64,000 nt of DNA from assembly GCF_036088315.1 (NCBI RefSeq), contig NZ_CP107996.1, positions 5,761,001 to 5,825,000 on the forward strand, written 5' to 3'. Numbering within the stretch: position 1 is the first letter of the stretch; every line of letters starts with the position of its first letter. Position numbers and translations under genes: made by a program. Of the stretch, positions 1-64,000 are shown in pieces. Source of the DNA: Streptomyces sp. NBC_00344. Lineage in GTDB: Bacteria; Actinomycetota; Actinomycetes; Streptomycetales; Streptomycetaceae. Below the pieces are notes generated by a model. The model had not been told where the DNA came from. It ran no database searches and saw nothing but the letters and a program-made list of their open reading frames with translations.

Positions 1-4
1 CGTA

Positions 5-1573
5 GTGGGCCTGCTCGCTCCGATACTCGCCGCGTGCGGCAGTACGGACAGCGGTGACAGCGGCGGCAAGGCCATCGTCGTGGGCACGACGGACTCGTTC
101 GTGGCCGACCAGGAGGCTCCGGCCCCCTTCGACCCCGCCTACGCCTACGACGCGGGTGCCTGGAACATCCTGCGCCCCGCCCTGCAGTCGCTGCTGCAGG
201 TGCCTCGCGGCGGCGGCCAGCCGAAGCCGGACGCGGCATCCGACTGCCGGTTCACGGACACCGAGAACGAGAGCTACCGCTGCAAGCTGCGCAGCGGACT
301 GGAATTCTCCAACGGCGACCCGCTCAAGGCCGCTGATGTGAAGTACTCCCTCGAACGCGTCACCCGCATCAACGACCGCAACGGCCCGGCCGGTCTGCTC
401 GACAACATCGACACCATCGAGCAGGTGAGCGACAACGAGCTGGTCTTCCATCTCAAGACCCCGGACGCCACCTTCCCGTACAAGCTGGCCACCCCGGCGG
501 CGGGCATCGTGGAGAAGGGCACCTACGAGCCGAACCGGCTGCGCAACGGCTTCGTGGTGGACGGCTCGGGCCCGTACACCCTCAAGACGGTGGTCTCGAA
601 CAACCGGATGCAGAAGGCGGTCTTCACCAAGAACCCCCACTACAAGGGGATGCTGAAGCTGCAGAACGACAAGGTCGAGATCCGTTCGTTCAGCGACGCC
701 GGGGCCATGGGCGTGGCACTGAAGTCCGGCGACATCGACATGATGACCCGCTCCATGTCTCCGGCACAGATCAGGACGCTCTCCGCCGGCGCGACGCAGG
801 ACATCAACTTCGTCGAGAGCCCCGGTCTGGAGATCCGTTACCTCGGATTCAACACCGATGACCCCTCGGTGAAGAACAAGGCGGTCCGCCAGGCGATGGC
901 GGCACTCGTCGACCGGGGCCAGATCGCGAGCGAGGTGTACGGCGCCACAGCCGAGCCGCTCTACTCGCTGATCCCCTCCAGCATGGCCGGGCACACCAAC
1001 TCGTTCTTCGACAAGTACGGCGACCCGAGCAAGACCGAGGCCGCCAGGATCCTGCACAACGCCGGGATCACCAGCAAGGTGCGGCTGACCCTCCACTACA
1101 CGACCGACCACTACGGACCAGGCACGGCAAAGGAATTCGCCCTGCTCAAGCAGCAGCTGAATGCCTCGGGTCTCTTCGACGTCAAGACCCAGGGCACCAA
1201 GTGGGCGCAGTACCGCCCCGCGCAGACCCACGGTGACTACGCCGTCTACGGACTCGGCTGGTTCCCGGACTTCCCTGATTCGGACAACTTCGTGGCGCCG
1301 TTCCTCGGCAAGGGGAACTTCCTCAACTCGCCCTATGTGAACAACGCGATCCGTACCAAGTACATCCCCGACTCCCGCCGCGCCGCGGACCGCACGGCGG
1401 CCACCGGTGCCTTCGAGAAGATCCAGGACATCGTCGCGAACGACGTCCCGGTGCTGCCGCTCTGGCAGGGTAAGCAGTATGTTGCCGCGCGTGATGATCT
1501 GACCGGAGCGGAATGGGCGCTCAGCAGTTCATCGGCCCTGCAGATCTGGGAGCTGGGCCGCGGCGTCAGCTGA
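5..1573 (+). CDS. ABC transporter solute-binding lipoprotein (family 5, oligopeptide type), 5'-truncated by window
   Basis: This is an extracellular solute-binding protein of the DppA/OppA type (SBP_bac_5), lipid-anchored outside the membrane and predicted to deliver a peptide-like ligand to an ABC importer. A lipobox (LAAC, Cys11 of the visible frame) is present, but only ten residues precede it. A full signal peptide needs about 20, so the real start almost certainly lies upstream of the window. The body has the usual family layout, including the 'LRSGLEFSNGDPLKAADV' segment and a C-terminal 'LPLWQGKQY' motif. It is about 40-50% similar by eye to the next gene over its whole length, indicating a tandem duplication. 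No permease or ATPase gene is adjacent in view; they may be upstream or elsewhere. The ligand cannot be told from sequence. Confidence 0.9.
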   Translation: MGLLAPILAACGSTDSGDSGGKAIVVGTTDSFVADQEAPAPFDPAYAYDAGAWNILRPALQSLLQVPRGGGQPKPDAASDCRFTDTENESYRCKLRSGLEFSNGDPLKAADVKYSLERVTRINDRNGPAGLLDNIDTIEQVSDNELVFHLKTPDATFPYKLATPAAGIVEKGTYEPNRLRNGFVVDGSGPYTLKTVVSNNRMQKAVFTKNPHYKGMLKLQNDKVEIRSFSDAGAMGVALKSGDIDMMTRSMSPAQIRTLSAGATQDINFVESPGLEIRYLGFNTDDPSVKNKAVRQAMAALVDRGQIASEVYGATAEPLYSLIPSSMAGHTNSFFDKYGDPSKTEAARILHNAGITSKVRLTLHYTTDHYGPGTAKEFALLKQQLNASGLFDVKTQGTKWAQYRPAQTHGDYAVYGLGWFPDFPDSDNFVAPFLGKGNFLNSPYVNNAIRTKYIPDSRRAADRTAATGAFEKIQDIVANDVPVLPLWQGKQYVAARDDLTGAEWALSSSSALQIWELGRGVS

Positions 1574-1602
1574 TATCGGCACGGACTATGTGAGGCACCT
1601 GC

Positions 1603-3186
1603 GTGAAGATACGTCGTAACCAGTCGCTGCCTGTCCTTCTCGTGGGGGGACTGGCAGCCGGGCTGCTCAGTGGCTGTGGCACGCAGGACGACGCCGGGGG
1701 GACCGGCAAGGCGGTGGTCATGGGGATGTCCGACGAGATCCAGGCCACCGACCCGGCGTCGGGCTACGACCCCGGGTCCTGGCTGCTCTTCAACAACGTC
1801 TTCCAGTCCCTGATGAGCTTTCCCAAGGGCAGCTCGACCCCGCAGCCCGAGGCGGCCAAGGAGTGCCGTTTCGAGTCCGGCGGGTCGACGACGTACCGCT
1901 GCACGCTGCGCAGCGGCCTCACGTTCAGCAATGGCGACAAACTCACCGCGCGGGACGTCAAGTTCTCCTTCGACCGGGTGCTGAAGATCAATGACGAGCT
2001 GGGTCCCGGCCCGTTGCTCACCTCGATCGGAAAGGTGGAGACTCCGGACGACAGGACCGTCGTCTTCCATCTGAAGTTCCCCGACGCCACCTTCCCCAGC
2101 AAGATCGCTTCAGGCGCGGGCTCCATCGTGGATCACCGCCAGTACAGCTTCGACAAGCTCCGCACCGACGGCAAGGCGGTCGGATCCGGTGTCTACAAGC
2201 TGGACTCCTACAACAAGAAGCAGGCGGTCTTCTCGGTCAACTCGCGCTACGAGGGCACGGCGCAGGTGAAGAACTCCGGCATGACCATGAAGCTCTTCCA
2301 CAACAACCAGAAGGCGCTGGGGGCCGCGCTCAAGAAGGGCGACATCGACCTCGCCTACCGTGGCCTGACCGCCAAGGACATCGAGTCCATCCAGGACTCG
2401 GTCACCGGTGACAAGGGCATCGACGTCGTGGAGGGCTCGAGCGCCGAGGTCCAGCACCTGGTCTTCAACATGAAGGACCCGGTCGCCGGCCGGCTCGCCG
2501 TGCGCAAGGCGATGGCCTACCTCATCAACCGCAACGCCCTGGTCACCGATGTCTACCGGTCCACGGCCGAGCCGCTGTACTCGATCGTCCCCGCCGGGAT
2601 CGCGTCCCACCGCACCGCGTTCTTCGACATGTACGGCGACAACCCCAAGCCCGACAAGGCCGCCCAGACACTGCGCTCCGCCGGGATCACCAGCAAGGTG
2701 AAGCTCACCCTCTGGTCCACGCCCAGCCGTTACGGCCCCGCGACCGACGAGGAGTTCGGAGCGATCGCCAAGCAGCTGAACGCCAGCGGCCTCTTCGACG
2801 CCACGGTGAAGTCCGTGCCGTACGGGCAGTACGAGAAGGGGATCGCCGCGGGGAAGTACGGCGTCTACGTGAAGGGCTGGGTGCCCGACTACCCGGACGC
2901 CGACAACTTCACCTCGCCGTTCTTCGGCAAGGGCAATGTGCTGGGCAACAACTACAGCAACAAGACCATCATCAACAATCTGATCCCGGCCGAGTCGTCG
3001 GCGACCGACCGGACCACAGCGTCCGGGGACTTCAGCGAGCTCCAGGACATCGTCGCGACGGATCTGCCCATCCTCCCGCTGTGGCAGGGCAAGCAGTACG
3101 CCGTCGCCCACGACGACATCACCGGGCTCGAGTGGACGCTCGACGCGTCGACCGTGTTCCGGTTCTGGGAGATCAGCAAGAACTGA
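1603..3186 (+). CDS. ABC transporter solute-binding lipoprotein (family 5), tandem paralogue
   Basis: A 527-residue solute-binding lipoprotein of the oligopeptide/dipeptide family. The GTG start gives a normal lipoprotein signal peptide: basic MKIRR, a hydrophobic stretch, then LLSGC with Cys25 as the lipidated residue. Family landmarks seen include the 'LRSGLTFSNGDKLTARDV' segment near residue 105 and 'LPLWQGKQY' near the C-terminus, both matching the upstream gene. It follows that gene by 29 bp and is probably co-transcribed. A hairpin at 3248-3281 ends the unit. With no transport partners adjacent, it may share a permease with its paralogue. Family assignment is firm; substrate is unknown. 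Confidence 0.93.
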   Translation: MKIRRNQSLPVLLVGGLAAGLLSGCGTQDDAGGTGKAVVMGMSDEIQATDPASGYDPGSWLLFNNVFQSLMSFPKGSSTPQPEAAKECRFESGGSTTYRCTLRSGLTFSNGDKLTARDVKFSFDRVLKINDELGPGPLLTSIGKVETPDDRTVVFHLKFPDATFPSKIASGAGSIVDHRQYSFDKLRTDGKAVGSGVYKLDSYNKKQAVFSVNSRYEGTAQVKNSGMTMKLFHNNQKALGAALKKGDIDLAYRGLTAKDIESIQDSVTGDKGIDVVEGSSAEVQHLVFNMKDPVAGRLAVRKAMAYLINRNALVTDVYRSTAEPLYSIVPAGIASHRTAFFDMYGDNPKPDKAAQTLRSAGITSKVKLTLWSTPSRYGPATDEEFGAIAKQLNASGLFDATVKSVPYGQYEKGIAAGKYGVYVKGWVPDYPDADNFTSPFFGKGNVLGNNYSNKTIINNLIPAESSATDRTTASGDFSELQDIVATDLPILPLWQGKQYAVAHDDITGLEWTLDASTVFRFWEISKN

Positions 3187-3247
3187 ACCGGCGGGCACCT
3201 GGTGGGGGAGGGCCCACGCGGGCGGCCATCCGGCGGCGGGCACGGAA

Positions 3248-3281
3248 CCGCCTGCCGCCGGTCCGGATCGGCGGCAGGCGG
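3248..3281. terminator. Bidirectional hairpin terminator between convergent genes
   Basis: A perfect 13-bp inverted repeat (ccgcctgccgccg at 3248-3260 and its complement at 3269-3281) with an 8-nt loop. It lies in the gap between the binding-protein gene on the plus strand and the response regulator on the minus strand. It can serve both. Confidence 0.75.
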
Positions 3282-3299
3282 CAGAAGCGGCGCCCCTCC

Positions 3300-3974
3300 C
3301 TACTGCTGGGCGCCGGGACGCACCAGACCGCTCTCGTACGCGTACACCGCGGCCTGCACCCGGTCACGCAGCCCGAGCTTCGTCAGCACATGGCCCACAT
3401 GCGTCTTGACGGTGGTCTCGCTGACGAACAGATCGGCGGCGATCTCCGCGTTGGACAGGCCGCGGGCGACGAGTTTGAGTACCTCGACCTCGCGCTCGGT
3501 CAGCGTGTGCAGGGTGTTGGGAACGGATTCCTCACCGGACGGCAGGTGGTCCGCGTACTTGTCGAGCAGCCGGCGGGTGATGCTGGGCGCCAGCATCGCC
3601 TCGCCGCCCGCGACCACCCGGATCGCCTGCACCAATTCATTGGCGGGCGCGTCCTTCAGCAGGAAGCCGCTCGCACCGGCACGCAGCGCCTCCACGACGT
3701 ACTCGTCGAGATCGAAGGTCGTGAGCACGAGCACCTTCGCCGGGCCGTCGCGGCCCGGGCCGGTGATCTGACGGGTCGCCTCCACCCCGTCCATCCTGGG
3801 CATCCGGATGTCCATCAGCACGACGTCGGGCTGCAGCGCGCGGACCTGGTCGAGGGCCTGAAGGCCGTCACCGGCCTCGCCGACCACGGCGAGATCGTGC
3901 TCGGCCTCCAGAATCATCCGGAAACCGGTGCGCAGCAGCGGCTGGTCGTCGACCAGTAGGACGCGGATCGCCAC
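3300..3974 (-). CDS. NarL/FixJ-family response regulator
   Basis: A 224-residue two-component response regulator. The receiver domain (residues 1-120) has the acidic pair Asp9/Asp10, the phospho-acceptor Asp55 in 'VLMDIRMP', a conserved Thr in 'VLTTF' and Lys in 'LLKDA'. A LuxR-type helix-turn-helix follows (about residues 155-215: 'LTEREVEVLKLVARGLSNAEIA'). The GTG start at 3974 is chosen because AAGGAG lies five bases upstream and the protein then begins directly with the receiver strand; a longer frame exists but lacks a good start. No histidine kinase is adjacent, so the partner is unknown. It points toward the binding-protein genes, which may or may not be targets. Confidence 0.93.
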   Translation of the reverse strand: MAIRVLLVDDQPLLRTGFRMILEAEHDLAVVGEAGDGLQALDQVRALQPDVVLMDIRMPRMDGVEATRQITGPGRDGPAKVLVLTTFDLDEYVVEALRAGASGFLLKDAPANELVQAIRVVAGGEAMLAPSITRRLLDKYADHLPSGEESVPNTLHTLTEREVEVLKLVARGLSNAEIAADLFVSETTVKTHVGHVLTKLGLRDRVQAAVYAYESGLVRPGAQQ

Positions 3975-4049
3975 AGCAACTCCTTTGATAGACCCGCCCC
4001 ATTCTGCCCTGAGCACTGCCCGCCGACTCCTCGGGGCGCGCGGCGCAGG

Positions 4050-4943
4050 TCAGGCCGGCTCCTGCGAGCCCGGTCTCTGCGCGGGCGGCCCCTGCGGGTC
4101 GGGCTCCGAGGACACGGACCCGGCGCCGCCGGTGACTGCCAGCGGGTACACGGGCGGCGTACCGCCGAATTCCGGACAGAACGCCTGATGATCGCACCAG
4201 CCGCAGAGCTTGGTCTGGCGCGGCTGCCAGTCGCCCGTCTCGGTGGCCGTCCTGATCGCGTCCCAGAGGGCCAGCAGCTTGCGCTCCACCCGCAGCAGAT
4301 CCGCCTCGACCGGATCGTAGGTCACGACCTCGCCGTTACCCAGGTAGACCAGCTGGAGCCTGCGCGGCACGATCCCCTTCAGCCGCCACACCACCAGCGC
4401 GTAGAACTTCATCTGGAACAGCGCGCCCTCGGCGTACTGCGGACGGGGCGCCTTGCCCGTCTTGTAGTCGACGATCCGCACCTCGCCGGTCGGTGCCACG
4501 TCCACCCGGTCGATGATGCCCCGCAGCCGCAGTCCCGATTCCAGCTCGGTCTCGATGAAGAGTTCCCGCTCCGCGGGCTCCAGCCTGCTGGGGTCCTCCA
4601 GGGTGAACCACCGCTCGACCAGCTGCTCGGCCTCCGAGAGCCACTGGGCCAGCTGCTCGCCCCCGGCGTCGTCGGGGAACAGCCCGGCAAGCTCCGGCTT
4701 GGCAGCGAGCAGCCGGTCCCACTGGCCGGGAACCAGCGCCCTGGCCCGCGGCGCCGTCCGCTCCGGGGCCGGGTCGTCGAACATCCGCTCAAGCACCGCA
4801 TGCACCAGGGTGCCCCGGGTGGCCGCCGCGCTCGGCTTCTCCGGAAGCTTGTCGATCACCCGGAACCTGTACAGCAGGGGACACTGCATGAAGTCGCTCG
4901 CCCGTGACGGCGAGAGTGAAGTGGGCTGCTGGGCGGTAGTCAT
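4050..4943 (-). CDS. RecB-like PD-(D/E)XK nuclease with four-cysteine cluster
   Basis: A 297-residue stand-alone nuclease of the RecB/Cas4/AddB-C-terminal family (PDDEXK_1). Seen: an N-terminal 'SPSRASDFMQCP' with Cys21, the His of 'GTLVHAVLE', the catalytic core 'LRGIIDRVD' followed by 'VRIVDYKTGK', a 'QMKFYAL' helix, and C-terminal Cys247, Cys250 and Cys256 ('CGWCDHQAFC'). One early and three late cysteines around the nuclease core is the arrangement that holds a 4Fe-4S cluster in AddB and Cas4. It is probably a DNA end-processing or repair exonuclease. The ATG at 4943 sits seven bases after TAGGGT, typical of a leaderless Streptomyces gene. No Cas genes are nearby, so a CRISPR role is unlikely. 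Confidence 0.88.
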   Translation of the reverse strand: MTTAQQPTSLSPSRASDFMQCPLLYRFRVIDKLPEKPSAAATRGTLVHAVLERMFDDPAPERTAPRARALVPGQWDRLLAAKPELAGLFPDDAGGEQLAQWLSEAEQLVERWFTLEDPSRLEPAERELFIETELESGLRLRGIIDRVDVAPTGEVRIVDYKTGKAPRPQYAEGALFQMKFYALVVWRLKGIVPRRLQLVYLGNGEVVTYDPVEADLLRVERKLLALWDAIRTATETGDWQPRQTKLCGWCDHQAFCPEFGGTPPVYPLAVTGGAGSVSSEPDPQGPPAQRPGSQEPA

Positions 4944-5079
4944 GACCCAGACCCTAAGGCCCGCCACTGACACCGGTCCGCATACCATCGACCTCGTACC
5001 CCTCACACTGCATGATCGGGACATCGCACTACGCAGCGGTGAGGATGCTCGCGCAGGACGGAAGACACGAAGGGACATC

Positions 5080-6318
5080 GTGGACGAGAGCGGCGACAAG
5101 GGGCGCCCGCAGTCCGGAGCGGGGGATGCCGATCACGGCTCCGCACCCGACGGCGGCAAGCCCGGGCGCCGGGACGCCCCGGGCGGCGGCATCCTGATGG
5201 GCCGCCCCTTCGGCGTGCCGGTGTACGTCGCGCCCAGCTGGTTCCTGGTGGCCGCGCTCATCACCTGGGTCTTCGGCGGCCAGCTCGAGCGGGTGCTGCC
5301 GGAGCTCGGCGCCATCCGCTACCTGGTCTCCCTCTTCTTCGCGGTCGCCTTCTACGCATCGGTACTGGTCCATGAACTGGCCCACACGGTCGCCGCCCTG
5401 CGGTTCGGGCTGCCGGTGCGGCGCATCCAGCTCCAGTTCTTCGGCGGGGTCTCGGAGATCGAGAAGGAGTCGGACACCCCGGGCCGGGAATTCATCCTCG
5501 CCTTCGTCGGGCCGCTGCTCTCACTCGTCCTCTCCGGTGTCTTCTACCTCGGGATGAAGGCCGTCGATCCGGGTACGGTGCCCGGCGTACTGCTCGCCGG
5601 ACTGATGATCTCCAACCTCATCGTGGCGGCCTTCAACCTGCTGCCGGGGCTGCCGCTGGACGGTGGCCGGATGCTCCGCGCGGTGGTCTGGAAGATCACC
5701 GGCAAACCGATGAGCGGCACCATCGCGGCCGCCTGGTTCGGCAGGGCGCTCGCCGTCACGGTGCTGATCGGCCTTCCGCTGCTCACCCACACCGGTTCCG
5801 ACGCCGACGCCGGCGGCATGGAAACCGTGATGGACGCGCTGCTGGCCGCGATCCTCGCCGCGATCATCTGGACCGGTGCGGGCAACAGCCTGCGGATGGC
5901 CCGGCTGCGCGAACATCTCCCCGAGCTCCGTGCCCGCACGCTCACCCGCCGTGCCGTCCCGGTGGAGACCACCACCCCGCTCTCCGAGGCGCTGCGCCGT
6001 GCCAACGAGGCGGGCGCGCGCGCCCTGGTGATCGTCGACAGCCAGGGCGAGCCCACGGCCCTGGTCAGGGAGGCGGCCATCGTCGGGGTGCCCGAGCACC
6101 GGCGCCCCTGGGTCGCGGTCAGCGGGCTGGCCCAGGATCTGACCGAGAGCATGAAGGTGCCGGCCGAGCTCGCGGGGGAGGCGCTCCTCGACAAGCTGAG
6201 GGCCAGCCCCGCCACCGAATACCTGGTGGTGGAGGAGACCGGCGCGATCTTCGGCGTACTGTCCACCACGGATGTCGAGCGTGCATTCGTCCAGGCGATG
6301 GCGCGTCCCGGTTCCTGA
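5080..6318 (+). CDS. Site-2 protease family (M50) membrane metalloprotease with CBS domains
   Basis: A 412-residue intramembrane zinc protease (S2P/RseP/SpoIVFB class). The active site HELAH (His98, Glu99, His102) lies in a transmembrane helix, and the third metal ligand is Asp194 in 'NLLPGLPLDGG'. Six or so hydrophobic segments span residues 40-280. The C-terminal third (about 290-410) looks like paired CBS modules ('ALVIVDSQGEPTALV', 'YLVVEETGAIFGVLS'), the arrangement of SpoIVFB-type members that sense adenine nucleotides. The family cleaves membrane-bound anti-sigma factors or pro-proteins; the substrate here is not evident. The GTG start is chosen for the upstream GAAGGGA; the frame is open further upstream, but that part is antisense to the nuclease. 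It overlaps nothing and is followed 18 bp later by the tRNA methyltransferase. Confidence 0.92.
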   Translation: MDESGDKGRPQSGAGDADHGSAPDGGKPGRRDAPGGGILMGRPFGVPVYVAPSWFLVAALITWVFGGQLERVLPELGAIRYLVSLFFAVAFYASVLVHELAHTVAALRFGLPVRRIQLQFFGGVSEIEKESDTPGREFILAFVGPLLSLVLSGVFYLGMKAVDPGTVPGVLLAGLMISNLIVAAFNLLPGLPLDGGRMLRAVVWKITGKPMSGTIAAAWFGRALAVTVLIGLPLLTHTGSDADAGGMETVMDALLAAILAAIIWTGAGNSLRMARLREHLPELRARTLTRRAVPVETTTPLSEALRRANEAGARALVIVDSQGEPTALVREAAIVGVPEHRRPWVAVSGLAQDLTESMKVPAELAGEALLDKLRASPATEYLVVEETGAIFGVLSTTDVERAFVQAMARPGS

Positions 6319-6336
6319 GGCCGGTAGGCTGCTCAC

Positions 6337-7272
6337 ATGTCCGAACCGACCGGTGCCGCCCGCCGACGTGGGCCCTTCAAAGTCGGGGACCAGGTCCAGC
6401 TCACCGACCCCAAGGGTCGCCACCACACCTTCACGCTCGAAGCAGGCAAGAACTTCCACACCCACAAGGGTTCTTTCCCGCACGACGAGCTGATCGGTGC
6501 TCCCGAGGGCAGCGTTGTCCGCACCACGGGAAACGTCGCCTACCTTGCGCTGCGCCCCCTGCTCCCCGACTTCGTCCTGTCCATGCCCCGCGGCGCCGCC
6601 GTGGTCTACCCGAAGGACGCGGGCCAGATCCTGGCCTTCGGCGACATCTTCCCCGGCGCGCGCGTCGTGGAGGCGGGGGTGGGCTCCGGTGCGCTCAGCA
6701 GCTTCCTGCTGCGTGCCATCGGCGAGCAGGGCATGCTGCACTCCTACGAGCGCCGCGAGGACTTCGCCGAGATCGCCACCCAGAACGTCGAGCGTTACTT
6801 CGGCGGGCCACACCCCGCCTGGCAGCTCACCGTGGGCGATCTCCAGGACAATCTGACCGACACGGATGTCGACCGGGTGGTCCTGGACATGCTCGCCCCC
6901 TGGGAGTGCCTGGAAGCGGTGTCCAAGGCGCTCGTGCCCGGTGGCATCATCTGCTGCTACGTGGCGACCACCACCCAGCTCTCACGCACCGTCGAGTCCC
7001 TCAGGGAGATCGGCTGCTTCGCCGAGCCCCAGCCCTGGGAATCGATGATCCGCAACTGGCACGTCGAAGGGCTCGCCGTCCGCCCGGACCACCGGATGAT
7101 CGGCCACACCGGCTTCCTGGTCACCGCCCGCCGTCTCGCGGACGGTGTGGAGCCCCCGATGCGCCGCCGCCGCCCCTCCAAGGGCGCGTACGGCGATGAC
7201 TACTCCGGTCCCGGGGCGGTCAGGACGCAGGCGAAGACCGGCGACGAGAGCGATACCGACCCCACCGCCTGA
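6337..7272 (+). CDS. trmI: tRNA (adenine-58-N1)-methyltransferase TrmI
   Basis: A 311-residue SAM-dependent enzyme that methylates N1 of A58 in the tRNA T-loop. An N-terminal beta-domain ('FKVGDQVQLTDPKGRHHTF') is followed by a Rossmann methyltransferase fold with motif I 'VVEAGVGSGALSSF' at about residue 110 and 'DVDRVVLDMLAPWE' later. Length and order match actinobacterial TrmI, such as the M. tuberculosis Rv2118c family. The ATG is six bases after TAGGCT (6325-6330), so the mRNA is probably leaderless. In actinomycetes this gene regularly precedes the arc-dop-pup proteasome genes, as here. A strong hairpin follows. Confidence 0.95.
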   Translation: MSEPTGAARRRGPFKVGDQVQLTDPKGRHHTFTLEAGKNFHTHKGSFPHDELIGAPEGSVVRTTGNVAYLALRPLLPDFVLSMPRGAAVVYPKDAGQILAFGDIFPGARVVEAGVGSGALSSFLLRAIGEQGMLHSYERREDFAEIATQNVERYFGGPHPAWQLTVGDLQDNLTDTDVDRVVLDMLAPWECLEAVSKALVPGGIICCYVATTTQLSRTVESLREIGCFAEPQPWESMIRNWHVEGLAVRPDHRMIGHTGFLVTARRLADGVEPPMRRRRPSKGAYGDDYSGPGAVRTQAKTGDESDTDPTA

Positions 7273-7288
7273 CCGCGGACAACGTCGC

Positions 7289-7342
7289 GATGCCGCCGCC
7301 GAGTTCCCTCAGCACACCGGGGAACTCGGCGGCGGCATCTTT
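7289..7342 (+). terminator. Strong intrinsic terminator after trmI
   Basis: A perfect 20-bp inverted repeat: gatgccgccgccgagttccc at 7289-7308 pairs with 7320-7339, with an 11-nt loop, followed by TTTA. It is the longest perfect hairpin noted in the window. It separates trmI from the next gene. Confidence 0.88.
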
Positions 7343-7438
7343 ACGTTGACCATACGGACCCCGGCGTTCCGAAGTCGTGTGACGTGTGGCACCATTCTGG
7401 CCACCCCCTCCGGAACTGCCCCACAGGAGACCTCCCGC

Positions 7439-8011
7439 GTGCAGCCCTCCGCGCTCCCGGACCTCCCGGACCTCGCGCACACCCGGACCAGCCCGGTGCA
7501 CTGGCTGGCCACGGCCACCGCGATGGCCGGCGTCGTCGCCATAGCGGGATTCCTCACGCCCGATCCGGCCACCGCGTCCCAGGGCGCGAAACCGGTCGCT
7601 GCCGCCGCCCCTGACACGGCAGCCGTCACGTTCCCGCTGGAGTGCGGAAGTGTGGGCAGCGTCGTCACCAGGAAGGCGACCGGCGATCTCGACGGGGACG
7701 GCAGCCCCGAAACCGTGGCGGCGGTCAGCTGCAACGCGGGCTCGGGCACCCCGCCCAGCGGGATATACGTCGTCATCCAGCCACACGGCAAGGGCGGCAC
7801 GCCACGGGTGGTGGCGACGCTGCTCGCCCCCGCGTCCCGGCGGACGGTGGGCGCCCTGGCCGTCCGGGAGGGCGCGGTGACCGCGACCCTGCTCGGCTAT
7901 TCGTCGCCCGACGTGCCGCGCTGGAAGCCGGATGTCCAGGAGCGGGCCAAGTGGCGCTGGCAGGGCGGGAAGTTCGTACGCTCGGTGCCGTCGCAGGCGC
8001 GGAGCGTGTGA
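7439..8011 (+). CDS. Secreted or membrane-anchored hypothetical protein
   Basis: A 190-residue protein of unknown function. One hydrophobic segment (about residues 20-42, 'WLATATAMAGVVAIAGFL') followed by 'ATAS' could be a signal peptide or an anchor. The mature part has a 'GDLDGDGSPETVA' stretch resembling an FG-GAP/dockerin-like calcium-binding repeat and two cysteines that could form a disulfide. The GTG start is preceded by CACAGGAGA at a good distance. It stands alone between the trmI terminator and the convergent ferredoxin gene, whose end lies 4 bp away. I do not recognise the family; it seems to be a Streptomyces-type conserved protein at this locus. Confidence 0.75.
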   Translation: MQPSALPDLPDLAHTRTSPVHWLATATAMAGVVAIAGFLTPDPATASQGAKPVAAAAPDTAAVTFPLECGSVGSVVTRKATGDLDGDGSPETVAAVSCNAGSGTPPSGIYVVIQPHGKGGTPRVVATLLAPASRRTVGALAVREGAVTATLLGYSSPDVPRWKPDVQERAKWRWQGGKFVRSVPSQARSV

Positions 8012-8015
8012 GAGG

Positions 8016-8321
8016 TCACTGCGCGGCGGGGCCGTAGACCTCCACGCCGTCCGTGACGCGGCGCACGTGAATGCAGTCGCCCGGGCACTCCTTGGCCGAG
8101 TCCACGACGTCCTGCAGGAGGGGAAGCGGCACGGGGGTTGTGGCCCCGGTGGACTGGAGCAGCTCGTCGTCGGAGCCCTTCACATACGCCAGCCCGTCGA
8201 TGTCCAGCTCGAAGACCTCGGGCGCGTACTGGACGCAGATGCCGTCGCCGGTGCAGAGATCCTGGTCGATCCAGACCTCGAGGGCCGGAGCGCCCTCACC
8301 GGTGGGAGCCTCGTGCTGCAC
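8016..8321 (-). CDS. Ferredoxin, [3Fe-4S]-type
   Basis: A 101-residue small ferredoxin. The first cluster motif is Cys23-x2-Asp26-x2-Cys29 ('CTGDGIC') and the closing motif is Cys79-Pro with a further Cys83 ('ECPGDCI'). Replacement of the central cysteine of CxxCxxC by Asp is a mark of ferredoxins that carry a [3Fe-4S] cluster, often electron donors to cytochromes P450 or other monooxygenases. Here no P450 is adjacent. The GTG start at 8321 has AGGAGA just upstream. It runs convergently with the preceding hypothetical gene and divergently from arc. The redox partner is unknown. Confidence 0.88.
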   Translation of the reverse strand: MQHEAPTGEGAPALEVWIDQDLCTGDGICVQYAPEVFELDIDGLAYVKGSDDELLQSTGATTPVPLPLLQDVVDSAKECPGDCIHVRRVTDGVEVYGPAAQ

Positions 8322-8568
8322 GGTCGTTCTCCTGACGTTTCCTGCGCGGTCGAACCAATTGGAGCCAGCCCTGACGGGTGTTGGACAGTTCGACGATACA
8401 ACCGGCTGCTTTCCGACGGTGCTGGGTGGGTATCCCCAAGACACGAGGGAGTACGCAAGGGTGAAGATCAGACACTCTCCGACAGTCTTTGTGATCTAGG
8501 GGTTTGATTCGCCAGCCGCCCAGGTAGGGTCAGGAAGCGTCCAGCTCCCCTTGGAGGAGGTGAGGACC

Positions 8569-10335
8569 GTGGCAGCCCACGACGACGACATCAACCGCGG
8601 CATCCGGCCCGCGCGAGGGTCTGAGGACCCCGCCGGCCAGGTTGCCTATCTCGAGCAGGAAATCGCCGTCCTGCGCCGCAAGCTCGCCGACTCTCCGCGC
8701 CATACGAGGATTCTCGAAGAGCGGATCGTCGAGCTGCAGACCAATCTGGCGGGCGTGTCCGCTCAGAATGAGCGGCTCGCCAACACACTCCGTGAGGCCC
8801 GCGACCAGATCGTGGCCCTCAAGGAGGAAGTCGACCGGCTCGCACAGCCGCCGGCCGGCTTCGGCGTGTTTCTGCAGGCCAATGAGGACGGTACGTGCGA
8901 CATCTTCACCGGGGGCCGCAAGCTCCGGGTGAATGTCAGTCCCAGCGTCGAGCTCGAAGAGCTCCGGCGTGGCCAGGAAGTCATGCTCAACGAAGCGCTC
9001 AACGTGGTCGAGGCCATGGAATTCGAGCGCGCCGGGGACATCGTCACCCTCAAGGAGATCCTCGAGGACGGCGAGCGCGCCCTGGTGATCGGGCACACCG
9101 ACGAGGAACGGGTGGTGCGGCTCGCCGAGCCACTCCTGGACATCACCATCCGTCCCGGCGACGCCCTGCTGCTCGACTCCCGGTCCGGTTACGTCTATGA
9201 AGTGGTGCCGAAGAGCGAGGTCGAGGAGCTTGTCCTCGAAGAGGTTCCGGACATCGACTACAACAAGATCGGCGGTCTGGGCGACCAGATCGAGCTGATC
9301 CGCGACGCGGTCGAGCTCCCCTACCTCCACCCCGACCTCTTCAAGGAACACGAACTGCGGCCGCCGAAGGGCATCCTGCTCTACGGTCCGCCGGGCTGCG
9401 GCAAGACGCTCATCGCCAAAGCCGTCGCCAACTCCCTTGCCAAGAAAGTCGCCGAGGTCACCGGACAGCCCGCGGGGAAGAGCTACTTCCTCAACATCAA
9501 GGGCCCCGAGCTCCTCAACAAGTACGTCGGCGAGACCGAGCGGCACATCCGGCTGGTCTTCCAGCGTGCGCGGGAGAAGGCGAGTGAGGGCACCCCCGTC
9601 ATCGTCTTCTTCGACGAGATGGAATCCCTCTTCCGCACCCGTGGTTCCGGCGTCAGCTCGGACGTGGAGAACACCATCGTCCCGCAGCTGCTCGCCGAGA
9701 TCGATGGTGTGGAGGGCCTGGAGAACGTCATCGTCATCGGTGCCTCCAACCGCGAGGACATGATCGACCCCGCGATCCTGCGGCCGGGCCGGCTCGACGT
9801 CAAGATCAAGATCGAGCGCCCCGACGCGGAAGCGGCCAGGGACATCTTCGCGAAGTACCTGACGGCATCGCTGCCGCTGCACACGGACGATCTGGCCGAG
9901 CACCGCGACAGCCCGGACGCCACGGTCAGCGGAATGATCCAGTCGGTCGTCGAACGGATGTACACCGAGTCCGAGGAGAACCGCTTCCTCGAGGTCACGT
10001 ACGCCAACGGCGACAAGGAAGTCCTTTACTTCAAGGACTTCAATTCGGGCGCGATGATCCAGAACATCGTCGACCGGGCCAAGAAGATGGCCATCAAGGC
10101 CTTCCTCGACCAGGGGCAGAAGGGTCTCCGGGTCTCCCATCTCCTCCAGGCATGCGTGGACGAGTTCAAGGAGAACGAGGACCTGCCGAACACCACCAAC
10201 CCGGACGACTGGGCCCGAATCTCCGGCAAGAAGGGCGAGCGGATCGTGTTCATCCGTACCCTTGTCACTGGAAAACAGGGCGCGGACACCGGACGCTCCA
10301 TCGACACGGTGGCAAACACCGGTCAGTACCTGTAA
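8569..10335 (+). CDS. arc: Proteasome-associated AAA ATPase ARC (Mpa homologue)
   Basis: A 588-residue hexameric ATPase that recognises pupylated proteins, unfolds them and threads them into the 20S proteasome. An N-terminal coiled coil (about residues 25-95), which binds Pup, is followed by double OB-fold domains and an AAA module with Walker A 'GPPGCGKT' at about 273-280, Walker B 'FFDEME' and a sensor/arginine region. The C-terminus is Gln-Tyr-Leu, the gate-opening tail needed for docking on the alpha ring. The GTG start is chosen for GGAGGAGG eight or so bases upstream; in-frame TTG/GTG codons further up overlap this site. A rho-independent terminator follows, so dop is probably transcribed separately. 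Confidence 0.97.
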
Positions 10336-10341
10336 AAGACA

Positions 10342-10389
10342 GGGCGGCTGCGGGTCCCCTCTGCGGGTACCCGCGGCCGCCCCGTTTTT
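10342..10389 (+). terminator. Intrinsic terminator after arc
   Basis: A 14-bp stem (10342-10355 with 10369-10382, one G-U pair) with a 13-nt loop, followed by CGTTTTTC. It directly follows the arc stop codon. Confidence 0.85.
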
Positions 10390-10571
10390 CGGCCTTTGGG
10401 CCGCGGGGACAGCAATGCCTGTAATGATCTCCCCACCGGCGCAGAGGCGTTCTAGGCTCGTCCGTACCACCGAGTCGCGCAGTGCGCGGACGGGCGACCG
10501 CGCACGCACCGGAGAATGAGCGGTACTTGAGCTGCGCCCCGCGAGGGGCGCTGCCGGGCAAGGAGGGCCGC

Positions 10572-12083
10572 ATGACCGTACGGCGAGTAATGGGCATCGA
10601 GACGGAGTACGGCATCTCCGTCCCGGGTCACCCGAACGCCAATGCCATGCTCACCTCGTCCCAGATCGTCAACGCCTACGCGGCGGCGATGCACCGGGCC
10701 CGGCGGGCCCGCTGGGATTTCGAGGAGGAGAATCCGCTGCGGGACGCGCGAGGCTTCGACCTCGCCCGTGACACCGCCGACAGCAGCCAGCTGACCGACG
10801 AGGACATCGGCCTGGCCAACGTCATCCTCACCAACGGTGCGCGCCTCTACGTCGACCACGCCCACCCCGAGTACAGCTCGCCAGAGATCACCAATCCCCT
10901 CGACGCGGTCCTCTGGGACAAGGCCGGCGAGCGCATCATGGCGGAGGCCGCCGAGCTGGCGGCGCAGGTTCCCGGCGCCCTGCCGATCCACCTCTACAAG
11001 AACAACACGGACAACAAGGGCGCGTCGTACGGCACGCACGAGAACTACCTGATGAAGCGGGAGACGCCGTTCTCGGACATCGTGCGCCATCTGACGCCGT
11101 TCTTCGTCTCCCGCCAGGTCGTCACCGGCGCCGGACGGGTCGGTATCGGCCAGGACGGCCACGAGCACGGCTTCCAGATCAGCCAGCGGGCGGACTACTT
11201 CGAGGTCGAGGTGGGTCTGGAGACCACGCTCAAGCGGCCGATCATCAACACCAGGGACGAGCCGCACTCGGACGCCGAGAAGTACCGCCGGCTGCACGTG
11301 ATCATCGGCGACGCGAATCTCTCGGAGATCTCGACCTATCTCAAGCTCGGCACGACGTCCCTGGTGCTCGCGATGATCGAGGACGGCTTCATCAACGTGG
11401 ACCTGGCCGTCGATCAGCCGGTCCGCACCCTGCACCAGGTCTCCCACGACCCGACCCTGCGGCAGCTGGTCACGCTGCGTAGCGGCCGGACCCTCACCGC
11501 AGTACAGCTCCAGATGGAGTACTTCGAGCTGGCCAGGAAGTACGTCGAGGAGCGTTACGGCGTGGACGCGGACGACCAGACCAAGGACGTCCTGGGCCGC
11601 TGGGAGGACGTGCTGAACCGCCTGGAGACCGATCCCATGAGCCTCTCGGGCGAGCTCGACTGGATCACCAAGAGGGAGATCCTGGAGGGCTACCGGCGTC
11701 GCGACAACGTGGAGTGGGACGCCGCCAGGCTGCATCTGGTGGATCTCCAGTACGCGGACGTCAGGCCCGAGAAGGGCCTGTACAACCGCCTGGTGGCCCG
11801 CAACAGGATGAAGCGCATCCTGGACGAGCCGGCGGTCATGAGGGCCCGGACGAACCCTCCTGAGGACACCAGGGCCTATTTCCGCGGCCGCTGCCTCGAG
11901 CAGTACGCCGACGACGTGGCCGCCGCGTCCTGGGACTCGGTGATCTTCGATCTTCCCGGCCGGGACACCCTGCAGCGGGTGCCCACGCTGGAGCCGCTGC
12001 GGGGGACACGCAACCACGTCAAGGAGCTTCTGGACCGGTGCCGCACCGCGGAGGACCTGGTCCGGGTGCTCTCCGGAGGCTGA
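10572..12083 (+). CDS. dop: Pup deamidase/depupylase Dop
   Basis: A 503-residue member of the carboxylate-amine ligase-like family that, instead of ligating, cleaves Pup from substrates and, where needed, deamidates Pup-Gln. The N-terminal 'GIETEYG' forms the nucleotide/Mg site. Catalytic Asp95 lies in '[14 protein letters not shown]', the same number as in the mycobacterial enzyme. The roughly 40-residue Dop-loop before it (about 45-85) distinguishes it from PafA, which lacks this loop further downstream in this window. The ATG has AAGGAGG five bases upstream. It is followed by pup after a 148-bp gap with tandem repeats. Because the Pup encoded here ends in Glu, the deamidase step looks dispensable and Dop probably acts mainly as a depupylase. 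Confidence 0.96.
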
Positions 12084-12163
12084 AAAGGCCGAGGTGTGGG
12101 AATCATCGAGATGGGTCCCGGACGTTGAGGGAAGTGCGAGGCCAATGTCGGACCCCGCTTGTA

Positions 12164-12202
12164 GGGTCTGATCAAGAGGGTCTGATCAAGCGGGTCTGAT
12201 CA
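12164..12202. repeat. Three tandem 14-bp repeats upstream of pup
   Basis: The unit gggtctgatcaag(a/c) occurs at 12164, 12178 and 12192; the third copy diverges after gggtctgatca. Each contains the palindrome TGATCA, so three palindromes are spaced exactly 14 bp apart. They end about 30 bp before the pup start, inside its promoter/leader region. Confidence 0.8.
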
Positions 12203-12231
12203 GTTACATCGAACCGAGCGGGGTGAGGTAG

Positions 12232-12450
12232 ATGGCGACCAAGGACACCGGCGGCGGACAGCAGAAGGCGACGCGCAGCACCGAGGAGACCGAGGAGCAG
12301 GCGCCGGAGGCGCAGGGCTCGGAGGACCTCAAGGAGCGCCAGGAGAAGCTCTCGGACGACGTCGACTCGGTTCTCGACGAGATCGACGACGTGCTCGAGG
12401 AGAACGCCGAGGACTTCGTTCGGTCATTTGTCCAAAAGGGCGGCGAGTAA
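12232..12450 (+). CDS. pup: Prokaryotic ubiquitin-like protein Pup, encoded with C-terminal Glu
   Basis: A 72-residue, largely disordered protein that is attached through its C-terminal glutamate side chain to substrate lysines by PafA, marking them for the proteasome. The central region ('DLKERQEKLSDDVDSVLDEIDDVL') is the helix that binds the Arc coiled coil. The last codons read GGC GGC GAG TAA, so the protein ends Gly-Gly-Glu, not Gly-Gly-Gln as in Mycobacterium. It is thus ready for ligation without deamidation. The ATG follows GTGAGG. It heads the pup-prcB-prcA unit, with a 148-bp gap to prcB. Confidence 0.97.
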   Translation: MATKDTGGGQQKATRSTEETEEQAPEAQGSEDLKERQEKLSDDVDSVLDEIDDVLEENAEDFVRSFVQKGGE

Positions 12451-12598
12451 GGCGCGTTGTCCCTGCCGGTGCCGTCGCCGAAAAGCCGACGGCACCGGCG
12501 CGGATGACCGCCGCGGGCGCGGGTAAGGTCCGTGCACAGATCACAAGATCGGCCCGGCCGTCAGAAGGCGGGGCCGCCGCCCATCCGGAAGGAAACGC

Positions 12599-13444
12599 GT
12601 GGAAGCCAACCCTCGTAGCACCGGGCGACTGCCGGCCGCCTTCCTGACGCCGGGCTCGTCCTCCTTCATGGACTTCCTGTCGGACCACTCGCCCGAGATC
12701 CTGCCGGGCAAGCGTGCGCTGCCGCCCGTGCAGGGTGCGTTCGAGGCGCCGCACGGGACGACGATCGTGGCCGCGACGTTCCCGGGCGGGGTCGTCCTCG
12801 CCGGTGACCGCCGGGCGACCATGGGGAACATGATCGCCCAGCGCGACATCGAGAAGGTCTTTCCGGCCGACGAGTACTCGGCAGTCGGTATCGCGGGCAC
12901 CGCCGGCCTCGCGGTGGAGATGGTCAAGCTGTTCCAGCTCGAGCTGGAACACTTCGAAAAGGTGGAGGGCACCACGCTCTCCCTGGAGGGCAAGGCCAAC
13001 CGGCTCTCCACCATGATCCGCGGCAATCTCTCCATGGCCATGCAGGGGCTCGCCGTGGTTCCGCTCTTCGCCGGATACGACGTCGACCGTGAGAAGGGCC
13101 GCATCTTCTCCTACGACGTCACGGGCGGACGGTCCGAGGAAGCCGGTTACGCCTCGACCGGCTCCGGCTCGATCTTCGCGCGCGGCTCCATGAAGAAGCT
13201 GTACCGCGACGATCTGACGGAGCAGGAGGTGACCACCCTGGTCGTGCAGGCGCTGTACGACGCAGCCGACGACGACTCGGCGACGGGCGGCCCCGATGTG
13301 GCCCGCCGCATCTATCCGATCGTCACCGTCATCACGGATGAAGGCTTCCGCAGGCTGACCGACGAGGAGGGCGCCGAGATCGCCCGTTCGATCCTCGAGC
13401 GGCGTCTGGAGCAGCCCGACGGCCCGCGCGCCCCGCTGCTCTGA
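12599..13444 (+). CDS. prcB: Proteasome beta subunit PrcB
   Basis: A 281-residue precursor of the catalytic 20S beta subunit. A 53-residue propeptide ends at 'EAPHG', and autocleavage exposes Thr54 ('TTIVAATF') as the N-terminal nucleophile. Conserved partners include the Asp in '[10 protein letters not shown]' and Lys in 'DIEKVF', giving the Thr-Asp-Lys set of the N-terminal nucleophile hydrolases. Length fits actinobacterial PrcB. The GTG start has AAGGA upstream. prcA follows 45 bp later, and the two are expected to be co-translated in equal amounts for the alpha7-beta7-beta7-alpha7 barrel. Confidence 0.97.
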
Positions 13445-13489
13445 GGTCTTCCGATGCACTCGTCACTGACAGAAAGGGACGGATAGCCG

Positions 13490-14242
13490 GTGTCGACGCC
13501 GTTCTATGTCTCACCTCAGCAGGCCATGGCGGACCGGGCGGAATACGCCCGGAAAGGCATCGCCCGTGGTCGCAGCCTGGTTGTGCTGCAGTATGCCGAC
13601 GGCATTGTGTTCGTCGGCGAGAACCCGTCCCGTGCGCTGCACAAGTTCAGCGAGATCTACGACCGGATCGGCTTCGCGGCCGCCGGCAAGTACAACGAGT
13701 ACGAGAATCTGCGGATCGGCGGAGTGCGCTACGCGGATCTGCGCGGATACACCTATGACCGTGACGATGTGACGGCGCGTGGCCTCGCCAACGTCTACGC
13801 GCAGACCCTCGGCACGATCTTCTCCAGCGCGGCCGAGAAGCCGTACGAGGTGGAGCTTGTCGTGGCCGAGGTGGGCGCCGATCCGGAAGGCGACCAGATC
13901 TACCGGCTGCCGCACGACGGCTCGATCGTGGACGAACACGGTTCGGTCGCGGTCGGCGGCAACGCCGAGACCATCAGTACCTTCCTCGACCAGCGGCACC
14001 GCGACGGTATGACTCTCGCCGAGGCGCTGAAGCTGGCCGTACAGGCCCTCTCGCGGGACACCAACGGGGGCGAGCGGGAAATCCCCGCCGAGCGACTGGA
14101 AGTGGCCGTGCTGGACCGCACGCGGCCCCAGAAGCGGAAGTTCAAGCGCATCGTGGGCCGTCAGCTGTCCCGGCTGCTGGCCGCGGACGACGCGGCTGTC
14201 ACCGAGACCGACGCCCCGTCCGACGAGGAAGAAGAGGAGTAG
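13490..14242 (+). CDS. prcA: Proteasome alpha subunit PrcA
   Basis: A 250-residue alpha subunit forming the outer gated rings of the 20S proteasome. The N-terminus '[23 protein letters not shown]' is the gating segment typical of bacterial alpha subunits. The body has the same fold as PrcB but no catalytic Thr. The C-terminus is a very acidic tail ([10 protein letters not shown]), a feature of Streptomyces PrcA. The GTG start follows AAAGGGA. It is last in the pup-prcB-prcA unit and ends before a hairpin shared with the convergent LacI gene. Confidence 0.97.
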
Positions 14243-14258
14243 CCGCACCCGGCTTCCC

Positions 14259-14301
14259 GCCCGGCGCCCCGGACCGTACGCACGGTTCCGGGGCGCCGGG
14301 C
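14259..14301. terminator. Bidirectional terminator between prcA and the LacI regulator
   Basis: An inverted repeat of about 19 bp with one bulged T (14259-14277 against 14282-14301), loop ACGC. It lies between two converging genes and ends both. Confidence 0.8.
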
Positions 14302-14318
14302 GTGGTGCCGGTGCCCCG

Positions 14319-15359
14319 TCACCCGGGCGGTGGCGCCGTCGAGCCGCGGACCAGGAGTGCGACCGGCAGATCGCCGTTCTCCGGCTGCCTGCCGTCCAGT
14401 ACGGCGAGCAGCGCCGTCATACCGCGGCGGCCGATGTCCTCGGCAGGCAGCGCCACCGTGGTGAGCTCCGGTTCCACGGCGGTGGCGAGCGCGAGGTCGT
14501 CGAACCCGGTGACGGAGAGATCCTCGGGCACCCGCAGCCCGAGCCGCCGGGCGGCCTTGCAGGCACCGGCGGCGAGGATGTCGTCGTCACAGATCACCGC
14601 GGTGGGGCGGGGCTCCGGGCCGCTGAGCGCGCGTTCCGCGGCCCGCCGTGCGGCATCGACGTTCAGCGCCGCTGCGACCGTACGCACCTCCGTGCCGCGC
14701 AGGGCGGCGCGCAACGCTTCGGCGCGTACATCGAAGGTCCAGGAGTCGACGTCCGGCGCGAGGTGCAGGAACCGGCGGTGCCCGAGGGCGAGCAGATGGC
14801 CCGTCACCTGGCGCATCCCGTCCGCGATGTCCAGATTCACGTGGGCGGCGGCTCCGGGCTGGGCCGGATCGCTGTCGAGCATCACCAGGGGCAGCTCGGA
14901 ACCCTGGATGGCGGTCAGTGCGCCGACCGCCATGGAGGAGGCGATGACTCCGTCCAGCGCGGTCCGGGCCGAGGCGAAGGGGTCCCTGGCCGGCCCCACC
15001 CCCTCGGGTGACGGGTAGAGGACCACCCCGAAGCCGTGTTCCGCTGCGGTCGCGGCGGCCCCCGTGTACACCCTGGCGAAGAACTCGTTGGTGAGCGCCG
15101 GGACGACGAGCAGCACGGTACGCGTGCTGCCCAGTCGCAGGTTGCGGGCCGCGATATTGGGCCGGTAGCCCAGCTGGCCGGCCGCGTCCCGGACCAGCCC
15201 CGCGGTGCGCTCGGACACCCGGCCGCGCCATTTGTCGCCCAGCACCAGGGAGACGGTGGCCTGCGACACACCGGCGGCGCGCGCCACATCGCGGCTGGTG
15301 GGGCGGGCCGGCCCGGTATGCGCCGGGCTCGTCGCTCGGGCGTCCACTCGGTCCTCCAC
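14319..15359 (-). CDS. LacI-family transcriptional regulator
   Basis: A LacI-type repressor of about 346 residues. The N-terminal helix-turn-helix plus hinge reads 'TSRDVARAAGVSQATVSLVL', followed by a periplasmic-binding-like effector domain ('VVPALTNEFFARVYTGA', 'PTAVICDDDILAAGACKAA', 'VTGFDDLALATA'). The start is uncertain: GTG at 15359 gives normal family length, while an ATG at 15419 lies only three bases from the operator and would be nearly leaderless. The frame stays open far upstream, but that part is antisense to the MFS gene. It is divergent from the MFS exporter, with a perfect inverted repeat between them. The effector is unknown, perhaps the transported compound. Confidence 0.9.
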   Translation of the reverse strand: MEDRVDARATSPAHTGPARPTSRDVARAAGVSQATVSLVLGDKWRGRVSERTAGLVRDAAGQLGYRPNIAARNLRLGSTRTVLLVVPALTNEFFARVYTGAAATAAEHGFGVVLYPSPEGVGPARDPFASARTALDGVIASSMAVGALTAIQGSELPLVMLDSDPAQPGAAAHVNLDIADGMRQVTGHLLALGHRRFLHLAPDVDSWTFDVRAEALRAALRGTEVRTVAAALNVDAARRAAERALSGPEPRPTAVICDDDILAAGACKAARRLGLRVPEDLSVTGFDDLALATAVEPELTTVALPAEDIGRRGMTALLAVLDGRQPENGDLPVALLVRGSTAPPPG

Positions 15360-15421
15360 TCGGCCGGCCCCCGGCCCGCATCTGGTGTGCGGTCGTCTGG
15401 ACCCGCGGTCAGGGCTCATGG

Positions 15422-15448
15422 TACGTATAACCCGGGAAGTTATACGTA
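15422..15448. promoter_or_regulatory. Probable LacI-family operator in the divergent control region
   Basis: Perfect 10-bp arms tacgtataac (15422-15431) and gttatacgta (15439-15448) with a 7-bp spacer. The AT-rich arms stand out in GC-rich DNA and contain TATAAC/TATACG -10-like hexamers. Placed between the regulator and the MFS gene, it could let one protein control both. Confidence 0.7.
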
Positions 15449-15485
15449 ACACTTCGGCTATCGGCCGGGGAGACAAGGGGCGGAC

Positions 15486-16745
15486 ATGGCTGCGGGCTAC
15501 GCGGAACTCCTCGGCACCAGGCATGTGACGCGGCTGCTGACCGGCACCCTCGTCGGCCGGCTGCCCAATGCGACGGCCGCGATCGCCGTGGTGCTCTTCG
15601 TCCGCGCCGAAGGCGGCAGCTACTCCCTCGCCGGGCTGCTCTCGGCCGTCTACGGGCTGGCGACGGCCGTCGGGCAGCCGCTGCTCGGCCGCGCCGTGGA
15701 CCACTACGGACAACCCCGGGTGATGCTGCCGGCGGCGGTGGTGTCGGCGCTCGGCATGGTGCTGTTCGCGGCGGTGGGGACCGATCCCGTTCCCCTCGCG
15801 GTCGCCGCTGTCCTGGTGTCCGGCCTCTTCACGCCGCCGCTGGAAGGTGGGTTGCGTGCCCTGTGGCCCAGTGTTCTGAAGCGGGAGGACCGGGTGCACG
15901 CCGCCTATGCCATGGACGCGGTGGCGCAGGAGGTGATGTTCACCGCGGGACCGCTGCTGATCACCCTGGCGGTGGCGCTGTGGTCCGAGGCGACCGCCCT
16001 GGTGGCGGTCAACGTACTCGGCGTGCTCGGCGCGCTCTCGGTCGTCGTCTCGGAGCCCTCGCGCACCTGGCGCTCGGCGCCGCGCGAGGCCCACTGGCTG
16101 GGGGCACTGCGCTCGAAGGGCCTGCTCGCCCTGCTCGGTGCCTTCTTCTTCATCGGCCTGGCACTCGGCTCGATCACGGTCGCGGCCGTCGCCTATGCCG
16201 ACGACCACGGCGGCGACGCGGTGTACGGGGTACTGATGGCAGCGATCGGTCTCGGCGCCCTCGTCGGGGGACTGGTGTACGGCGCCCGGCAGTGGCCCGG
16301 CGCGCCCGAGAAGCGGCTGCGGATCGTCGTCGGCTGCCTGGCGCTGGGCTATCTGCCACTGATGTCCGCACCGGGTGCGACCGCGATGACCGCCCTGATG
16401 ACGCTGGCCGGGGTGTCCCTGGCGCCCGCCATCGCCTGTGCCTTCATTGTCGTCGACCGGCACGCTCCGCGCGGCACGGTGACGGAGGCGTTCTCCTGGC
16501 TGGTCACCACTTTCGGCGTAGGCGCCGCACTGGGAACGGCCGTTGCGGGGCCGGCCGTGGAAGTCGGTGGTGTGGCCGCGGGGTTCGCCTCGGCGGGTGC
16601 CGGAGGAATCGCCGCTCTGCTCGTCCTGATGGCCACCCAGCGGGTCCTCGCAGCTCCCGGCGATATGGGTTCCGTCGTGGCCGCTTCCGAAAATGATCGG
16701 AACGGGGCAGCCGAACCCGGTTTCAGGACAGGCCATCAGGCGTAA
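15486..16745 (+). CDS. MFS transporter
   Basis: A 419-residue major facilitator superfamily membrane protein with about twelve hydrophobic segments in two halves. The first intracellular loop carries the family signature 'GRAVDHYGQPRVM' (variant of GxLaDrxGrkr). No soluble domain is present. It resembles drug/metabolite exporters of the actinobacterial type, but the substrate is not predictable. The ATG follows AAGGGG. It is divergent from the LacI gene with a palindromic operator between them, suggesting repression by that regulator. Its stop codon overlaps the -10 box of pafA. The pair separates prcBA from pafA. Confidence 0.88.
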   Translation: MAAGYAELLGTRHVTRLLTGTLVGRLPNATAAIAVVLFVRAEGGSYSLAGLLSAVYGLATAVGQPLLGRAVDHYGQPRVMLPAAVVSALGMVLFAAVGTDPVPLAVAAVLVSGLFTPPLEGGLRALWPSVLKREDRVHAAYAMDAVAQEVMFTAGPLLITLAVALWSEATALVAVNVLGVLGALSVVVSEPSRTWRSAPREAHWLGALRSKGLLALLGAFFFIGLALGSITVAAVAYADDHGGDAVYGVLMAAIGLGALVGGLVYGARQWPGAPEKRLRIVVGCLALGYLPLMSAPGATAMTALMTLAGVSLAPAIACAFIVVDRHAPRGTVTEAFSWLVTTFGVGAALGTAVAGPAVEVGGVAAGFASAGAGGIAALLVLMATQRVLAAPGDMGSVVAASENDRNGAAEPGFRTGHQA

Positions 16746-16754
16746 TGTTCAGTC

Positions 16755-18116
16755 ATGGACCGCCGCATTTTCGGGCTGGAGAACGAGTACGGCGTCACGT
16801 GCACATTCAGGGGACAGCGCCGACTGTCCCCTGACGAAGTGGCGCGCTACCTCTTCCGCCGTGTTGTGTCATGGGGCCGCAGCAGCAATGTCTTCCTGCG
16901 GAACGGCGCCCGCCTCTACCTCGACGTGGGATCGCATCCGGAATACGCAACTCCCGAGTGCGACAACGTGGCTGAACTGGTCACCCACGACAAGGCCGGC
17001 GAGCGCATTCTCGAAGGCCTGCTCGTCGATGCCGAACGCCGCCTGCACGAGGAGGGAATCGCGGGCGACGTCTATCTCTTCAAGAACAACACCGACTCGG
17101 CGGGAAACTCCTACGGCTGCCACGAGAACTATCTCGTCGCCCGCCACGGAGAGTTCTCCCGGCTCGCGGACATTCTCATTCCGTTCCTCGTCACCCGCCA
17201 ATTGCTCTGCGGTGCCGGCAAGGTGCTGCAGACTCCGCGCGGAGCGGTCTACTGCGTGAGCCAGCGTGCGGAGCACATCTGGGAAGGTGTCAGTTCCGCC
17301 ACCACCCGCTCCCGTCCGATCATCAACACCCGCGACGAGCCGCATGCGGACGCCGAGCGCTACCGCAGGCTGCATGTCATCGTCGGCGACTCGAACATGT
17401 CCGAGACGACCATGATGCTCAAGGTCGGCGCCACCGACCTGGTGCTGCGCATGATCGAGGCCGGCACGGTGATGCGCGATCTGACCCTGGAGAACCCGAT
17501 CAGGGCCATCCGCGAGGTCAGCCATGACATCACCGGCCGCCGCAAGGTGCGGCTCGCCAGCGGTCGTGAGGCGTCGGCGCTCGAAGTGCAGCGCGAGTAC
17601 TACGACAAGGCCGTGGACTTCGTGGAGCGCCGCGGCATCCGTACCGGCCAGGTCGAGCAGGTGCTGGAGCTCTGGGGCCGCACGCTCGACGCGATCGAGT
17701 CCGAGGAACTCGACCGGATCGGAACCGAGATCGACTGGGTGATGAAATACCAGCTCATCGAGCGGTACCGGGACAAGCACAACATGACCATGTCGAATCC
17801 GCGGGTCGCCCAGATAGACCTCGCGTACCACGACATCCACCGCAGGCGCGGGCTGTACTACCTGTTGGAGAAGCGGGGGCAGGCCGCCAGGATCTGCAAC
17901 GACCTGAAGATCTTCGAGGGCAAGTCGGTGCCCCCGCAGACCACCAGGGCGCGGCTGCGCGGTGATTTCATCCGCCGCGCACAGGAGCAGCGGCGGGACT
18001 TCACCGTCGACTGGGTGCATCTCAAGCTCAATGACCAGGCGCAGCGCACCGTGCTCTGCAAGGACCCGTTCAGGTCGGTCGACGACAGGGTGGAGAAGCT
18101 CATCGCCGGGATGTGA
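16755..18116 (+). CDS. pafA: Pup-protein ligase PafA
   Basis: A 453-residue ligase that uses ATP to join the C-terminal Glu of Pup to a lysine of the target, via a gamma-glutamyl phosphate. The N-terminal '[12 protein letters not shown]' and catalytic-base Asp57 in '[15 protein letters not shown]' align with Dop upstream, while the Dop-loop is absent (453 against 503 residues). The family is related to glutamine synthetase and gamma-glutamyl-cysteine ligase. The ATG is six bases after TAATGT (16743-16748), so the transcript is probably leaderless with its promoter inside the end of the MFS gene. A very strong hairpin follows. Confidence 0.97.
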
Positions 18117-18133
18117 CCGTCCTCGCGCAACAC

Positions 18134-18175
18134 ACGCAGGAGCCCCGCACACAGAGATGTGCGGGGCTCCTGCGT
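18134..18175 (+). terminator. Intrinsic terminator after pafA
   Basis: A perfect 18-bp inverted repeat (acgcaggagccccgcaca at 18134-18151 with 18158-18175), loop CAGAGA. It lies 17 bp after the pafA stop codon. Confidence 0.85.
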
Positions 18176-18253
18176 CTGCCGTAAACCCGTGTGGTGGACA
18201 CGGCGTCGTAGAGTGGCGGCCACTGACATCCCAGCTACCCCCCGAGGACCATT

Positions 18254-19258
18254 GTGCGACGCCGTTTTGCAGCCTTGCTCATCGTGCCGGCCCTGGTACT
18301 GACCGCTTGTGGAGGTGGGGGCTCGAAGAAGGACGACACGGCCGCCTCTCCGTCCCCCAGCCAGTCCGCGCCGGCGCCGGTGCCCAAGCCTGTCGACTCT
18401 GCGTCTCCGCTTCCCAGCGTCAAGGGGGAGACGGGCAAGAAGGCCGCCATCACCATTCCCAAGCAGGACCCGAGCGGCAAGTTCGTCGTCCACCCGCTCT
18501 CCGAGGGCAGCGGCGCCGTCGTCAAGAAGGACGACCTGGTGATGGCCAGCTTCACCGGAAAGGTCTGGAAGAGCGGCAAGGACCTCGGCAGCTCGTACGA
18601 CAAGGGCGGCGCCCCCCAGCTCATCACCGCCGGTTCGAAGACCATCATCCCGGCGTTCGCCGACGGCGTCGTCGGCCAGAAGATCGGCAGCCGTGTGCTG
18701 GTCGTCGCCCCGCCGGCCGCCGCGTTCGGCAGCGCGGGCCAGAAGCAGCTCGGGGTCACCGGCAAGGACACCCTGGTCTTCACCCTCGACATCCAGAAAG
18801 TGATCCCCAAGAGGGCCCACGGCACCCAGGCCGCCATCCCGTCCAACCTGCCCCAGGTGAAGGCGGACAAGGACGCGGCCGCCACCATCTCGGTGCCGAA
18901 GAACGACCCGCCGAAGACGCTCACCGACAAGGTGCTGATCCAGGGCGACGGCGCGACGGTCAAGAAGGGCCAGACCGTCTACATGCAGTACAGCGGCGCC
19001 GCCTGGAAGCTCAACCAGGGCAAGCCGACCGCCACCCTGTTCGACACGTCGTGGAAGTCCGGCGCGCCGTTCGCCACCGCCATCGGTGCGGGTCAGGTCA
19101 TTCCGGGCTGGGACCAGGGCCTGGTCGGCAAGAAGGTCGGCAGCCGTGTGCTGCTGGTCATTCCCCCGAAGCTGGCCTACGGCAGCAAGGCCCAGGGCGC
19201 GACCCTGCCGGCCAACTCGACGCTCGTCTTCGTCGTCGACATCCTGGCGGCAGTGTAA
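18254..19258 (+). CDS. FKBP-type peptidyl-prolyl isomerase lipoprotein with two FKBP domains
   Basis: A 334-residue lipoprotein predicted to speed proline isomerisation in exported proteins on the outer face of the membrane. The signal peptide 'MRRRFAALLIVPALVLTAC' ends in a lipobox (Cys19), followed by a Ser/Pro-rich linker to about residue 60. Two FKBP-like domains follow (about 65-195 and 210-334). The second is more canonical ('ATLFDTSWKSGAPF', 'VIPGWDQGLVGKKVGSRVLL', 'IPPKLAYG'), the first more divergent ('GSSYDKGGAPQLI'). The GTG start follows GAGGA. The single-domain FKBP lies 42 bp downstream, probably in the same transcript. FKBPs lie between pafA and pafBC in many Streptomyces. Confidence 0.93.
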   Translation: MRRRFAALLIVPALVLTACGGGGSKKDDTAASPSPSQSAPAPVPKPVDSASPLPSVKGETGKKAAITIPKQDPSGKFVVHPLSEGSGAVVKKDDLVMASFTGKVWKSGKDLGSSYDKGGAPQLITAGSKTIIPAFADGVVGQKIGSRVLVVAPPAAAFGSAGQKQLGVTGKDTLVFTLDIQKVIPKRAHGTQAAIPSNLPQVKADKDAAATISVPKNDPPKTLTDKVLIQGDGATVKKGQTVYMQYSGAAWKLNQGKPTATLFDTSWKSGAPFATAIGAGQVIPGWDQGLVGKKVGSRVLLVIPPKLAYGSKAQGATLPANSTLVFVVDILAAV

Positions 19259-19300
19259 GACTGTCCCGGTTGCCCAGTATCGATAAGTAGGAGCAGTCAC

Positions 19301-19672
19301 GTGAGCATCGAGAAGCCCGAGATCGACTTCCCGGGCGGCGAGCCGCCGGCCGACCTGGAGATCAAGGACATCTGGGAGGGCGAAGGCGCCGTGGCCAAGG
19401 CCGGTGACACGGTCAAGGTCCACTACGTCGGTGTGGCCTTCTCCACCGGCGAGGAGTTCGACGCGAGCTGGAACCGCGGCACTCCGCTGCAGTTTCAGCT
19501 GGGTGTCGGTCAGGTCATCTCCGGTTGGGACCAGGGCGTGCAGGGCATGAAGGTCGGCGGCCGCCGCCAGCTGACCATCCCCGCGCACCTCGCCTACGGC
19601 GACCGCGGTGCGGGCGACCGCATCAAGTCGGGCGAGACGCTGATCTTCGTCTGCGACCTGGTCGCGGTCTGA
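19301..19672 (+). CDS. FKBP-type peptidyl-prolyl cis-trans isomerase, cytosolic
   Basis: A 123-residue, single-domain FKBP without signal peptide, so cytoplasmic. It shows the standard active-site run: 'VKVHYVGVAFSTGEEFDASW', 'QVISGWDQGVQGMKVGGRR' and 'LTIPAHLAYGDRGAG', ending 'LIFVCDLVAV'. Its length equals the compact eukaryotic FKBP12 class. The GTG start has TAGGAG upstream. It follows the two-domain lipoprotein by 42 bp and resembles that protein's second domain, so duplication is likely. A terminator follows. Confidence 0.95.
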   Translation: MSIEKPEIDFPGGEPPADLEIKDIWEGEGAVAKAGDTVKVHYVGVAFSTGEEFDASWNRGTPLQFQLGVGQVISGWDQGVQGMKVGGRRQLTIPAHLAYGDRGAGDRIKSGETLIFVCDLVAV

Positions 19673-19690
19673 TCGGAACTGATCGTTTCT

Positions 19691-19726
19691 GAGGGCCCAC
19701 GCCTGCCGGCGTGGGCCCTCGGCTTT
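19691..19726 (+). terminator. Intrinsic terminator after the FKBP pair
   Basis: A perfect 13-bp stem (gagggcccacgcc at 19691-19703 with 19708-19720), 4-nt loop, then GGCTTTT. It separates the FKBP genes from pafBC. Confidence 0.87.
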
Positions 19727-19817
19727 TGCCACGACAGCGCGGGGCGGTACGGTCGACGGTCGTAGAGCGTGCTGCATTCCTCCGGGGGACACGCCCCGGA
19801 CCCCAGAGAGGGCGTCG

Positions 19818-20774
19818 ATGGCGATTGCCAAGGCCGAGCGGCTGATGAATCTGGCCCTGTGCCTGCTCGGCACCCGGCGCCCGCTCAGCAAGCGTGAGCT
19901 GAGAGGCTCCATCGAGGCCTATCTGGACGCGGGCTCCGACGAGGCCTTCAACCGGATGTTCGAGCGCGACAAGGACGATCTGCGCGAACTCGGCCTGGTC
20001 ATCGAGACGGTCGAGAACCTCGACGGGGACGCCGGTTATCTGGCCCGCCGTGACAGTAACCGGCTGCCCCCGGTCGCCCTGGACGCCGAGGAGGCCGCCG
20101 CCCTCGGTCTCGCCGCCAAGGTCTGGCAGCAGGCCCGGCTGGCCGGTGCGGCCAGCGGCGCGCTGCAGAAGCTGCGCGCGGCCGGTATGCCGGAGGCGGA
20201 GGACCCGTACGCGGCTCAGCACAGTGCGCTGGAGCCGCGCATCCCCGTGCATGAGGCAGCCTTCGAGCCGCTGATGCTGGCCTGCCGTGACCGGCGCCCG
20301 GTGGTGTTCGACTACCGCAAGGCCAACGCCGCCCGTCCCGAGTCCCGCCAGGTCGAGCCCTGGACCCTGGAGTGCTGGCGGGGCCACTGGTATCTGGCGG
20401 GCTGGGACCGGGAGCGCGGCGCCGAACGGGTGTTCAGGCTCTCCCGGATCACCGGACGGGTCCGTTCCCGTTCCGGTCCCTTCACCGCCGGTGTGCCGGA
20501 TGTGGTGACCGTCCGCGAGACCGTGGAGACCTGGGCGGGGGAGACCGCGACCCGTACGGCGCTGATCAAACTGCGTACCGGGGCCGGCTACCCGCTGCGC
20601 TCACGGGCCGCCCGCTGCCGGGAACTCGGTGGGGGATGGGACGAGTTGGAGATTCCGTACGGTCATGGTCTGGACGCCTGGCTCGTGGAGTTCGGCCCCG
20701 ATGTGATGGTGCTGGAACCCGCTGACCTGCGGGCCGATGTGGTGGACCGGCTGCGCGCCGTGGCCAAGGACTGA
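19818..20774 (+). CDS. pafB: WYL-domain transcriptional regulator PafB
   Basis: A 318-residue protein with an N-terminal winged helix-turn-helix ('RLMNLALCLLGTRRPLSKRELRGSI') and a central WYL domain (about 150-230; 'PVVFDYRKA', 'WTLECWRGHWYLAGWDRERG'), ending in a WCX extension. In mycobacteria PafB and PafC together activate the LexA/RecA-independent DNA-damage response. The name comes from the proteasome accessory locus, although they are not proteasome parts. The ATG start is clear. pafC begins 8 bp after it, so the two are co-translated and probably act as a heterodimer. Confidence 0.95.
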   Translation: MAIAKAERLMNLALCLLGTRRPLSKRELRGSIEAYLDAGSDEAFNRMFERDKDDLRELGLVIETVENLDGDAGYLARRDSNRLPPVALDAEEAAALGLAAKVWQQARLAGAASGALQKLRAAGMPEAEDPYAAQHSALEPRIPVHEAAFEPLMLACRDRRPVVFDYRKANAARPESRQVEPWTLECWRGHWYLAGWDRERGAERVFRLSRITGRVRSRSGPFTAGVPDVVTVRETVETWAGETATRTALIKLRTGAGYPLRSRAARCRELGGGWDELEIPYGHGLDAWLVEFGPDVMVLEPADLRADVVDRLRAVAKD

Positions 20775-20781
20775 GGAGCAC

Positions 20782-21738
20782 GTGGCTACGAACGCGATCG
20801 ACCAGACCCGCCGGATGCTGTCACTCGTGACCTATCTGCGGGAGCGCCCGGGGGCGCGTGTCGGGGATGTGGCGAGGGCCTTCGGCATCACGGAGGACGA
20901 GCTCATCTCGGACCTCGACGTGCTTCCGATGTGCGGGACGAGCTTCCGCGGCGGCGATCTCCTGGACATCGACACCGACGGCGAGTCCATCTGGTGGCAC
21001 AACCCCGACGATGTCGCGGAGCCGCTGCGGCTGGCCGCCGACGAAGCCACCGCCCTGCTGGTGGCCGCCCGCGCCGTCTCGACCCTGCCGGGGCTGCGCG
21101 AGGGCGACCGGCAGGCGCTGCTGCGGGCCACCGCGAAGCTGGAGGCCGCCGCCGGTGAGGCGGCGGGCGCCAGTTCCCGTCTCTCGGTGACCTTCGAGTC
21201 CGAGGGCGGTGTGTTCGCCGACGTCGACCGGGCCATCTCCGAACGGCGCAGGCTCTGGCTGCGGTACTACTCACCGGCCCGCGACGAGCTCACCGAGCGT
21301 GAGGTCGACCCGATCCGGCTGTTTGCCGTGGGCCACACGTATATGGAGGCCTGGTGCTACCTCTCCGAGGCGAGACGGACCTTCCGTCTCGACCGGGTCG
21401 CCGAGATCAAGCTGCTCGACGAGCCGTCGGCGCCGCCGGAGCTCGAACTGCGTGATCTCTCGGAAGGGCTCGTCCAGCCCGCGGCCGAGGATCCCGAGGT
21501 CGTGGTGGAGGTGGGCCCGGGCGGGCGCTGGGTCGCCGAGTACTACCCGCACGACATCGCCGAAGAACTGGGTGACGGCGGTCTGCGGATCACCCTGCGC
21601 ACGCCGGAGCCGGCATCCCTGCGCAGGCTGGCGCTGCGACTGGGCGGCGACGGGCGCATCGTGTCGCCGCAGGGGCTGGCGGAGAGCGCACGGCTCGCGG
21701 CCCGTGAGGCGCTCGCGGCCTATGAAGGGCAGGGATAG
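20782..21738 (+). CDS. pafC: WYL-domain transcriptional regulator PafC
   Basis: A 318-residue partner of PafB with the same architecture: helix-turn-helix ('RMLSLVTYLRERPGARVGDVARAFGI'), WYL domain ('ERRRLWLRYYSPARDELTEREVDP', 'YMEAWCYLSEARRTFRLDRVAEI') and C-terminal WCX region. The GTG at 20782 is preferred because GAGGA precedes it by a few bases and overlaps the pafB stop region; an earlier in-frame start lies inside pafB. In mycobacteria this protein with PafB recognises RecA-independent damage promoters; here that is inferred from family and context. Confidence 0.95.
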   Translation: MATNAIDQTRRMLSLVTYLRERPGARVGDVARAFGITEDELISDLDVLPMCGTSFRGGDLLDIDTDGESIWWHNPDDVAEPLRLAADEATALLVAARAVSTLPGLREGDRQALLRATAKLEAAAGEAAGASSRLSVTFESEGGVFADVDRAISERRRLWLRYYSPARDELTEREVDPIRLFAVGHTYMEAWCYLSEARRTFRLDRVAEIKLLDEPSAPPELELRDLSEGLVQPAAEDPEVVVEVGPGGRWVAEYYPHDIAEELGDGGLRITLRTPEPASLRRLALRLGGDGRIVSPQGLAESARLAAREALAAYEGQG

Positions 21739-21753
21739 AGGGAGTTGCGGAAT

Positions 21754-22017
21754 ATGACGGTAATGCCCGGATTTTCGGCGCAGATCGGCCCGGCCGTCTT
21801 CAAGGCGGCCTGCCCGGACTGCCGGGGCCGCTTCGAGCTGGCCGCCGAGGCGTTCAGGCTTGCCATCGGCGCCAGCCGGCGTACCACCTTCTACTCCTTC
21901 ACCTGCCCCGAGTGCGGGTCCGCCGTCCGTAAGCCGGCCGGGGAGCGGATCATCGAACTGCTCACCGGCGGCGGCGTGCGGACGCTGCGGCTCCACTCCA
22001 CCGCCGAGACCGTTTAG
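21754..22017 (+). CDS. Small zinc-ribbon-like protein
   Basis: An 87-residue protein with two CxxC pairs, 'CPDC' and 'CPEC', about 30 residues apart, which together should bind one zinc ion. A basic stretch ('[15 protein letters not shown]') lies between them. There is no membrane segment. ATG 21754 is preferred with GGGAG upstream; a TTG nine bases earlier is possible. It follows pafC closely and may be co-transcribed. A similar small protein is found after pafBC in other Streptomyces as far as I recall; function unknown. Confidence 0.75.
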
Positions 22018-22026
22018 GGTTGCCGC

Positions 22027-22224
22027 ATGTTCTGGCCGATGTTCGCCATCGCTCTGGGTTTCCTCGGGGTCGCGGTGCTCGGCGTGCTCGCGGTCAGGGT
22101 CTTCCTCGAAGCCCAGCGCCTGGGCAGCCAGGTGGCCCGCACCACACAGCAGATCAACACGGCGGCCGAGAGTCTCGAGCGCGCCGCCACCGGCCTCGCG
22201 CGCAGCGGCGAAACCCTGCCGTAG
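22027..22224 (+). CDS. Small single-span membrane protein
   Basis: A 65-residue protein with one N-terminal transmembrane helix ('[19 protein letters not shown]') and a C-terminal amphipathic helix rich in Ala/Gln/Arg ('[19 protein letters not shown]'), the layout of many small methyl-accepting-like or scaffold proteins. The ATG lies six bases after TAGGGT (22015-22020), whose TAG is also the stop codon of the preceding gene, so this is likely a leaderless gene with its own promoter. It precedes tatA by 242 bp. No function is known to me. Confidence 0.7.
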
Positions 22225-22466
22225 GGGGGGTGGCACGCCGCGGAAGGCCGTGCCCCGGGGGAGGGCCCCTGCTGCCCGGCGGCTTTCAGCGGTACGCTGC
22301 TGGTCGCGGGCCCGGGAGCGAGGCACGGGCTGCAATCGCGAGTATGCGCGGGCATTGCCACCCGTTTACTCCCGCGGGTTACGATCGCTGCCAGCGCGAC
22401 GGCCGGACACCTGTCCGATCGGTCGGGCAGCCCCACCCCAGCCGCCTCGGTGAGAAGGTACAGCTT

Positions 22467-22754
22467 ATGTTCGGAAGGCTCGGCGCACCCGAGATCATCC
22501 TGATCCTCGTCGTCATCGTCCTGCTGTTCGGCGCGAAGAAGCTTCCGGACATGGCCCGTTCGCTGGGCAAGTCCGCTCGTATCCTCAAGAGCGAGGCCAA
22601 GGCCATGAAGTCGGACGGCCAGCAGCCCGCCCCGGCGGACCCGCCGCACGACACCACGGCCCAGACCGACGTCCCGCGCACCATCCAGGCCGCTCCCGGA
22701 GACGTGACCAGCGCACGCCCGGTGACCGAGCCTTCCGACTCGACCAAGCGCTGA
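22467..22754 (+). CDS. tatA: Twin-arginine translocase subunit TatA
   Basis: A 95-residue pore-forming subunit of the Tat pathway, which exports folded proteins with twin-arginine signal peptides. A short N-terminal helix ('[22 protein letters not shown]') with the conserved Phe-Gly hinge is followed by an amphipathic helix ('[19 protein letters not shown]') and a disordered tail. The ATG is used because GAGAAGG precedes it; a longer frame is open upstream. tatC follows 62 bp later. No tatB gene is in the window; in Streptomyces it lies elsewhere. Confidence 0.96.
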
Positions 22755-22816
22755 CAACCGGGCCGGAGCGGGCGCCGCGGTCAGCGGCTGCCCGCCGCAC
22801 GAGATGAGGACGTGGG

Positions 22817-23767
22817 TTGCTCGTGTCTGCCCGCAAACAGGACAAGGATGCCGAGGGGCGCATGCCCCTTGTGGAGCACCTGCGTGAGCTGCGCAACCGG
22901 CTGGTGAAGAGCCTGCTGGCGATCGTGATCGCCTCGGTCTTCTCGGCCATGTTCTATGAACGGATCCTTGAGTTCTTCACCGACCCGATCCTGCATGCGG
23001 TGGGGTGCAACACCAGTTTCACGGAGCTGGCCAAGCAGCACAGCGCCAACTGTGCCCGCATCGTGCAGAACGGTCTCCTGGCGCCGTTCACGCTGGCCCT
23101 CAAGATCTCTTTGACGGGCGGTGTGGCCCTGGCATCACCGGTCTGGCTCTACCAGCTGTGGGCGTTCATCGCCCCGGGTCTGCACAAGAAGGAGAAGAAG
23201 TACGCACTCTCGTTCGTCGCCACGGGCTTCCCGCTGTTCGCGATGGGCGCGTACTTCGCCTACTGGACGCTGCCCAAGATGGCGACCGTGATGCTTCAGT
23301 TCGCCGTCATCGGTACCGACAACCAGCTGCCTCTCGAGGATCTGCTGGACCTCATCACACGCATGATCGTAGTTTTCGGCCTGGCCTTCGAGCTGCCGCT
23401 GTTGCTGGTCATGCTGAACTTCGGCGGCATCCTCACCGGCAAGAGACTGCTTGGCTGGTGGCGCGGGATGATCATGGGAATCACGGTCTTCGCCGCGGTC
23501 GCGACCCCCAGCACGGACCCCATCTCGATGCTGGCTCTGGCCGGCCCGATCTGGGTGATGTATTTCGGAGCCGTCGCGGTCTCTCTGGTGAACGACAAGC
23601 GGCGCAGGCTTCGCGATGCCGAGGGCCCGGACGACGACGAGGCCTCCGACCTCGATCTCGCCCCTGAGGACATCGGCGAGATCGAGCGCGTGACCACCCC
23701 CGCCCTGCCCGAGCAGTCGGACGGCGGAAGGTCGAGCAGGCTCAACGGTTACGACGACGCCACCTGA
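22817..23767 (+). CDS. tatC: Sec-independent protein translocase TatC
   Basis: A 316-residue polytopic protein with six predicted transmembrane segments that recognises the twin-arginine motif. The N-terminal 'MPLVEHLRELRNRLVKSL' is the strongly conserved TatC signature, with the essential Glu in the first periplasmic/TM region and 'FGLAFELPLL' in TM4. A long acidic cytosolic tail (after about residue 255) is typical of actinobacteria. A TTG start at 22817 fits the ATGAGGA spacing; GTG at 22823 is the alternative. It is co-transcribed with tatA. Confidence 0.96.
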   Translation: MLVSARKQDKDAEGRMPLVEHLRELRNRLVKSLLAIVIASVFSAMFYERILEFFTDPILHAVGCNTSFTELAKQHSANCARIVQNGLLAPFTLALKISLTGGVALASPVWLYQLWAFIAPGLHKKEKKYALSFVATGFPLFAMGAYFAYWTLPKMATVMLQFAVIGTDNQLPLEDLLDLITRMIVVFGLAFELPLLLVMLNFGGILTGKRLLGWWRGMIMGITVFAAVATPSTDPISMLALAGPIWVMYFGAVAVSLVNDKRRRLRDAEGPDDDEASDLDLAPEDIGEIERVTTPALPEQSDGGRSSRLNGYDDAT

Positions 23768-23785
23768 CCTTGTAAGGTCCGGCGG

Positions 23786-24676
23786 GTGACCAGCGAGATC
23801 ACCCTTTTCGTCAATCCCACCGCAGGGCGCGGCCGGGGCGCGCATGCCGCGCAGCCGGCCGCTTCGGCATTGCGGGACGCGGGCTATTCGGTACGGACGG
23901 TGCTCGGCGCCGACGCGGGCGACGCACTGCGCCGGGCGCGCGAGGCTGTCCACGGGGGAACCGGAGCACTGATAGCCGTCGGTGGGGACGGCATGATCAA
24001 CCTCGCCCTGCAGGCCGTGGCCGGCACCCGGACCCCGCTCGGCGTGGTGGCGGCCGGCACCGGCAACGACTTCGCCAGGGCGCTCGGTGTGCCGGTCCTC
24101 GATCCTGCGTCCGCCGGCCGGTTCGCGGCCGATGCGCTCAAAGCCGGGAACATCAGGGACATCGACCTGGGCAGGGTGGGCGACCGGTGGTTCGGGACCG
24201 TGCTCGCCTCCGGCTTCGACTCGCGGGTCAATGACCGCGGGAACCGGATGCGATGGCCGGCCGGACGATTCAAGTACGACCTGGCCATGGTTGCCGAGCT
24301 GGCGGCGTTCCGCCCGTTCCCGTACCGGATCGCACTCGACGACGGACCGGTACGGGAGATCGAGGCGACACTGATCGCCGTCGGCAACGGCTCGTCCTAC
24401 GGCGGCGGGATGCGGATATGCGCCGGGGCCGAGCTGGACGACGGATACTTCGACATCACGGTGGTCGGGGACTGCTCACGCGCGACCCTCGTCAAGGTCT
24501 TCCCCCGGGTCTACCGGGGGACCCACATCGGGCATCCCAAGGTCATGGTGCACCGGGTGCGCAAGGTCATGCTGGAGGCCGCGGGCATCACCGCGTACGC
24601 GGACGGCGAACCGCTCGGCGCGCTGCCGGTGACCGCCGAGTGCGTTCCCGGCGCGGTCAGGGTCATCGCACCATGA
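23786..24676 (+). CDS. Diacylglycerol/lipid kinase family protein (DagK/YegS-like)
   Basis: A 296-residue cytosolic kinase predicted to phosphorylate a diacylglycerol or related lipid. It has the nucleotide-binding motif 'GGDGMINLALQAVAG' (about 60-75) and 'GTGNDFARALG' (about 90-100), both defining the DAGK_cat family, with the C-terminal 'GAELDDGYFDITVV' seen in YegS/DgkB proteins. The GTG is seven bases after TAAGGT (23773-23778), suggesting a leaderless mRNA with its promoter overlapping the tatC end. The helicase gene follows 49 bp later. Confidence 0.92.
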   Translation: MTSEITLFVNPTAGRGRGAHAAQPAASALRDAGYSVRTVLGADAGDALRRAREAVHGGTGALIAVGGDGMINLALQAVAGTRTPLGVVAAGTGNDFARALGVPVLDPASAGRFAADALKAGNIRDIDLGRVGDRWFGTVLASGFDSRVNDRGNRMRWPAGRFKYDLAMVAELAAFRPFPYRIALDDGPVREIEATLIAVGNGSSYGGGMRICAGAELDDGYFDITVVGDCSRATLVKVFPRVYRGTHIGHPKVMVHRVRKVMLEAAGITAYADGEPLGALPVTAECVPGAVRVIAP

Positions 24677-24725
24677 TTTAAAGATCGGCTGAGTGTCGGA
24701 GGGGGCGGGTAGGCTCGTTGACAAG

Positions 24726-27554
24726 ATGACCGAGGACCTTTCGCCCGCTGAGCGATACGCAGCCGCCCGGGTACGTGCTGCTGAAGAGGCCACCGCGCTG
24801 GCCCCCTTCCGTGACATGTACGACTTCGAGCTCGATCCCTTCCAGATCGAGGCGTGCCAGGCACTGGAGGCCGGCAAGGGAGTGCTCGTCGCGGCACCCA
24901 CCGGATCCGGGAAGACCATCGTCGGCGAATTCGCCGTGCACCTCGCCCTGCAACAGGGCCGCAAATGCTTCTACACCACGCCCATCAAGGCCCTGTCCAA
25001 CCAGAAGTACGCGGATCTGGCCAGGCGCTACGGCGCCGACAAGGTCGGCCTGCTCACCGGCGACAACAGCGTGAACGCCGGTGCGCCCGTGGTGGTCATG
25101 ACCACCGAGGTGCTGCGCAACATGCTGTACGCGGGCTCGCAGGCACTGCTCGGCCTCGGACATGTCGTGATGGACGAGGTGCACTATCTCTCCGACCGGT
25201 TCCGCGGCGCGGTCTGGGAGGAAGTGATCATTCACCTCCCCGAGTCGGTCACCCTGGTCTCGCTCTCCGCCACGGTGTCCAACGCCGAGGAGTTCGGGGA
25301 CTGGCTGGACACCGTCCGTGGCGACACCGAGGTGATCGTCTCCGAGCACCGGCCGGTGCCGTTGTGGCAGCACGTGCTCGCCGGACGCCGGATGTACGAC
25401 CTCTTCGAGGAGTCGACCGACCACGGCGGCAGGGGCGGGGCCAAGCGGGAGGTCAACCCCGATCTGCTGCGGATGGCCCGGCAGGAGAACCAGCGCACCT
25501 ACAACCCCCGCGACCGCCGGCGCGGCAAGATGGTGCGCGAAGCGGACCGGGAGCGCGAGCGCCGCTCGCGCAGCCGCATCTGGACCCCCAGCAGGCCCGA
25601 GGTCATCGCGCGGCTCGACGCCGAGGGGCTGCTCCCGGCGATCACCTTCATCTTCAGCCGGGCCGCCTGCGAGGCCGCGGTCCAGCAGTGCCTCCACGCG
25701 GGTCTCCGGCTCAACCCCGAGGAGGCGCGCCAGACGGTCCGTGAACTGGTCGAGGAACGCACCGCAGCGATCCCCCGCGAGGACCTGCATGTGCTGGGGT
25801 ACTACGAGTGGCTGGAAGGTCTGGAGCGGGGCATCGCGGCGCACCACGCCGGGATGCTGCCGACCTTCAAGGAGGTCGTCGAGGAACTCTTCGTGCGCGG
25901 TCTGGTCAAGGCCGTGTTCGCGACGGAGACCCTGGCGCTGGGCATCAACATGCCGGCCCGCTCGGTGGTGCTCGAGAAGCTGGTCAAGTGGAACGGCGAG
26001 CAGCACGCCGACATCACTCCCGGCGAGTACACCCAGCTCACAGGACGTGCCGGGAGGCGCGGCATCGACGTCGAGGGTCACGCCGTGGTGCTCTGGCAGC
26101 GCGGCATGGACCCGGTGGGGCTCGCCGGGCTGGCCGGTACGCGTACCTATCCGCTGCGCTCCAGCTTCAAGCCCTCGTACAACATGGCGGTGAATCTGGT
26201 GCAGCAGTTCGGGCGGCACCGCTCGCGCGAGCTGCTGGAGACCTCCTTCGCGCAGTTCCAGGCCGACAAGTCCGTCGTCGGCATCTCCAAGCAGGTGCAG
26301 AAGAACGAGGAGGGGATCGCGGGCTACCGGGAGGGCATGACCTGCCACCTGGGCGACTTCGAGGAGTACGCACGGCTGCGCCGCGACCTCAAGGACCGTG
26401 AGACGGAGCTGGCCAAGCAGGGGGCCGCACAGCGCCGCGCGGCGGCCGCGAGTTCGCTGGAGAAGCTCAAACCCGGCGACGTGATCCATGTGCCGACCGG
26501 CAAGTTCGCGGGCCTCGCGCTGGTCCTGGACCCCGGACTGCCGGCCGGGCGGGCCAACGGGCACCGCGGCTTCGAGATGCAGGACGGGCCGAGGCCGCTC
26601 GTGCTGACCGCGGAGCGGCAGGTCAAGCGTCTCGCGCCGATCGACTTCCCGGTGCCGGTCGAGGCACTGGACCGGATGCGCGTCCCCAAGTCCTTCAACG
26701 CCCGCTCCCCGCAGTCGCGGCGCGATCTGGCATCGGCACTGCGCACCAAGGCCGGGCACATCGTGCCCGACCGGCACCGCAAGCAGCGGTCCACCGCCGC
26801 CGACGACCGTGAGATCGCCAGGTTGCGCAGCGAGCTGCGTGCGCATCCCTGCCACGGCTGCGACGAGCGCGAGGACCACGCGCGCTGGGCCGAGCGGTAT
26901 CACCGCCTGCAGCGGGACACCCGGCAGCTGGAGCGCCGGATCGAGGGCCGGACGAACACCATCGCCCGCACCTTCGACCGTATCTACGCGCTGCTGACCG
27001 AACTGGACTATCTGCGCGGCGACGAGGCGACCGAGCACGGCAAGCGCCTCGCCCGGCTCTACGGTGAGCTGGACCTGCTGGCATCGGAGTGCCTGCGCGC
27101 CGGTGTCTGGGAGGGCCTCAGCCCCGCGGAGCTCGCCGCCTGCGCGTCGGCGCTGGTCTTCGAGGCCCGGCAGTCCGACGACGCGGTGACACCCAAGGTG
27201 CCGTCCGGCAGGGCGAAGACCGCGCTGGGCGAGATGGTCCGCATCTGGGGCAGGCTCGACGCCCTCGAAGAGGACTTCAAGATCAACCAGACGGAGGGTG
27301 TGGGGCAGCGCGAGCCGGACCTCGGCTTCGCCTGGGCGGCGTACCAGTGGGCCTCGGGCCGGGGCCTCGACGAGGTGCTGCGCGACGCCGAGATGCCGGC
27401 GGGCGACTTCGTCCGCTGGTGCAAACAGGTCATCGACGTGCTCGGCCAGATCGCCGCGGCCGCGCCGGGCGCGGACAGCACGGTCTCCAGGAACGCCCGC
27501 AAGGCGGTCGACGCGGTGCGCCGGGGAGTGGTCGCGTACAGCTCCGTCGGCTGA
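24726..27554 (+). CDS. helY: DEAD/DEAH-box RNA helicase, Ski2/Mtr4-like (HelY type)
   Basis: A 942-residue superfamily 2 helicase. Motif I is 'APTGSGKT' (about 57-64), motif II 'DEVH' at about 150, motif III 'LSATVSN', motif VI 'LTGRAGRRGID'. The long C-terminal half has the Ski2/Mtr4 DSHCT region that closes such proteins ('LVFEARQSDDAV' onward), with a CxxC-containing coil at about 705. Actinobacterial HelY proteins are linked to RNA processing. ATG 24726 is favoured because TAGGCT at 24710-24715 is a good -10 box that lies after the upstream GTG alternative at 24693. It ends before a terminator shared with the convergent pseudouridine synthase. Confidence 0.94.
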   Translation: MTEDLSPAERYAAARVRAAEEATALAPFRDMYDFELDPFQIEACQALEAGKGVLVAAPTGSGKTIVGEFAVHLALQQGRKCFYTTPIKALSNQKYADLARRYGADKVGLLTGDNSVNAGAPVVVMTTEVLRNMLYAGSQALLGLGHVVMDEVHYLSDRFRGAVWEEVIIHLPESVTLVSLSATVSNAEEFGDWLDTVRGDTEVIVSEHRPVPLWQHVLAGRRMYDLFEESTDHGGRGGAKREVNPDLLRMARQENQRTYNPRDRRRGKMVREADRERERRSRSRIWTPSRPEVIARLDAEGLLPAITFIFSRAACEAAVQQCLHAGLRLNPEEARQTVRELVEERTAAIPREDLHVLGYYEWLEGLERGIAAHHAGMLPTFKEVVEELFVRGLVKAVFATETLALGINMPARSVVLEKLVKWNGEQHADITPGEYTQLTGRAGRRGIDVEGHAVVLWQRGMDPVGLAGLAGTRTYPLRSSFKPSYNMAVNLVQQFGRHRSRELLETSFAQFQADKSVVGISKQVQKNEEGIAGYREGMTCHLGDFEEYARLRRDLKDRETELAKQGAAQRRAAAASSLEKLKPGDVIHVPTGKFAGLALVLDPGLPAGRANGHRGFEMQDGPRPLVLTAERQVKRLAPIDFPVPVEALDRMRVPKSFNARSPQSRRDLASALRTKAGHIVPDRHRKQRSTAADDREIARLRSELRAHPCHGCDEREDHARWAERYHRLQRDTRQLERRIEGRTNTIARTFDRIYALLTELDYLRGDEATEHGKRLARLYGELDLLASECLRAGVWEGLSPAELAACASALVFEARQSDDAVTPKVPSGRAKTALGEMVRIWGRLDALEEDFKINQTEGVGQREPDLGFAWAAYQWASGRGLDEVLRDAEMPAGDFVRWCKQVIDVLGQIAAAAPGADSTVSRNARKAVDAVRRGVVAYSSVG

Positions 27555-27568
27555 CCGGCGGGTCCTGT

Positions 27569-27598
27569 GGCCCCCGTCCGGCATGTCCGGCGGGGGCC
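27569..27598. terminator. Hairpin between convergent helicase and pseudouridine synthase genes
   Basis: A 12-bp stem with one bulged T (27569-27581 against 27587-27598), loop of about 5 nt. It sits between two genes that run toward each other. Confidence 0.7.
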
Positions 27599-27605
27599 CG
27601 GCACC

Positions 27606-28550
27606 TCAGGGCCTTCCCGAGGCCCAGTCCTCGTACGCCGTCCAGGCCCGCAGTGTGCGGCCACTCTCGAAGCGGTGCTCGATGCCGGTGACCGGGTCGG
27701 TGAACTCCAGCATCCGCGACAGCAGTTGCAGCGGCCGGCTGAAGTCGTCCGGTGCCGGATCGGTGACCACCGGGTAGAACGGGTCGCCCAGCAGCGGAAC
27801 GCCGAGCGCGTTCATATGGACCCGGATCTGATGGGTGCGGCCAGTGACCGGGGTGAGGCGGTAACGGCCGAGTCCCGCGCGGTGCCCGGTCAGCTCGATC
27901 CGGGTCTCGCTGTTCGGCTCGCCCGCCGTCTCGAAGGCGGCGACGATTCCGGGGACCTTCTCGATCCGGCTGCGAGCTGTGTGCGGCAGGGTGAGCCCGG
28001 GGAGGTATGGGGCCACGGCCTCGTACTCCTTGCGCACCTTCCGGTCGCGGAAGAGGGTCTGGTACGCGCCACGCTCATCGGCTCGCACACAGAACAGGAT
28101 CAGACCCGCCGTGAGCCGGTCGAGGCGGTGCGCGGGACTCAGCTCGGGCAGATCCAGATCCCGCCGGAGCCGGGCCAGCGCGGTCTGGGTGACGTGGCTG
28201 CCGCGGGGCATGGTGGCGAGGAAGTGCGGTTTGTCGGCCACCAGGATGTGATCGTCGCGATAGCGCACATCGATGGGATACGGGACGGGCACCTCGTCGG
28301 GGAAATCGCGGTGGAACCAGACCGAGGCCCCCGGTGCGTACGGGGTGTCGGCGGTCACCGGCCCGTCCGCACCGACGAACGCCCCGTCCCGGAGCATCGC
28401 GTCCACCGTCGCGGCTCCGGCCGGCAGCCGCTCCACGAGATGATCGCGCACGGTCGCCCACGTCCCGTCGGACGGAAGCCTGAGCCTGACCGGATCAATG
28501 CCCTCCCGCTGCGGCAGGGGCGCCGGCGGGCGGGGTCTCTTGCGTCTCAT
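27606..28550 (-). CDS. RluA-family pseudouridine synthase
   Basis: A 314-residue enzyme predicted to convert specific uridines of rRNA or tRNA to pseudouridine. The catalytic motif is 'HRLDRLTAGL' with Asp144; 'RKEYEAV' and 'PVTGRTHQIRVHM' are the other family motifs. There is no clear S4 domain; the N-terminal 80 residues are poorly conserved and basic. ATG 28550 is chosen as the first start before conserved sequence, though the Shine-Dalgarno is weak and the frame continues upstream to about 28625. The exact target nucleotide cannot be assigned. Confidence 0.92.
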   Translation of the reverse strand: MRRKRPRPPAPLPQREGIDPVRLRLPSDGTWATVRDHLVERLPAGAATVDAMLRDGAFVGADGPVTADTPYAPGASVWFHRDFPDEVPVPYPIDVRYRDDHILVADKPHFLATMPRGSHVTQTALARLRRDLDLPELSPAHRLDRLTAGLILFCVRADERGAYQTLFRDRKVRKEYEAVAPYLPGLTLPHTARSRIEKVPGIVAAFETAGEPNSETRIELTGHRAGLGRYRLTPVTGRTHQIRVHMNALGVPLLGDPFYPVVTDPAPDDFSRPLQLLSRMLEFTDPVTGIEHRFESGRTLRAWTAYEDWASGRP

Positions 28551-28722
28551 CGAGGTCAAGAGTACGAGCGTCCGCCGGCCGGCCGGACCGTGAGCCGTCG
28601 GAGCGCGGCCGGTGGGGCCGCGCACCCGGATCCCGGCCCCCGTGCGGGCCGCCGCCCATGGTGCGCAGCGGCCCGCGGCGGGGAATGCGCGCTCCGGGGA
28701 CAGGCCACCGGAGCCGACCTGA

Positions 28723-29352
28723 TTACTTCGGCATCAGCACGCTGTCGACGATGTAGACCGTCGCGTTGGCCGTCGGCACATTGCCGCAGACCACGTTGGA
28801 CGTGTCGTTGACCTTGTACGAGGTGCCGGAGCCGGACGTGGTCAGCTTGCTCTTCTCCAGGGTCGGGTACGTGCCGTTCTCCAGCTGCTTCGGGGTGAGC
28901 TTCTGGCCCACCACGTGGTAGGTGAGCACCTTGGTGAGCATGGCCTTGTTGTTGAGGACCTTGTCCAGCTGGGCCTTCGGGATCTTGTTGAAGGCGTCAT
29001 TGGTCGGGGCGAAGACCGTGATGTTCTTGGCGTTGTTCAGCGTGTCGACCAGGCCGGCCTTCTTGACCGCGGTGACCAGCGTGGAGAGCGCCGGGTTGTG
29101 GGAAGCCGCGGTAGCCACCGGGTCCTTGGCCATGCCGTCGAAGCTGCCCGCGCCGTCCTTGGGCACCGACGCGCAACCGGGACCGAACGGCTTGCCGGTG
29201 TCCATGGCGCTGCTCTTGGCCGCCGTGGGCGTCGGCTTGGAGCCGGCGGAGCTGGTCTTGGAGTCGTCGTTGGAGCAGGCGGCCAGCGCCAGCGGCAGGA
29301 CGACCGCACCCACGACGGCGAGGGCGAGGCGGGGGGAGCGAGTGGTGTTCAT
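28723..29352 (-). CDS. Fasciclin-domain lipoprotein (MPT83/MPB70-like)
   Basis: A 209-residue secreted lipoprotein. The signal peptide ends in a lipobox 'LALAAC' (Cys26). A Ser/Thr/Pro linker leads to one fasciclin (FAS1) domain (about 75-209) with the H1 motif 'ITVFAPTNDAFNKIP' and H2 region 'TYHVVGQKLTPKQLENG'. Domain and size match the mycobacterial MPT83/MPT70 antigens, which are controlled by SigK. Here the gene is divergent from a lipid-modifying operon and has a SigK-like promoter 138 or so bases upstream of the ATG (-35 at 29524-29519, -10 at 29502-29497). AAGGAG precedes the start. Function in adhesion or envelope structure is inferred. Confidence 0.92.
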   Translation of the reverse strand: MNTTRSPRLALAVVGAVVLPLALAACSNDDSKTSSAGSKPTPTAAKSSAMDTGKPFGPGCASVPKDGAGSFDGMAKDPVATAASHNPALSTLVTAVKKAGLVDTLNNAKNITVFAPTNDAFNKIPKAQLDKVLNNKAMLTKVLTYHVVGQKLTPKQLENGTYPTLEKSKLTTSGSGTSYKVNDTSNVVCGNVPTANATVYIVDSVLMPK

Positions 29353-29496
29353 GACGGTCTCCTTGCAGTGATCACGTACAGCGGCTTGAGGGGTCGGGTG
29401 CAGTGGAGCGAGCCTCCACGGCGCACGGCACGGCGGGACGGGTAACCCGCTCCGCCCGGTGCTGCCGCGACGCTCCGAAGTGCACTCACGACGCCT

Positions 29497-29576
29497 ATTC
29501 GGCCCGCGACCGTCTGCGGATTGGTCTGTCATTCGATCGAGTGACAGACCAATCCGACCGTGAACCGGCGCCGAAT
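29497..29576. promoter_or_regulatory. Divergent SigK-type ECF promoters built on a 40-bp palindrome
   Basis: Two promoters face away from each other. Toward the fasciclin gene (minus strand): CCAATC at 29524-29519, 16-bp spacer, CCGAAT at 29502-29497. Toward the FAD-oxidoreductase operon (plus strand): CCAATC at 29549-29554, 16-bp spacer, CCGAAT at 29571-29576. Both share the upstream extension tgacagaccaatccg, so the arms 29517-29531 and 29542-29556 form a 40-bp near-perfect palindrome centred on TCGATCGA. The element resembles the mycobacterial SigK promoter (CCATCC-N16/17-CCGAAT). Confidence 0.82.
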
Positions 29577-29621
29577 AGCAGGTAAGGGGCGGTGCACGGA
29601 ACTGCCCCCGGAGGGAGTGGC

Positions 29622-30893
29622 ATGGTGGACCAGAGGCGCCGGACGGCAGTGGTGGGCAGCGGGATCGCGGGGCTCACGGCCGCGCACGTCCTGCAACGCG
29701 CACATGACGTGTCGCTGTACGAGGCCGACGACAGGCTCGGCGGACATGCGCACACCCACGACATACCGGCGGCCGACGGCAGGGTGCACCGTGTCGACTC
29801 GGGTTTCATCGTGCACAACGAGCGGACCTATCCCCTGCTGCTCCGGCTCTTCGGTGAACTGGGCGTCACCACCCAGGAGTCGGAGATGAGCATGTCCGTG
29901 CGGTGCGAGGGCTGCGGACTCGAATACGCCGGAGCGCGGGGGCTGTCGGGGCTTGTCGCGCAGCCGCGCAACCTCTTCCGGGCCCGCTATCTGCGGATGC
30001 TCGCCGAGGTACCGCTCTTCCACCGCAGGGCCCGGCAGCTGCTCGCCGCCGGCGGGGGAGCCGACGGCATGACCCTCGGGAACTTCCTGCGGCGCGGCGG
30101 CTTCTCGCCCTACTTCGTCTCGCACTTCATGACACCGCTGGTCTCAGCGGTCTGGTCCTGCGACCCGCTGACGGCACTCGGCCACCCCGCCGAACCGCTC
30201 TTCCGCTTCATGGACCACCACGGGATGCTCGCGGTCACCGGCTCCCCGGTCTGGCGCACCGTCACCGGAGGCTCGGCACGGTATGTCGAGCGGATCGGCA
30301 AGGAGCTCACCGCCCTGCACACCTCGACCGCGGTCCGGAGCGTGCGGCGCACCCCGGACGGTGTCGAGATCACAGCCGAGGACGGCAGCGCCGAGCGGTA
30401 CGACGCCGTGGTCATCGCCGTCCATCCCGACCAGGCGCTGCGGATGCTCACCGACCCGAGCGAGCAGGAGCGCCGTGTGCTCGGCGCCTTCCGCTACTCC
30501 CGAAACCCCACCCTCCTGCACACGGACACCTCGGTCCTGCCCCGCAGCCCCCGGGCCCGCGCCTCCTGGAACTATCTGATGCCGCACTGCGGCTCGGGGG
30601 CCGAGCGGGTACAGGTCAGCTATGACATGAACCGCCTGCAACGGCTCGACGCCCCCGACCGCTATGTGGTCACCCTCAATGGCGCCGGCCGGATCGCCGA
30701 GGACCGGGTGGTCGACCGCATGGTGTACGAACACCCCGTCCAGACCGTTGAATCGGTGGCCGCACAGCGCCTGCTTCCGGACCTGAACAGCCAGGTCACC
30801 GCCTATGCCGGCGCCTACCACGGCTCGGGCTTCCACGAGGACGGCTGCCGCTCCGGCGTCGCGGCCGCCGCGGCCCTGGGGGTGACCTGGTGA
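29622..30893 (+). CDS. FAD-dependent oxidoreductase (amine-oxidase-like, Rv0449c homologue)
   Basis: A 423-residue flavoprotein with an N-terminal dinucleotide-binding motif 'GSGIAGLTAA' (12-21) and the family sequence 'DDRLGGHAHTHDIPAADG'. It belongs to the flavin-containing amine oxidase / NAD(P)-binding group that regularly accompanies DUF1365 and cyclopropane-fatty-acid-synthase-like genes, as Rv0449c does in M. tuberculosis and as UfaD-like proteins do near furan-fatty-acid genes. It may desaturate or oxidise a fatty acyl chain. The ATG follows GGAGGGA. It is first in a five-gene operon with 4-bp overlaps, driven by the SigK-like promoter at 29549-29576. Confidence 0.9.
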   Translation: MVDQRRRTAVVGSGIAGLTAAHVLQRAHDVSLYEADDRLGGHAHTHDIPAADGRVHRVDSGFIVHNERTYPLLLRLFGELGVTTQESEMSMSVRCEGCGLEYAGARGLSGLVAQPRNLFRARYLRMLAEVPLFHRRARQLLAAGGGADGMTLGNFLRRGGFSPYFVSHFMTPLVSAVWSCDPLTALGHPAEPLFRFMDHHGMLAVTGSPVWRTVTGGSARYVERIGKELTALHTSTAVRSVRRTPDGVEITAEDGSAERYDAVVIAVHPDQALRMLTDPSEQERRVLGAFRYSRNPTLLHTDTSVLPRSPRARASWNYLMPHCGSGAERVQVSYDMNRLQRLDAPDRYVVTLNGAGRIAEDRVVDRMVYEHPVQTVESVAAQRLLPDLNSQVTAYAGAYHGSGFHEDGCRSGVAAAAALGVTW

Positions 30894-31612
30894 ACTCCGT
30901 CTATCCGTGCACCATCACTCATGTGCGGACAGAGCCGCTGCGGCACAGCCTGCGCCACCGCACCTACATGTGGGTGATCGACCCCGACCGGCCGCCCCGG
31001 ATGCCCTGGCCGCTGCGCCTGCTCGCCCGCTTCGACGCACGGGATCACTTCGGCGGCGACGAGCCGACGGTGCGGGCCGGCCTGGAGAAGTTCCTGGCCG
31101 CCAGGGGCGTCGACCTCGCGGGCGGGAGTGTGCTGATGCTCGCCCACGCCCGGGTCCTCGGCTATGTCTTCAACCCGCTCACCGTCTACTGGTGCAACGA
31201 CGCCGATGGCCGCCCGCTGTGTGTCGTCGCAGAGGTGCACAACACCTATGGCGAACGGCACTGCTACCTCCTGCGCCCCGACGCCTCCGGCCAGGACACG
31301 GTCGGGAAGGAGTTCTACGTCTCGCCGTTCTTCCCGGTGGACGGCGACTACCGGATGCGGCTGCCGCGGCCGGGCGAGCGGCTGAATCTCACGGTCCATC
31401 TGGAGCGTGCGGGCACCCGGCCGTTCACCGCGACCGTCAGTGGCGAGCGCCGGGAGGTCACACCGGCCGTGCTGCTGCGGGCGGCACTGCGCCACCCCTG
31501 GCCCGCCCTGGCCGCATCGGCGGCCATCCGTATCCATGGCATCCGCCTCTACCTGCGCGGACTTCCCGTGCAGCCCCGTCCCCGTCACCGGCCTCAGGAG
31601 GGCATGAAGTGA
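30890..31612 (+). CDS. DUF1365 family protein
   Basis: A 240-residue DUF1365 protein (Rv0448c homologue). Characteristic segments: 'CTITHVRTEPLRHSLRHRTYMW', 'LGYVFNPLTVYWCNDADG' and 'EVHNTYGERHCYLL'. No transmembrane helix is obvious. Function is not established; the family occurs almost always with CFA-type methyltransferases and the FAD oxidoreductase, so a role in lipid modification is likely. The GTG overlaps the preceding stop codon (GTGA), meaning translational coupling. Confidence 0.88.
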   Translation: MNSVYPCTITHVRTEPLRHSLRHRTYMWVIDPDRPPRMPWPLRLLARFDARDHFGGDEPTVRAGLEKFLAARGVDLAGGSVLMLAHARVLGYVFNPLTVYWCNDADGRPLCVVAEVHNTYGERHCYLLRPDASGQDTVGKEFYVSPFFPVDGDYRMRLPRPGERLNLTVHLERAGTRPFTATVSGERREVTPAVLLRAALRHPWPALAASAAIRIHGIRLYLRGLPVQPRPRHRPQEGMK

Positions 31613-32928
31613 GCGTGACCGTCTCCACGGAAACCACTGGTTGCCCCGGATCCGCAGGCTCACCGGGACCGGCCCCCGCTGTCCCGGACGCACCGCGCAC
31701 CGCGGTCGACGCCGGGCGGTGGCCGGACGTGGCGCGACTCCCGCGCGCCTCATGGCTGCGTACGGCCGTGGCCGAGCGCATCGTCCGCAAGGCACTCGGA
31801 GCCCTCCCGCTGCGGGTGCGTCTTGGCGCCACGCAGACACTCGGTCTCGGCGGTCCGCTGATGGTGGTGCACGACCCGAGGGCGTTCTTCCGGCGGATCG
31901 GCGCGGGCGGACTCATTGGATTCGGCGAGTCCTACATGGCGGGCGAATGGGAGGCCGGCGACCTGGTCGGCGTGCTGGCCGTGCTCGCCGAACGCGCGGC
32001 GAGCCTGATTCCCGCCCCGCTCCAGAAGCTTCGCGCGGTCTGGGCGAGCAAGCAGCCCGCGGCGCAGCGCAACACCCCCGAGGGATCACGCGAGAACATC
32101 AGCCACCACTACGACCTCTCCAACGATCTGTTCGCGCTCTTCCTGGACGAGACCCTGTCGTACTCATCGGCGCTCTTCCGCGGCTTCCCGGCCGATCACA
32201 CCCTGCTGGCAGCCGCACAGCACCGCAAGATCGACCGGTTGCTCGACCAGGCCGCGGTCGGGCCGGGTACCCGGCTCCTTGAGATCGGTACCGGCTGGGG
32301 TGAACTGGCCGTTCGCGCCGCGGAACGCGGGGCGACGGTGCTCACCGTGACGCTCTCCCGGGAGCAGCGCGATCTGGCCGTGGAACGTATCCGCGCCGCG
32401 GGTGTCGAGGACCGGGTGACCGTGGAGATCCGCGACTACCGCACGGTGCGCGGTGGTTACGACGCCATCGTGAGTGTCGAGATGATCGAGGCCGTCGGCG
32501 CCGAATTCTGGCCCGAGTACTTCAAAACGCTCGACCGGCTGCTGGCGCCGGGCGGGCGGGTCGCCCTCCAGGCGATCACCATGCCGCACGACCGGATGCT
32601 GGCCAGCAGGGACACCTTCACCTGGATCCAGAAGTACATCTTCCCCGGCGGCCTGCTGCCTTCCACCGAGGCGATCGAGCAGACCGCCGCGGACCACACC
32701 GACCTGCGCGTCAGCGGGCGCGACACCTTCGGGCCGCACTACGCGGAGACCCTCAGGCTCTGGCGTGAACGGTTCGAGGAGCAGGCCCCGCAGGTCGCCG
32801 CACTCGGTTTCGACGAGACCTTCCGGCGGCTGTGGACCTTCTATCTCGCCTACTCCGAAGCGGGCTTCCGCTCCGGCTATCTGGACGTGCAGCACGTGCT
32901 GCTGACCAAGGAGGAAACCTCCCGATGA
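31609..32928 (+). CDS. Cyclopropane-fatty-acid-synthase-like methyltransferase, UfaA1 type
   Basis: A 439-residue SAM-dependent methyltransferase acting on unsaturated phospholipid acyl chains. A SAM site 'EIGTGWGEL' lies at about 225-233, preceded by 'NISHHYDLSNDLFALFLD'. At the position where E. coli CFA synthase and mycolate cyclopropane synthases read Tyr-Ser-Cys, this protein has Tyr185-Ser186-Ser187 ('YSSALF'), and it has 'EAVG' in place of 'EHVG'. These substitutions are shared with M. tuberculosis UfaA1 as I recall it and point to a product other than a simple cyclopropane. GTG overlaps the DUF1365 stop (GTGA), with CAGGAGG upstream. An extra N-terminal 100 residues precede the core. 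Confidence 0.9.
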   Translation: MSVTVSTETTGCPGSAGSPGPAPAVPDAPRTAVDAGRWPDVARLPRASWLRTAVAERIVRKALGALPLRVRLGATQTLGLGGPLMVVHDPRAFFRRIGAGGLIGFGESYMAGEWEAGDLVGVLAVLAERAASLIPAPLQKLRAVWASKQPAAQRNTPEGSRENISHHYDLSNDLFALFLDETLSYSSALFRGFPADHTLLAAAQHRKIDRLLDQAAVGPGTRLLEIGTGWGELAVRAAERGATVLTVTLSREQRDLAVERIRAAGVEDRVTVEIRDYRTVRGGYDAIVSVEMIEAVGAEFWPEYFKTLDRLLAPGGRVALQAITMPHDRMLASRDTFTWIQKYIFPGGLLPSTEAIEQTAADHTDLRVSGRDTFGPHYAETLRLWRERFEEQAPQVAALGFDETFRRLWTFYLAYSEAGFRSGYLDVQHVLLTKEETSR

Positions 32929-34232
32929 CGGCTCTTGCGACACGGACCGGCGCCGCACAGCAGCTCTTTCCGCTGGCGGAACAGCTCATGGGGGGCCGCC
33001 TGCCCCTGCGGCTGCGCGCCTGGGACGGCTCCCTCGCCGGTCCCGACGAAGCTCCGGTCGTGGTGCTCCGCTCCCGCCGCGCGCTGCGCAGGCTCGTCTG
33101 GCAGCCCGGTGAACTCGGCCTCGCCCAGGCCTACGTGACGGGCGAACTGGACATCGAGGGGGACCTTGCCGACGGTCTGCGCACGGTGTGGGGCGCGGTC
33201 CGCTCACGGGGCCTGCGCCCGCCGGAGCTCACCCTCGCGCAGCGGGGCCGCGCGTTCCGTACCGCGCTGCGGCTCGGCGCGATCGGCCCCCGGCCCGCTC
33301 CGCCGGCCAGCCAGGCACGGCTGCGGGGCGCCCTGCACAGCCGGGCCCGTGACCGGGCCGCCATCAGCCATCACTACGACCTCTCCAACGACTTCTACGC
33401 GCTGCTGCTCGACCGCACCATGGCGTACTCCTGCGGCTACTGGACCAGCGAGAAGCCCGGTTACGTCGCCGAGGACGCCCAGCGGGACAAGCTGGAACTG
33501 ATCTGCCGCAAGCTCGGACTGCGGCCCGGAGCCCGACTGCTGGACATCGGTTGCGGCTGGGGCTCGCTAGCGCTCTACGCGGCGCAGGAGTACCAGGTGC
33601 GCGTCACCGCGGTCACGCTGGCCCGCGAGCAGGCCGAGTACGTCGGGGCGCAGGTCGAGAAGCGTGGTCTGGGCGACCTGGTCGACGTAAGGCTGTCGGA
33701 CTACCGCGACATCGAGGGCGGCGGTTACGACGCGGTGTCCACGATCGAAATGGGCGAGCACGTCGGCGACGCGGAGTATCCGGGCTTCACCGCGACGCTG
33801 TACGGGATGCTCCGTCCGGCTGGCCGGGTCCTGGTCCAGCAGATGTCCCGGGGCGCTGTCGCACCGGGCGGCGGTGCCTTCATCGAGGCGTACATCGCCC
33901 CCGACATGCACATGCGCCCGCTGGGCGAGACGGTCTCCTTGCTGGAGGGCGCAGGTCTGGAAGTGCGGTCCGTGGAATCACTCCGCGAGCACTACGCCAG
34001 GACCGTCGGTGCCTGGCTGGACACGCTCGAGCAACGCTGGGCGGAGTTCAGCGACCTGGCCGGCGAGGAGACCGCGCGGGTCTGGCGCCTCTATCTGGCC
34101 GGTGGGCGGCTGGCCTTCGAGGAACGCCGGATGGGCGTCGACCAGATCCTCGCGGTCCGGCCCGCCGGTGACGGTACGAGTGCCATGCCCGGCACTCCGC
34201 TGGACTGGTACGCCGAGGACGGCGGACGGTGA
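32925..34232 (+). CDS. Cyclopropane-fatty-acid-synthase-like methyltransferase, second copy
   Basis: A 435-residue methyltransferase of the CFA synthase family. It keeps the canonical residues that the preceding gene has lost: 'YSCGYW' with Cys170 and 'EHVG', along with the SAM motif 'DIGCGWGSL' at about 207. The N-terminal 110 residues form the accessory domain of full-length CFA synthases ('LVWQPGELGLAQAYVTGELDIEG'). This copy therefore may carry out a classical cyclopropanation or methyl addition. ATG overlaps the preceding stop (ATGA). Two adjacent paralogues with different active sites suggest sequential or alternative lipid modifications. Confidence 0.9.
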   Translation: MTALATRTGAAQQLFPLAEQLMGGRLPLRLRAWDGSLAGPDEAPVVVLRSRRALRRLVWQPGELGLAQAYVTGELDIEGDLADGLRTVWGAVRSRGLRPPELTLAQRGRAFRTALRLGAIGPRPAPPASQARLRGALHSRARDRAAISHHYDLSNDFYALLLDRTMAYSCGYWTSEKPGYVAEDAQRDKLELICRKLGLRPGARLLDIGCGWGSLALYAAQEYQVRVTAVTLAREQAEYVGAQVEKRGLGDLVDVRLSDYRDIEGGGYDAVSTIEMGEHVGDAEYPGFTATLYGMLRPAGRVLVQQMSRGAVAPGGGAFIEAYIAPDMHMRPLGETVSLLEGAGLEVRSVESLREHYARTVGAWLDTLEQRWAEFSDLAGEETARVWRLYLAGGRLAFEERRMGVDQILAVRPAGDGTSAMPGTPLDWYAEDGGR

Positions 34233-35047
34233 ACGGCTATCCCTGGGCGGCGTTCGGCGAAGGGGTGGGAGCGGCGGCGGCCGCCGCTCTCGCCGTCATG
34301 CTGATCACGTTCGCCGTCGCGTGCGCCAGGGGGCTGCACCGGATTGTGGACATCGCCTGGGGAGCGGCGTTCGCGCTGGTGGCGCTGGTCTCGTACGCGG
34401 TGTCGTCGGGCGAGGGTGACGACGCCCGACGGCTGCTGGTGACCGTACTGACCGTCGTGTGGGGGGTACGGCTGGCCGCCCATATCGCGTATCGCGGGCG
34501 CGGCCGCGGGGAGGACCCGCGGTACGAGAAGATGCTCAGCGGAGCACGGGGGAACCGGAACCTGTACGCACTGTGCACGGTCTATCTGCTCCAGGGCGCA
34601 CTTGTGCTGCTGGTCTCGCTGCCGGTGCAGGCCGCGCAGTACATCCCGGGGCCGCTCGGCCCGGTCGCCTGGGTGGGCGCCGCGGTGTGGCTGGTCGGCC
34701 TGGCCTTCGAGGCGGTCGGGGACTGGCAGCTGGCGCGCTTCACGTCCGATCCGGCACACCGGGGGCGGATCATGGACCGCGGGCTGTGGTCATGGACCAG
34801 GCACCCGAACTACTTCGGTGACTTCTGTGTCTGGTGGGGGCTGTTCCTCATCGTCTGTGACGATCCGGTGGCAGCCGCTGCAACGGTCGCCGGCCCTGTG
34901 GTGATGAGCCTGCTGCTGACCAAGGGCAGTGGGAAGCGCCTGCTGGAGCGGCATATGGCGGACCGTCCCGGCTTCGCCGAGTACGCCGGGCGCACCAGTG
35001 GTTTCTTCCCGCTGCCGCCGAAGCGGGCCCCGCGGGCCGACGGCTAG
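34229..35047 (+). CDS. DUF1295 membrane protein (steroid-reductase/ICMT-like)
   Basis: A 272-residue integral membrane protein with about six hydrophobic helices, of the DUF1295 family (Rv0446c homologue). The C-terminal 'GLWSWTRHPNYFGDFCVWWG' motif is shared with 5-alpha-reductases and isoprenylcysteine methyltransferases and probably binds NADPH or SAM. It is likely a reductase or methyltransferase acting on a lipid. The GTG start overlaps the previous stop (GTGA), completing the operon. A hairpin immediately at the stop codon ends transcription. Confidence 0.9.
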   Translation: MNGYPWAAFGEGVGAAAAAALAVMLITFAVACARGLHRIVDIAWGAAFALVALVSYAVSSGEGDDARRLLVTVLTVVWGVRLAAHIAYRGRGRGEDPRYEKMLSGARGNRNLYALCTVYLLQGALVLLVSLPVQAAQYIPGPLGPVAWVGAAVWLVGLAFEAVGDWQLARFTSDPAHRGRIMDRGLWSWTRHPNYFGDFCVWWGLFLIVCDDPVAAAATVAGPVVMSLLLTKGSGKRLLERHMADRPGFAEYAGRTSGFFPLPPKRAPRADG

Positions 35048-35097
35048 TGCCGTGGCAGGCAGTGTCTTCCGGGTCTTCCCGCTGCCTGCCGCGGCAC
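35047..35097. terminator. Hairpin terminating the SigK-controlled lipid operon
   Basis: A 16-bp stem (35047-35062 with 35082-35097, one G-U pair) with a 19-nt loop. It begins at the stop codon of the DUF1295 gene. The rest of the gap to 35234 holds two imperfect copies, 34 bp apart, of an element like cagggaatacggg (35181 and 35215). Confidence 0.7.
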
Positions 35098-35234
35098 CAT
35101 CTGCTGTCCGTGGCAGGCAGCCGGCGTGCTGGTGCCCCCGCCTCGCGACGCACCGCATCCAGTGCCGTGCGCTGACCCATCAGGGAATACGGGACAGCCC
35201 ATGTGCTGCCCCGTCAGGGATTACGGGGGAGCCG

Positions 35235-35984
35235 TCAGGCGGGAAACTGCATCAGCGCGAGCGGATTGCTGGTCGGCTCGGCAGAGCCGCCCGCCGGTTC
35301 GACGGTGATGCCCATTCCCTTGGCGGAGTTCACCGAGCCGGCCAGCAGCACACCCTCGGAGGTGGCCGAGGAGTTCAGCAGCCCGGCCGGCCGCATGGTC
35401 CCGGCGTCGTTGAACCACAGCTGGTAGACCTTGCCGCTGGGCGGCTTGGGCAGTCCGGAGGCGAGGAACGCGGCCTTGTTCCTGCTGTGCGACACGACCG
35501 CGGTGCCGGTCGCCCCGTTCGAGAGCCTTCCGGTAGTGACCTTCGCGTCGGGGGCGGCGAGCACCGAGGCCAGCGCATCGGCCTGCTGCTGCGAGTGCTG
35601 GGCACTGGCCCTGGCGTCGCCGGCTTCCTCGTGCTGCCACACCGCGATGCCGCCGAAGCCGACGGCCGCGGCCAGACAGGCCGCCAGCGTGAAGCGTGAG
35701 AGGGCCCGGCCCCGACGGCCACCGCCACCGCGCGGCTGGTGCGCCAGCAGCGGCGGTTCCTGGCGTTCGGTGGCGATCCTCCGCAGCACCTGTGCCTTGA
35801 GCGCGGGTGGCGGGGTCACCGTGACGGCCAGTCCGAGCCGTCCCGCGGTGGCCTGCAGCTCGCGTACCTCCTGGGTGCACGCAGGGCAGTCCGCCAGGTG
35901 CTGCTCGAACTCGGCACGCTCGTCGGTGTCCAGCGCGTGCAGGGCGTACGCGCCGGTGAGTGTGTGCAGATCCGCTGTCATCAT
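35235..35984 (-). CDS. rskA: Anti-sigma factor RskA-like
   Basis: A 249-residue membrane anti-sigma factor. The cytosolic part has the zinc-binding anti-sigma motif His29-x3-Cys33-x2-Cys36 ('HLADCPAC'). One transmembrane helix (about 97-116, 'LSRFTLAACLAAAVGFGGIAVW') and an extracytoplasmic RskA domain (about 120-249; 'YQLWFNDAGTMRPAGLL') follow. It should hold the sigma factor at the membrane until regulated proteolysis. ATG overlaps the sigma gene stop by 4 bp, so both are made together. The site-2 protease at 5.1-6.3 kb is one candidate for its cleavage, but nothing in the sequence proves that. Confidence 0.92.
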   Translation of the reverse strand: MMTADLHTLTGAYALHALDTDERAEFEQHLADCPACTQEVRELQATAGRLGLAVTVTPPPALKAQVLRRIATERQEPPLLAHQPRGGGGRRGRALSRFTLAACLAAAVGFGGIAVWQHEEAGDARASAQHSQQQADALASVLAAPDAKVTTGRLSNGATGTAVVSHSRNKAAFLASGLPKPPSGKVYQLWFNDAGTMRPAGLLNSSATSEGVLLAGSVNSAKGMGITVEPAGGSAEPTSNPLALMQFPA

Positions 35985-36565
35985 GCGCTGACCCCCAGGC
36001 AGTCGCGCATCCGGATGAGTCCGTCGCGCAGTCGAGTTTTGATGGTGCCGAGGGGTACGGAGAGAAGCTCGGCCACTTCCCGGTAGGCGAGCCCCCGGTA
36101 GTACGCGAGGGTCACCGATTCACGCTGCACTTCTGTGAGGGAGCGCAGACAACGCCGTACCTGCTCACGTTCCAGACGCGCCTCCACCTGCTCGGTCACG
36201 TCGTCGAAGGCGGGGGTCCGGTCGAGCAGTGCCGCCTTGTGTTCGCGGTCCGTGGCCGCCTGCGCCGAACGCACCCGGTCCACGGCCCTGCGGTGGGCGA
36301 GCATCAGCACCCAGTTGATGGCGGTTCCCCGGTCGGCGCGGAAACGTGCCGCACTGCGCCACACCTCGAGCAGAACCTCCTGGGCCACCTCCTCCGACTG
36401 GGCCGGGTCCCTCAGCACCGCGCGTACCAGGCCCAGAACGGGGCCGGACACCGCGTCGTACAGACTTGAGAACGCCTCCTGGTCGCCCCTGCTGACCCGG
36501 GCCAGCAGTTCCTGCAGATCAGGTCCCGCCGAGGCGGCTCCGCTGATGTGTACGGCTTCTTTCAC
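35981..36565 (-). CDS. sigK: ECF RNA polymerase sigma factor, SigK type
   Basis: A 194-residue extracytoplasmic-function sigma factor. Region 2 (about 20-90) contains 'DAVSGPVLGLVRAVLRDPAQSEEVAQEVLLEVW' and 'TAINWVLMLAHRRAVDRVR'; region 4 (about 130-185) has 'SLTEVQRESVTLAYYRGLAYREVAELLSVPLGTIKTRLRDGL'. The neighbouring RskA, fasciclin, DUF1365, CFA and DUF1295 genes match the M. tuberculosis SigK locus. GTG at 36565 is chosen for GGAGG upstream; an ATG at 36598 is only about 10 bases from the predicted transcription start. A promoter nearly identical to those of its presumed targets lies at 36616-36643, indicating autoregulation. Confidence 0.93.
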   Translation of the reverse strand: MKEAVHISGAASAGPDLQELLARVSRGDQEAFSSLYDAVSGPVLGLVRAVLRDPAQSEEVAQEVLLEVWRSAARFRADRGTAINWVLMLAHRRAVDRVRSAQAATDREHKAALLDRTPAFDDVTEQVEARLEREQVRRCLRSLTEVQRESVTLAYYRGLAYREVAELLSVPLGTIKTRLRDGLIRMRDCLGVSA

Positions 36566-36615
36566 GCGGCGTTCCTCCACGGTGCGGGACGGTTGCATAC
36601 AAGGGTCTGCTCTTC

Positions 36616-36643
36616 ATTCGGAGCCGGAGCCCTGGTGGATTGC
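36616..36643 (-). promoter_or_regulatory. SigK-like autoregulatory promoter of sigK-rskA
   Basis: On the minus strand GCAATC (36643-36638), a 16-bp spacer, and CCGAAT (36621-36616). This matches the two divergent promoters at 29497-29576 (CCAATC-N16-CCGAAT) in 11 of 12 element bases and in spacing. Confidence 0.78.
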
Positions 36644-36693
36644 TCAGACGCTCGGATGCTGTCAGCGATTCTCACATACGCGATACATCGTGG

Positions 36694-36722
36694 TTGACGC
36701 GTGTGTGGCGTCGCGATATGTT
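36694..36722 (+). promoter_or_regulatory. Vegetative-type promoter of the PadR gene
   Basis: TTGACG at 36694-36699, 17-bp spacer, TATGTT at 36717-36722. This is close to the HrdB/sigma-70 consensus and lies about 40 bp before the chosen PadR start, divergent from the sigK promoter. Confidence 0.65.
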
Positions 36723-36759
36723 CGGCCACGAGTATTCGCATGCGATGAGGAATGGGGCG

Positions 36760-37413
36760 GTGACAGTGGCAGTGAAGCGGCGCAAGCTCGGCAACCCGCT
36801 GGCACTCGCCGTCATGGTGCTGCTTTCCGAGCGCCCGATGCACCCCTACCAGATCGCACAGACCCTCCGTCAGCGCGGCAAGGAACAGAGCGTAAAGATC
36901 AACTTCGGTTCGCTCTACACGGTGGTGCAGAACCTCGAGAAGCATGACTTCGTCGAGGTCGCCGACGTGCAGAAGCAGGGCAATCGCCCCGAGCGCACCC
37001 TCTACTGCCTGACCGGCGAAGGCCGCGCCGAGATGGTCGACTGGATGTCCGATCTGCTGGCCGTCCCCGCCACCGAGTTCCCGCTCTACGGGACGGCGCT
37101 CTCCTTCATGGGGGTGCTGCCGCCGGACGAGACGGCGACGCTGCTGACCGACCGGGCCGGCCAGCTCGAAGTACGGGCCGCCGCGCTGCGGGGCGTCCTG
37201 CAGAAGCTGTACGAGACGCTGCCCCGGATCTTCCTGCTGGACACGGAGTACCAGCTGCACATGCTCGAGGCGGAGGCCGAGTGGACCCGCACGCTGGTCG
37301 CGGAGATGGCGGACGGATCGCTCAGCGGTATACAGGGCTGGCGGTCCTTGCACGAGACCGGTGAAGTCCCGCAGGAATGGCAGACCTTGGAGGAGGATGG
37401 CTCCAGGGACTGA
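36760..37413 (+). CDS. PadR-family transcriptional regulator
   Basis: A 217-residue PadR repressor: an N-terminal winged helix ('GNPLALAVMVLLSERPMHPYQIAQTLRQR', 'NFGSLYTVVQNLEKHDFVEV', 'RTLYCLTGEGRAEM', residues about 8-85) and a C-terminal dimerisation region of the Vir_act_alpha_C type. GTG 36760 follows GAGGA; ATG 36745 and GTG 36766 are alternatives. It sits upstream of and in line with an ABC exporter, the usual arrangement for a PadR that senses an exported drug. About 190 bp with overlapping hairpins separates them. Confidence 0.9.
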   Translation: MTVAVKRRKLGNPLALAVMVLLSERPMHPYQIAQTLRQRGKEQSVKINFGSLYTVVQNLEKHDFVEVADVQKQGNRPERTLYCLTGEGRAEMVDWMSDLLAVPATEFPLYGTALSFMGVLPPDETATLLTDRAGQLEVRAAALRGVLQKLYETLPRIFLLDTEYQLHMLEAEAEWTRTLVAEMADGSLSGIQGWRSLHETGEVPQEWQTLEEDGSRD

Positions 37414-37430
37414 GACGTCCCACAGAGAGA

Positions 37431-37482
37431 AGACCCCGGCGGGCGCTGTTGGAGCAGCTCCCACCGGGGTCTCGAACCCCGG
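37431..37482 (+). promoter_or_regulatory. Overlapping, mutually exclusive hairpins between PadR and ABC exporter genes
   Basis: Stem A: 37431-37443 pairs with 37460-37472 (13 bp, one mismatch). Stem B: 37464-37469 (ccgggg) pairs with 37477-37482 (ccccgg), 7-nt loop. Stem B uses the right arm of stem A, so only one can form. Could be a terminator or an attenuator; no U-run follows. Confidence 0.45.
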
Positions 37483-37605
37483 ACCGGACTTGCGGTGAGG
37501 CAAGCCGGGCGATCGAGGTGCGGCACACCCAGGATAGCCCGGCGCTCTTCACGCGGATCGGCTCGGCATGCCCGAGAACCCCGCTCACCACAGGAGAGCC
37601 CTGTC

Positions 37606-38613
37606 ATGACCGACCCCGCGCCCGCCGTAACGGCGCATCGACTGATCAAGACCTATCCAGGTGATGTCACCGCCCTCAACGGGATGGACATCACCGTCGA
37701 AGCCGGCACCGTCTTCGGGCTGCTGGGCCCCAACGGTGCGGGCAAATCGTCCACCGTGAAGATCCTCACCACCCTCGCCCGCCCGGACAGCGGCGAAGCG
37801 TCGGTCGCCGGACACGATGTGCTGCGCCATCCCGACCGGGTGCGCCGCGAGATCGGGGTCGTCGCCCAGAAGTCCGGCGCCGACCCCGTGGCCACCGGCC
37901 GGGAGAACCTGCTGCTCCAGGGCCGGCTCTACGGCATGAGAGGCGCCGCACTCGCCGGGCGCGTCGGTGAGCTGCTCGACCGCTTCGATCTCGCGGACGC
38001 GGCGAACCGCATCGTGAAGGGATATTCCGGCGGTATGCAGCGCCGCCTCGATGTGGCGCTCGGTCTGGTCCACCGGCCGCGGGTGCTCTTCCTCGACGAA
38101 CCGACGACCGGGCTCGACCCCGAGGCCCGCGCGGCCATGTGGGACGAGATCTCCCGGCTGGCGGGCGAAGAGGGGCTGACCATTCTCCTCACCACCCACT
38201 ATCTGGAGGAGGCCGACCGGCTGGCCGAGCGCATCGCGATCGTCGACCGCGGCCGGGTCGTGGTCGAGGGCACCCCCGATGAGCTCAAGGGCGAACTGCG
38301 CGGCGACGCGGTGCATGTGGAGCTCCGGGCCGAAGGGGACGGAGCGGTGCTCACCGCCGCACTCGCCGGCCTGCCCGGCATCCATGAGGTGCTGGTCGAG
38401 GGGCGCCGGGTCAGTGCCAGGGCGGACGACGGGGCGGCAGCGGTGCCGTCATTGCTCGCCACCCTGGAGAGGGCCGGAGCCGCCGTCGCCGCCGCGACGG
38501 TCGCCAGGCCATCCCTTGACGACGTCTATCTGCGATACGCAGGACGCCGGTTCGCCGAAGCAGTTCCCACCGTCCCGCACCTCGCGGGCGCAGCCGCGGG
38601 AGAAGCCCTGTGA
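37606..38613 (+). CDS. ABC transporter ATP-binding protein (DrrA type)
   Basis: A 335-residue ATPase of the daunorubicin-resistance type. Walker A 'GPNGAGKS' (41-48), Q-loop 'VVAQKSG', signature 'YSGGMQRRLDVALGL', Walker B 'VLFLDEPTTGLDPEAR', H-loop 'LTTHYLEEADRLAERI'. The C-terminal extension (about 240-335) is typical of DrrA-like exporters. ATG is preceded by CAGGAGA. The permease gene overlaps its stop codon (GTGA). With the PadR gene upstream this forms a probable drug or metabolite efflux unit. Confidence 0.94.
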   Translation: MTDPAPAVTAHRLIKTYPGDVTALNGMDITVEAGTVFGLLGPNGAGKSSTVKILTTLARPDSGEASVAGHDVLRHPDRVRREIGVVAQKSGADPVATGRENLLLQGRLYGMRGAALAGRVGELLDRFDLADAANRIVKGYSGGMQRRLDVALGLVHRPRVLFLDEPTTGLDPEARAAMWDEISRLAGEEGLTILLTTHYLEEADRLAERIAIVDRGRVVVEGTPDELKGELRGDAVHVELRAEGDGAVLTAALAGLPGIHEVLVEGRRVSARADDGAAAVPSLLATLERAGAAVAAATVARPSLDDVYLRYAGRRFAEAVPTVPHLAGAAAGEAL

Positions 38614-39389
38614 GCACCGCCACTCTCACCCAGACCTGGTACATGACCCAGCGTCAGCTGATGGCGATCCTGCGTCAGCCCGTCTTTCTGCTGATCTCCC
38701 TGATCCAGCCGGTGATCTGGCTGTTCCTCTTCGGCAGCCTCTTCCGGAAGGTCGTCGAACTCGGTGGGTTCGGCACCTCCACGTATCTCGACTATCTGAT
38801 CCCGGGCATCGTGGTGATGAGCGCCCTGGGATCGAGCATGTGGGCCGGCATGGGAACCCTGGAGGAGATCGAACGCGGCACGCTCAACCGCTTCCTGACC
38901 ACCCCGGTCAGCCGGACCGCGCTGATGAACGCCAATGTGGTGCAGAACGGCATCTCCACGGCGGTTCAGTCCGTGGTCATCGTGCTGCTGGGGCTGCTCG
39001 GCGGCGCTCAGTACCCCGGGGGCCTCGGCGGGCTCGTCATCCTGGTGGTCGCGTCGATCCTGCTCGGTACGGTCTTCGGAACCCTCTCCAACGCTCTCGG
39101 CATGCTGGTCCGTGAGCGCGAATCGATCATCGGCATCAACACCTTTCTGCTGCTGCCGCTGACGTTCCTGTCCTCGGCCTTCATGGCCCCTGCCCAGATG
39201 CCGTCCTGGATGCGGCACATCGCGGACTTCAACCCGGTGAACTGGGCGATGGTGGCGGGGCGTTCGGCGATGTCGGCGGGCCCGGACTGGGGTGTGGTGC
39301 TCAGCCGCGGAGGAGGGCTGCTGCTGCTCGCGGTGTTCTCGGTCTGGCTGTCGACCCGTACCTTCCGGTCCTACCAGCGCTCCGTCTGA
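38610..39389 (+). CDS. ABC-2 type transporter permease (DrrB type)
   Basis: A 259-residue permease with six predicted helices. The family hallmark 'IERGTLNRFLTTPVSRTALMNAN' lies between TM2 and TM3, and 'FLSSAFMAPAQMPSWMRHIADFNPVNW' near the end matches DrrB-like ABC-2 permeases. It is translationally coupled to the ATPase gene and forms with it an exporter of unknown substrate. It is followed by a strong hairpin. Confidence 0.93.
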   Translation: MSTATLTQTWYMTQRQLMAILRQPVFLLISLIQPVIWLFLFGSLFRKVVELGGFGTSTYLDYLIPGIVVMSALGSSMWAGMGTLEEIERGTLNRFLTTPVSRTALMNANVVQNGISTAVQSVVIVLLGLLGGAQYPGGLGGLVILVVASILLGTVFGTLSNALGMLVRERESIIGINTFLLLPLTFLSSAFMAPAQMPSWMRHIADFNPVNWAMVAGRSAMSAGPDWGVVLSRGGGLLLLAVFSVWLSTRTFRSYQRSV

Positions 39390-39434
39390 CGGGCCGGCAG
39401 CAGACCGGACTGACACGAAGGAAGTACAGCGGCA

Positions 39435-39463
39435 AGCCCCCGGCCGTACCGCGGCCGGGGGCT
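39435..39463. terminator. Bidirectional terminator between ABC exporter and siderophore reductase genes
   Basis: A perfect 12-bp stem (agcccccggccg at 39435-39446 with 39452-39463), 5-nt loop, between two convergent genes. Confidence 0.8.
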
Positions 39464-39481
39464 CACCGGTGCGGCGGTTCC

Positions 39482-40324
39482 TCAGGCGGCCCGCTCCTGC
39501 TCCGCCTCGACCTGGGCGTTCCACTCGCGCTTGGCGGCCCGCCAGGCCTCGTCGGTCTGGCCGAGACGCCAGTACCCCGAGATCGACAACTGTTCGCGCG
39601 GGATGCCCCGGTCCAGCCGCAGGTGCCGGCGGAGCTCCTTCACGCAGCCGGCCTCGCCGTGGACGAAGGCGCCGACCGTGCCGGAGGGGAAGTCGAGTGC
39701 GCGCACCGCATCGATCAGCGCATCGCCCGCCGGACGCTCACCGCGGTGCAGCCAGCTGACCGACACCCCCGCGGGAGCGGCGATCTTCTGCTCCTCCTCG
39801 GTGCCCGACACCTCGATGAGGGCGTGGACCAGCGCGTCCGCCGGCATACGCTCCAGCGCGGCGGCGATCGCCGGCAGCGCGCTCTCGTCGCCCGCCAGCA
39901 GATGCCAGTCAGCGGCCGGATCCGGTGCGTAACCGCCGCCGGGACCCAAGAACCGTATGGTCTCACCGGGCTGCGCCCGGGCCGCCCACGGCCCGGCCAG
40001 GCCCTCGTCGCCGTGGACCACGAAATCGACTGTCAGCTCCCTCAGCGCCGGGTCCCAGGCCCGAACGGTGTAGGTCCGGGTGACCGGCCACTGTTCACGC
40101 GGCAGCTCTTCGCGGATCCGTGCCATGTCGAACGGCTCGGCGTAGCTCACCCCGTCGGGTGCGAACAGCACCTTGATGTAGTGGTCGGTGAACTCCGAGG
40201 CGTCGAACCCCTCCAGCCCTTCACCGCCCAGGACGAGACGCACCATGTGCGGGGTGATCCGCTCGGTGCGGATCACCTGCACCTCACGGGCCTGCGGTGT
40301 CCTGCGGGCTGTTTCTTCTGCCAC
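39482..40324 (-). CDS. Siderophore-interacting protein (FAD/NAD(P)H ferric reductase)
   Basis: A 280-residue flavin reductase of the SIP/ViuB family, which frees iron from ferric siderophores in the cytoplasm. An FAD-binding barrel (about 15-125) contains 'RTYTVRAWDP', followed by the NAD(P)H domain with 'LLAGDESALPAIAAALE' and a C-terminal 'ISGYWRLGQTDEAW' motif common to the family. The GTG start has AGGGA upstream. An inverted-repeat iron box lies 25-43 bp upstream of the start, so expression should rise when iron is scarce. No siderophore genes are adjacent. Confidence 0.94.
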   Translation of the reverse strand: MAEETARRTPQAREVQVIRTERITPHMVRLVLGGEGLEGFDASEFTDHYIKVLFAPDGVSYAEPFDMARIREELPREQWPVTRTYTVRAWDPALRELTVDFVVHGDEGLAGPWAARAQPGETIRFLGPGGGYAPDPAADWHLLAGDESALPAIAAALERMPADALVHALIEVSGTEEEQKIAAPAGVSVSWLHRGERPAGDALIDAVRALDFPSGTVGAFVHGEAGCVKELRRHLRLDRGIPREQLSISGYWRLGQTDEAWRAAKREWNAQVEAEQERAA

Positions 40325-40347
40325 GAACGGCTCCCTGGTCCCGAGTT

Positions 40348-40367
40348 CTTAGGTTCACCTAAGTTAG
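40348..40367 (-). promoter_or_regulatory. Iron box (DmdR/IdeR-type operator)
   Basis: cttaggttcacctaag (40348-40363) is an exact inverted repeat with a 2-bp centre, extended by TTAG to 40367. It agrees well with the actinobacterial iron-box consensus built on TTAGGTTAGG half-sites, and it sits just upstream of the siderophore-interacting protein gene. Confidence 0.82.
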
Positions 40368-40371
40368 CACC

Positions 40372-41292
40372 TCAGCCGTGCAGGACGGAGAGCAGACGCT
40401 GCAGCGAACCGCCCAGTCCCCACTGGGCGCCGAGCTCTTCGAGGGCGGCAGGATCGCGCGGCTCCGCGGGCAGCACGGGATCGAACGGCGGAAGCGGCAC
40501 GTCCGCTGCCACCCGCACCACCTTCGGTGCCACATCGAGGTAGGGGCGGGCCTCGTACAGCTTCTTGCGCTGCGACGGCGTCAGCTTCGCCGACGGGTCG
40601 TCGACGGCGGCCATGATCCCGGCCAGATCACCGAACGCGTCGAGCAGTCTCGCAGCGGTCTTCTCCCCGATACCGGGCACTCCGGGCAGCCCGTCGCTCG
40701 GGTCGCCCCGCAGCAGTGCCAGATCCACGTAGCCGCGCCCGTCCACCCCGTACTTCTCGCGCAGCACCGCCTCGTCGGTGAGCTGGAGGGTTCCCACGCC
40801 CTTCAGTGGATAGAGGACCCGGGCGCCGCGTGCGTCGTCGACCAGCTGATAGAGGTCACGGTCGCCGGTGACGATGTCCACCGGGCCGGTGGCCTGTCCG
40901 GCGAGGGTGCCGATGACATCGTCCGCCTCGTATCCGGCGACTCCGACACGGGCGATGCCGATCGCGTCGAGCACCCGCTCGATCATCGGGACCTGCGGTG
41001 CGAGGGTGTCAGGGGTCTCCTCGACGTCGGGTCCCTGCGCCGTCTCCTCGGCGACGCGGTGCGCCTTGTACGACGGGATGAGGTCCACCCGCCACTGCGG
41101 ACGCCAGTCGGCGTCCATGCAGGCGACCAGATCGGTGGGGCGGTGGTCCTGCACCAGCCGGGCGATGAAGTCGAGCAAGCCGCGCACGGCATTGACCGGG
41201 GTGCCGTCCGGGGCACGGACCGAATCGGGGACCCCGAAATAGGCCCGGTAGTAGAGGGAGGCGGTATCCAGGAGCATCAGGCGTCGCGTCAC
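40372..41292 (-). CDS. 5'-3' exonuclease (DNA polymerase I N-terminal-domain-like)
   Basis: A 306-residue stand-alone flap/5'-3' exonuclease related to the N-terminal domain of Pol I. Metal-binding acidic residues are present in 'LLDTASLYYRAYFG', 'VAGYEADDVIGTLA' and 'IVTGDRDLYQLVDD', and a helix-hairpin-helix follows ('LPGVPGIGEKTAARLL'). It probably works in DNA repair or Okazaki-fragment processing beside PolA. The start is GTG 41292 or ATG 41277; neither has a strong Shine-Dalgarno. A longer upstream frame lacks conserved sequence. It ends at the edge of the iron-box region. Confidence 0.93.
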   Translation of the reverse strand: MTRRLMLLDTASLYYRAYFGVPDSVRAPDGTPVNAVRGLLDFIARLVQDHRPTDLVACMDADWRPQWRVDLIPSYKAHRVAEETAQGPDVEETPDTLAPQVPMIERVLDAIGIARVGVAGYEADDVIGTLAGQATGPVDIVTGDRDLYQLVDDARGARVLYPLKGVGTLQLTDEAVLREKYGVDGRGYVDLALLRGDPSDGLPGVPGIGEKTAARLLDAFGDLAGIMAAVDDPSAKLTPSQRKKLYEARPYLDVAPKVVRVAADVPLPPFDPVLPAEPRDPAALEELGAQWGLGGSLQRLLSVLHG

Positions 41293-41506
41293 GGGTCCGA
41301 TGATGCCGTACGGCACCGACAGCCGCCCCAAGTGAGCTGGGTCACTCTTCTGTTTGTGTGGTGTAAACGTGGGCAGACGCCGCCCCGGAGCGGAACCAGT
41401 AGCAGATTCAAATATTGCGAGGGTGAAGCGGGCGGATCCCGCGCCGCTCCACGACCTGTCGACACGGGGGTGACGGGTCGTTTTCATTCCGACGCGTGAG
41501 GTATAT

Positions 41507-42580
41507 GTGTCCAGGCTGCAAGCCGACCGCTTGTACAAAGTGTTCGGCAGACGACCCGATGAAGCCGTTCAGAAGCTCGAGAACGGCACCGGCCGCGATG
41601 AGCTGCGCGGCGAAGGGACGACTGCTGCGGTGATCGACGCGTCCTTCACCGTCGAACCGGGCCACATCTTCGTTGTCATGGGTCTCTCCGGATCCGGCAA
41701 GTCCACCCTGCTGCGCATGCTCAACGGTCTGCTGGAGCCGACGTCCGGCCGGGTGCTCTTCGACGGCGACGACCTCACCGCGCTCAGCGACCGGGAGCTG
41801 CGGGAGGTGCGCTCCAAGAAGATCAGCATGGTCTTCCAGCACTTCGCTCTCTTCCCGCACCGCAGCGTCCTCGACAACGCCGGATACGGCCTCGAGGTGC
41901 AGGGCGTGCCGCGCGCGGAGCGTGAGAAACGGGCCACCGAGGCCCTGGAGATGACGGGTCTCGCAGGCTGGGAGAACTCCTGGCCCGACGAGCTGTCCGG
42001 CGGTATGCAGCAGCGTGTGGGGCTCGCCCGTGCGCTGGCGACCGACGCGGACCTGCTGCTGATGGACGAGTCCTTCAGCGCCCTCGACCCGCTGATCCGG
42101 CGCGACATGCAGGACCAGCTGCTCGAACTCCAGAAGCGGCTGAAGAAGACGATCGTCTTCATCACGCACGACCTCAACGAGGCCATGCGGCTCGGTGACA
42201 GCATCGCCGTCATGCGCGACGGCGAGATCGTCCAGCAGGGCACCGCCGAGGACATCCTCATCACCCCGGCGAACGACTACGTCGCGTCCTTCATCAAGGA
42301 CGTGGACCGCACCCGCGTCCTCACCGCCGCGGCGATGATGACGGACCCCGTCAGCGGCGCGGACGACTGCGGATGCGAGACGGTCACCCCGGACACCAGC
42401 TTCGCCGATCTGTGCGGTGTGAGTGCGCGTGTGCCGCACGCGGTGGCCGTGAAGAACACAGAAGGAAAGCTGGTCGGCGTGGTGCCGCAGTCCCGGCTCA
42501 TAGGTTTCCTCGGCGAGTACGCCGAGGCTCCGCTGGCCTGCGACGCGGCCCCCGACAACAAGGCGGTCGCCAGTGCCTAG
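41507..42580 (+). CDS. Glycine betaine/proline-type ABC transporter ATP-binding protein
   Basis: A 357-residue ATPase of the ProV/OpuAA family. Walker A 'GLSGSGKS' (59-66), signature 'LSGGMQQRVGLARALA', Walker B 'LLLMDESFSALDP', H-loop 'FITHDLNEAMRL'. The C-terminal 90 residues look like a degenerate CBS region ('VAVKNTEGKLVGVVPQSRLIGFL'), which in OpuA senses ionic strength. GTG start. It couples by an 8-bp overlap to a permease-binding-protein fusion, so the importer needs only two genes. Likely substrates are betaine-type osmoprotectants. Confidence 0.94.
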   Translation: MSRLQADRLYKVFGRRPDEAVQKLENGTGRDELRGEGTTAAVIDASFTVEPGHIFVVMGLSGSGKSTLLRMLNGLLEPTSGRVLFDGDDLTALSDRELREVRSKKISMVFQHFALFPHRSVLDNAGYGLEVQGVPRAEREKRATEALEMTGLAGWENSWPDELSGGMQQRVGLARALATDADLLLMDESFSALDPLIRRDMQDQLLELQKRLKKTIVFITHDLNEAMRLGDSIAVMRDGEIVQQGTAEDILITPANDYVASFIKDVDRTRVLTAAAMMTDPVSGADDCGCETVTPDTSFADLCGVSARVPHAVAVKNTEGKLVGVVPQSRLIGFLGEYAEAPLACDAAPDNKAVASA

Positions 42581-45197
42581 GCTCAATTTCGGCAACTGGG
42601 TCGAGGACATCGTCCACTGGCTCCAGAACCACGTCAGCTGGCTGTTCGACTTCATCAACAGCGTGCTGACGAACATGTACGACGGCGTCAACGCCGTTCT
42701 CAGCGGCGGCGAGCCGCTGCTGATGGCGGGCATTTTCACCGTTCTCGCCTTCTGGCTGCGTGGTCTGCTGCCGGGGGTGCTCACCTTCGCGGGATTCGCG
42801 CTGATCGACTCGCTCGCGCTCTGGGACGAGGCGATGGCCACGCTCTCGCTGGTGGTCGTCGCCGCGGTGATCACCATCGTGATCGCGGTGCCGCTGGGTA
42901 TCTGGGCCGCGCGCAATTCCAAGGTCGGCGCTACCGTCCGGCCGGTGCTCGACGTGATGCAGACGATGCCGGCCTTCGTCTATCTGATCCCGGGCGTCAT
43001 GTTCTTCGGCGTCGGGGTCACCCCGGGTGTGATCGCGACGATCGTCTTCGCCATGCCTCCGGGCGTACGGATGACGGAACTCGGCATCCGCCAGGTGGAC
43101 GCCGAGCTGGTCGAGGCCGCCGAGGCGTTCGGCACCAGCCCTCGGAGCATCCTGACCCGGGTGCAGCTGCCGCTCGCGCTGCCGACGATCATGGCCGGCA
43201 TCAACCAGGTCATCATGCTGGCGCTGTCCATGGTGGTCATCGGCGGTATGGCGGGTGCGGGCGGACTCGGCGAGAAGGTCTACGCCGCGATCACCCAGCT
43301 CCAGGTCGGTCTCGCCGCGGAGAGCGGTGTCGCCGTCGTCATCCTGGCCATCTACCTGGACCGGATGACCGGAGCGCTCAACCAGCGGGTCTCCCCGCTC
43401 GGCCGCAGGGCGGCCGCGAAGGCGATGGCCGTCGCTCGCGGATGGAGCCTGGCCCACTACCGGCCCGGTACCGCTGTGGCGACCGTTGGTGTCGTGGTGC
43501 TGGCGCTCGTCGCCGGCGGCATGAACATCGCCGGCTCCGGCGACAGCCAGGGGAGTTCCGCGGCCGGCACGAACGTCGGTCACGGCAAGAAGATCAACAT
43601 GGGGTACATCCCCTGGGACGAGGGCATCGCCTCCACCTTCCTGTGGAAGGAGCTCCTGGAGGAGCGCGGCTACACGACCGATGTCAAGCAGCTCGACGCC
43701 GGCCCGCTCTACTCCGGTGTGGCCCGCGGCGACGTCGACTTCCAGACGGACTCCTGGCTGCCGACGACGCACGCCGACTACTGGAACAAGTACAAGTCAC
43801 AGATGGACGACATGGGCCAGTGGTACGGGCCCACGTCCCTCGAGCTGACCGTGCCTTCCTACGTCAAGGGCGTGAAGTCGCTGGCGGATCTGAAGGGCAA
43901 GGGCAAGGAGTTCAACGGCAAGATCATCGGTATTGAGTCCAGTGCCGGTGAGATGGGCACGCTGAACAAGAAGGTCCTGAAGGCCTACGGTCTGCAGGGT
44001 GAGTACAAGGTCGTGTCGTCGAGTACGTCGTCGATGCTGGCTCAGCTGGACCGCTCCATCAAGAAGAAGGAGCCGGTCGTCGTGGTGCTGTGGTCGCCGC
44101 ACTGGGCGTACGGCAAGTACGACCTGACCAAGCTCAAGGACCCGAAGGGCGCCTGGGGCAAGACGGACTCGATCCACACCGTCGCGCACAAGGGCTTCGC
44201 CAAGAAGGACCCGACCGCTGCCAAGTGGCTCAAGGACTTCAAGCTCACAGAGATCCAGCTGACGAGCCTGGAGAACGCCGTACAGGCCGCGGGTGAGGGG
44301 CACGAGCAGGACGGCGTGAAGGCCTGGCTCAAGAAGAATCCGGGTCTCGTCAACAAGCTCGCCCCCGTCCCCGGCGGCGGTGCTCAGCAGGGCAAGGACG
44401 CGGGCAAGAGCGTCAACCTCGGTTACTTCCCGTGGGACGAGGCAATCGCCAGCACCTACCTCTGGGACAACATCCTCGAGGATCGCGGTTACAAGCCGAA
44501 CGTCAAGCAGCTCGACCCGGGCCCGCTGTACACCGCGCTGGCACAAGGCCAGATGGATGTGCAGTTCGACTCCTGGCTGCCGTCGACGCACAAGCAGTAC
44601 TGGGACAGATACAAGGACAACCTCTCCGATATCGGTTCCTGGTACGGGCCCACGTCCCTTGAACTGTCCGTGCCTTCCTACGTCAAGGGCGTGAAGTCGC
44701 TGGCGGATCTGAAGGGCAAGGGCAAGGAGTTCAACGGCAAGATCATCGGTATTGAGTCCAGTGCCGGTGAGATGGGCACGCTGAACAAGAAGGTCCTGAA
44801 GGCCTACGGTCTGCAGGGTGAGTACAAGGTCGTGTCGTCGAGTACGTCGTCGATGCTGGCTCAGCTGGACCGCTCCATCAAGAAGAAGGAGCCGGTCGTC
44901 GTGGTGCTGTGGTCGCCGCACTGGGCGTACGGCAAGTACGACCTGACCAAGCTCAAGGACCCGAAGGGCGCCTGGGGCAAGAGCGACTCGATCCACACCG
45001 TCGCCCGCAAGGACTTCGGCAAGGACCTTCCCGAGTTCAACGGCTGGCTGAAGAACTTCAAGCTCAGCGAGGACCAGCTGAACTCGCTCGAGGTCGCGAT
45101 CCAGAACGGCGGACCGGGCAACGAGAAGAAGTCGGCCCGCACCTGGCTGGACGCCCATCCGGAGATGGAGGCCAAGCTGGCGCCCGTCGCCGGCTGA
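42573..45197 (+). CDS. Glycine-betaine-type permease fused to two tandem substrate-binding domains
   Basis: An 874-residue fusion. Residues 1-310 are a ProW-like permease with the binding-protein-dependent signature ('ELVEAAEAFGTSPRSILTRVQLPLALPTIMAG'). One more helix (about 305-325) leads to an OpuAC-type substrate-binding domain (about 339-605), and a second copy follows (about 612-874), both beginning '(K)xxxGYxPWDEaIAST'. The repeat register is 273 residues. DNA at 43849-44163 and 44668-44982 is identical over 315 bp, although flanking parts differ, suggesting gene conversion or strong recent duplication. Single ProW-ProX fusions are known; two C-terminal binding domains per subunit would give four per dimer. 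Start GTG overlaps proV's stop. Confidence 0.93.
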   Translation: MPRLNFGNWVEDIVHWLQNHVSWLFDFINSVLTNMYDGVNAVLSGGEPLLMAGIFTVLAFWLRGLLPGVLTFAGFALIDSLALWDEAMATLSLVVVAAVITIVIAVPLGIWAARNSKVGATVRPVLDVMQTMPAFVYLIPGVMFFGVGVTPGVIATIVFAMPPGVRMTELGIRQVDAELVEAAEAFGTSPRSILTRVQLPLALPTIMAGINQVIMLALSMVVIGGMAGAGGLGEKVYAAITQLQVGLAAESGVAVVILAIYLDRMTGALNQRVSPLGRRAAAKAMAVARGWSLAHYRPGTAVATVGVVVLALVAGGMNIAGSGDSQGSSAAGTNVGHGKKINMGYIPWDEGIASTFLWKELLEERGYTTDVKQLDAGPLYSGVARGDVDFQTDSWLPTTHADYWNKYKSQMDDMGQWYGPTSLELTVPSYVKGVKSLADLKGKGKEFNGKIIGIESSAGEMGTLNKKVLKAYGLQGEYKVVSSSTSSMLAQLDRSIKKKEPVVVVLWSPHWAYGKYDLTKLKDPKGAWGKTDSIHTVAHKGFAKKDPTAAKWLKDFKLTEIQLTSLENAVQAAGEGHEQDGVKAWLKKNPGLVNKLAPVPGGGAQQGKDAGKSVNLGYFPWDEAIASTYLWDNILEDRGYKPNVKQLDPGPLYTALAQGQMDVQFDSWLPSTHKQYWDRYKDNLSDIGSWYGPTSLELSVPSYVKGVKSLADLKGKGKEFNGKIIGIESSAGEMGTLNKKVLKAYGLQGEYKVVSSSTSSMLAQLDRSIKKKEPVVVVLWSPHWAYGKYDLTKLKDPKGAWGKSDSIHTVARKDFGKDLPEFNGWLKNFKLSEDQLNSLEVAIQNGGPGNEKKSARTWLDAHPEMEAKLAPVAG
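43821..45024 (+). repeat. Direct repeat within the fused permease gene, 315 bp perfectly identical
   Basis: Copy 1 at 43821-44205 and copy 2 at 44640-45024, offset 819 bp. The core 43849-44163 and 44668-44982 matches base for base, third codon positions included. Outside this block, the two binding domains have diverged clearly. Confidence 0.9.
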
Positions 45198-45218
45198 CCC
45201 GGTAGTACTCCGCACTCC

Positions 45219-45262
45219 CGCAAGGGGTGGACAGCGCCCGAGGGCGTCGTCCACCCCTTGCG
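45219..45262 (+). terminator. Intrinsic terminator after the betaine-type importer operon
   Basis: A perfect 14-bp outer stem (cgcaaggggtggac at 45219-45232 with 45249-45262), and an inner GC-rich stem. It lies 22 bp after the stop codon. Confidence 0.8.
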
Positions 45263-45378
45263 TCGTGTCGTGATGTCCCACTCGGGTGTGACAGGAGAGC
45301 CCAGCTGTGGGCGGAAGCTGCGTAAGGTGCTTGCAGCACGTGCAACGGGCGACACGGCTAGGGGAGGGCAACCGCGAG

Positions 45379-45954
45379 ATGGACACCGACGAGAAGGAAC
45401 CGCTCCGGGTGGGCGCGGCAGTCCGCAGGCGCCGGCGCACCCTCGGTCTCACCCTGGCCAAGGTCTCCGCACGCAGCGGTCTTTCGGTGCCGTTCCTCAG
45501 CCAGATCGAGAACGAGCGCGCCCGCCCGAGCGTCCGTTCCCTCCAGCGGGTGGCCGACGCACTGGAGACCACGGCGGTGGAACTGCTCGCCGCCTCGGAT
45601 GCCGCGCGCACGGTGGATGTCGTACGGGCGGCGACCGCCCCCGGCAGCCCACCGCAGTCCGAGCCGCAGACCCGGCCGCTGGTCGCGGGACACCATCAGC
45701 TCCGTGCCACCGAGTTCACCGGTGAACAGGAGACCGGTTGCGAGTTCAAGCACCGCAACGACGAGCTGATGTACGTCGCCGACGGCGCGGCCGAAGTGGA
45801 GGCCGAGGGCCGGGTGTACCGGCTGGAACGCGGTGATTCGATGTTCCTCTCCGGTGGCGTGCGCCACCGCTGGCGGGCCACCGGAACCGACACCCGCATC
45901 GTCGTAGTGGGGGTCGCCGACCATGTCGACGCGACCGCGGAGCAGCGGCGCTGA
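45379..45954 (+). CDS. XRE-family regulator with cupin domain (PuuR-like)
   Basis: A 191-residue regulator: an N-terminal helix-turn-helix ('VGAAVRRRRRTLGLTLAKVSARSGLSVPFLSQIENERARPS', residues about 10-65) and a C-terminal cupin_2 barrel (about 110-185; 'GCEFKHRNDELMYVADGAAEVEAEG', 'DSMFLSGGVRHRWRATG'). The architecture is that of E. coli PuuR, the putrescine-utilisation repressor. The gene lies upstream of hydrolase, GlnA4-like, aldehyde dehydrogenase and SDR genes, so it may sense the same amine. ATG has GGGGAGGG upstream. Confidence 0.88.
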   Translation: MDTDEKEPLRVGAAVRRRRRTLGLTLAKVSARSGLSVPFLSQIENERARPSVRSLQRVADALETTAVELLAASDAARTVDVVRAATAPGSPPQSEPQTRPLVAGHHQLRATEFTGEQETGCEFKHRNDELMYVADGAAEVEAEGRVYRLERGDSMFLSGGVRHRWRATGTDTRIVVVGVADHVDATAEQRR

Positions 45955-45961
45955 GCCGGCC

Positions 45962-46666
45962 GTGATGCGCGTCGTCTCCCTGGTGCCCTCGCTCACCGAG
46001 GCGGTCGCCGTCAGCGCTCCCGGGGTGCTGGCCGCGGCCACCGACTGGTGCGTCCGTCCGGCCGGGCTGGACGTCGTACGGATCGGGGGCACCAAGAATC
46101 CCGATGTGCCGGCGATCGCCGGGCTGCGACCCGACCTGGTCATCGCCAACGAGGAGGAGAACCGGCCGGCCGACCTCGAGGCGCTGAGAGCCGCGGGGCT
46201 GAGCGTGCTGGTGACCGAAGTGCGCGGTCTTTCCCAGGCGTTCAGCGAACTGGAAAGGGTGCTCGCCGCCTGTGGGGCCGGCCGGCCCCGCTGGCTCGAC
46301 GAGGCGGAACAGGCCTGGGCGCGAGTCGTCCCGGGCCGGGAACGCACAGCCATCGTGCCGATCTGGCGCAGGCCCTGGATGGTGCTGGGCCGGGACACCT
46401 TCGCAGGGGATCTGCTGAGCAGGCTCGGCGTACGCAATCCGTACGCGGAGCACCCCGAGCGCTATCCGAGGATTCCGCTCGGCGAGCTGACCGCGGCGGG
46501 TGCGGACATGGTCGTCCTGCCCGATGAGCCGTACCGGTTCACCGCCGACGACGGGCCCGAGGCTTTTCCGGGGCTTCCCGCCGCGCTCGTCAGCGGACGG
46601 TATCTGACCTGGTACGGGCCGTCGCTGTGCCGCGCTCCGCAGGCGCTGCGGGCCGCTCTCGGCTGA
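45962..46666 (+). CDS. Helical-backbone metal receptor domain protein (BtuF-like, cytosolic)
   Basis: A 234-residue protein of the BtuF/periplasmic-binding-protein-like helical backbone family, but without signal peptide or lipobox, so probably cytosolic. It has 'RVVSLVPSLTEAVAV' at the start, 'IGGTKNPDVPAIAGLRPDLVIANEEENRPADLEAL' and 'LGRDTFAGDLLSRLG', all typical of the family. It may bind corrinoid or another metal chelate; this cannot be confirmed. The start GTG 45962 or ATG 45965 follows the cupin regulator by 7 bp; an ATG at 45923 would overlap it. Confidence 0.8.
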   Translation: MMRVVSLVPSLTEAVAVSAPGVLAAATDWCVRPAGLDVVRIGGTKNPDVPAIAGLRPDLVIANEEENRPADLEALRAAGLSVLVTEVRGLSQAFSELERVLAACGAGRPRWLDEAEQAWARVVPGRERTAIVPIWRRPWMVLGRDTFAGDLLSRLGVRNPYAEHPERYPRIPLGELTAAGADMVVLPDEPYRFTADDGPEAFPGLPAALVSGRYLTWYGPSLCRAPQALRAALG

Positions 46667-46708
46667 CGGCGCGGGGCACGGAACGGACGCCGCCCGTGCC
46701 CGGCCGGC

Positions 46709-47395
46709 TCAGGAGGCGGCCCGGACCAGTGCAGCCATGACCCGAGTATCCCTGCCCGCCTCCGGATGCCACTGCACCCCCAGCGCCCAGTGCCTGCCAG
46801 GCACCTCGATCGCCTCGATGGTGCCATCGGCCGAACGGGCCGAGACCACCAGTCCGCGTCCCAGCCGTTCCACCGACTGGTGGTGGTAGGCCGGCACATC
46901 CGTCTCCTCCGGCGCGATCGACGCGTACAGGGTGTCCGGCACCGGCTTCACCGGATGACTCCCGAAGACGCCGGCGGCCCCCGTGTGGCCGTCCAGATGC
47001 TGCACCAGCGTCCCGCCGAGCGCGACATTGAGCAGCTGCATCCCCCGGCAGATACCGAGCAGTGGTGTCCCCGCCGCCAACGCGGCCTCGATCAGGGCCA
47101 GTTCCCAGGCGTCCCGCTCCCGGGCCGGCGGACCGCACCGCTGATCCCGCTCGGCTCCGTACCGCACCGGCTCCACATCGGGCCCTCCCGCGATCACCAG
47201 GCCGTCGAGCCGGGCCACCAGCTCCGCCGCCACGCCCGGCACATCGGGCGGAAGCATCGCGGAGAGTCCGCCGGCCGCCCGCACCAGCTGCGGGTAGCCG
47301 GCCGGGAGCAGGGCGGCGGGCAGATCCCAGACGCCCCAGCGCGCGGAGGCTTCCAGATAGGTACTCAGCCCGATCAGCGGACGGCGGTGCGACAC
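46709..47395 (-). CDS. Gamma-glutamyl-amine hydrolase, class I glutamine amidotransferase-like (PuuD type)
   Basis: A 228-residue peptidase of the C26 family. The nucleophile elbow is 'GICRGMQLLNVALGG' (Cys), with the His-x-Glu pair in 'GVQWHPEAG'. Relatives such as PuuD cleave gamma-glutamyl-GABA, freeing glutamate at the end of a gamma-glutamylated amine pathway. The gene is divergent from the GlnA4-like ligase that would make such compounds. Start GTG 47395 is chosen for AGGAG five bases upstream. The precise substrate is unproven. Confidence 0.9.
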   Translation of the reverse strand: MSHRRPLIGLSTYLEASARWGVWDLPAALLPAGYPQLVRAAGGLSAMLPPDVPGVAAELVARLDGLVIAGGPDVEPVRYGAERDQRCGPPARERDAWELALIEAALAAGTPLLGICRGMQLLNVALGGTLVQHLDGHTGAAGVFGSHPVKPVPDTLYASIAPEETDVPAYHHQSVERLGRGLVVSARSADGTIEAIEVPGRHWALGVQWHPEAGRDTRVMAALVRAAS

Positions 47396-47503
47396 GGGCA
47401 CTCCTGGAAGACGCGGCACGCGGAATCAACGCACCGTATCCAAACCGGCCGTCCAGAGCCTACGTTTGGATCATCTTCAGGCCCGTGAGGAGAGGATCCG
47501 CCC

Positions 47504-48868
47504 GTGCCAGTCCGTACACCCGCGCTCGCCGTGGAGGAATTGCGCATACTCGTCGAGAGCGGTGAGATCGACACCGTGGTCCTGGCCTTCCCCGATATGC
47601 AGGGCAGACTCCAGGGCAAGCGGTTCGCCGCGTCCTTCTTCCTCGACGAGGTACTCGAACACGGCACGGAGGGCTGCAACTACCTCCTCGCCGTCGACAC
47701 CGAGATGAACACCGTCGACGGCTACGCGACGGCCTCCTGGGACCGGGGCTACGGCGACTTCGCCATGCACCCGGACCTGACCACGCTCCGCCGCATTCCG
47801 TGGCACGAGGGAACCGCGCTGCTCATCGCCGACCTCGCCGCGCAGGACGGCTCGCCCGTCGCCGCCGCGCCACGCCAGATCCTCCGCCGCCAGCTGGACC
47901 GACTGGCCTCGCACGGCCTCACCGCCCATGTCGGCACCGAGCTCGAATTCATCGTGTTCAAGGACACCTACGAGCAGGCGTGGGACCGCGACTACCGGGA
48001 TCTGACCCCGGCCAACCAGTACAACATCGACTACTCGGTCCTTGGCACCGGCCGGGTCGAGCCGCTGCTGCGCCGCATCCGCAACGAGATGGCGGCGGCC
48101 GGGCTGACCGTCGAGTCGGCGAAGGGCGAATGCAATCCGGGCCAGCACGAGATCGTCTTCCGTTACGACGAGGCGCTGACCACCTGCGACCAGCACGCGA
48201 TCTACAAGACCGGCGCCAAGGAGATCGCCTCCCAGGAGGGCATGTCGCTCACCTTCATGGCGAAGTACAACGAGCGCGAGGGCAACTCCTGCCACATCCA
48301 CCTCTCGCTCCGCGACGAGCACGGGCGCAGCGCCATGACCGGCGCCGAGGCCGGGGGCATGTCCCCGGTCATGCGCTTTTTCCTGGCCGGCCAGCTCGCC
48401 GCGCTCCGCGACTTCTCACTGCTCTACGCACCCAACATCAATTCCTACAAACGTTTCCGGCGCGGATCGTTCGCGCCCACCGCGGTGGCCTGGGGCCACG
48501 ACAACCGCACCTGCTCGCTCAGGGTCGTCGGGCACGGCCCCTCGCTGCGCTTCGAGAACCGGCTGCCGGGCGGCGACGTCAATCCCTACCTCGCGGTGGC
48601 GGGACTGATCGCCGCCGGGCTGTACGGCATCGAGCACCGGCTTGAACTCCCCGAGCCGTGCGAGGGCAACGCCTACGAAGCCGACTACGCGCAGGTGCCC
48701 GGCACCCTGTCCGAGGCCGCGGGCCTCTGGGCGGACAGCGAGGTCGCCAGGGAGGCATTCGGAGACGAGGTCGTGGCGCACTACCGCAACATGGCGCGCG
48801 TCGAGACCGAGGCCTTCGACGCGGCAGTGACCGACTGGGAGCTGCGCCGAGCCTTCGAGCGTCTGTGA
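47504..48868 (+). CDS. glnA4: Gamma-glutamyl-amine synthetase, glutamine synthetase-like (GlnA4 type)
   Basis: A 454-residue member of the type I glutamine synthetase superfamily that ligates glutamate to an amine other than ammonia. Catalytic region motifs: 'GTELEFIVF', 'AKGECNPGQHEIVFRYDEALTTCDQ', 'NSCHIHLSL', 'NSYKRFRRGSFAPTAVAWGHDNRTCSLRV' and 'RFENRLPGGDVNPYLAVAG'. The adenylylation-site loop of true GlnA is not evident. Its position between the proteasome and infC blocks matches S. coelicolor GlnA4 (SCO1613), a gamma-glutamyl-ethanolamide synthetase; ethanolamine is the likely substrate, polyamines the alternative. GTG start. It forms an operon with aldehyde dehydrogenase and SDR genes. 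Confidence 0.9.
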   Translation: MPVRTPALAVEELRILVESGEIDTVVLAFPDMQGRLQGKRFAASFFLDEVLEHGTEGCNYLLAVDTEMNTVDGYATASWDRGYGDFAMHPDLTTLRRIPWHEGTALLIADLAAQDGSPVAAAPRQILRRQLDRLASHGLTAHVGTELEFIVFKDTYEQAWDRDYRDLTPANQYNIDYSVLGTGRVEPLLRRIRNEMAAAGLTVESAKGECNPGQHEIVFRYDEALTTCDQHAIYKTGAKEIASQEGMSLTFMAKYNEREGNSCHIHLSLRDEHGRSAMTGAEAGGMSPVMRFFLAGQLAALRDFSLLYAPNINSYKRFRRGSFAPTAVAWGHDNRTCSLRVVGHGPSLRFENRLPGGDVNPYLAVAGLIAAGLYGIEHRLELPEPCEGNAYEADYAQVPGTLSEAAGLWADSEVAREAFGDEVVAHYRNMARVETEAFDAAVTDWELRRAFERL

Positions 48869-48876
48869 GGACCGCC

Positions 48877-50238
48877 GTGCACGAGCATTCCGTACTCAAT
48901 CCGGCGACCGAAGAAGTCATCGGCACGGTCCGGGCCACCACGGCCGCCGAGGTCGCGGCAGCGGTGGCCGCCGCGGCCCGCGCCCAGCGCGGCTGGGCGG
49001 CAGCCGCACCCGCGGACCGGGCGCGGCTGCTGCGGCGGTTCGCCACTGTCGTCGATGAACACCGCGAGGAACTCGCCCGCATCGAAGTGCGCGAGGCCGG
49101 GCACACCCTCGGCAACGCCCGCTGGGAGGCGGCCAACGTCCGCGATCTGCTGGAGTACGCGGCAGGTGGGACCGAACGCTTGATGGGCCGCCAGATTCCG
49201 GTCGCGGGTGGTATCGACCTCACCATCCTCGAACCGCTCGGAGTCGTCGGGGTGATCGCCCCGTGGAACTTTCCGATGCCCATCGCGGCCTGGGGCACCG
49301 CGCCCGCGCTCGCGGCGGGCAACGCGGTCGTCCTCAAGCCCGCCGAGACCACTCCGCTCAGCGCACTGCGGCTCGCCGAACTCGCCCTGGAGGCAGGTCT
49401 TCCCGAACATCTCTTCCAGGTGCTTCCCGGCGCCGGGGACACCGCGGGCAGCGCACTGGTCACGCACCCGGGCGTGGCGAAGATCGTCTTCACCGGCTCC
49501 ACCCGGATCGGCAAGCAGATCATGGCCAGGTGCGCGGAACTGACGAAGCCGCTGACCCTCGAACTCGGCGGCAAGAGCCCCAACATCGTGTTCGCCGACT
49601 CCGACCTGGACGCCGCGGCGGCCGCGGCACCGATGTCCTTCCTGGACAACGCGGGCCAGGACTGCTGCGCGCGCACCCGGATCCTGGTCCAGCGCTCCGT
49701 GTACGAGCGCTTCCTGGAACTGCTGGTCCCCGGTATCGAGTCCGTGGTGGTCGGTGACCCGTCGGACGAGAAGACGGAGATGGGACCTCTGATCTCCGAG
49801 TCACAGCTGGCACGCGTACGCTCCTACGTTCCGGCGGGCGCCGCCGCGATCCGCGGCACCGCACCCGCGGGGCCCGGGTTCTGGTTCCCGCCGACCGTGC
49901 TGACCGCCGAGTCACCGGGGTCCCCGGCCGCCACCGAGGAGATCTTCGGGCCGGTCGCGGTGGTCCTGCCCTTCGAGGACGAGGCCGAAGCGGTCTCTCT
50001 GGCCAATGCCACCGAGTACGGACTGTCCGGTTCCATCTGGACCCGTGACGTGGGCCGGGCACTGCGGGTCTCCCAGGCCGTGAGGGCCGGAAACCTCTCG
50101 GTCAACTCACACAGCAGTGTGCGCTACTCCACCCCGTTCGGCGGCTACAAGCAGTCCGGCCTGGGGCGTGAGCTGGGCCCCGACTCGCTCGCCGCGTTCA
50201 CCGAGACCAAGAACGTCTTCATCAGTACGGAGGCCTGA
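48877..50238 (+). CDS. NAD(P)-dependent aldehyde dehydrogenase
   Basis: A 453-residue aldehyde dehydrogenase. Family motifs: 'PWNFPMPIAAWGTAPALAAGNAVVLKPAETTPL', 'FTGSTRIGKQI', general-base Glu in 'LELGGKSPNIVFADSDLD', nucleophile Cys in 'NAGQDCCARTRI', and 'EEIFGPVAVVLPFEDEAEAV'. It follows the GlnA4-like gene by 8 bp and probably oxidises the gamma-glutamyl amino-aldehyde produced after the amine is glutamylated and dehydrogenated, as PuuC does. GTG 48877 has GAGG upstream; GTG 48865, which overlaps the previous stop, is an alternative. Confidence 0.93.
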   Translation: MHEHSVLNPATEEVIGTVRATTAAEVAAAVAAAARAQRGWAAAAPADRARLLRRFATVVDEHREELARIEVREAGHTLGNARWEAANVRDLLEYAAGGTERLMGRQIPVAGGIDLTILEPLGVVGVIAPWNFPMPIAAWGTAPALAAGNAVVLKPAETTPLSALRLAELALEAGLPEHLFQVLPGAGDTAGSALVTHPGVAKIVFTGSTRIGKQIMARCAELTKPLTLELGGKSPNIVFADSDLDAAAAAAPMSFLDNAGQDCCARTRILVQRSVYERFLELLVPGIESVVVGDPSDEKTEMGPLISESQLARVRSYVPAGAAAIRGTAPAGPGFWFPPTVLTAESPGSPAATEEIFGPVAVVLPFEDEAEAVSLANATEYGLSGSIWTRDVGRALRVSQAVRAGNLSVNSHSSVRYSTPFGGYKQSGLGRELGPDSLAAFTETKNVFISTEA

Positions 50239-50244
50239 GCACAC

Positions 50245-51033
50245 ATGACCGAAGAAACCTCAGTCTGCCGCCGCCTCGTCGGCCGCACCGCCGTCATCAC
50301 CGGTGCGGGGAGCGGTATCGGCCTCGCCGCCGCCCGCCGTCTCGCCTCCGAAGGCGCGCACGTCGTCTGCGGCGACATCGACGAACGGGCGGGGAAAGCG
50401 GCCGCGGACGCGGTGCGCGGCACTTTCGTACGGGTCGACGTCACCGACGCGGATCAGGTCGAAGCCCTCTTCGGCACTGCCCACGAGACCTACGGTTCGG
50501 TGGACATCGCCTTCAACAACGCGGGCATCTCGCCCCCGGACGACGACTCGATCCTCACCACAGGCATCGATGCATGGCGGCGCGTCCAGGACGTCAACCT
50601 CACGTCCGTCTATCTCTGCTGCAAGGCCGCCATCCCCTACATGCAGCGCCAGGGCCGCGGTTCGATCATCAACACCGCGTCCTTCGTGGCCGTCATGGGC
50701 GCGGCGACCAGCCAGATCTCGTACACCGCGTCCAAGGGCGGAGTACTCGCGATGTCCCGGGAACTCGGTGTGCAGTTCGCCCGCCAGGGCATCAGGGTCA
50801 ACGCCCTCTGCCCAGGACCGGTCAACACACCGCTCCTGCGGGAGCTGTTCGCCAGCGACCCCGAGCGGGCGGCGCGGCGGCTGGTCCACATCCCGGTCGG
50901 CCGTTTCGCCGAGGCGGACGAGATCGCCGCCGCGGTGGCCTTCCTGGCCAGTGACGACTCCTCCTTCGTCAACGCCACGGACTTCCTGGTGGACGGAGGG
51001 ATCTCCGGGGCCTATGTGACGCCGCTTTCGTAG
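50245..51033 (+). CDS. Short-chain dehydrogenase/reductase
   Basis: A 262-residue NAD(P)-dependent SDR, glucose-dehydrogenase-like. Cofactor motif 'TGAGSGIGLAAARRL' (about 19-33), 'DVTDADQVEALF', 'FNNAGISPP', catalytic Ser in 'INTASFVAVMG' and Tyr-x3-Lys in 'SYTASKGG', C-terminal 'DFLVDGGISGAY'. It starts 6 bp after the aldehyde dehydrogenase stop, so it belongs to the same operon. It could oxidise a gamma-glutamylated amino-alcohol (as expected for glutamyl-ethanolamide) to the aldehyde, which the previous enzyme would take further; this is inference from order. A hairpin follows. Confidence 0.92.
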   Translation: MTEETSVCRRLVGRTAVITGAGSGIGLAAARRLASEGAHVVCGDIDERAGKAAADAVRGTFVRVDVTDADQVEALFGTAHETYGSVDIAFNNAGISPPDDDSILTTGIDAWRRVQDVNLTSVYLCCKAAIPYMQRQGRGSIINTASFVAVMGAATSQISYTASKGGVLAMSRELGVQFARQGIRVNALCPGPVNTPLLRELFASDPERAARRLVHIPVGRFAEADEIAAAVAFLASDDSSFVNATDFLVDGGISGAYVTPLS

Positions 51034-51049
51034 CCGGACCGATGTGCCG

Positions 51050-51079
51050 CGGGCCCCCGGGGCAGGCCCCGGGGGCCCG
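51050..51079 (+). terminator. Hairpin after the GlnA4-ALDH-SDR operon
   Basis: A perfect 13-bp stem (cgggcccccgggg at 51050-51062 with 51067-51079), CAGG loop, no U-run. The -10 box of the next gene starts 6 bp later. Confidence 0.7.
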
Positions 51080-51096
51080 AACCCTAGAGTGGCGCC

Positions 51097-52044
51097 ATGA
51101 CGCACGCGACCCCGCCCGGCTGGTATCCGGACGCCTCTCTGCCGGCCACCGAACGCTGGTGGGACGGAACGGCCTGGACCGCGACCACCCGCCCGGCCGC
51201 CGGCGCACCGCCGCAGTTCGGGCCGCCGTCGCAGGGTTTCGGCCCGCAGCAGTCAGGGCCGCAGCAGTTCGGCCCGCCCGCGCCGCGGCGTGGCCATAAG
51301 CGGATCGCGGTGCTGGCCGCGGTCGGCGTCGTACTCGCCGGCGCTGTGGCCGCGGGGGTGGTCGTCGCGGGCAGGGGCGACGACCACAAGGGGCCGGAGA
51401 CCGCGAGAAGCAGCTCGTCCCCGGCCGCCACCACCGACCACAAGGACAGCCCCACCGCCGGCGCGCCGACCGCCGACAGCCCCTCGCTGCTGGTGGACCA
51501 GCTCGACGGCATCACCCTGCCGGTCCCGGACGGATGGGAGAAGCCGTCCAGCACCGTCGAGGACGTGACGACCATGCGGACCGAGCACTCCTACGACTGT
51601 CCCGGGGACACCGGCACCTTCTGCTGGCACGGCAGGGTCACCTCACGGACCGCCACACAGACCGATCTGACCACCGCAGAAGCCGTGGCCAAGGCGGACA
51701 TCGACGATGCCGCGAAGAGTTCGTACGACCGGGACATCGTCGGCGACCTCATCTACAACGGCATCACCTCGCACACCCAGCTCGAGTCCAAGTCGGTCTC
51801 GGTGGCGGGCCGTACCGGCTATCTGATCCGCTGGCGGGTCAGGACCGGCGCGGGCCCCGGTGGTTACGTACAGACACTCGCCGTGCCCTCATCGGTCGGC
51901 TCGGAGGCGATCGTGGTCGTCCGCTTCGCCTTCGACGCAGGGCCCGACGGCCCGCCGACAAGCCTCATGGACACCATCACCCGGGGGATCCGCCCCATCG
52001 GCGACGCCACCAGCGGTGGAGTGGGCAGCAGCATCGGCCCCTGA
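51097..52044 (+). CDS. DUF2510-domain membrane protein
   Basis: A 315-residue protein with an N-terminal DUF2510 motif ('PGWYPDASLPATERWWDGTAWT', residues 7-28), a Gln/Pro/Gly-rich linker, one transmembrane helix (about 70-90) and an extracytoplasmic domain of about 190 residues with two cysteines. DUF2510 marks many actinobacterial envelope proteins, but its function is not established. The ATG is exactly six bases after TAGAGT (51085-51090), so the mRNA is probably leaderless. It is a single-gene unit. Confidence 0.85.
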   Translation: MTHATPPGWYPDASLPATERWWDGTAWTATTRPAAGAPPQFGPPSQGFGPQQSGPQQFGPPAPRRGHKRIAVLAAVGVVLAGAVAAGVVVAGRGDDHKGPETARSSSSPAATTDHKDSPTAGAPTADSPSLLVDQLDGITLPVPDGWEKPSSTVEDVTTMRTEHSYDCPGDTGTFCWHGRVTSRTATQTDLTTAEAVAKADIDDAAKSSYDRDIVGDLIYNGITSHTQLESKSVSVAGRTGYLIRWRVRTGAGPGGYVQTLAVPSSVGSEAIVVVRFAFDAGPDGPPTSLMDTITRGIRPIGDATSGGVGSSIGP

Positions 52045-52080
52045 GCACCGCCCGGCCGGCCGCGTACCGGCGGACGCGTG

Positions 52081-53283
52081 TCACAGGAAGGTGTGCCCCT
52101 CACCGCGGTACGTCGGCACCGTCGCGCTCACCCGGTCGCCCTGGATCAGCTGAAGCGCGGTGAAGCGTTCGCACAGTTCACCCGCCTTCGCGTGGCGGAA
52201 CCACACCTTGTCGCCGATCAGCAGATCATCCGCGGGCGAGCCGAGCAGCGGTGTCTGCACCTCACCCGGGCCCTCCTGCGGGTCGTAGCGCAGACCCTCG
52301 GGGAGATACGGCACGGGCAGCCGGTCCGCGCCGGCCGCACCCGATGCGGGGTAGCCGCCGCCGAGTACCGTCACCACGCCCACACCGGGCCGGCGCACCA
52401 CCGGCATCGCGAAGAGCGCGGCAGGCCGCCCGGTGAACGAGGTGTAGTTGTCGAAGAGCCGCGGTACGTACAGGCCGGAACCGGCGGCGATCTCGGTCAC
52501 CGCCTCCTCCGCCGCGGTGTGCTGGACGCTGCCCGTGCCGCCGCCGTTGACGAACTCCAGCTCCGGTGCCACAGCACGGACCGCGCGCACCACCGCCGCA
52601 CGCCTGGAAGCCAGTTCTCTGCGGGCCGCCGACTGCATGAGCCGGACCGCGGACGAGCGCAGCGGATGTCCTGCCACCGCGTCTCCCACCCCGGCCACAT
52701 GGCCCTCGTACGCCATCAGGCCCACCAGCCGGAATCCCGGACGGCGCGCCACCGACCTGGCCAGCTCGGCGAGTTGGGCGGGTTCGCGGAGCGGGGAGCG
52801 GAGCGCTCCGATGCGCACCAGTCCGCCGAGCATCCGCAGGGAGGTGTCCAGTTCCAGACAGACCCGGATCTCCTCGCGGCCACCGTCGCGTGCCCGGTCG
52901 ATCAGTTCCAGCTGCGCCGGGTCGTCGACCATCACGGTCACCGCGGCGGCGAGTTTCGGGTCGGCCGCCAGCTCCGCGTAGCCGCCGCGGTCCGCCGACG
53001 GATAGGCCAGCAGAACGTCCTCGAAACCGGACCGCGCCAGCCACAGGGACTCGGCGAGCGTGAACGACATCAGCCCGGCGAAGCCCTCCCGCCCCAGCAC
53101 CCTTTCCAGCAGAGCCCGGCAGCGCACGGATTTGCTGGCCACCCGGATCGGCTTGCCCGCGGCACGGCGGACGAGATCGTCGGCATTGGCGTCGAAGGCT
53201 TCGAGGTCGACGATCGCCAGCGGAGCGTCAAGAGCGGCGGTGGCCCGGTCGTACCGGGTCCGGTCAGCAGCACGGGGCGTCAT
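52081..53283 (-). CDS. PLP-dependent amino-acid deaminase/aldolase (alanine-racemase fold)
   Basis: A 400-residue fold-type III PLP enzyme, of the D-threonine aldolase / D-serine dehydratase-like family. An N-terminal Ala-racemase barrel carries the likely PLP Lys in 'RVASKSVRCRALL' (about residue 50), then 'VCLELDTSLRMLGGLVRIG', 'EFVNGGGTGSVQHTAAE' (phosphate-binding Gly-rich loop) and a C-terminal DSD1-like domain ending 'IGDKVWFRHAKAGELCERF'. It may deaminate or cleave a hydroxy-amino acid. The start ATG 53283 precedes conserved sequence; the frame is open upstream without support. Confidence 0.88.
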   Translation of the reverse strand: MTPRAADRTRYDRATAALDAPLAIVDLEAFDANADDLVRRAAGKPIRVASKSVRCRALLERVLGREGFAGLMSFTLAESLWLARSGFEDVLLAYPSADRGGYAELAADPKLAAAVTVMVDDPAQLELIDRARDGGREEIRVCLELDTSLRMLGGLVRIGALRSPLREPAQLAELARSVARRPGFRLVGLMAYEGHVAGVGDAVAGHPLRSSAVRLMQSAARRELASRRAAVVRAVRAVAPELEFVNGGGTGSVQHTAAEEAVTEIAAGSGLYVPRLFDNYTSFTGRPAALFAMPVVRRPGVGVVTVLGGGYPASGAAGADRLPVPYLPEGLRYDPQEGPGEVQTPLLGSPADDLLIGDKVWFRHAKAGELCERFTALQLIQGDRVSATVPTYRGEGHTFL

Positions 53284-53496
53284 GGCCGAAGCCTGACAGA
53301 CATGATTACCGGAGGGTAGGGGGACGTTCGGGGCAGATGCCCCGGGCGTACCGTCCACCTCCCGCCGGACCACCGGCAGCCCGTAGAGTGACGGGCGGGC
53401 GCGCGCGGACGACGACCGGGCGGAGTGCCGCCCGTGCGCCGGCACGCACATGACGGGCAGTTGTACGCAGACGCAAACAGAGGCACAGGGGGGTGG

Positions 53497-54714
53497 ATGG
53501 GTACCGAAGCACCACGTGCCCCCTTCCCGTCCTTTCCGCCCCGGCCCGCGCGGCCGCCGGTGCGGACTGCCGCACGGCCCGCGGACGACTCCGCGCAGAC
53601 CCCCGTCGAAACGACCACCCGGCTGCGTCCCCTCGTCGATCCGCCCCTGGATCCCCCGCACACCGGCCCGCCCACCGGTGGCCCGGACGCCGGGAACCCG
53701 CCTGCCGACGAGCCCGCCCGGACGTCCCCGGACCGGCAGCCGTCCGGCGACGAGCGCCCCGGCCGGCAGCCCGCCGTCGCGTACCCGCCGCCACCACCGC
53801 AGGTCGCGCCGCCCAGGCCCGCGGTCCCCCCGGCCACCCGGCGCAGGCCCGTCGGAGCGGTCGACCTCACTCCGCGCCCCGGCGCAGGAAATCCGACCGT
53901 CTACGCACAGCCACGCCCGGAGACCCCGTCGGAGACCACCACCCGGCTGCGTCCGGTGGCGGCCCGCCGTCCCGCGAGGACCGTGGCCGTAGCGGCCTGC
54001 CTGGTGCTGGGCCTCGGGCTCATCGGTGGCGCGGTCGCCGGGAGCGTGCTCACCGGCGAGGCCGACGCGGCCGGCTCCCGCACCGGATTCACCGCCGCAC
54101 GAGGCCTCTGGCACAGCACCCCCGTCGACACCCTCTTCCCCCGCACGCTCAAGGGGGACGGCGCGGGCCCCGGCGGCGCCGACCGGTCATGGACCAGGCT
54201 GGGTGTGGCCCCCGACACCAGCTGCCGGGGCAGGCTGGACCCGCTGCTGCTCAAGGTGCTCGAACCGGTCGGCTGCACGAGGCTGCTGAGGGCCACCTAC
54301 ACCGACGCGACCAGCAGCAGTGTGACCACGGTCGGCATGGTCTTCACAGAGGCGGACCCGACCGCGATGAAGGCTCTGCACGCCCGCTTCGCCGACGAGG
54401 GACTGGGCGCACGCACCGATCTGCTCCCGGGAACCTATCCGGTGAAGTCCACCGTCGCCGCCACTTTCGGCGACCAGCAGCGGGCGAGCTGGAAGGTCAG
54501 CGTCCTCACCGACGCTCCGGTGGTCGTGTACGCGGTCTCGGGCTTCGCCGACGGCCGCAAGGTCACCGACCCCCAGCCGGCCGCGCGGGCCATGGCGCCC
54601 TCCCAGAAGACGGCCGCGGCCCAGGCAGGACTCGGGCACGAGGCCGCCGGGATCGAGGAGCGGGTCGAACGCGCGCTGCGCCGGAACGCCGCATCCGTCA
54701 CGGAGACGTCCTGA
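53497..54714 (+). CDS. Proline-rich single-span membrane protein
   Basis: A 405-residue protein: a long, disordered Pro/Thr/Arg-rich cytosolic part (residues 1-165) with two copies of 'ETTTRLRP', one transmembrane helix (about 168-190), and an outer domain of about 215 residues with two cysteines. No enzymatic motif is seen. It overlaps by one base with the mycosin-like protease gene (TGATG), so the two are translationally coupled and probably act together. The ATG follows AGGGGGGTGG. Similar pairs occur in Streptomyces; the role is unknown. Confidence 0.78.
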   Translation: MGTEAPRAPFPSFPPRPARPPVRTAARPADDSAQTPVETTTRLRPLVDPPLDPPHTGPPTGGPDAGNPPADEPARTSPDRQPSGDERPGRQPAVAYPPPPPQVAPPRPAVPPATRRRPVGAVDLTPRPGAGNPTVYAQPRPETPSETTTRLRPVAARRPARTVAVAACLVLGLGLIGGAVAGSVLTGEADAAGSRTGFTAARGLWHSTPVDTLFPRTLKGDGAGPGGADRSWTRLGVAPDTSCRGRLDPLLLKVLEPVGCTRLLRATYTDATSSSVTTVGMVFTEADPTAMKALHARFADEGLGARTDLLPGTYPVKSTVAATFGDQQRASWKVSVLTDAPVVVYAVSGFADGRKVTDPQPAARAMAPSQKTAAAQAGLGHEAAGIEERVERALRRNAASVTETS

Positions 54715-55925
54715 TGAGGCGAAGCGGACCCCTCGTCGCGTGCACCTCGGCGCTGGCCGCGGCGCTCTGTGCCGTGCTGCCGTCCGTGCCGGCCCACGCC
54801 GACTCCATCCGCGCCCAGGAGTGGGCGCTGGATTCCATGCACGTCCAGCAGGCGTGGCGTACGACCAAGGGCAAGGGCGTCACGGTCGCCGTCCTGGACA
54901 CCGGTGTGGACGGCACCAACCCCGATCTCGCGGGACAGGTCCTCCCGGACGAGGACCTGATCGGATTCGGGGCGCGCCGCGGGGACCGGTCCTGGGCCCG
55001 CCACGGCACCGCTATGGCGGGCATCATCGCCGGCCACGGGCATGGACCCGGTCACGGGGACGGCATCATGGGGATCGCGCCCCAGGCGAGGATCCTGCCG
55101 GTCCGGGTGATTCTCGAAGGCGCCGATCCCGCGATCAAGAAGGCCCGCGAGTCCCGGGGCAGCGCCCTCGCCGAAGGCATCCGCTGGGCGGCCGACCACG
55201 GCGCCGACGTCATCAACCTGTCGCTCGGCGACGACAGCGCTTCGGCCCACCCCGAGCCGGCGCAGGACTCCGCCGTGCAGTACGCGCTCTCCAAGGGCGC
55301 GGTCGTCGTCGCGTCCGCGGGCAACGGCGGAGAGGACGGCGACCCCGTCTCCTACCCCGCCGCCTATCCCGGTGTGATCGCGGTGACCGCGGTCGACCGG
55401 TACGGCACCCATGCCTCGTTCTCCACCCGGCACTGGTACGCCACGGTCAGCGCCCCCGGAGACGATGTGGTGATCGCCGATCCCGACCACAAGTACTACG
55501 TGGGCTGGGGCACCAGCGCGGCGTCCGCCTTCGTCTCCGGTACGGTCGCCCTGGTCCGCGCCGCGTATCCGCATCTGACGCCGGCCCAGATCAGGAAGCT
55601 GCTCACCGACACGGCCCGTGACGCCCCCCGGAGCGGCCGGGACGACGCCCGCGGCTACGGCATCGTGGACCCGGCCGCCGCGCTCGGTGCCGCGGCGAAG
55701 CTCACGCCCGGCCGTATCCGGAACGAAGCCGCAGCACCGGGGAAGACGTACTTCGGCCCCGGTCCCGACCCGCAGTCCACGGGCGGCGGACCTGCCGGCT
55801 GGCTGGTCCCGCTGGCAGGCGGAGGCGGGGTGCTGCTGCTCGCCTGCGGCGTGGTGCTGTGGCGCGGTGGCCGCGGAACGGGTGGGCGGGGCACGGGCAT
55901 CAGCCGCTACCGGCGAGCGTTCTGA
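54714..55925 (+). CDS. S8 serine protease, mycosin-like, membrane-anchored
   Basis: A 403-residue subtilisin-family protease. Signal peptide (residues 1-29, ending AHA), catalytic triad Asp62 ('VAVLDTGVDG'), His97 ('RHGTAMAG') and Ser268 ('GTSAASAF'), Asn in 'ASAGNGGEDG', then a disordered linker and a C-terminal transmembrane helix (about 362-384) with a basic tail. This matches MycP proteins of type VII secretion, which face outward. No EccB-E, EsxA or EccC genes are present, so here it may serve its coupled membrane protein. Its last 26 bp overlap the end of the convergent beta-lactamase-like gene. Confidence 0.92.
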   Translation: MRRSGPLVACTSALAAALCAVLPSVPAHADSIRAQEWALDSMHVQQAWRTTKGKGVTVAVLDTGVDGTNPDLAGQVLPDEDLIGFGARRGDRSWARHGTAMAGIIAGHGHGPGHGDGIMGIAPQARILPVRVILEGADPAIKKARESRGSALAEGIRWAADHGADVINLSLGDDSASAHPEPAQDSAVQYALSKGAVVVASAGNGGEDGDPVSYPAAYPGVIAVTAVDRYGTHASFSTRHWYATVSAPGDDVVIADPDHKYYVGWGTSAASAFVSGTVALVRAAYPHLTPAQIRKLLTDTARDAPRSGRDDARGYGIVDPAAALGAAAKLTPGRIRNEAAAPGKTYFGPGPDPQSTGGGPAGWLVPLAGGGGVLLLACGVVLWRGGRGTGGRGTGISRYRRAF

Positions 55926-56775
55926 CGGCGGCCCGCGCGGCGTCCTCGACCTTCGCGATGCCTGCCGCGCGGGTGGCATGGCCGTCGGAGAGCACGGCGA
56001 TCAGATAGGTGCGGCCGTCCGCGGTGACCCGGCCGATGCTGTTGATGTCCCACAGGGACGTGGAACTCCGCGGCAGCCAGCCGTTCTTCAGGGCGCAGTT
56101 GCTTCCCGCGGCCGACACTCCCCACTGCTGATCGGCCTGCACCTGCCCCATCAATCCCCGGAGATAGCCGCGGGAGTCCGCGCTGAGCGGGGAGTCGGTG
56201 CCGAAAACGGCTTTCAGCAGCATGAGTTGATCCTGGGCGGTGGTCTGCGTCAGCCCCCACTCGCCGCCCGCACCGCCCTTCGTGGCGGTGAGTCCGAACC
56301 GTTTGCCTGCCGCGTCGAGTCCGGCCGCGCCGCCGATCGCATTCCACAGGGCGGTCGCCGAGTCGTTGTCACTGTGCTCGATCATGGCGGTGGCGTACGC
56401 CGTCTCCCGCGCCGTGAGCCGGCGCCCCGCGTCCTGCGCCTGCATCAGCAGCGTCGCCAGGATGTCGACCTTCACGATGCTCGCCGTGTCGTAGCTGCGG
56501 TTCCCGCCGACCGCGGTGACCCCGCTCTTCGTGTCGAACACCGCCGCCGACAGCGAGCTGTCCCCGGCCGCCCGCTGCAGCGCGGACACCAGTGCCGCGT
56601 TCAGATCCACTGAGGGCTCCCTGCTCGGTACCGCGCCGGTGGCGCCGGCCGGCGCCGAAGGTACGGCAGACGATACGGACGAGGCCAGCGCGGTGGGCAC
56701 CGGGGAGAAGGCGCAGCCGCTCAGCAGCAGGGCGAGTGCGGCCGTCGCGCATATCCGGGGTGTGGTTCTTCTCAT
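55900..56775 (-). CDS. Serine hydrolase lipoprotein of beta-lactamase class A fold
   Basis: A 291-residue lipoprotein: lipobox 'LLLSGC' (Cys21), Ser/Ala/Pro linker to about 55, then a class A beta-lactamase-like domain. Motifs: Ser99-x2-Lys102 ('TASIVK'), Ser135-Asp136-Asn137 ('HSDNDSA') and 'LKNGW' in place of KTG. The Glu166 of true class A enzymes is not obvious, so hydrolysis of beta-lactams is uncertain; it may be a penicillin-binding-like or regulatory protein. ATG 56775; upstream frame to 56829 is possible but lacks a signal peptide. Convergent overlap with the mycosin gene. Confidence 0.88.
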   Translation of the reverse strand: MRRTTPRICATAALALLLSGCAFSPVPTALASSVSSAVPSAPAGATGAVPSREPSVDLNAALVSALQRAAGDSSLSAAVFDTKSGVTAVGGNRSYDTASIVKVDILATLLMQAQDAGRRLTARETAYATAMIEHSDNDSATALWNAIGGAAGLDAAGKRFGLTATKGGAGGEWGLTQTTAQDQLMLLKAVFGTDSPLSADSRGYLRGLMGQVQADQQWGVSAAGSNCALKNGWLPRSSTSLWDINSIGRVTADGRTYLIAVLSDGHATRAAGIAKVEDAARAAVRTLAGSG

Positions 56776-56936
56776 GGTCCCGGACGCTAGGAATCCAACC
56801 TGGGGGTGCACTGTGCGCAGGCTGAACACCAGGTGAGAGATCCGGCCGGGAGTTCCGCCGGGGTCCGGCGGAAACGGCCCACGGGGAGCTGGGCCCCGTA
56901 GACCGGGGTCCTGCCCCCGGCGGCTAGGCTCGGGGG

Positions 56937-57692
56937 GTGGCGCTCAAGAACATTCCGGACTCCGGTTTCTCCGACGACGACGGCTCCGCCGACCCCCGGC
57001 TCACCGCGGCGCTGGCCGCCTGGTCACAGGACAGAGCGGCCGAGCCGAAGGTGCTGGAAGCCCTGAAGGACGCCCGGTTGCTGGTACCTGTGGTCGCCGT
57101 GCTCGGCGAGACCGGGACCGGCGAGGAGGCCGAAGGACACCGGGGGAGCGGACTCCGGCGGGAGAAGAGCAGCGACATGGCTGTTCCCACACTGCGGGCC
57201 GGTGACCGCACAGCGCTGCCCGCCTTCACCTCGACCGCGGCACTGACCCGCTGGGACCCCGGTGCCCGCCCGGTCGCCGTACCGCTGCACCAGGCGCTGC
57301 AGGCCGCCGCCCATGAGCGGGCCGACACCCTGGTACTCGATCTGGCGGGCCCCGTTCCCTACGAACTCAAGGGCGCGGCGCTGCTGGCGCTGGCCGAAGG
57401 GCGGACCAGTACGGATCCGCTCGACGATCCGGCCGTCACGGAGGCCGTGCGGGCCGTGGTGGCCGCGCAGCCGGACGTACTGCGGGCCCATCTCGGCCCC
57501 GGACGGGCCGACGGCACCCTGGCCCTGGTCCTGGACCCCGCCGCCGACCCGGGGTCGGCGGCTCGCTCCGTCGCCACGGCGCTGGCCGCCGACGAGGTGC
57601 TCCGGGCCCGGTTGGTCCAGGGGCTCGATCTGGCCCTGCTCCCCGCGGCGGCTCCGGCTCCCAACGCCCCGCTCTTCACACGCCCGGGGTGA
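56937..57692 (+). CDS. SseB-family hypothetical protein
   Basis: A 251-residue cytosolic protein with an SseB-like N-terminal domain (about 15-150; 'DARLLVPVVAVLGETG', 'MAVPTLRAGDRTALPAFTSTAALTRWDPGARPVAV', 'DLAGPVPYELKGAALLALAEG'). The C-terminal part is Ala-rich. Biochemical function of SseB domains in actinobacteria is not known; they are unlike the type III chaperone of the same name. The GTG is exactly six bases after TAGGCT (56925-56930), so leaderless. Confidence 0.85.
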   Translation: MALKNIPDSGFSDDDGSADPRLTAALAAWSQDRAAEPKVLEALKDARLLVPVVAVLGETGTGEEAEGHRGSGLRREKSSDMAVPTLRAGDRTALPAFTSTAALTRWDPGARPVAVPLHQALQAAAHERADTLVLDLAGPVPYELKGAALLALAEGRTSTDPLDDPAVTEAVRAVVAAQPDVLRAHLGPGRADGTLALVLDPAADPGSAARSVATALAADEVLRARLVQGLDLALLPAAAPAPNAPLFTRPG

Positions 57693-57774
57693 CGCACCGC
57701 GTCCCGACAGGCACACCTGGCTTCATGGACGAATAATTGCGGTGAAATCCGACAATCTTCGTGAGGTGTGTCAT

Positions 57775-58488
57775 ATGGAGACGGAGACGCGGAAGATAGT
57801 CGCGGAGTTCCTCGGAACTCTGCTGCTGGTGTTCGTCGCGGTGGGCGCCGCCGTGCTGGCCGGTGAATACATCGGTGCCTTCGGTATCGCGCTCTGCTTC
57901 GGCTTCACCATGCTGGGGCTGATGTATGCGCTGGGCGCCATCTCGGGCTGCCACATCAACCCCGCGGTCACCATGGGCATGCTCGTGGCCGGCCGTATGC
58001 GGGTGCGCACCGCGCTCGAGTACTGGGTGGCGCAGCTGCTCGGCGGCGTCGTCGGCGCCGCGATTCTCTTCCTGCTCGCCAAGCAGGTGCCGGGCCTCAA
58101 GACCCATGGGCTGTTCGGCAGCAACGGCTACGACGACAGGTCGACCGTGCAGCTCAACACCGGCGGCGCATTCCTCGTGGAGTTCGCGCTGACCTTCGTG
58201 TTCGTCTACGTCTTCCTGGCGGTGACCAACAAGATCCTGGTGACCGGTCTCGCCGGCCTGCCGATCGGCCTGGCGCTCGGCGCCGTCCATCTGGTCGGTA
58301 TTCCGCTCACCGGTACCGGGGTGAACCCGGCCCGGAGCCTGGGGCCGGCCTTCTTCGCCGGCACCCCGGCCCTCTCCCAGGTGTGGCTGTTCCTGGTCGC
58401 CCCGATGATCGGTGGTGCGCTGGCGGCGTACGCGCACCGGTTCACCCACCCCGCGGGGCTGCCCGCCGCGGTGGCGGACGACGCCTGA
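57775..58488 (+). CDS. MIP-family channel (aquaporin/glycerol facilitator)
   Basis: A 237-residue channel with six helices and the two half-helix NPA motifs: 'HINPAV' (Asn62-Ala64) and 'GVNPARS' at about 185, whose Arg belongs to the selectivity filter. An inner GxxxG-rich repeat in the two halves is visible. The small size and short loop D fit a water-specific aquaporin more than a glycerol facilitator, but this is not certain. ATG has GAGG nine or so bases upstream. It is convergent with the DUF1844 gene, whose end lies 2 bp away. Confidence 0.92.
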   Translation: METETRKIVAEFLGTLLLVFVAVGAAVLAGEYIGAFGIALCFGFTMLGLMYALGAISGCHINPAVTMGMLVAGRMRVRTALEYWVAQLLGGVVGAAILFLLAKQVPGLKTHGLFGSNGYDDRSTVQLNTGGAFLVEFALTFVFVYVFLAVTNKILVTGLAGLPIGLALGAVHLVGIPLTGTGVNPARSLGPAFFAGTPALSQVWLFLVAPMIGGALAAYAHRFTHPAGLPAAVADDA

Positions 58489-58490
58489 AA

Positions 58491-58865
58491 TCAGCTGTGC
58501 ACGGGGCCCGTGTACTTCTCGCCGGGCCCCTGGCCGGGCTCGTCGGGCACCACCGAAGCCTCACGGAACGCGAGCTGCAGCGACTTCAGCCCGTCGCGCA
58601 GCGGCGCCGCGTGGAAGGTGCTGATCTCCGTGGCGCTGGCGGTCACCAGGCCGGCCAGCGCCTGGATCAGCTTCCGTGCCTCGTCCAGGTCCTTGTGCTT
58701 CTCGCCGTCCTCGGCGAGCCCGAGGTTGACCGCCGCCGAACTCATCAGGTGCACCGCGACCGTCGTGATCACCTCGACCGCAGGGACATCCGCGATGTCG
58801 CGGGTCATGGAGTCGAAGCCGGGGGCTTCGTCGGGGGAGCCGGGGGAAGGGGTCGCGTCACTCAT
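58491..58865 (-). CDS. DUF1844 family protein
   Basis: A 124-residue cytosolic DUF1844 protein with the family core 'VPAVEVITTVAVHLMSSAAVNLGLAED' and 'DLDEARKLIQALAGLVTASATEI', both probably helical. No function is established. The gene is adjacent to and divergent from infC in many Streptomyces, as here. The start ATG is seven bases after TATCGT on the minus strand, suggesting a leaderless mRNA. Confidence 0.88.
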   Translation of the reverse strand: MSDATPSPGSPDEAPGFDSMTRDIADVPAVEVITTVAVHLMSSAAVNLGLAEDGEKHKDLDEARKLIQALAGLVTASATEISTFHAAPLRDGLKSLQLAFREASVVPDEPGQGPGEKYTGPVHS

Positions 58866-59252
58866 GGCGCCTACGATATGCGCAGCCCCGCGGCCTCTCG
58901 CGCGAAGGTCCGGTGTCCGCCGGTTAGCCCTGCCCCCGGGGAGGTGCTAACCTTGTGTAACGACCGGCCGGACACCTGTGTGCCCGGCCCACAAGTGGAG
59001 GCTCCGATCTCCCACCTGGCTGTCCTTCGGGACGGCGGGTCACCGGTCAGGCGGCGCCCATCGTTCCGTACGGACGATGGAGGCCACCCGATGTGCGCCC
59101 CGCGGTTCGACGCGGCGGTGCTCCGGTAGTAAAGGAGCTTCCGCCTGTGTCCCGTCCGGGGCATTTTTACTTTCTCCGCACGGTTGGTCTGTCTAAACAG
59201 ACGTTACGCGGCTGTCTGCCAGACAGTCGTGTGGTGCTACCGAGGAGGATCC
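58866..59252 (+). promoter_or_regulatory. infC: Intergenic region with structured infC leader
   Basis: A 387-bp stretch without a recognised gene between DUF1844 and infC. It holds a hairpin at 59059-59079 (one bulge) and, just before the infC Shine-Dalgarno GAGGAGG (59242-59248), two short hairpins: gtctgt/acagac (59188-59203) and ctgtct/agacag (59212-59226). Arms of these can pair in alternative ways. A GTG at 59148 with AAGGAG upstream opens a reading frame into infC in another frame; whether it is translated is unknown. Confidence 0.6.
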
Positions 59253-59915
59253 ATCAGCGCCGAGCCCCGCATCAACGACCGGATTCGCGTTCCCGAGGTG
59301 CGACTTGTCGGACCCAGCGGCGAGCAGGTCGGCATTGTGCCGCTTGCCAAGGCCCTGGAGCTGGCACAGGAGTACGACCTCGACCTGGTCGAGGTCGCGG
59401 CGACCGCCCGTCCGCCCGTGTGCAAGCTCATGGATTACGGGAAGTTCAAGTACGAGTCGGCCATGAAGGCCCGTGAGGCGCGCAAGAACCAGGCGCACAC
59501 GGTCATCAAGGAGATGAAGCTCCGGCCGAAGATCGACCCGCACGACTACGACACCAAAAAGGGTCACGTCGTGCGGTTCCTCAAGCAGGGCGACAAGGTC
59601 AAGATCACGATCATGTTCCGTGGTCGTGAGCAGTCCCGCCCCGAGCTGGGCTTCCGTCTGCTCCAGCGTCTCGCATCGGACGTCGAGGACCTTGGGTTCA
59701 TCGAATCGAACCCGAAGCAGGACGGCCGAAACATGATCATGGTTCTCGGCCCGCACAAGAAGAAGACCGAGGCCATGGCCGAGGCTCGTGAGGCTCAGGC
59801 CGCCCGCAAGGCGGAGCGCCAGGGTTACGCGACCGACGAGGCCACGGACGAGGCCGCCGAGGCTCCGGCCGAGGCAGCGGCCGAAGCACCGGCCGAGACA
59901 TCCTCCGAAGCGTGA
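59253..59915 (+). CDS. infC: Translation initiation factor IF-3, with AUC start codon
   Basis: A 220-residue IF-3, which binds the 30S subunit, prevents premature joining of 50S and rejects non-canonical start codons. The N-domain begins '[34 protein letters not shown]', linker helix at about 75, C-domain '[25 protein letters not shown]'. An Ala/Glu-rich tail closes it. No ATG/GTG/TTG is near GAGGAGG (59242-59248); the codon at the right distance and at the family's N-terminus is ATC (59253). IF-3 genes elsewhere begin with AUU for self-repression, so AUC here is a well-supported inference. GTG 59229 and TTG 59184 are poorer alternatives. rpmI and rplT follow. Confidence 0.93.
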
Positions 59916-60037
59916 CCGCAGGGGCCGCCATCCAGGCGGCCCCGGGGTCCGGTCCGGAACACATACCAACGATCTGACGCTCCCGCAGTCCGGTGCCCGC
60001 ACCGGGGGAGCGCCACTGACGAGGAGAGTACGGCGCG

Positions 60038-60232
60038 ATGCCGAAGAACAAGACGCACAGCGGTACCAGCAAGCGCTTCAAGATCACCGGCTCCGGCAAG
60101 GTGCTCCGTGAGCGCGCCGGCAAGCGCCACCTGCTCGAGCACAAGTCGTCGAAGAAGACCCGCTCGCTGACCGGCACCGTCACGGTGGCCCCGGGCGACG
60201 CCAAGAAGGTCAAGAAGCTTCTCGGCAAGTAG
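60038..60232 (+). CDS. rpmI: 50S ribosomal protein L35
   Basis: A 64-residue, very basic ribosomal protein of the large subunit. '[42 protein letters not shown]' is the standard L35 sequence. It lies 122 bp after infC and 103 bp before rplT, in the conserved infC-rpmI-rplT operon. GAGGAGAG precedes the ATG. Confidence 0.97.
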
Positions 60233-60335
60233 TGCCGGGCCCCCGGTGACCACCGGAGGCACGACATCCGACCGGGACCAATTCGTTTCCGGGCCGTGTG
60301 AGTCCAACCACGGCCCCGCTACAAGGAGTTAACAA

Positions 60336-60722
60336 GTGGCACGCGTCAAGCGGGCAGTCAACGCCCACAAGAAGCGCCGGGCAATCCTCGAAGCCGCCAG
60401 CGGCTACCGTGGTCAGCGTTCGCGCCTGTACCGCAAGGCCAAGGAGCAGGTCACCCACTCCCTGGTCTACAACTACAACGACCGCAAGAAGCGCAAGGGC
60501 GACTTCCGCCGCCTGTGGATCCAGCGCATCAACGCCGCTGCCCGCGAGAACGGCATGACGTACAACCGCCTCATCCAGGGTCTGAACGCCGCCAACATCG
60601 AGGTGGACCGCAAGATCCTCGCCGAGCTGGCCGTCAACGACTCCACCGCGTTCGCCGCGCTGGTCGAGGTCGCGCAGAAGGCGCTCCCGAGCGACGTCAA
60701 CGCGCCGAAGACCGCTGCCTGA
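60336..60722 (+). CDS. rplT: 50S ribosomal protein L20
   Basis: A 128-residue primary rRNA-binding protein needed for 50S assembly. The N-terminal basic helix '[39 protein letters not shown]' and the globular C-domain with '[17 protein letters not shown]' are complete. GTG start with AAGGAG. It closes the infC operon; a perfect hairpin follows. Confidence 0.97.
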
Positions 60723-60746
60723 TACAGGCAAACTCTTCACACCGGA

Positions 60747-60777
60747 GGACCCGCAGACGGACACCGTCTGCGGGTCC
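60747..60777 (+). terminator. Intrinsic terminator after rplT
   Basis: A perfect 14-bp stem (ggacccgcagacgg at 60747-60760 with 60764-60777), 3-nt loop, then GCTGTGTTCTGT. It ends the infC-rpmI-rplT transcript. Confidence 0.83.
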
Positions 60778-60830
60778 GCTGTGTTCTGTAGTTCCGCAGA
60801 TCCGTACGCACGTAAGGTGAAACGCCGACC

Positions 60831-61688
60831 ATGGGCACCCCCGCCGAGCTGATCTCCCCGCGTTCCCCGCGCGTCGCCGCCGCCAGGAGGCTGGCCCGGC
60901 GCAATTTCCGCACCAGGGAACGCCGGTTCATCGCCGAGGGCCCCCAGGCCGTGCGGGAAGCGGTGGTCCACCGGTCGGGCGGCGAGCCGACCCTGACCGA
61001 GCTGTTCGCCACGGTCGATGCCGCCGAACGGTACGCCGACATCATCCGGGCCGCACGGGAGGCCGGGGCACGGATCCACCTGGCCGGTGACGAGGTGCTC
61101 GCCGGGCTCTCCCAGACCATCACCCCCCAGGGGCTGGTGGGTGTCTGCCGCTTCCTGGACTCCCCCTTCGAGGAAATCCTCAGCGCCCGGCCCCGGCTGG
61201 TGGCGGTGCTCGCCCATGTCCGCGACCCCGGCAACGCCGGCACCGTACTGCGCTGTGCCGACGCGGCGGGGGCCGACGCGGTCGTCCTCACCGACGCGTC
61301 CGTCGACCTCTACAACCCCAAATCCGTACGGGCGTCGGTGGGTTCGCACTTCCATCTGCCGGTTGCCGTCGGTGTTCCGGTCGAGCAGGCGGTCGCCGGT
61401 CTGAAGGCGGCGGGGGTACGGATCCTCGCCGCGGACGGCGCGGGCGATGACGACCTCGACGCGGAGCTCGACGCCGGGACCATGGGCGGGCCGAGCGCCT
61501 GGATCTTCGGCAACGAGGCCTGGGGGCTGCCCGAGGAGACCCGGGCGCTCGCCGACGCCGTGGTGCGCGTCCCGATCCACGGCCGGGCCGAGAGTCTGAA
61601 CCTCGCGACGGCCGCAGCCGTATGTCTCTACGCTTCGGCACGTGCGCAGCGCGCTTCCGGAGGGTGCCGCTCCGTCACCTCCACCTAG
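60831..61688 (+). CDS. SpoU/TrmH-family RNA 2'-O-methyltransferase
   Basis: A 285-residue knotted (SPOUT) methyltransferase. An N-terminal substrate-binding domain ('NFRTRERRFIAEGPQAVREAV') is followed by motif 1 'HVRDPGNAGTVLRCADAAGADAVVLTD', motif 2 'AWIFGNEAWGLPEE' and motif 3 'VPIHGRAESLNLATAAAVCLYA'. It probably methylates a ribose in rRNA or tRNA. Similar genes follow rplT in many actinobacteria. The ATG follows AAGGTGAA. The target nucleotide is not assignable. Confidence 0.93.
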   Translation: MGTPAELISPRSPRVAAARRLARRNFRTRERRFIAEGPQAVREAVVHRSGGEPTLTELFATVDAAERYADIIRAAREAGARIHLAGDEVLAGLSQTITPQGLVGVCRFLDSPFEEILSARPRLVAVLAHVRDPGNAGTVLRCADAAGADAVVLTDASVDLYNPKSVRASVGSHFHLPVAVGVPVEQAVAGLKAAGVRILAADGAGDDDLDAELDAGTMGGPSAWIFGNEAWGLPEETRALADAVVRVPIHGRAESLNLATAAAVCLYASARAQRASGGCRSVTST

Positions 61689-61742
61689 TAGGGTGACGAG
61701 TTCGGGGGCCCACTGCGGTATTCGGAGAGGTGGGGTGCGGGG

Positions 61743-62867
61743 ATGGCTGTGCCAGCGGGCGGTGCGTCATCGCAGGGACATGGATCCCTGCTGAGCGGTG
61801 CGGGCTGGGCCGGGGACGGCGGGGTCGACCCCGAGGACCTCCCCGACGGTCTGGTCGTGGCCGACGAACGGGGCACGGTCATCTGCTTCAACTCGGCAGC
61901 CGCACGGATCACCGCCGTGCCCAGGGCCGCAGCTCTCGGCTCCCCGCTGGAGCAGGCGCTGCCGCTCGAGGACCTCAAGGGCCGCCGCTGGTGGACGCTG
62001 ACCGACCCGTACGGCGGGCTCGCCATCCGGTACGGCCAGCCCGAGCGCAATCTGCTCCTGCCCGGCGGCCGCGAGGTGCTGGTCTCCGCGCGGTACATAC
62101 GCGAGCACCCCACAGGCCCGGTGCGCCGGCTGGTGGTTTCCATCCGGGGCACCGAGGCGCGCCGGCGCACCGAACGCAGCCACGCCGAGCTGATAGCCAC
62201 GGTCGCGCACGAACTGCGCTCCCCGCTGACCTCGGTCAAGGGCTTCACCGCGACCCTGCTGGCCAAGTGGGAACGGTTCACGGACGACCAGAAGCGGCTG
62301 ATGCTGGAGACCGTCGACGCCGACGCCAACCGCGTCACCCGGCTGATCGCCGAACTGCTCGACATCTCGCGCATCGACTCGGGTCGCCTCGAGCTGCGCC
62401 GCCAGCCGGTCGACGTCGTGGCGGCCGTCGGACGGCACATCCAGGGGCACACCGCTTCGGGGCAGGACCCGGACCGCTTCCTGGTCCGTATCCAGCAGCC
62501 GCTGCCCGACCTCTGGGCGGATCCCGACAAGATCGACCAGGTCCTCGGCAACCTGCTGGAAAATGCGGTGCGCCACGGCGAGGGAACCGTCACGATCGAG
62601 GTGTCCGCAGCCTCCGCGAAGAACGACGAGAAGGGAACGGGCGTCACGGTGACCGACGAGGGCCCCGGCATTCCCGAGGAGTCGATGAGCCGCGTCTTCA
62701 CCCGTTTCTGGCGGGGCAGCAAGCGTGGCGGGACCGGGCTCGGCCTCTACATCGTCAAGGGGATCGTCGAGGCGCACGGCGGGACGATCACGGTCGGCCG
62801 GGGGCCCTGCGGCGGCGCAGAGTTCCGATTTATTCTGCCCGTCGGCGCTCCGGCCTACCTCTCCTGA
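61743..62867 (+). CDS. Sensor histidine kinase with PAS domain
   Basis: A 374-residue kinase without transmembrane helices. PAS domain at about 30-135 ('PDGLVVADERGTVICFNSAAARITAVP'), HisKA with phospho-acceptor His156 ('VAHELRSPLTSVKGF'), then an ATPase domain with N-box 'QVLGNLLENAVRHGEG', G1 'TVTDEGPGIPEE' and G2 'GGTGLGLYIVKGIVEAHGG'. No response regulator is adjacent, so it is an orphan here; the NarL-type regulator at 3.3-4.0 kb is far away. It may sense redox or another cytosolic signal. Confidence 0.93.
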   Translation: MAVPAGGASSQGHGSLLSGAGWAGDGGVDPEDLPDGLVVADERGTVICFNSAAARITAVPRAAALGSPLEQALPLEDLKGRRWWTLTDPYGGLAIRYGQPERNLLLPGGREVLVSARYIREHPTGPVRRLVVSIRGTEARRRTERSHAELIATVAHELRSPLTSVKGFTATLLAKWERFTDDQKRLMLETVDADANRVTRLIAELLDISRIDSGRLELRRQPVDVVAAVGRHIQGHTASGQDPDRFLVRIQQPLPDLWADPDKIDQVLGNLLENAVRHGEGTVTIEVSAASAKNDEKGTGVTVTDEGPGIPEESMSRVFTRFWRGSKRGGTGLGLYIVKGIVEAHGGTITVGRGPCGGAEFRFILPVGAPAYLS

Positions 62868-62989
62868 GCAGCCCGCGGGCTTCTTCGCCTCCGCGCGGCC
62901 TTTAGACTCGGCACGTGGCACGTTTGCGTCCTTGACGTCGCTGTCGGCGAGCAGGTCGCCTCAGCCAGCAATCGGAAGTACGGGAAGAG

Positions 62990-64000
62990 ATGTCGGCACC
63001 GAACAAGTCGTACGACCCTGTTGAGGTCGAGGCACTGAAACCGGAAGAGATCGAGCGCATGCGGAGCGAGGCGCTGGCCGCCTTCGCCGCCGCGGGCGAC
63101 CTCGACGCGCTCGCACACGCGAAGACCGCACACACCGGGGGCACCTCGCCGCTGGCGCTCGCCAACCGCGAGATCGGTGCGCTGCCTCCGCAGGCCAAGG
63201 CCGACGCGGGCAAGCGCGTGGGCATGGCACGCGGCGCCGTGAACAAGGCCCTCGCGGCCCGGCAGGCGGAGCTGGAGGCCGAGCGCGACGAGCGGGTCCT
63301 GGTCGAGGAGGCGGTGGACGTCACACTGCCCTACGACCGCACGCCGGCCGGCGCCCGCCACCCGCTGACCACGTTCATGGAACGGGTCGCCGACATCTTC
63401 GTCGCCATGGGCTACGAGATCGCGGAGGGCCCGGAGGTCGAGGCGGAGTGGTTCAACTTCGACGCCCTGAACTTCACGCCCGACCACCCCGCCCGGCAGA
63501 TGCAGGACACCTTCTTCGTCCAGGGCCCCGAGGGCACGGAGGGTGACGAGTCCGGTGTCGTGCTGCGTACGCACACCTCGCCCGTCCAGGCCCGCACGCT
63601 GCTCGACCGTGAGCCCCCCGTCTACGTGGTCTGCCCGGGGCGGGTCTACCGCACCGACGAGCTGGACGCCACGCACACCCCGGTCTTCCACCAGATCGAG
63701 CTGCTCGCCGTGGACGAGGGCCTGACCATGGCCGACCTCAAGGGCACCTTGGACCACATGGTGCAGGCGCTCTTCGGGCAGGACATGACCACCCGGCTGC
63801 GCCCGAACTACTTCCCGTTCACCGAGCCGTCCGCCGAGATGGACATGCAGTGCTATGTCTGCCGCGGCGCCTCGGTGGGCAATCCCGACCGACCCTGCCG
63901 CACCTGCTCGAGCGAGGGCTGGATCGAGCTGGGCGGCTGCGGCATGGTCAACCCCAAGGTGCTGACCGCCTGTGGTGTCGACCCGCAGAAGTACAGCGGA
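62990..64000 (+). CDS. pheS: Phenylalanyl-tRNA synthetase alpha subunit, 3'-truncated by window
   Basis: The first 337 residues of PheS, the catalytic subunit of the alpha2beta2 enzyme that charges tRNA-Phe. Visible: N-terminal coiled coil, 'HPLTTFMERVADIFVAMGYEIAEGPEVE', motif 2-like 'VYRTDELDATHTPVFHQIE', and 'YFPFTEPSAEMDMQCYV'. An insertion with two CxxC pairs ('CYVC...CRTC') suggests a structural zinc site. About 40 residues are missing at the C-terminus. The ATG follows GGGAAGAG closely. pheT should follow outside the window. Confidence 0.96.
   Translation, partial: MSAPNKSYDPVEVEALKPEEIERMRSEALAAFAAAGDLDALAHAKTAHTGGTSPLALANREIGALPPQAKADAGKRVGMARGAVNKALAARQAELEAERDERVLVEEAVDVTLPYDRTPAGARHPLTTFMERVADIFVAMGYEIAEGPEVEAEWFNFDALNFTPDHPARQMQDTFFVQGPEGTEGDESGVVLRTHTSPVQARTLLDREPPVYVVCPGRVYRTDELDATHTPVFHQIELLAVDEGLTMADLKGTLDHMVQALFGQDMTTRLRPNYFPFTEPSAEMDMQCYVCRGASVGNPDRPCRTCSSEGWIELGGCGMVNPKVLTACGVDPQKYSG

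Follow-up and report, generated by a model that had tools for sequence, protein, structure and literature searches.

A recurrent BldM-like box between divergent SigK-type promoters in Streptomyces

In the genome of Streptomyces sp. NBC_00344, two outward-facing promoters share one long palindrome. The question that this locus raises is whether such symmetry simply comes with two promoters placed back to back, or whether it houses a regulator that sits between them. We analysed a window of 64,000 nucleotides (the whole stretch of DNA under study; positions are counted from its first letter). An initial annotation had described two promoters with identical CCAATC-N16-CCGAAT elements, one on each strand, which together form a 40-bp palindrome with a single odd pair; it had guessed at a dimeric co-regulator, suspected a nearby sigma factor and proposed searching the whole genome for the promoter pattern.

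The palindrome, its promoters and the surrounding genes

The sequence elements around the symmetry centre are the following.

29497..29524, minus strand: SigK-type promoter facing FAS1 (-35 CCAATC at 29524-29519, N16, -10 CCGAAT at 29502-29497; read from the sequence)
29549..29576, plus strand: SigK-type promoter facing the oxidoreductase operon (-35 at 29549-29554, N16, -10 at 29571-29576; read from the sequence)
29517..29556, strandless: 40-bp near-perfect palindrome, centre at 29536/29537, mismatched pair 29532/29541

Both promoters and the palindrome, odd pair included, were found as first described. The arms of the inverted repeat (29517-29536 and 29537-29556, 20 nt each with 0 nt between them) are 95% complementary, pairing at 19 of 20 positions. 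From base composition, 64 kb should contain 4.8e-5 palindromes with at least 19/20 pairs; this one is the best in the window, and the runners-up reach 17/20 pairs. The 40-bp inverted repeat is real and chance is excluded.

The promoter pattern recurs beyond the palindrome. Within the same genome, CCAATC-N14-18-CCGAAT has four matches, two of them with N16 (both belonging to the divergent pair), and the reversed-pattern control has 0. Searching for CCAATCC-N15-CCGAAT with at most one mismatch returned seven matches against 0 in the control: the divergent pair, the sigK promoter (36643, minus strand), the promoter of a molybdopterin oxidoreductase (MOCO) gene at C1:485777 and three more. Across the genus, CCAATC-N14-18-CCGAAT is present in 225 of 295 genomes, with about 12 places in the reversed control (counted by eye). 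Judged by this recurrence, the SigK-type promoters are real. The genes of the region are listed below.

28723..29352, minus strand: FAS1 (fasciclin) lipoprotein, MPT70/MPT83-type (Pfam PF02469, 118 bits, run on 28723-29355; start at ATG 29352, from the sequence)
29622..30893, plus strand: FAD amine-oxidase-like protein (OX), operon gene 1 (Pfam PF01593, run from 29592; the in-frame GTG at 29592 is an alternative start)
30890..31612, plus strand: DUF1365 protein (Pfam PF07103, 233 bits)
31600..32928, plus strand: cyclopropane-synthase-family methyltransferase (CMAS) 1 (Pfam PF02353, 291 bits; start uncertain)
32832..34232, plus strand: CMAS 2 (Pfam PF02353, 252 bits; start uncertain)
34229..35047, plus strand: DUF1295 protein (Pfam PF06966, 234 bits)
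35235..35984, minus strand: RskA-type anti-sigma factor (Pfam PF10099, RskA_C, and PF22618, RskA_N)
35981..36598, minus strand: SigK ECF sigma factor (NCBIfam NF007228, 289 bits against a cut-off of 226; Pfam regions 2 and 4; start uncertain)
36616..36643, minus strand: promoter of sigK itself, GCAATC-N16-CCGAAT (without a BldM-like core at 4 or 14 bp; best 10/14 at gap 0)

The nearby sigma factor is thus a SigK, adjoined by RskA and preceded by a promoter of the same type, which bears out the suspected link. The sigK-rskA pair lies 5 kb from the palindrome and is convergent to the OX operon. The locus shows the marks of a SigK (ECF19-type) regulon: a SigK orthologue near the promoters, RskA beside sigK, and FAS1 and an Rv0449c-type operon flanking the promoters. 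The genes of the mycobacterial Rv0449c operon correspond in their domains to amine oxidase, DUF1365, CMAS and DUF1295. In mycobacteria, the reported SigK targets include MPT70/MPT83 and the Rv0449c promoter (PMC7509140, PMC9861118). The Streptomyces locus is like the Mycobacterium SigK-RskA regulon in its SigK and RskA family members, its FAS1 target of the MPT70/83 type and its amine-oxidase operon, and differs from it in having target promoters that diverge from a BldM-like box between them. The autoregulation of sigK in M. tuberculosis is reported to run through the Rv0449c promoter, whereas here sigK is preceded by its own SigK-type promoter and the sigK-rskA pair converges on the operon. 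Divergent from sigK lies a PadR-type regulator gene, followed by apparent ABC transporter genes (36640-39389; transporter judged from the sequence).

In many relatives (e.g. L025) a MOCO gene (PF00174) stands between the divergent promoter and FAS1. In the genome studied here MOCO and FAS1 are far apart, with a SigK-type promoter at each: the MOCO gene (L121:2269-3903, at about 485.8 kb of G000:C1) is 5.3 Mb from FAS1, and its promoter is of the SigK type with one mismatch and has, 5 bp away, a weakly matching BldM-like box (10/14).

The central core and its distance to the -35 elements

The palindrome consists of three symmetric parts, namely the two -35 elements and, between them, a shorter palindrome.

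29529..29544, strandless: 16-bp core TCATTCGATCGAGTGA in the centre, with 4 bp to either -35; candidate BldM (Group I) box, matching TCACcCgnncGgGTGA at 11/14

When 392 genomes of the genus were searched for the exact back-to-back pair, with N16 in both promoters and 2-32 bp separating them, a single one had it, the window's own, so the strict 40-bp palindrome is lineage-specific. In one relative's locus, L003, the core and the -35 elements are kept at the same 4-bp spacing as in the window and the symmetry of the spacers is absent. On these two grounds we rejected the 40-bp palindrome as a single conserved operator. The initial annotation had not told the core at the centre of the palindrome apart from the rest.

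We compared 81 loci, the window and the best 80 of 243 relatives' loci found. A divergent promoter pair is present in 48 of these 81, with -35 to -35 distances of 24, 33-34, 44-45, 55-57 and 80 bp, and single loci at 28, 29, 63 and 75 bp. In most divergent loci a core of the type TCAYYCGATCGRRTGA lies between the -35 boxes; scored against TCACCCGnnCGGGTGA, it reaches at least 10/14 in 36 of the 48, and the other 12 are without a core of 10/14. The distance from the core to the divergent-side -35 is 4 bp (21 loci), 14 bp (12) or 15 bp (3) in all 36. Towards the operon-side (OX) -35 it is 14 bp (20), 13 (8), 4 (3), 60 (2), or 35, 36 and 37 (one each); 31 of the 36 are thus at 4, 13 or 14 bp, three at 35-37 and two at 60. 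Spacers of 4 bp on either side of the core are confined, among the 48 divergent loci, to the window and L003, and it is this equal spacing that makes the window look like one long palindrome. Altogether the 81 loci hold 165 SigK-type promoters, of which 51 have a core of at least 11/14, 47 of these at 4-5 or 13-14 bp (the exceptions have gaps of 36, 37, 0 and 31), a core common to a divergent pair being able to count from both sides.

As the loci are related, spacing changes were mapped on a tree of OX, the protein encoded first in the operon (48 rows, quick method). For strong cores, the divergent-side distance changes twice on this tree (14 and 15 coded alike) and the operon-side distance six times; each of the two divergent-side changes links 4 and 14 bp, about one helical turn. 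The helical rule comes down to few events, and the recurrence of the 4-bp distance across tree and contexts is the stronger point.

The core is enriched where a promoter has a partner. Of 46 OX promoters that have a good divergent partner, 23 reach at least 11/14, a score seen in 0.8% of dinucleotide shuffles; of 28 OX promoters without such a partner, three do. Among sigK promoters the same score is reached by 2 of 57 (L034 at gap 0, L047 at gap 31), against 0.9% of shuffles, and in a second count by 1 of 68, with an expectation of 0.53. With these two counts, and with the window's own sigK promoter at 10/14 and gap 0, a BldM box at sigK promoters is unsupported. A different conserved element, GGAAAGATCGC-like and unlike the BldM core, stands about 10-16 bp before the -35 of the sigK promoters of L020, L036, L037, L041, L043, L045, L047, L052, L061 and L074.

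In the OX-selected loci L002-L081, 17 of 30 MOCO promoters have a core of at least 11/14, in 17 of 17 cases at 4 bp; over 102 loci the count is 27 of 43, again all 27 at 4 bp, with a shuffle expectation of 0.10. These 43 promoters comprise 30 from loci chosen by the OX protein alone, 12 from loci selected by half-site and one (L121) from the promoter search in the own genome. In six rearranged loci FAS1 does not diverge from OX and is served by its own SigK-type promoter. Four of the six carry a core of at least 11/14, at 4 bp in L027, L034 and L079 and at 5 bp from the -35 in L060; L056 (8/14) and L080 (10/14 at 11 bp) are off-pattern.

Genus-wide, 382 genomes were searched for a SigK-type promoter with the half-site TCACYCG at any gap of 1-30. 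This gave 34 matches in 31 genomes, and 0 in the control, with gaps (from the match lengths) of 4 (23), 8 (7), 14 (3) and 24 (1). Twenty of the 34 sites were inspected. The 13 gap-4 sites among them point towards MOCO in 12 cases and towards OX in one (L107), and the gap-24 site (L103) points towards FAS1. Some of the gap-4 MOCO sites adjoin OX, some adjoin other sigK genes and some stand alone. MOCO promoters in other contexts are at 4 bp as well (L094-096, L104-106, L111-113), and these loci, having been chosen for the half-site, inform on the gap only. Six of the seven gap-8 sites, which are off the 4/14/24 series, were inspected: all belong to the divergent promoters of a further sigK-rskA-like pair (identities of 69-71% and 34-37%), and a second half-site is missing from them. 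They are probably another element and were set aside post hoc. A strict 10-bp ladder for all distances is weakened by the gap-8 sites (7/34) and by the distances of 35-37 and 60 bp (5/36). At the second sigK-rskA-like pair (L097:4001-4070, and the same site in L098-L102), SigK-type divergent promoters are accompanied by a conserved element, TTCACCCGCGTTTT...GTTGATCCGTAAC, 8 bp from one -35, possibly the site of another co-regulator.

The candidate regulator and its distribution

BldM is the developmental response regulator with which sporulation begins. The Group I motif of its homodimer is a 16-bp palindrome, 5'-TCACcCgnncGgGTGA-3', footprinted on two promoters (PMC4125116), and a near-identical motif is reported in S. 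griseus promoters (PMC8914203). The same S. griseus study places a fasciclin gene, perhaps another than the FAS1 here, in a group with a different, T-rich motif (PMC8914203). Against the Group I motif the window core matches 11/14 and relatives' cores up to 13/14; the window core departs at one strongly conserved (capital) position, with T for C at position 4. Against the Group II BldM-WhiI site TGnnCCGnnCGGGTGA it scores 8/12 and 9/12 in the two orientations, which leaves it outside Group II. This resemblance suggests a BldM homodimer site, and we regard the core as a candidate box. The part of the initial annotation that imagined a dimeric co-regulator thus keeps its ground, with a separate 16-bp palindrome that is BldM-like and obeys a distance rule; the idea of 40 bp as one conserved unit does not. 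The S. venezuelae BldM Group I promoters (whiB, ssgR and others; PMC4125116) are the closest comparison: here too a 16-bp palindrome, one that resembles TCACcCgnncGgGTGA, goes with a candidate BldM that is 100% identical between genomes. The locus differs from them in that the candidate box lies 4 or about 14 bp from an ECF SigK-type -35 and would serve two opposite promoters. The accessible part of the Group I account in PMC4125116 makes no mention of a SigK link.

The genome studied here encodes a candidate BldM at L088:449-1060 (minus strand), a response regulator of 203 aa with Response_reg and GerE domains, which adjoins a whiD-like gene. We take the two to be bldM and whiD; bldM is a neighbour of whiD. 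The protein is 100% identical in 12 of 13 genus genomes, the own included, and the thirteenth, in which there is no match, is 79% complete. BldM is likewise reported as 100% identical across Streptomyces (PMC4125116).

The motif was also checked by itself. As a positive control from known BldM targets, the 3-kb loci of eight Wbl genes yielded one site of at least 12/14, in L088 downstream of the whiD-like gene, and so gave no support. A search for the bare core gave 33 sites against 4 in the reversed-pattern control, a comparison that we set aside as unfair because the reversed pattern contains CTAG, a tetranucleotide that is rare in Streptomyces.

Outside the genus, 40 loci were drawn from the class, Streptomyces excepted. 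With at most two mismatches allowed, 13 of them show a SigK-type promoter, and among the matches listed for the 40 loci there is no core of 10/14. One actinobacterial genus (f21/g41) has kept the divergent pair, with 12 bp between the -35 elements in five of six loci (L133, L135, L138, L139, L140), a distance at which two holoenzymes could hardly bind at once. Its divergent promoters are without a BldM-like box, and a BldM match at 1e-40 is absent in all five of its genomes examined; we present this as one lineage contrast with Streptomyces, not as a statistical test. Among 12 class genomes tested, two have a BldM match at 1e-40. In one of these two, G456, whose BldM-like protein has 67% identity, the OX promoter (L124) is without a core (8/14).

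A proposed composite promoter and its alternatives

In S. venezuelae BldM is reported to be mainly an activator (in the bldM mutant, expression of 131 direct targets fell and that of 6 genes rose; PMC4125116), and for that reason we propose that one dimer co-activates both SigK promoters. From the elements, their recurrence and their spacing, all read in the DNA, we infer that a BldM dimer probably co-activates the SigK holoenzyme at both divergent promoters. The SigK holoenzyme would recognise the outward CCAATC(CG)-N16-CCGAAT promoters, as motif and regulon context suggest, and one BldM dimer would occupy the 16-bp palindrome at 29529-29544, as its motif match and conservation suggest. Bound there, BldM may contact sigma region 4 or the alpha subunits of the polymerase, the -35 starting 4 bp away. 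The box would be centred some 12 bp upstream of each -35, or near -46 if transcription starts 7 bp past the -10; from that position, or one turn further, an activator could touch sigma region 4 or alpha. In the window a single symmetric dimer would be equally near both promoters, and in relatives, where the box keeps 4 or 14-15 bp to one -35 and in most cases 13-14 bp to the other, it would be about one helical turn further from one of them. The 40-bp symmetry would then amount to two identical -35 elements that happen to flank a palindromic site equidistantly. Such an arrangement could act as an AND gate, in which SigK freed from RskA by an envelope or redox signal would have to meet BldM made at the onset of development.

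The core could instead be the conserved operator of another dimeric regulator with a BldM-like site, be it a different response regulator of the NarL/FixJ family or the BldM-WhiI heterodimer. The S. griseus-type clade speaks for this reading, as several of its cores, such as TCACCCGATCGGAGCA, match the Group II BldM-WhiI site (TGnnCCGnnCGGGTGA reversed) at 11-12/12, with BldM-WhiI-like cores in L009, L014, L020, L036, L041, L045, L067 and L074. The window core, however, does not fit the heterodimer motif and is closer to Group I (11/14 versus 9/12 for Group II), and we find this reading unlikely. PadR, the product of the sole regulator gene beside sigK in the window, is an unlikely partner in particular, with a match in 5 of 56 relatives' loci that extend at least 900 bp beyond sigK.

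It would be somewhat more surprising still if there were no co-regulator and just two back-to-back SigK promoters, their symmetry left by a past inverted duplication or by selection on an extended -35. The strict unit in a single one of 392 genomes would agree with that, as would the bases adjoining the -35, which are partly promoter consensus; but the 16-bp core recurs without the 40-bp symmetry at defined distances, with the -35 elements 33-45 bp apart, it is also found at MOCO/FAS1 promoters without an OX partner, and just 2 of 57 sigK promoters, which are of the same type, attain 11/14. Least credible of all, in our judgement, is the idea that the core serves as a repressor site or roadblock and silences both SigK promoters until development. 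A protein bound at the core between the two -35 elements could hinder the polymerase, yet the site is upstream of both -35 elements and overlaps neither, and the predominance of activation in the S. venezuelae bldM mutant also argues against repression.

The reading with BldM as co-activator can be taken further, although here we are doubtful: BldM might be an obligate co-activator at composite SigK promoters of rigid geometry (4 bp or one turn more), with one dimer serving two opposed holoenzymes in the window and with the box of the S. griseus clade drifted to a BldM-WhiI heterodimer site. If so, that drift would delay the SigK regulon of the clade to late sporulation. More generally, the sequence evidence suggests that the flanked genes are switched jointly by a stress response and the developmental programme. 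The recurrent BldM-like box at Streptomyces SigK-type promoters would, if BldM binds it, put an envelope regulon inside that programme, and an ECF sigma factor would work with an activator at fixed spacing instead of by promoter recognition alone. SigK-RskA controls major mycobacterial antigens, and its stimuli have been called obscure (PMC9861118). A described BldM-SigK link was not found in the literature searched (subscription papers and supplements lay outside its coverage).

Elsewhere in the genome studied here, near-consensus BldM-like palindromes with one mismatch stand before a SpoIIE-type phosphatase gene (L084:1501-1516) and a SulP-type transporter gene (L083:1501-1516), gene types that were judged from the sequence; these two sites are suggestive only.
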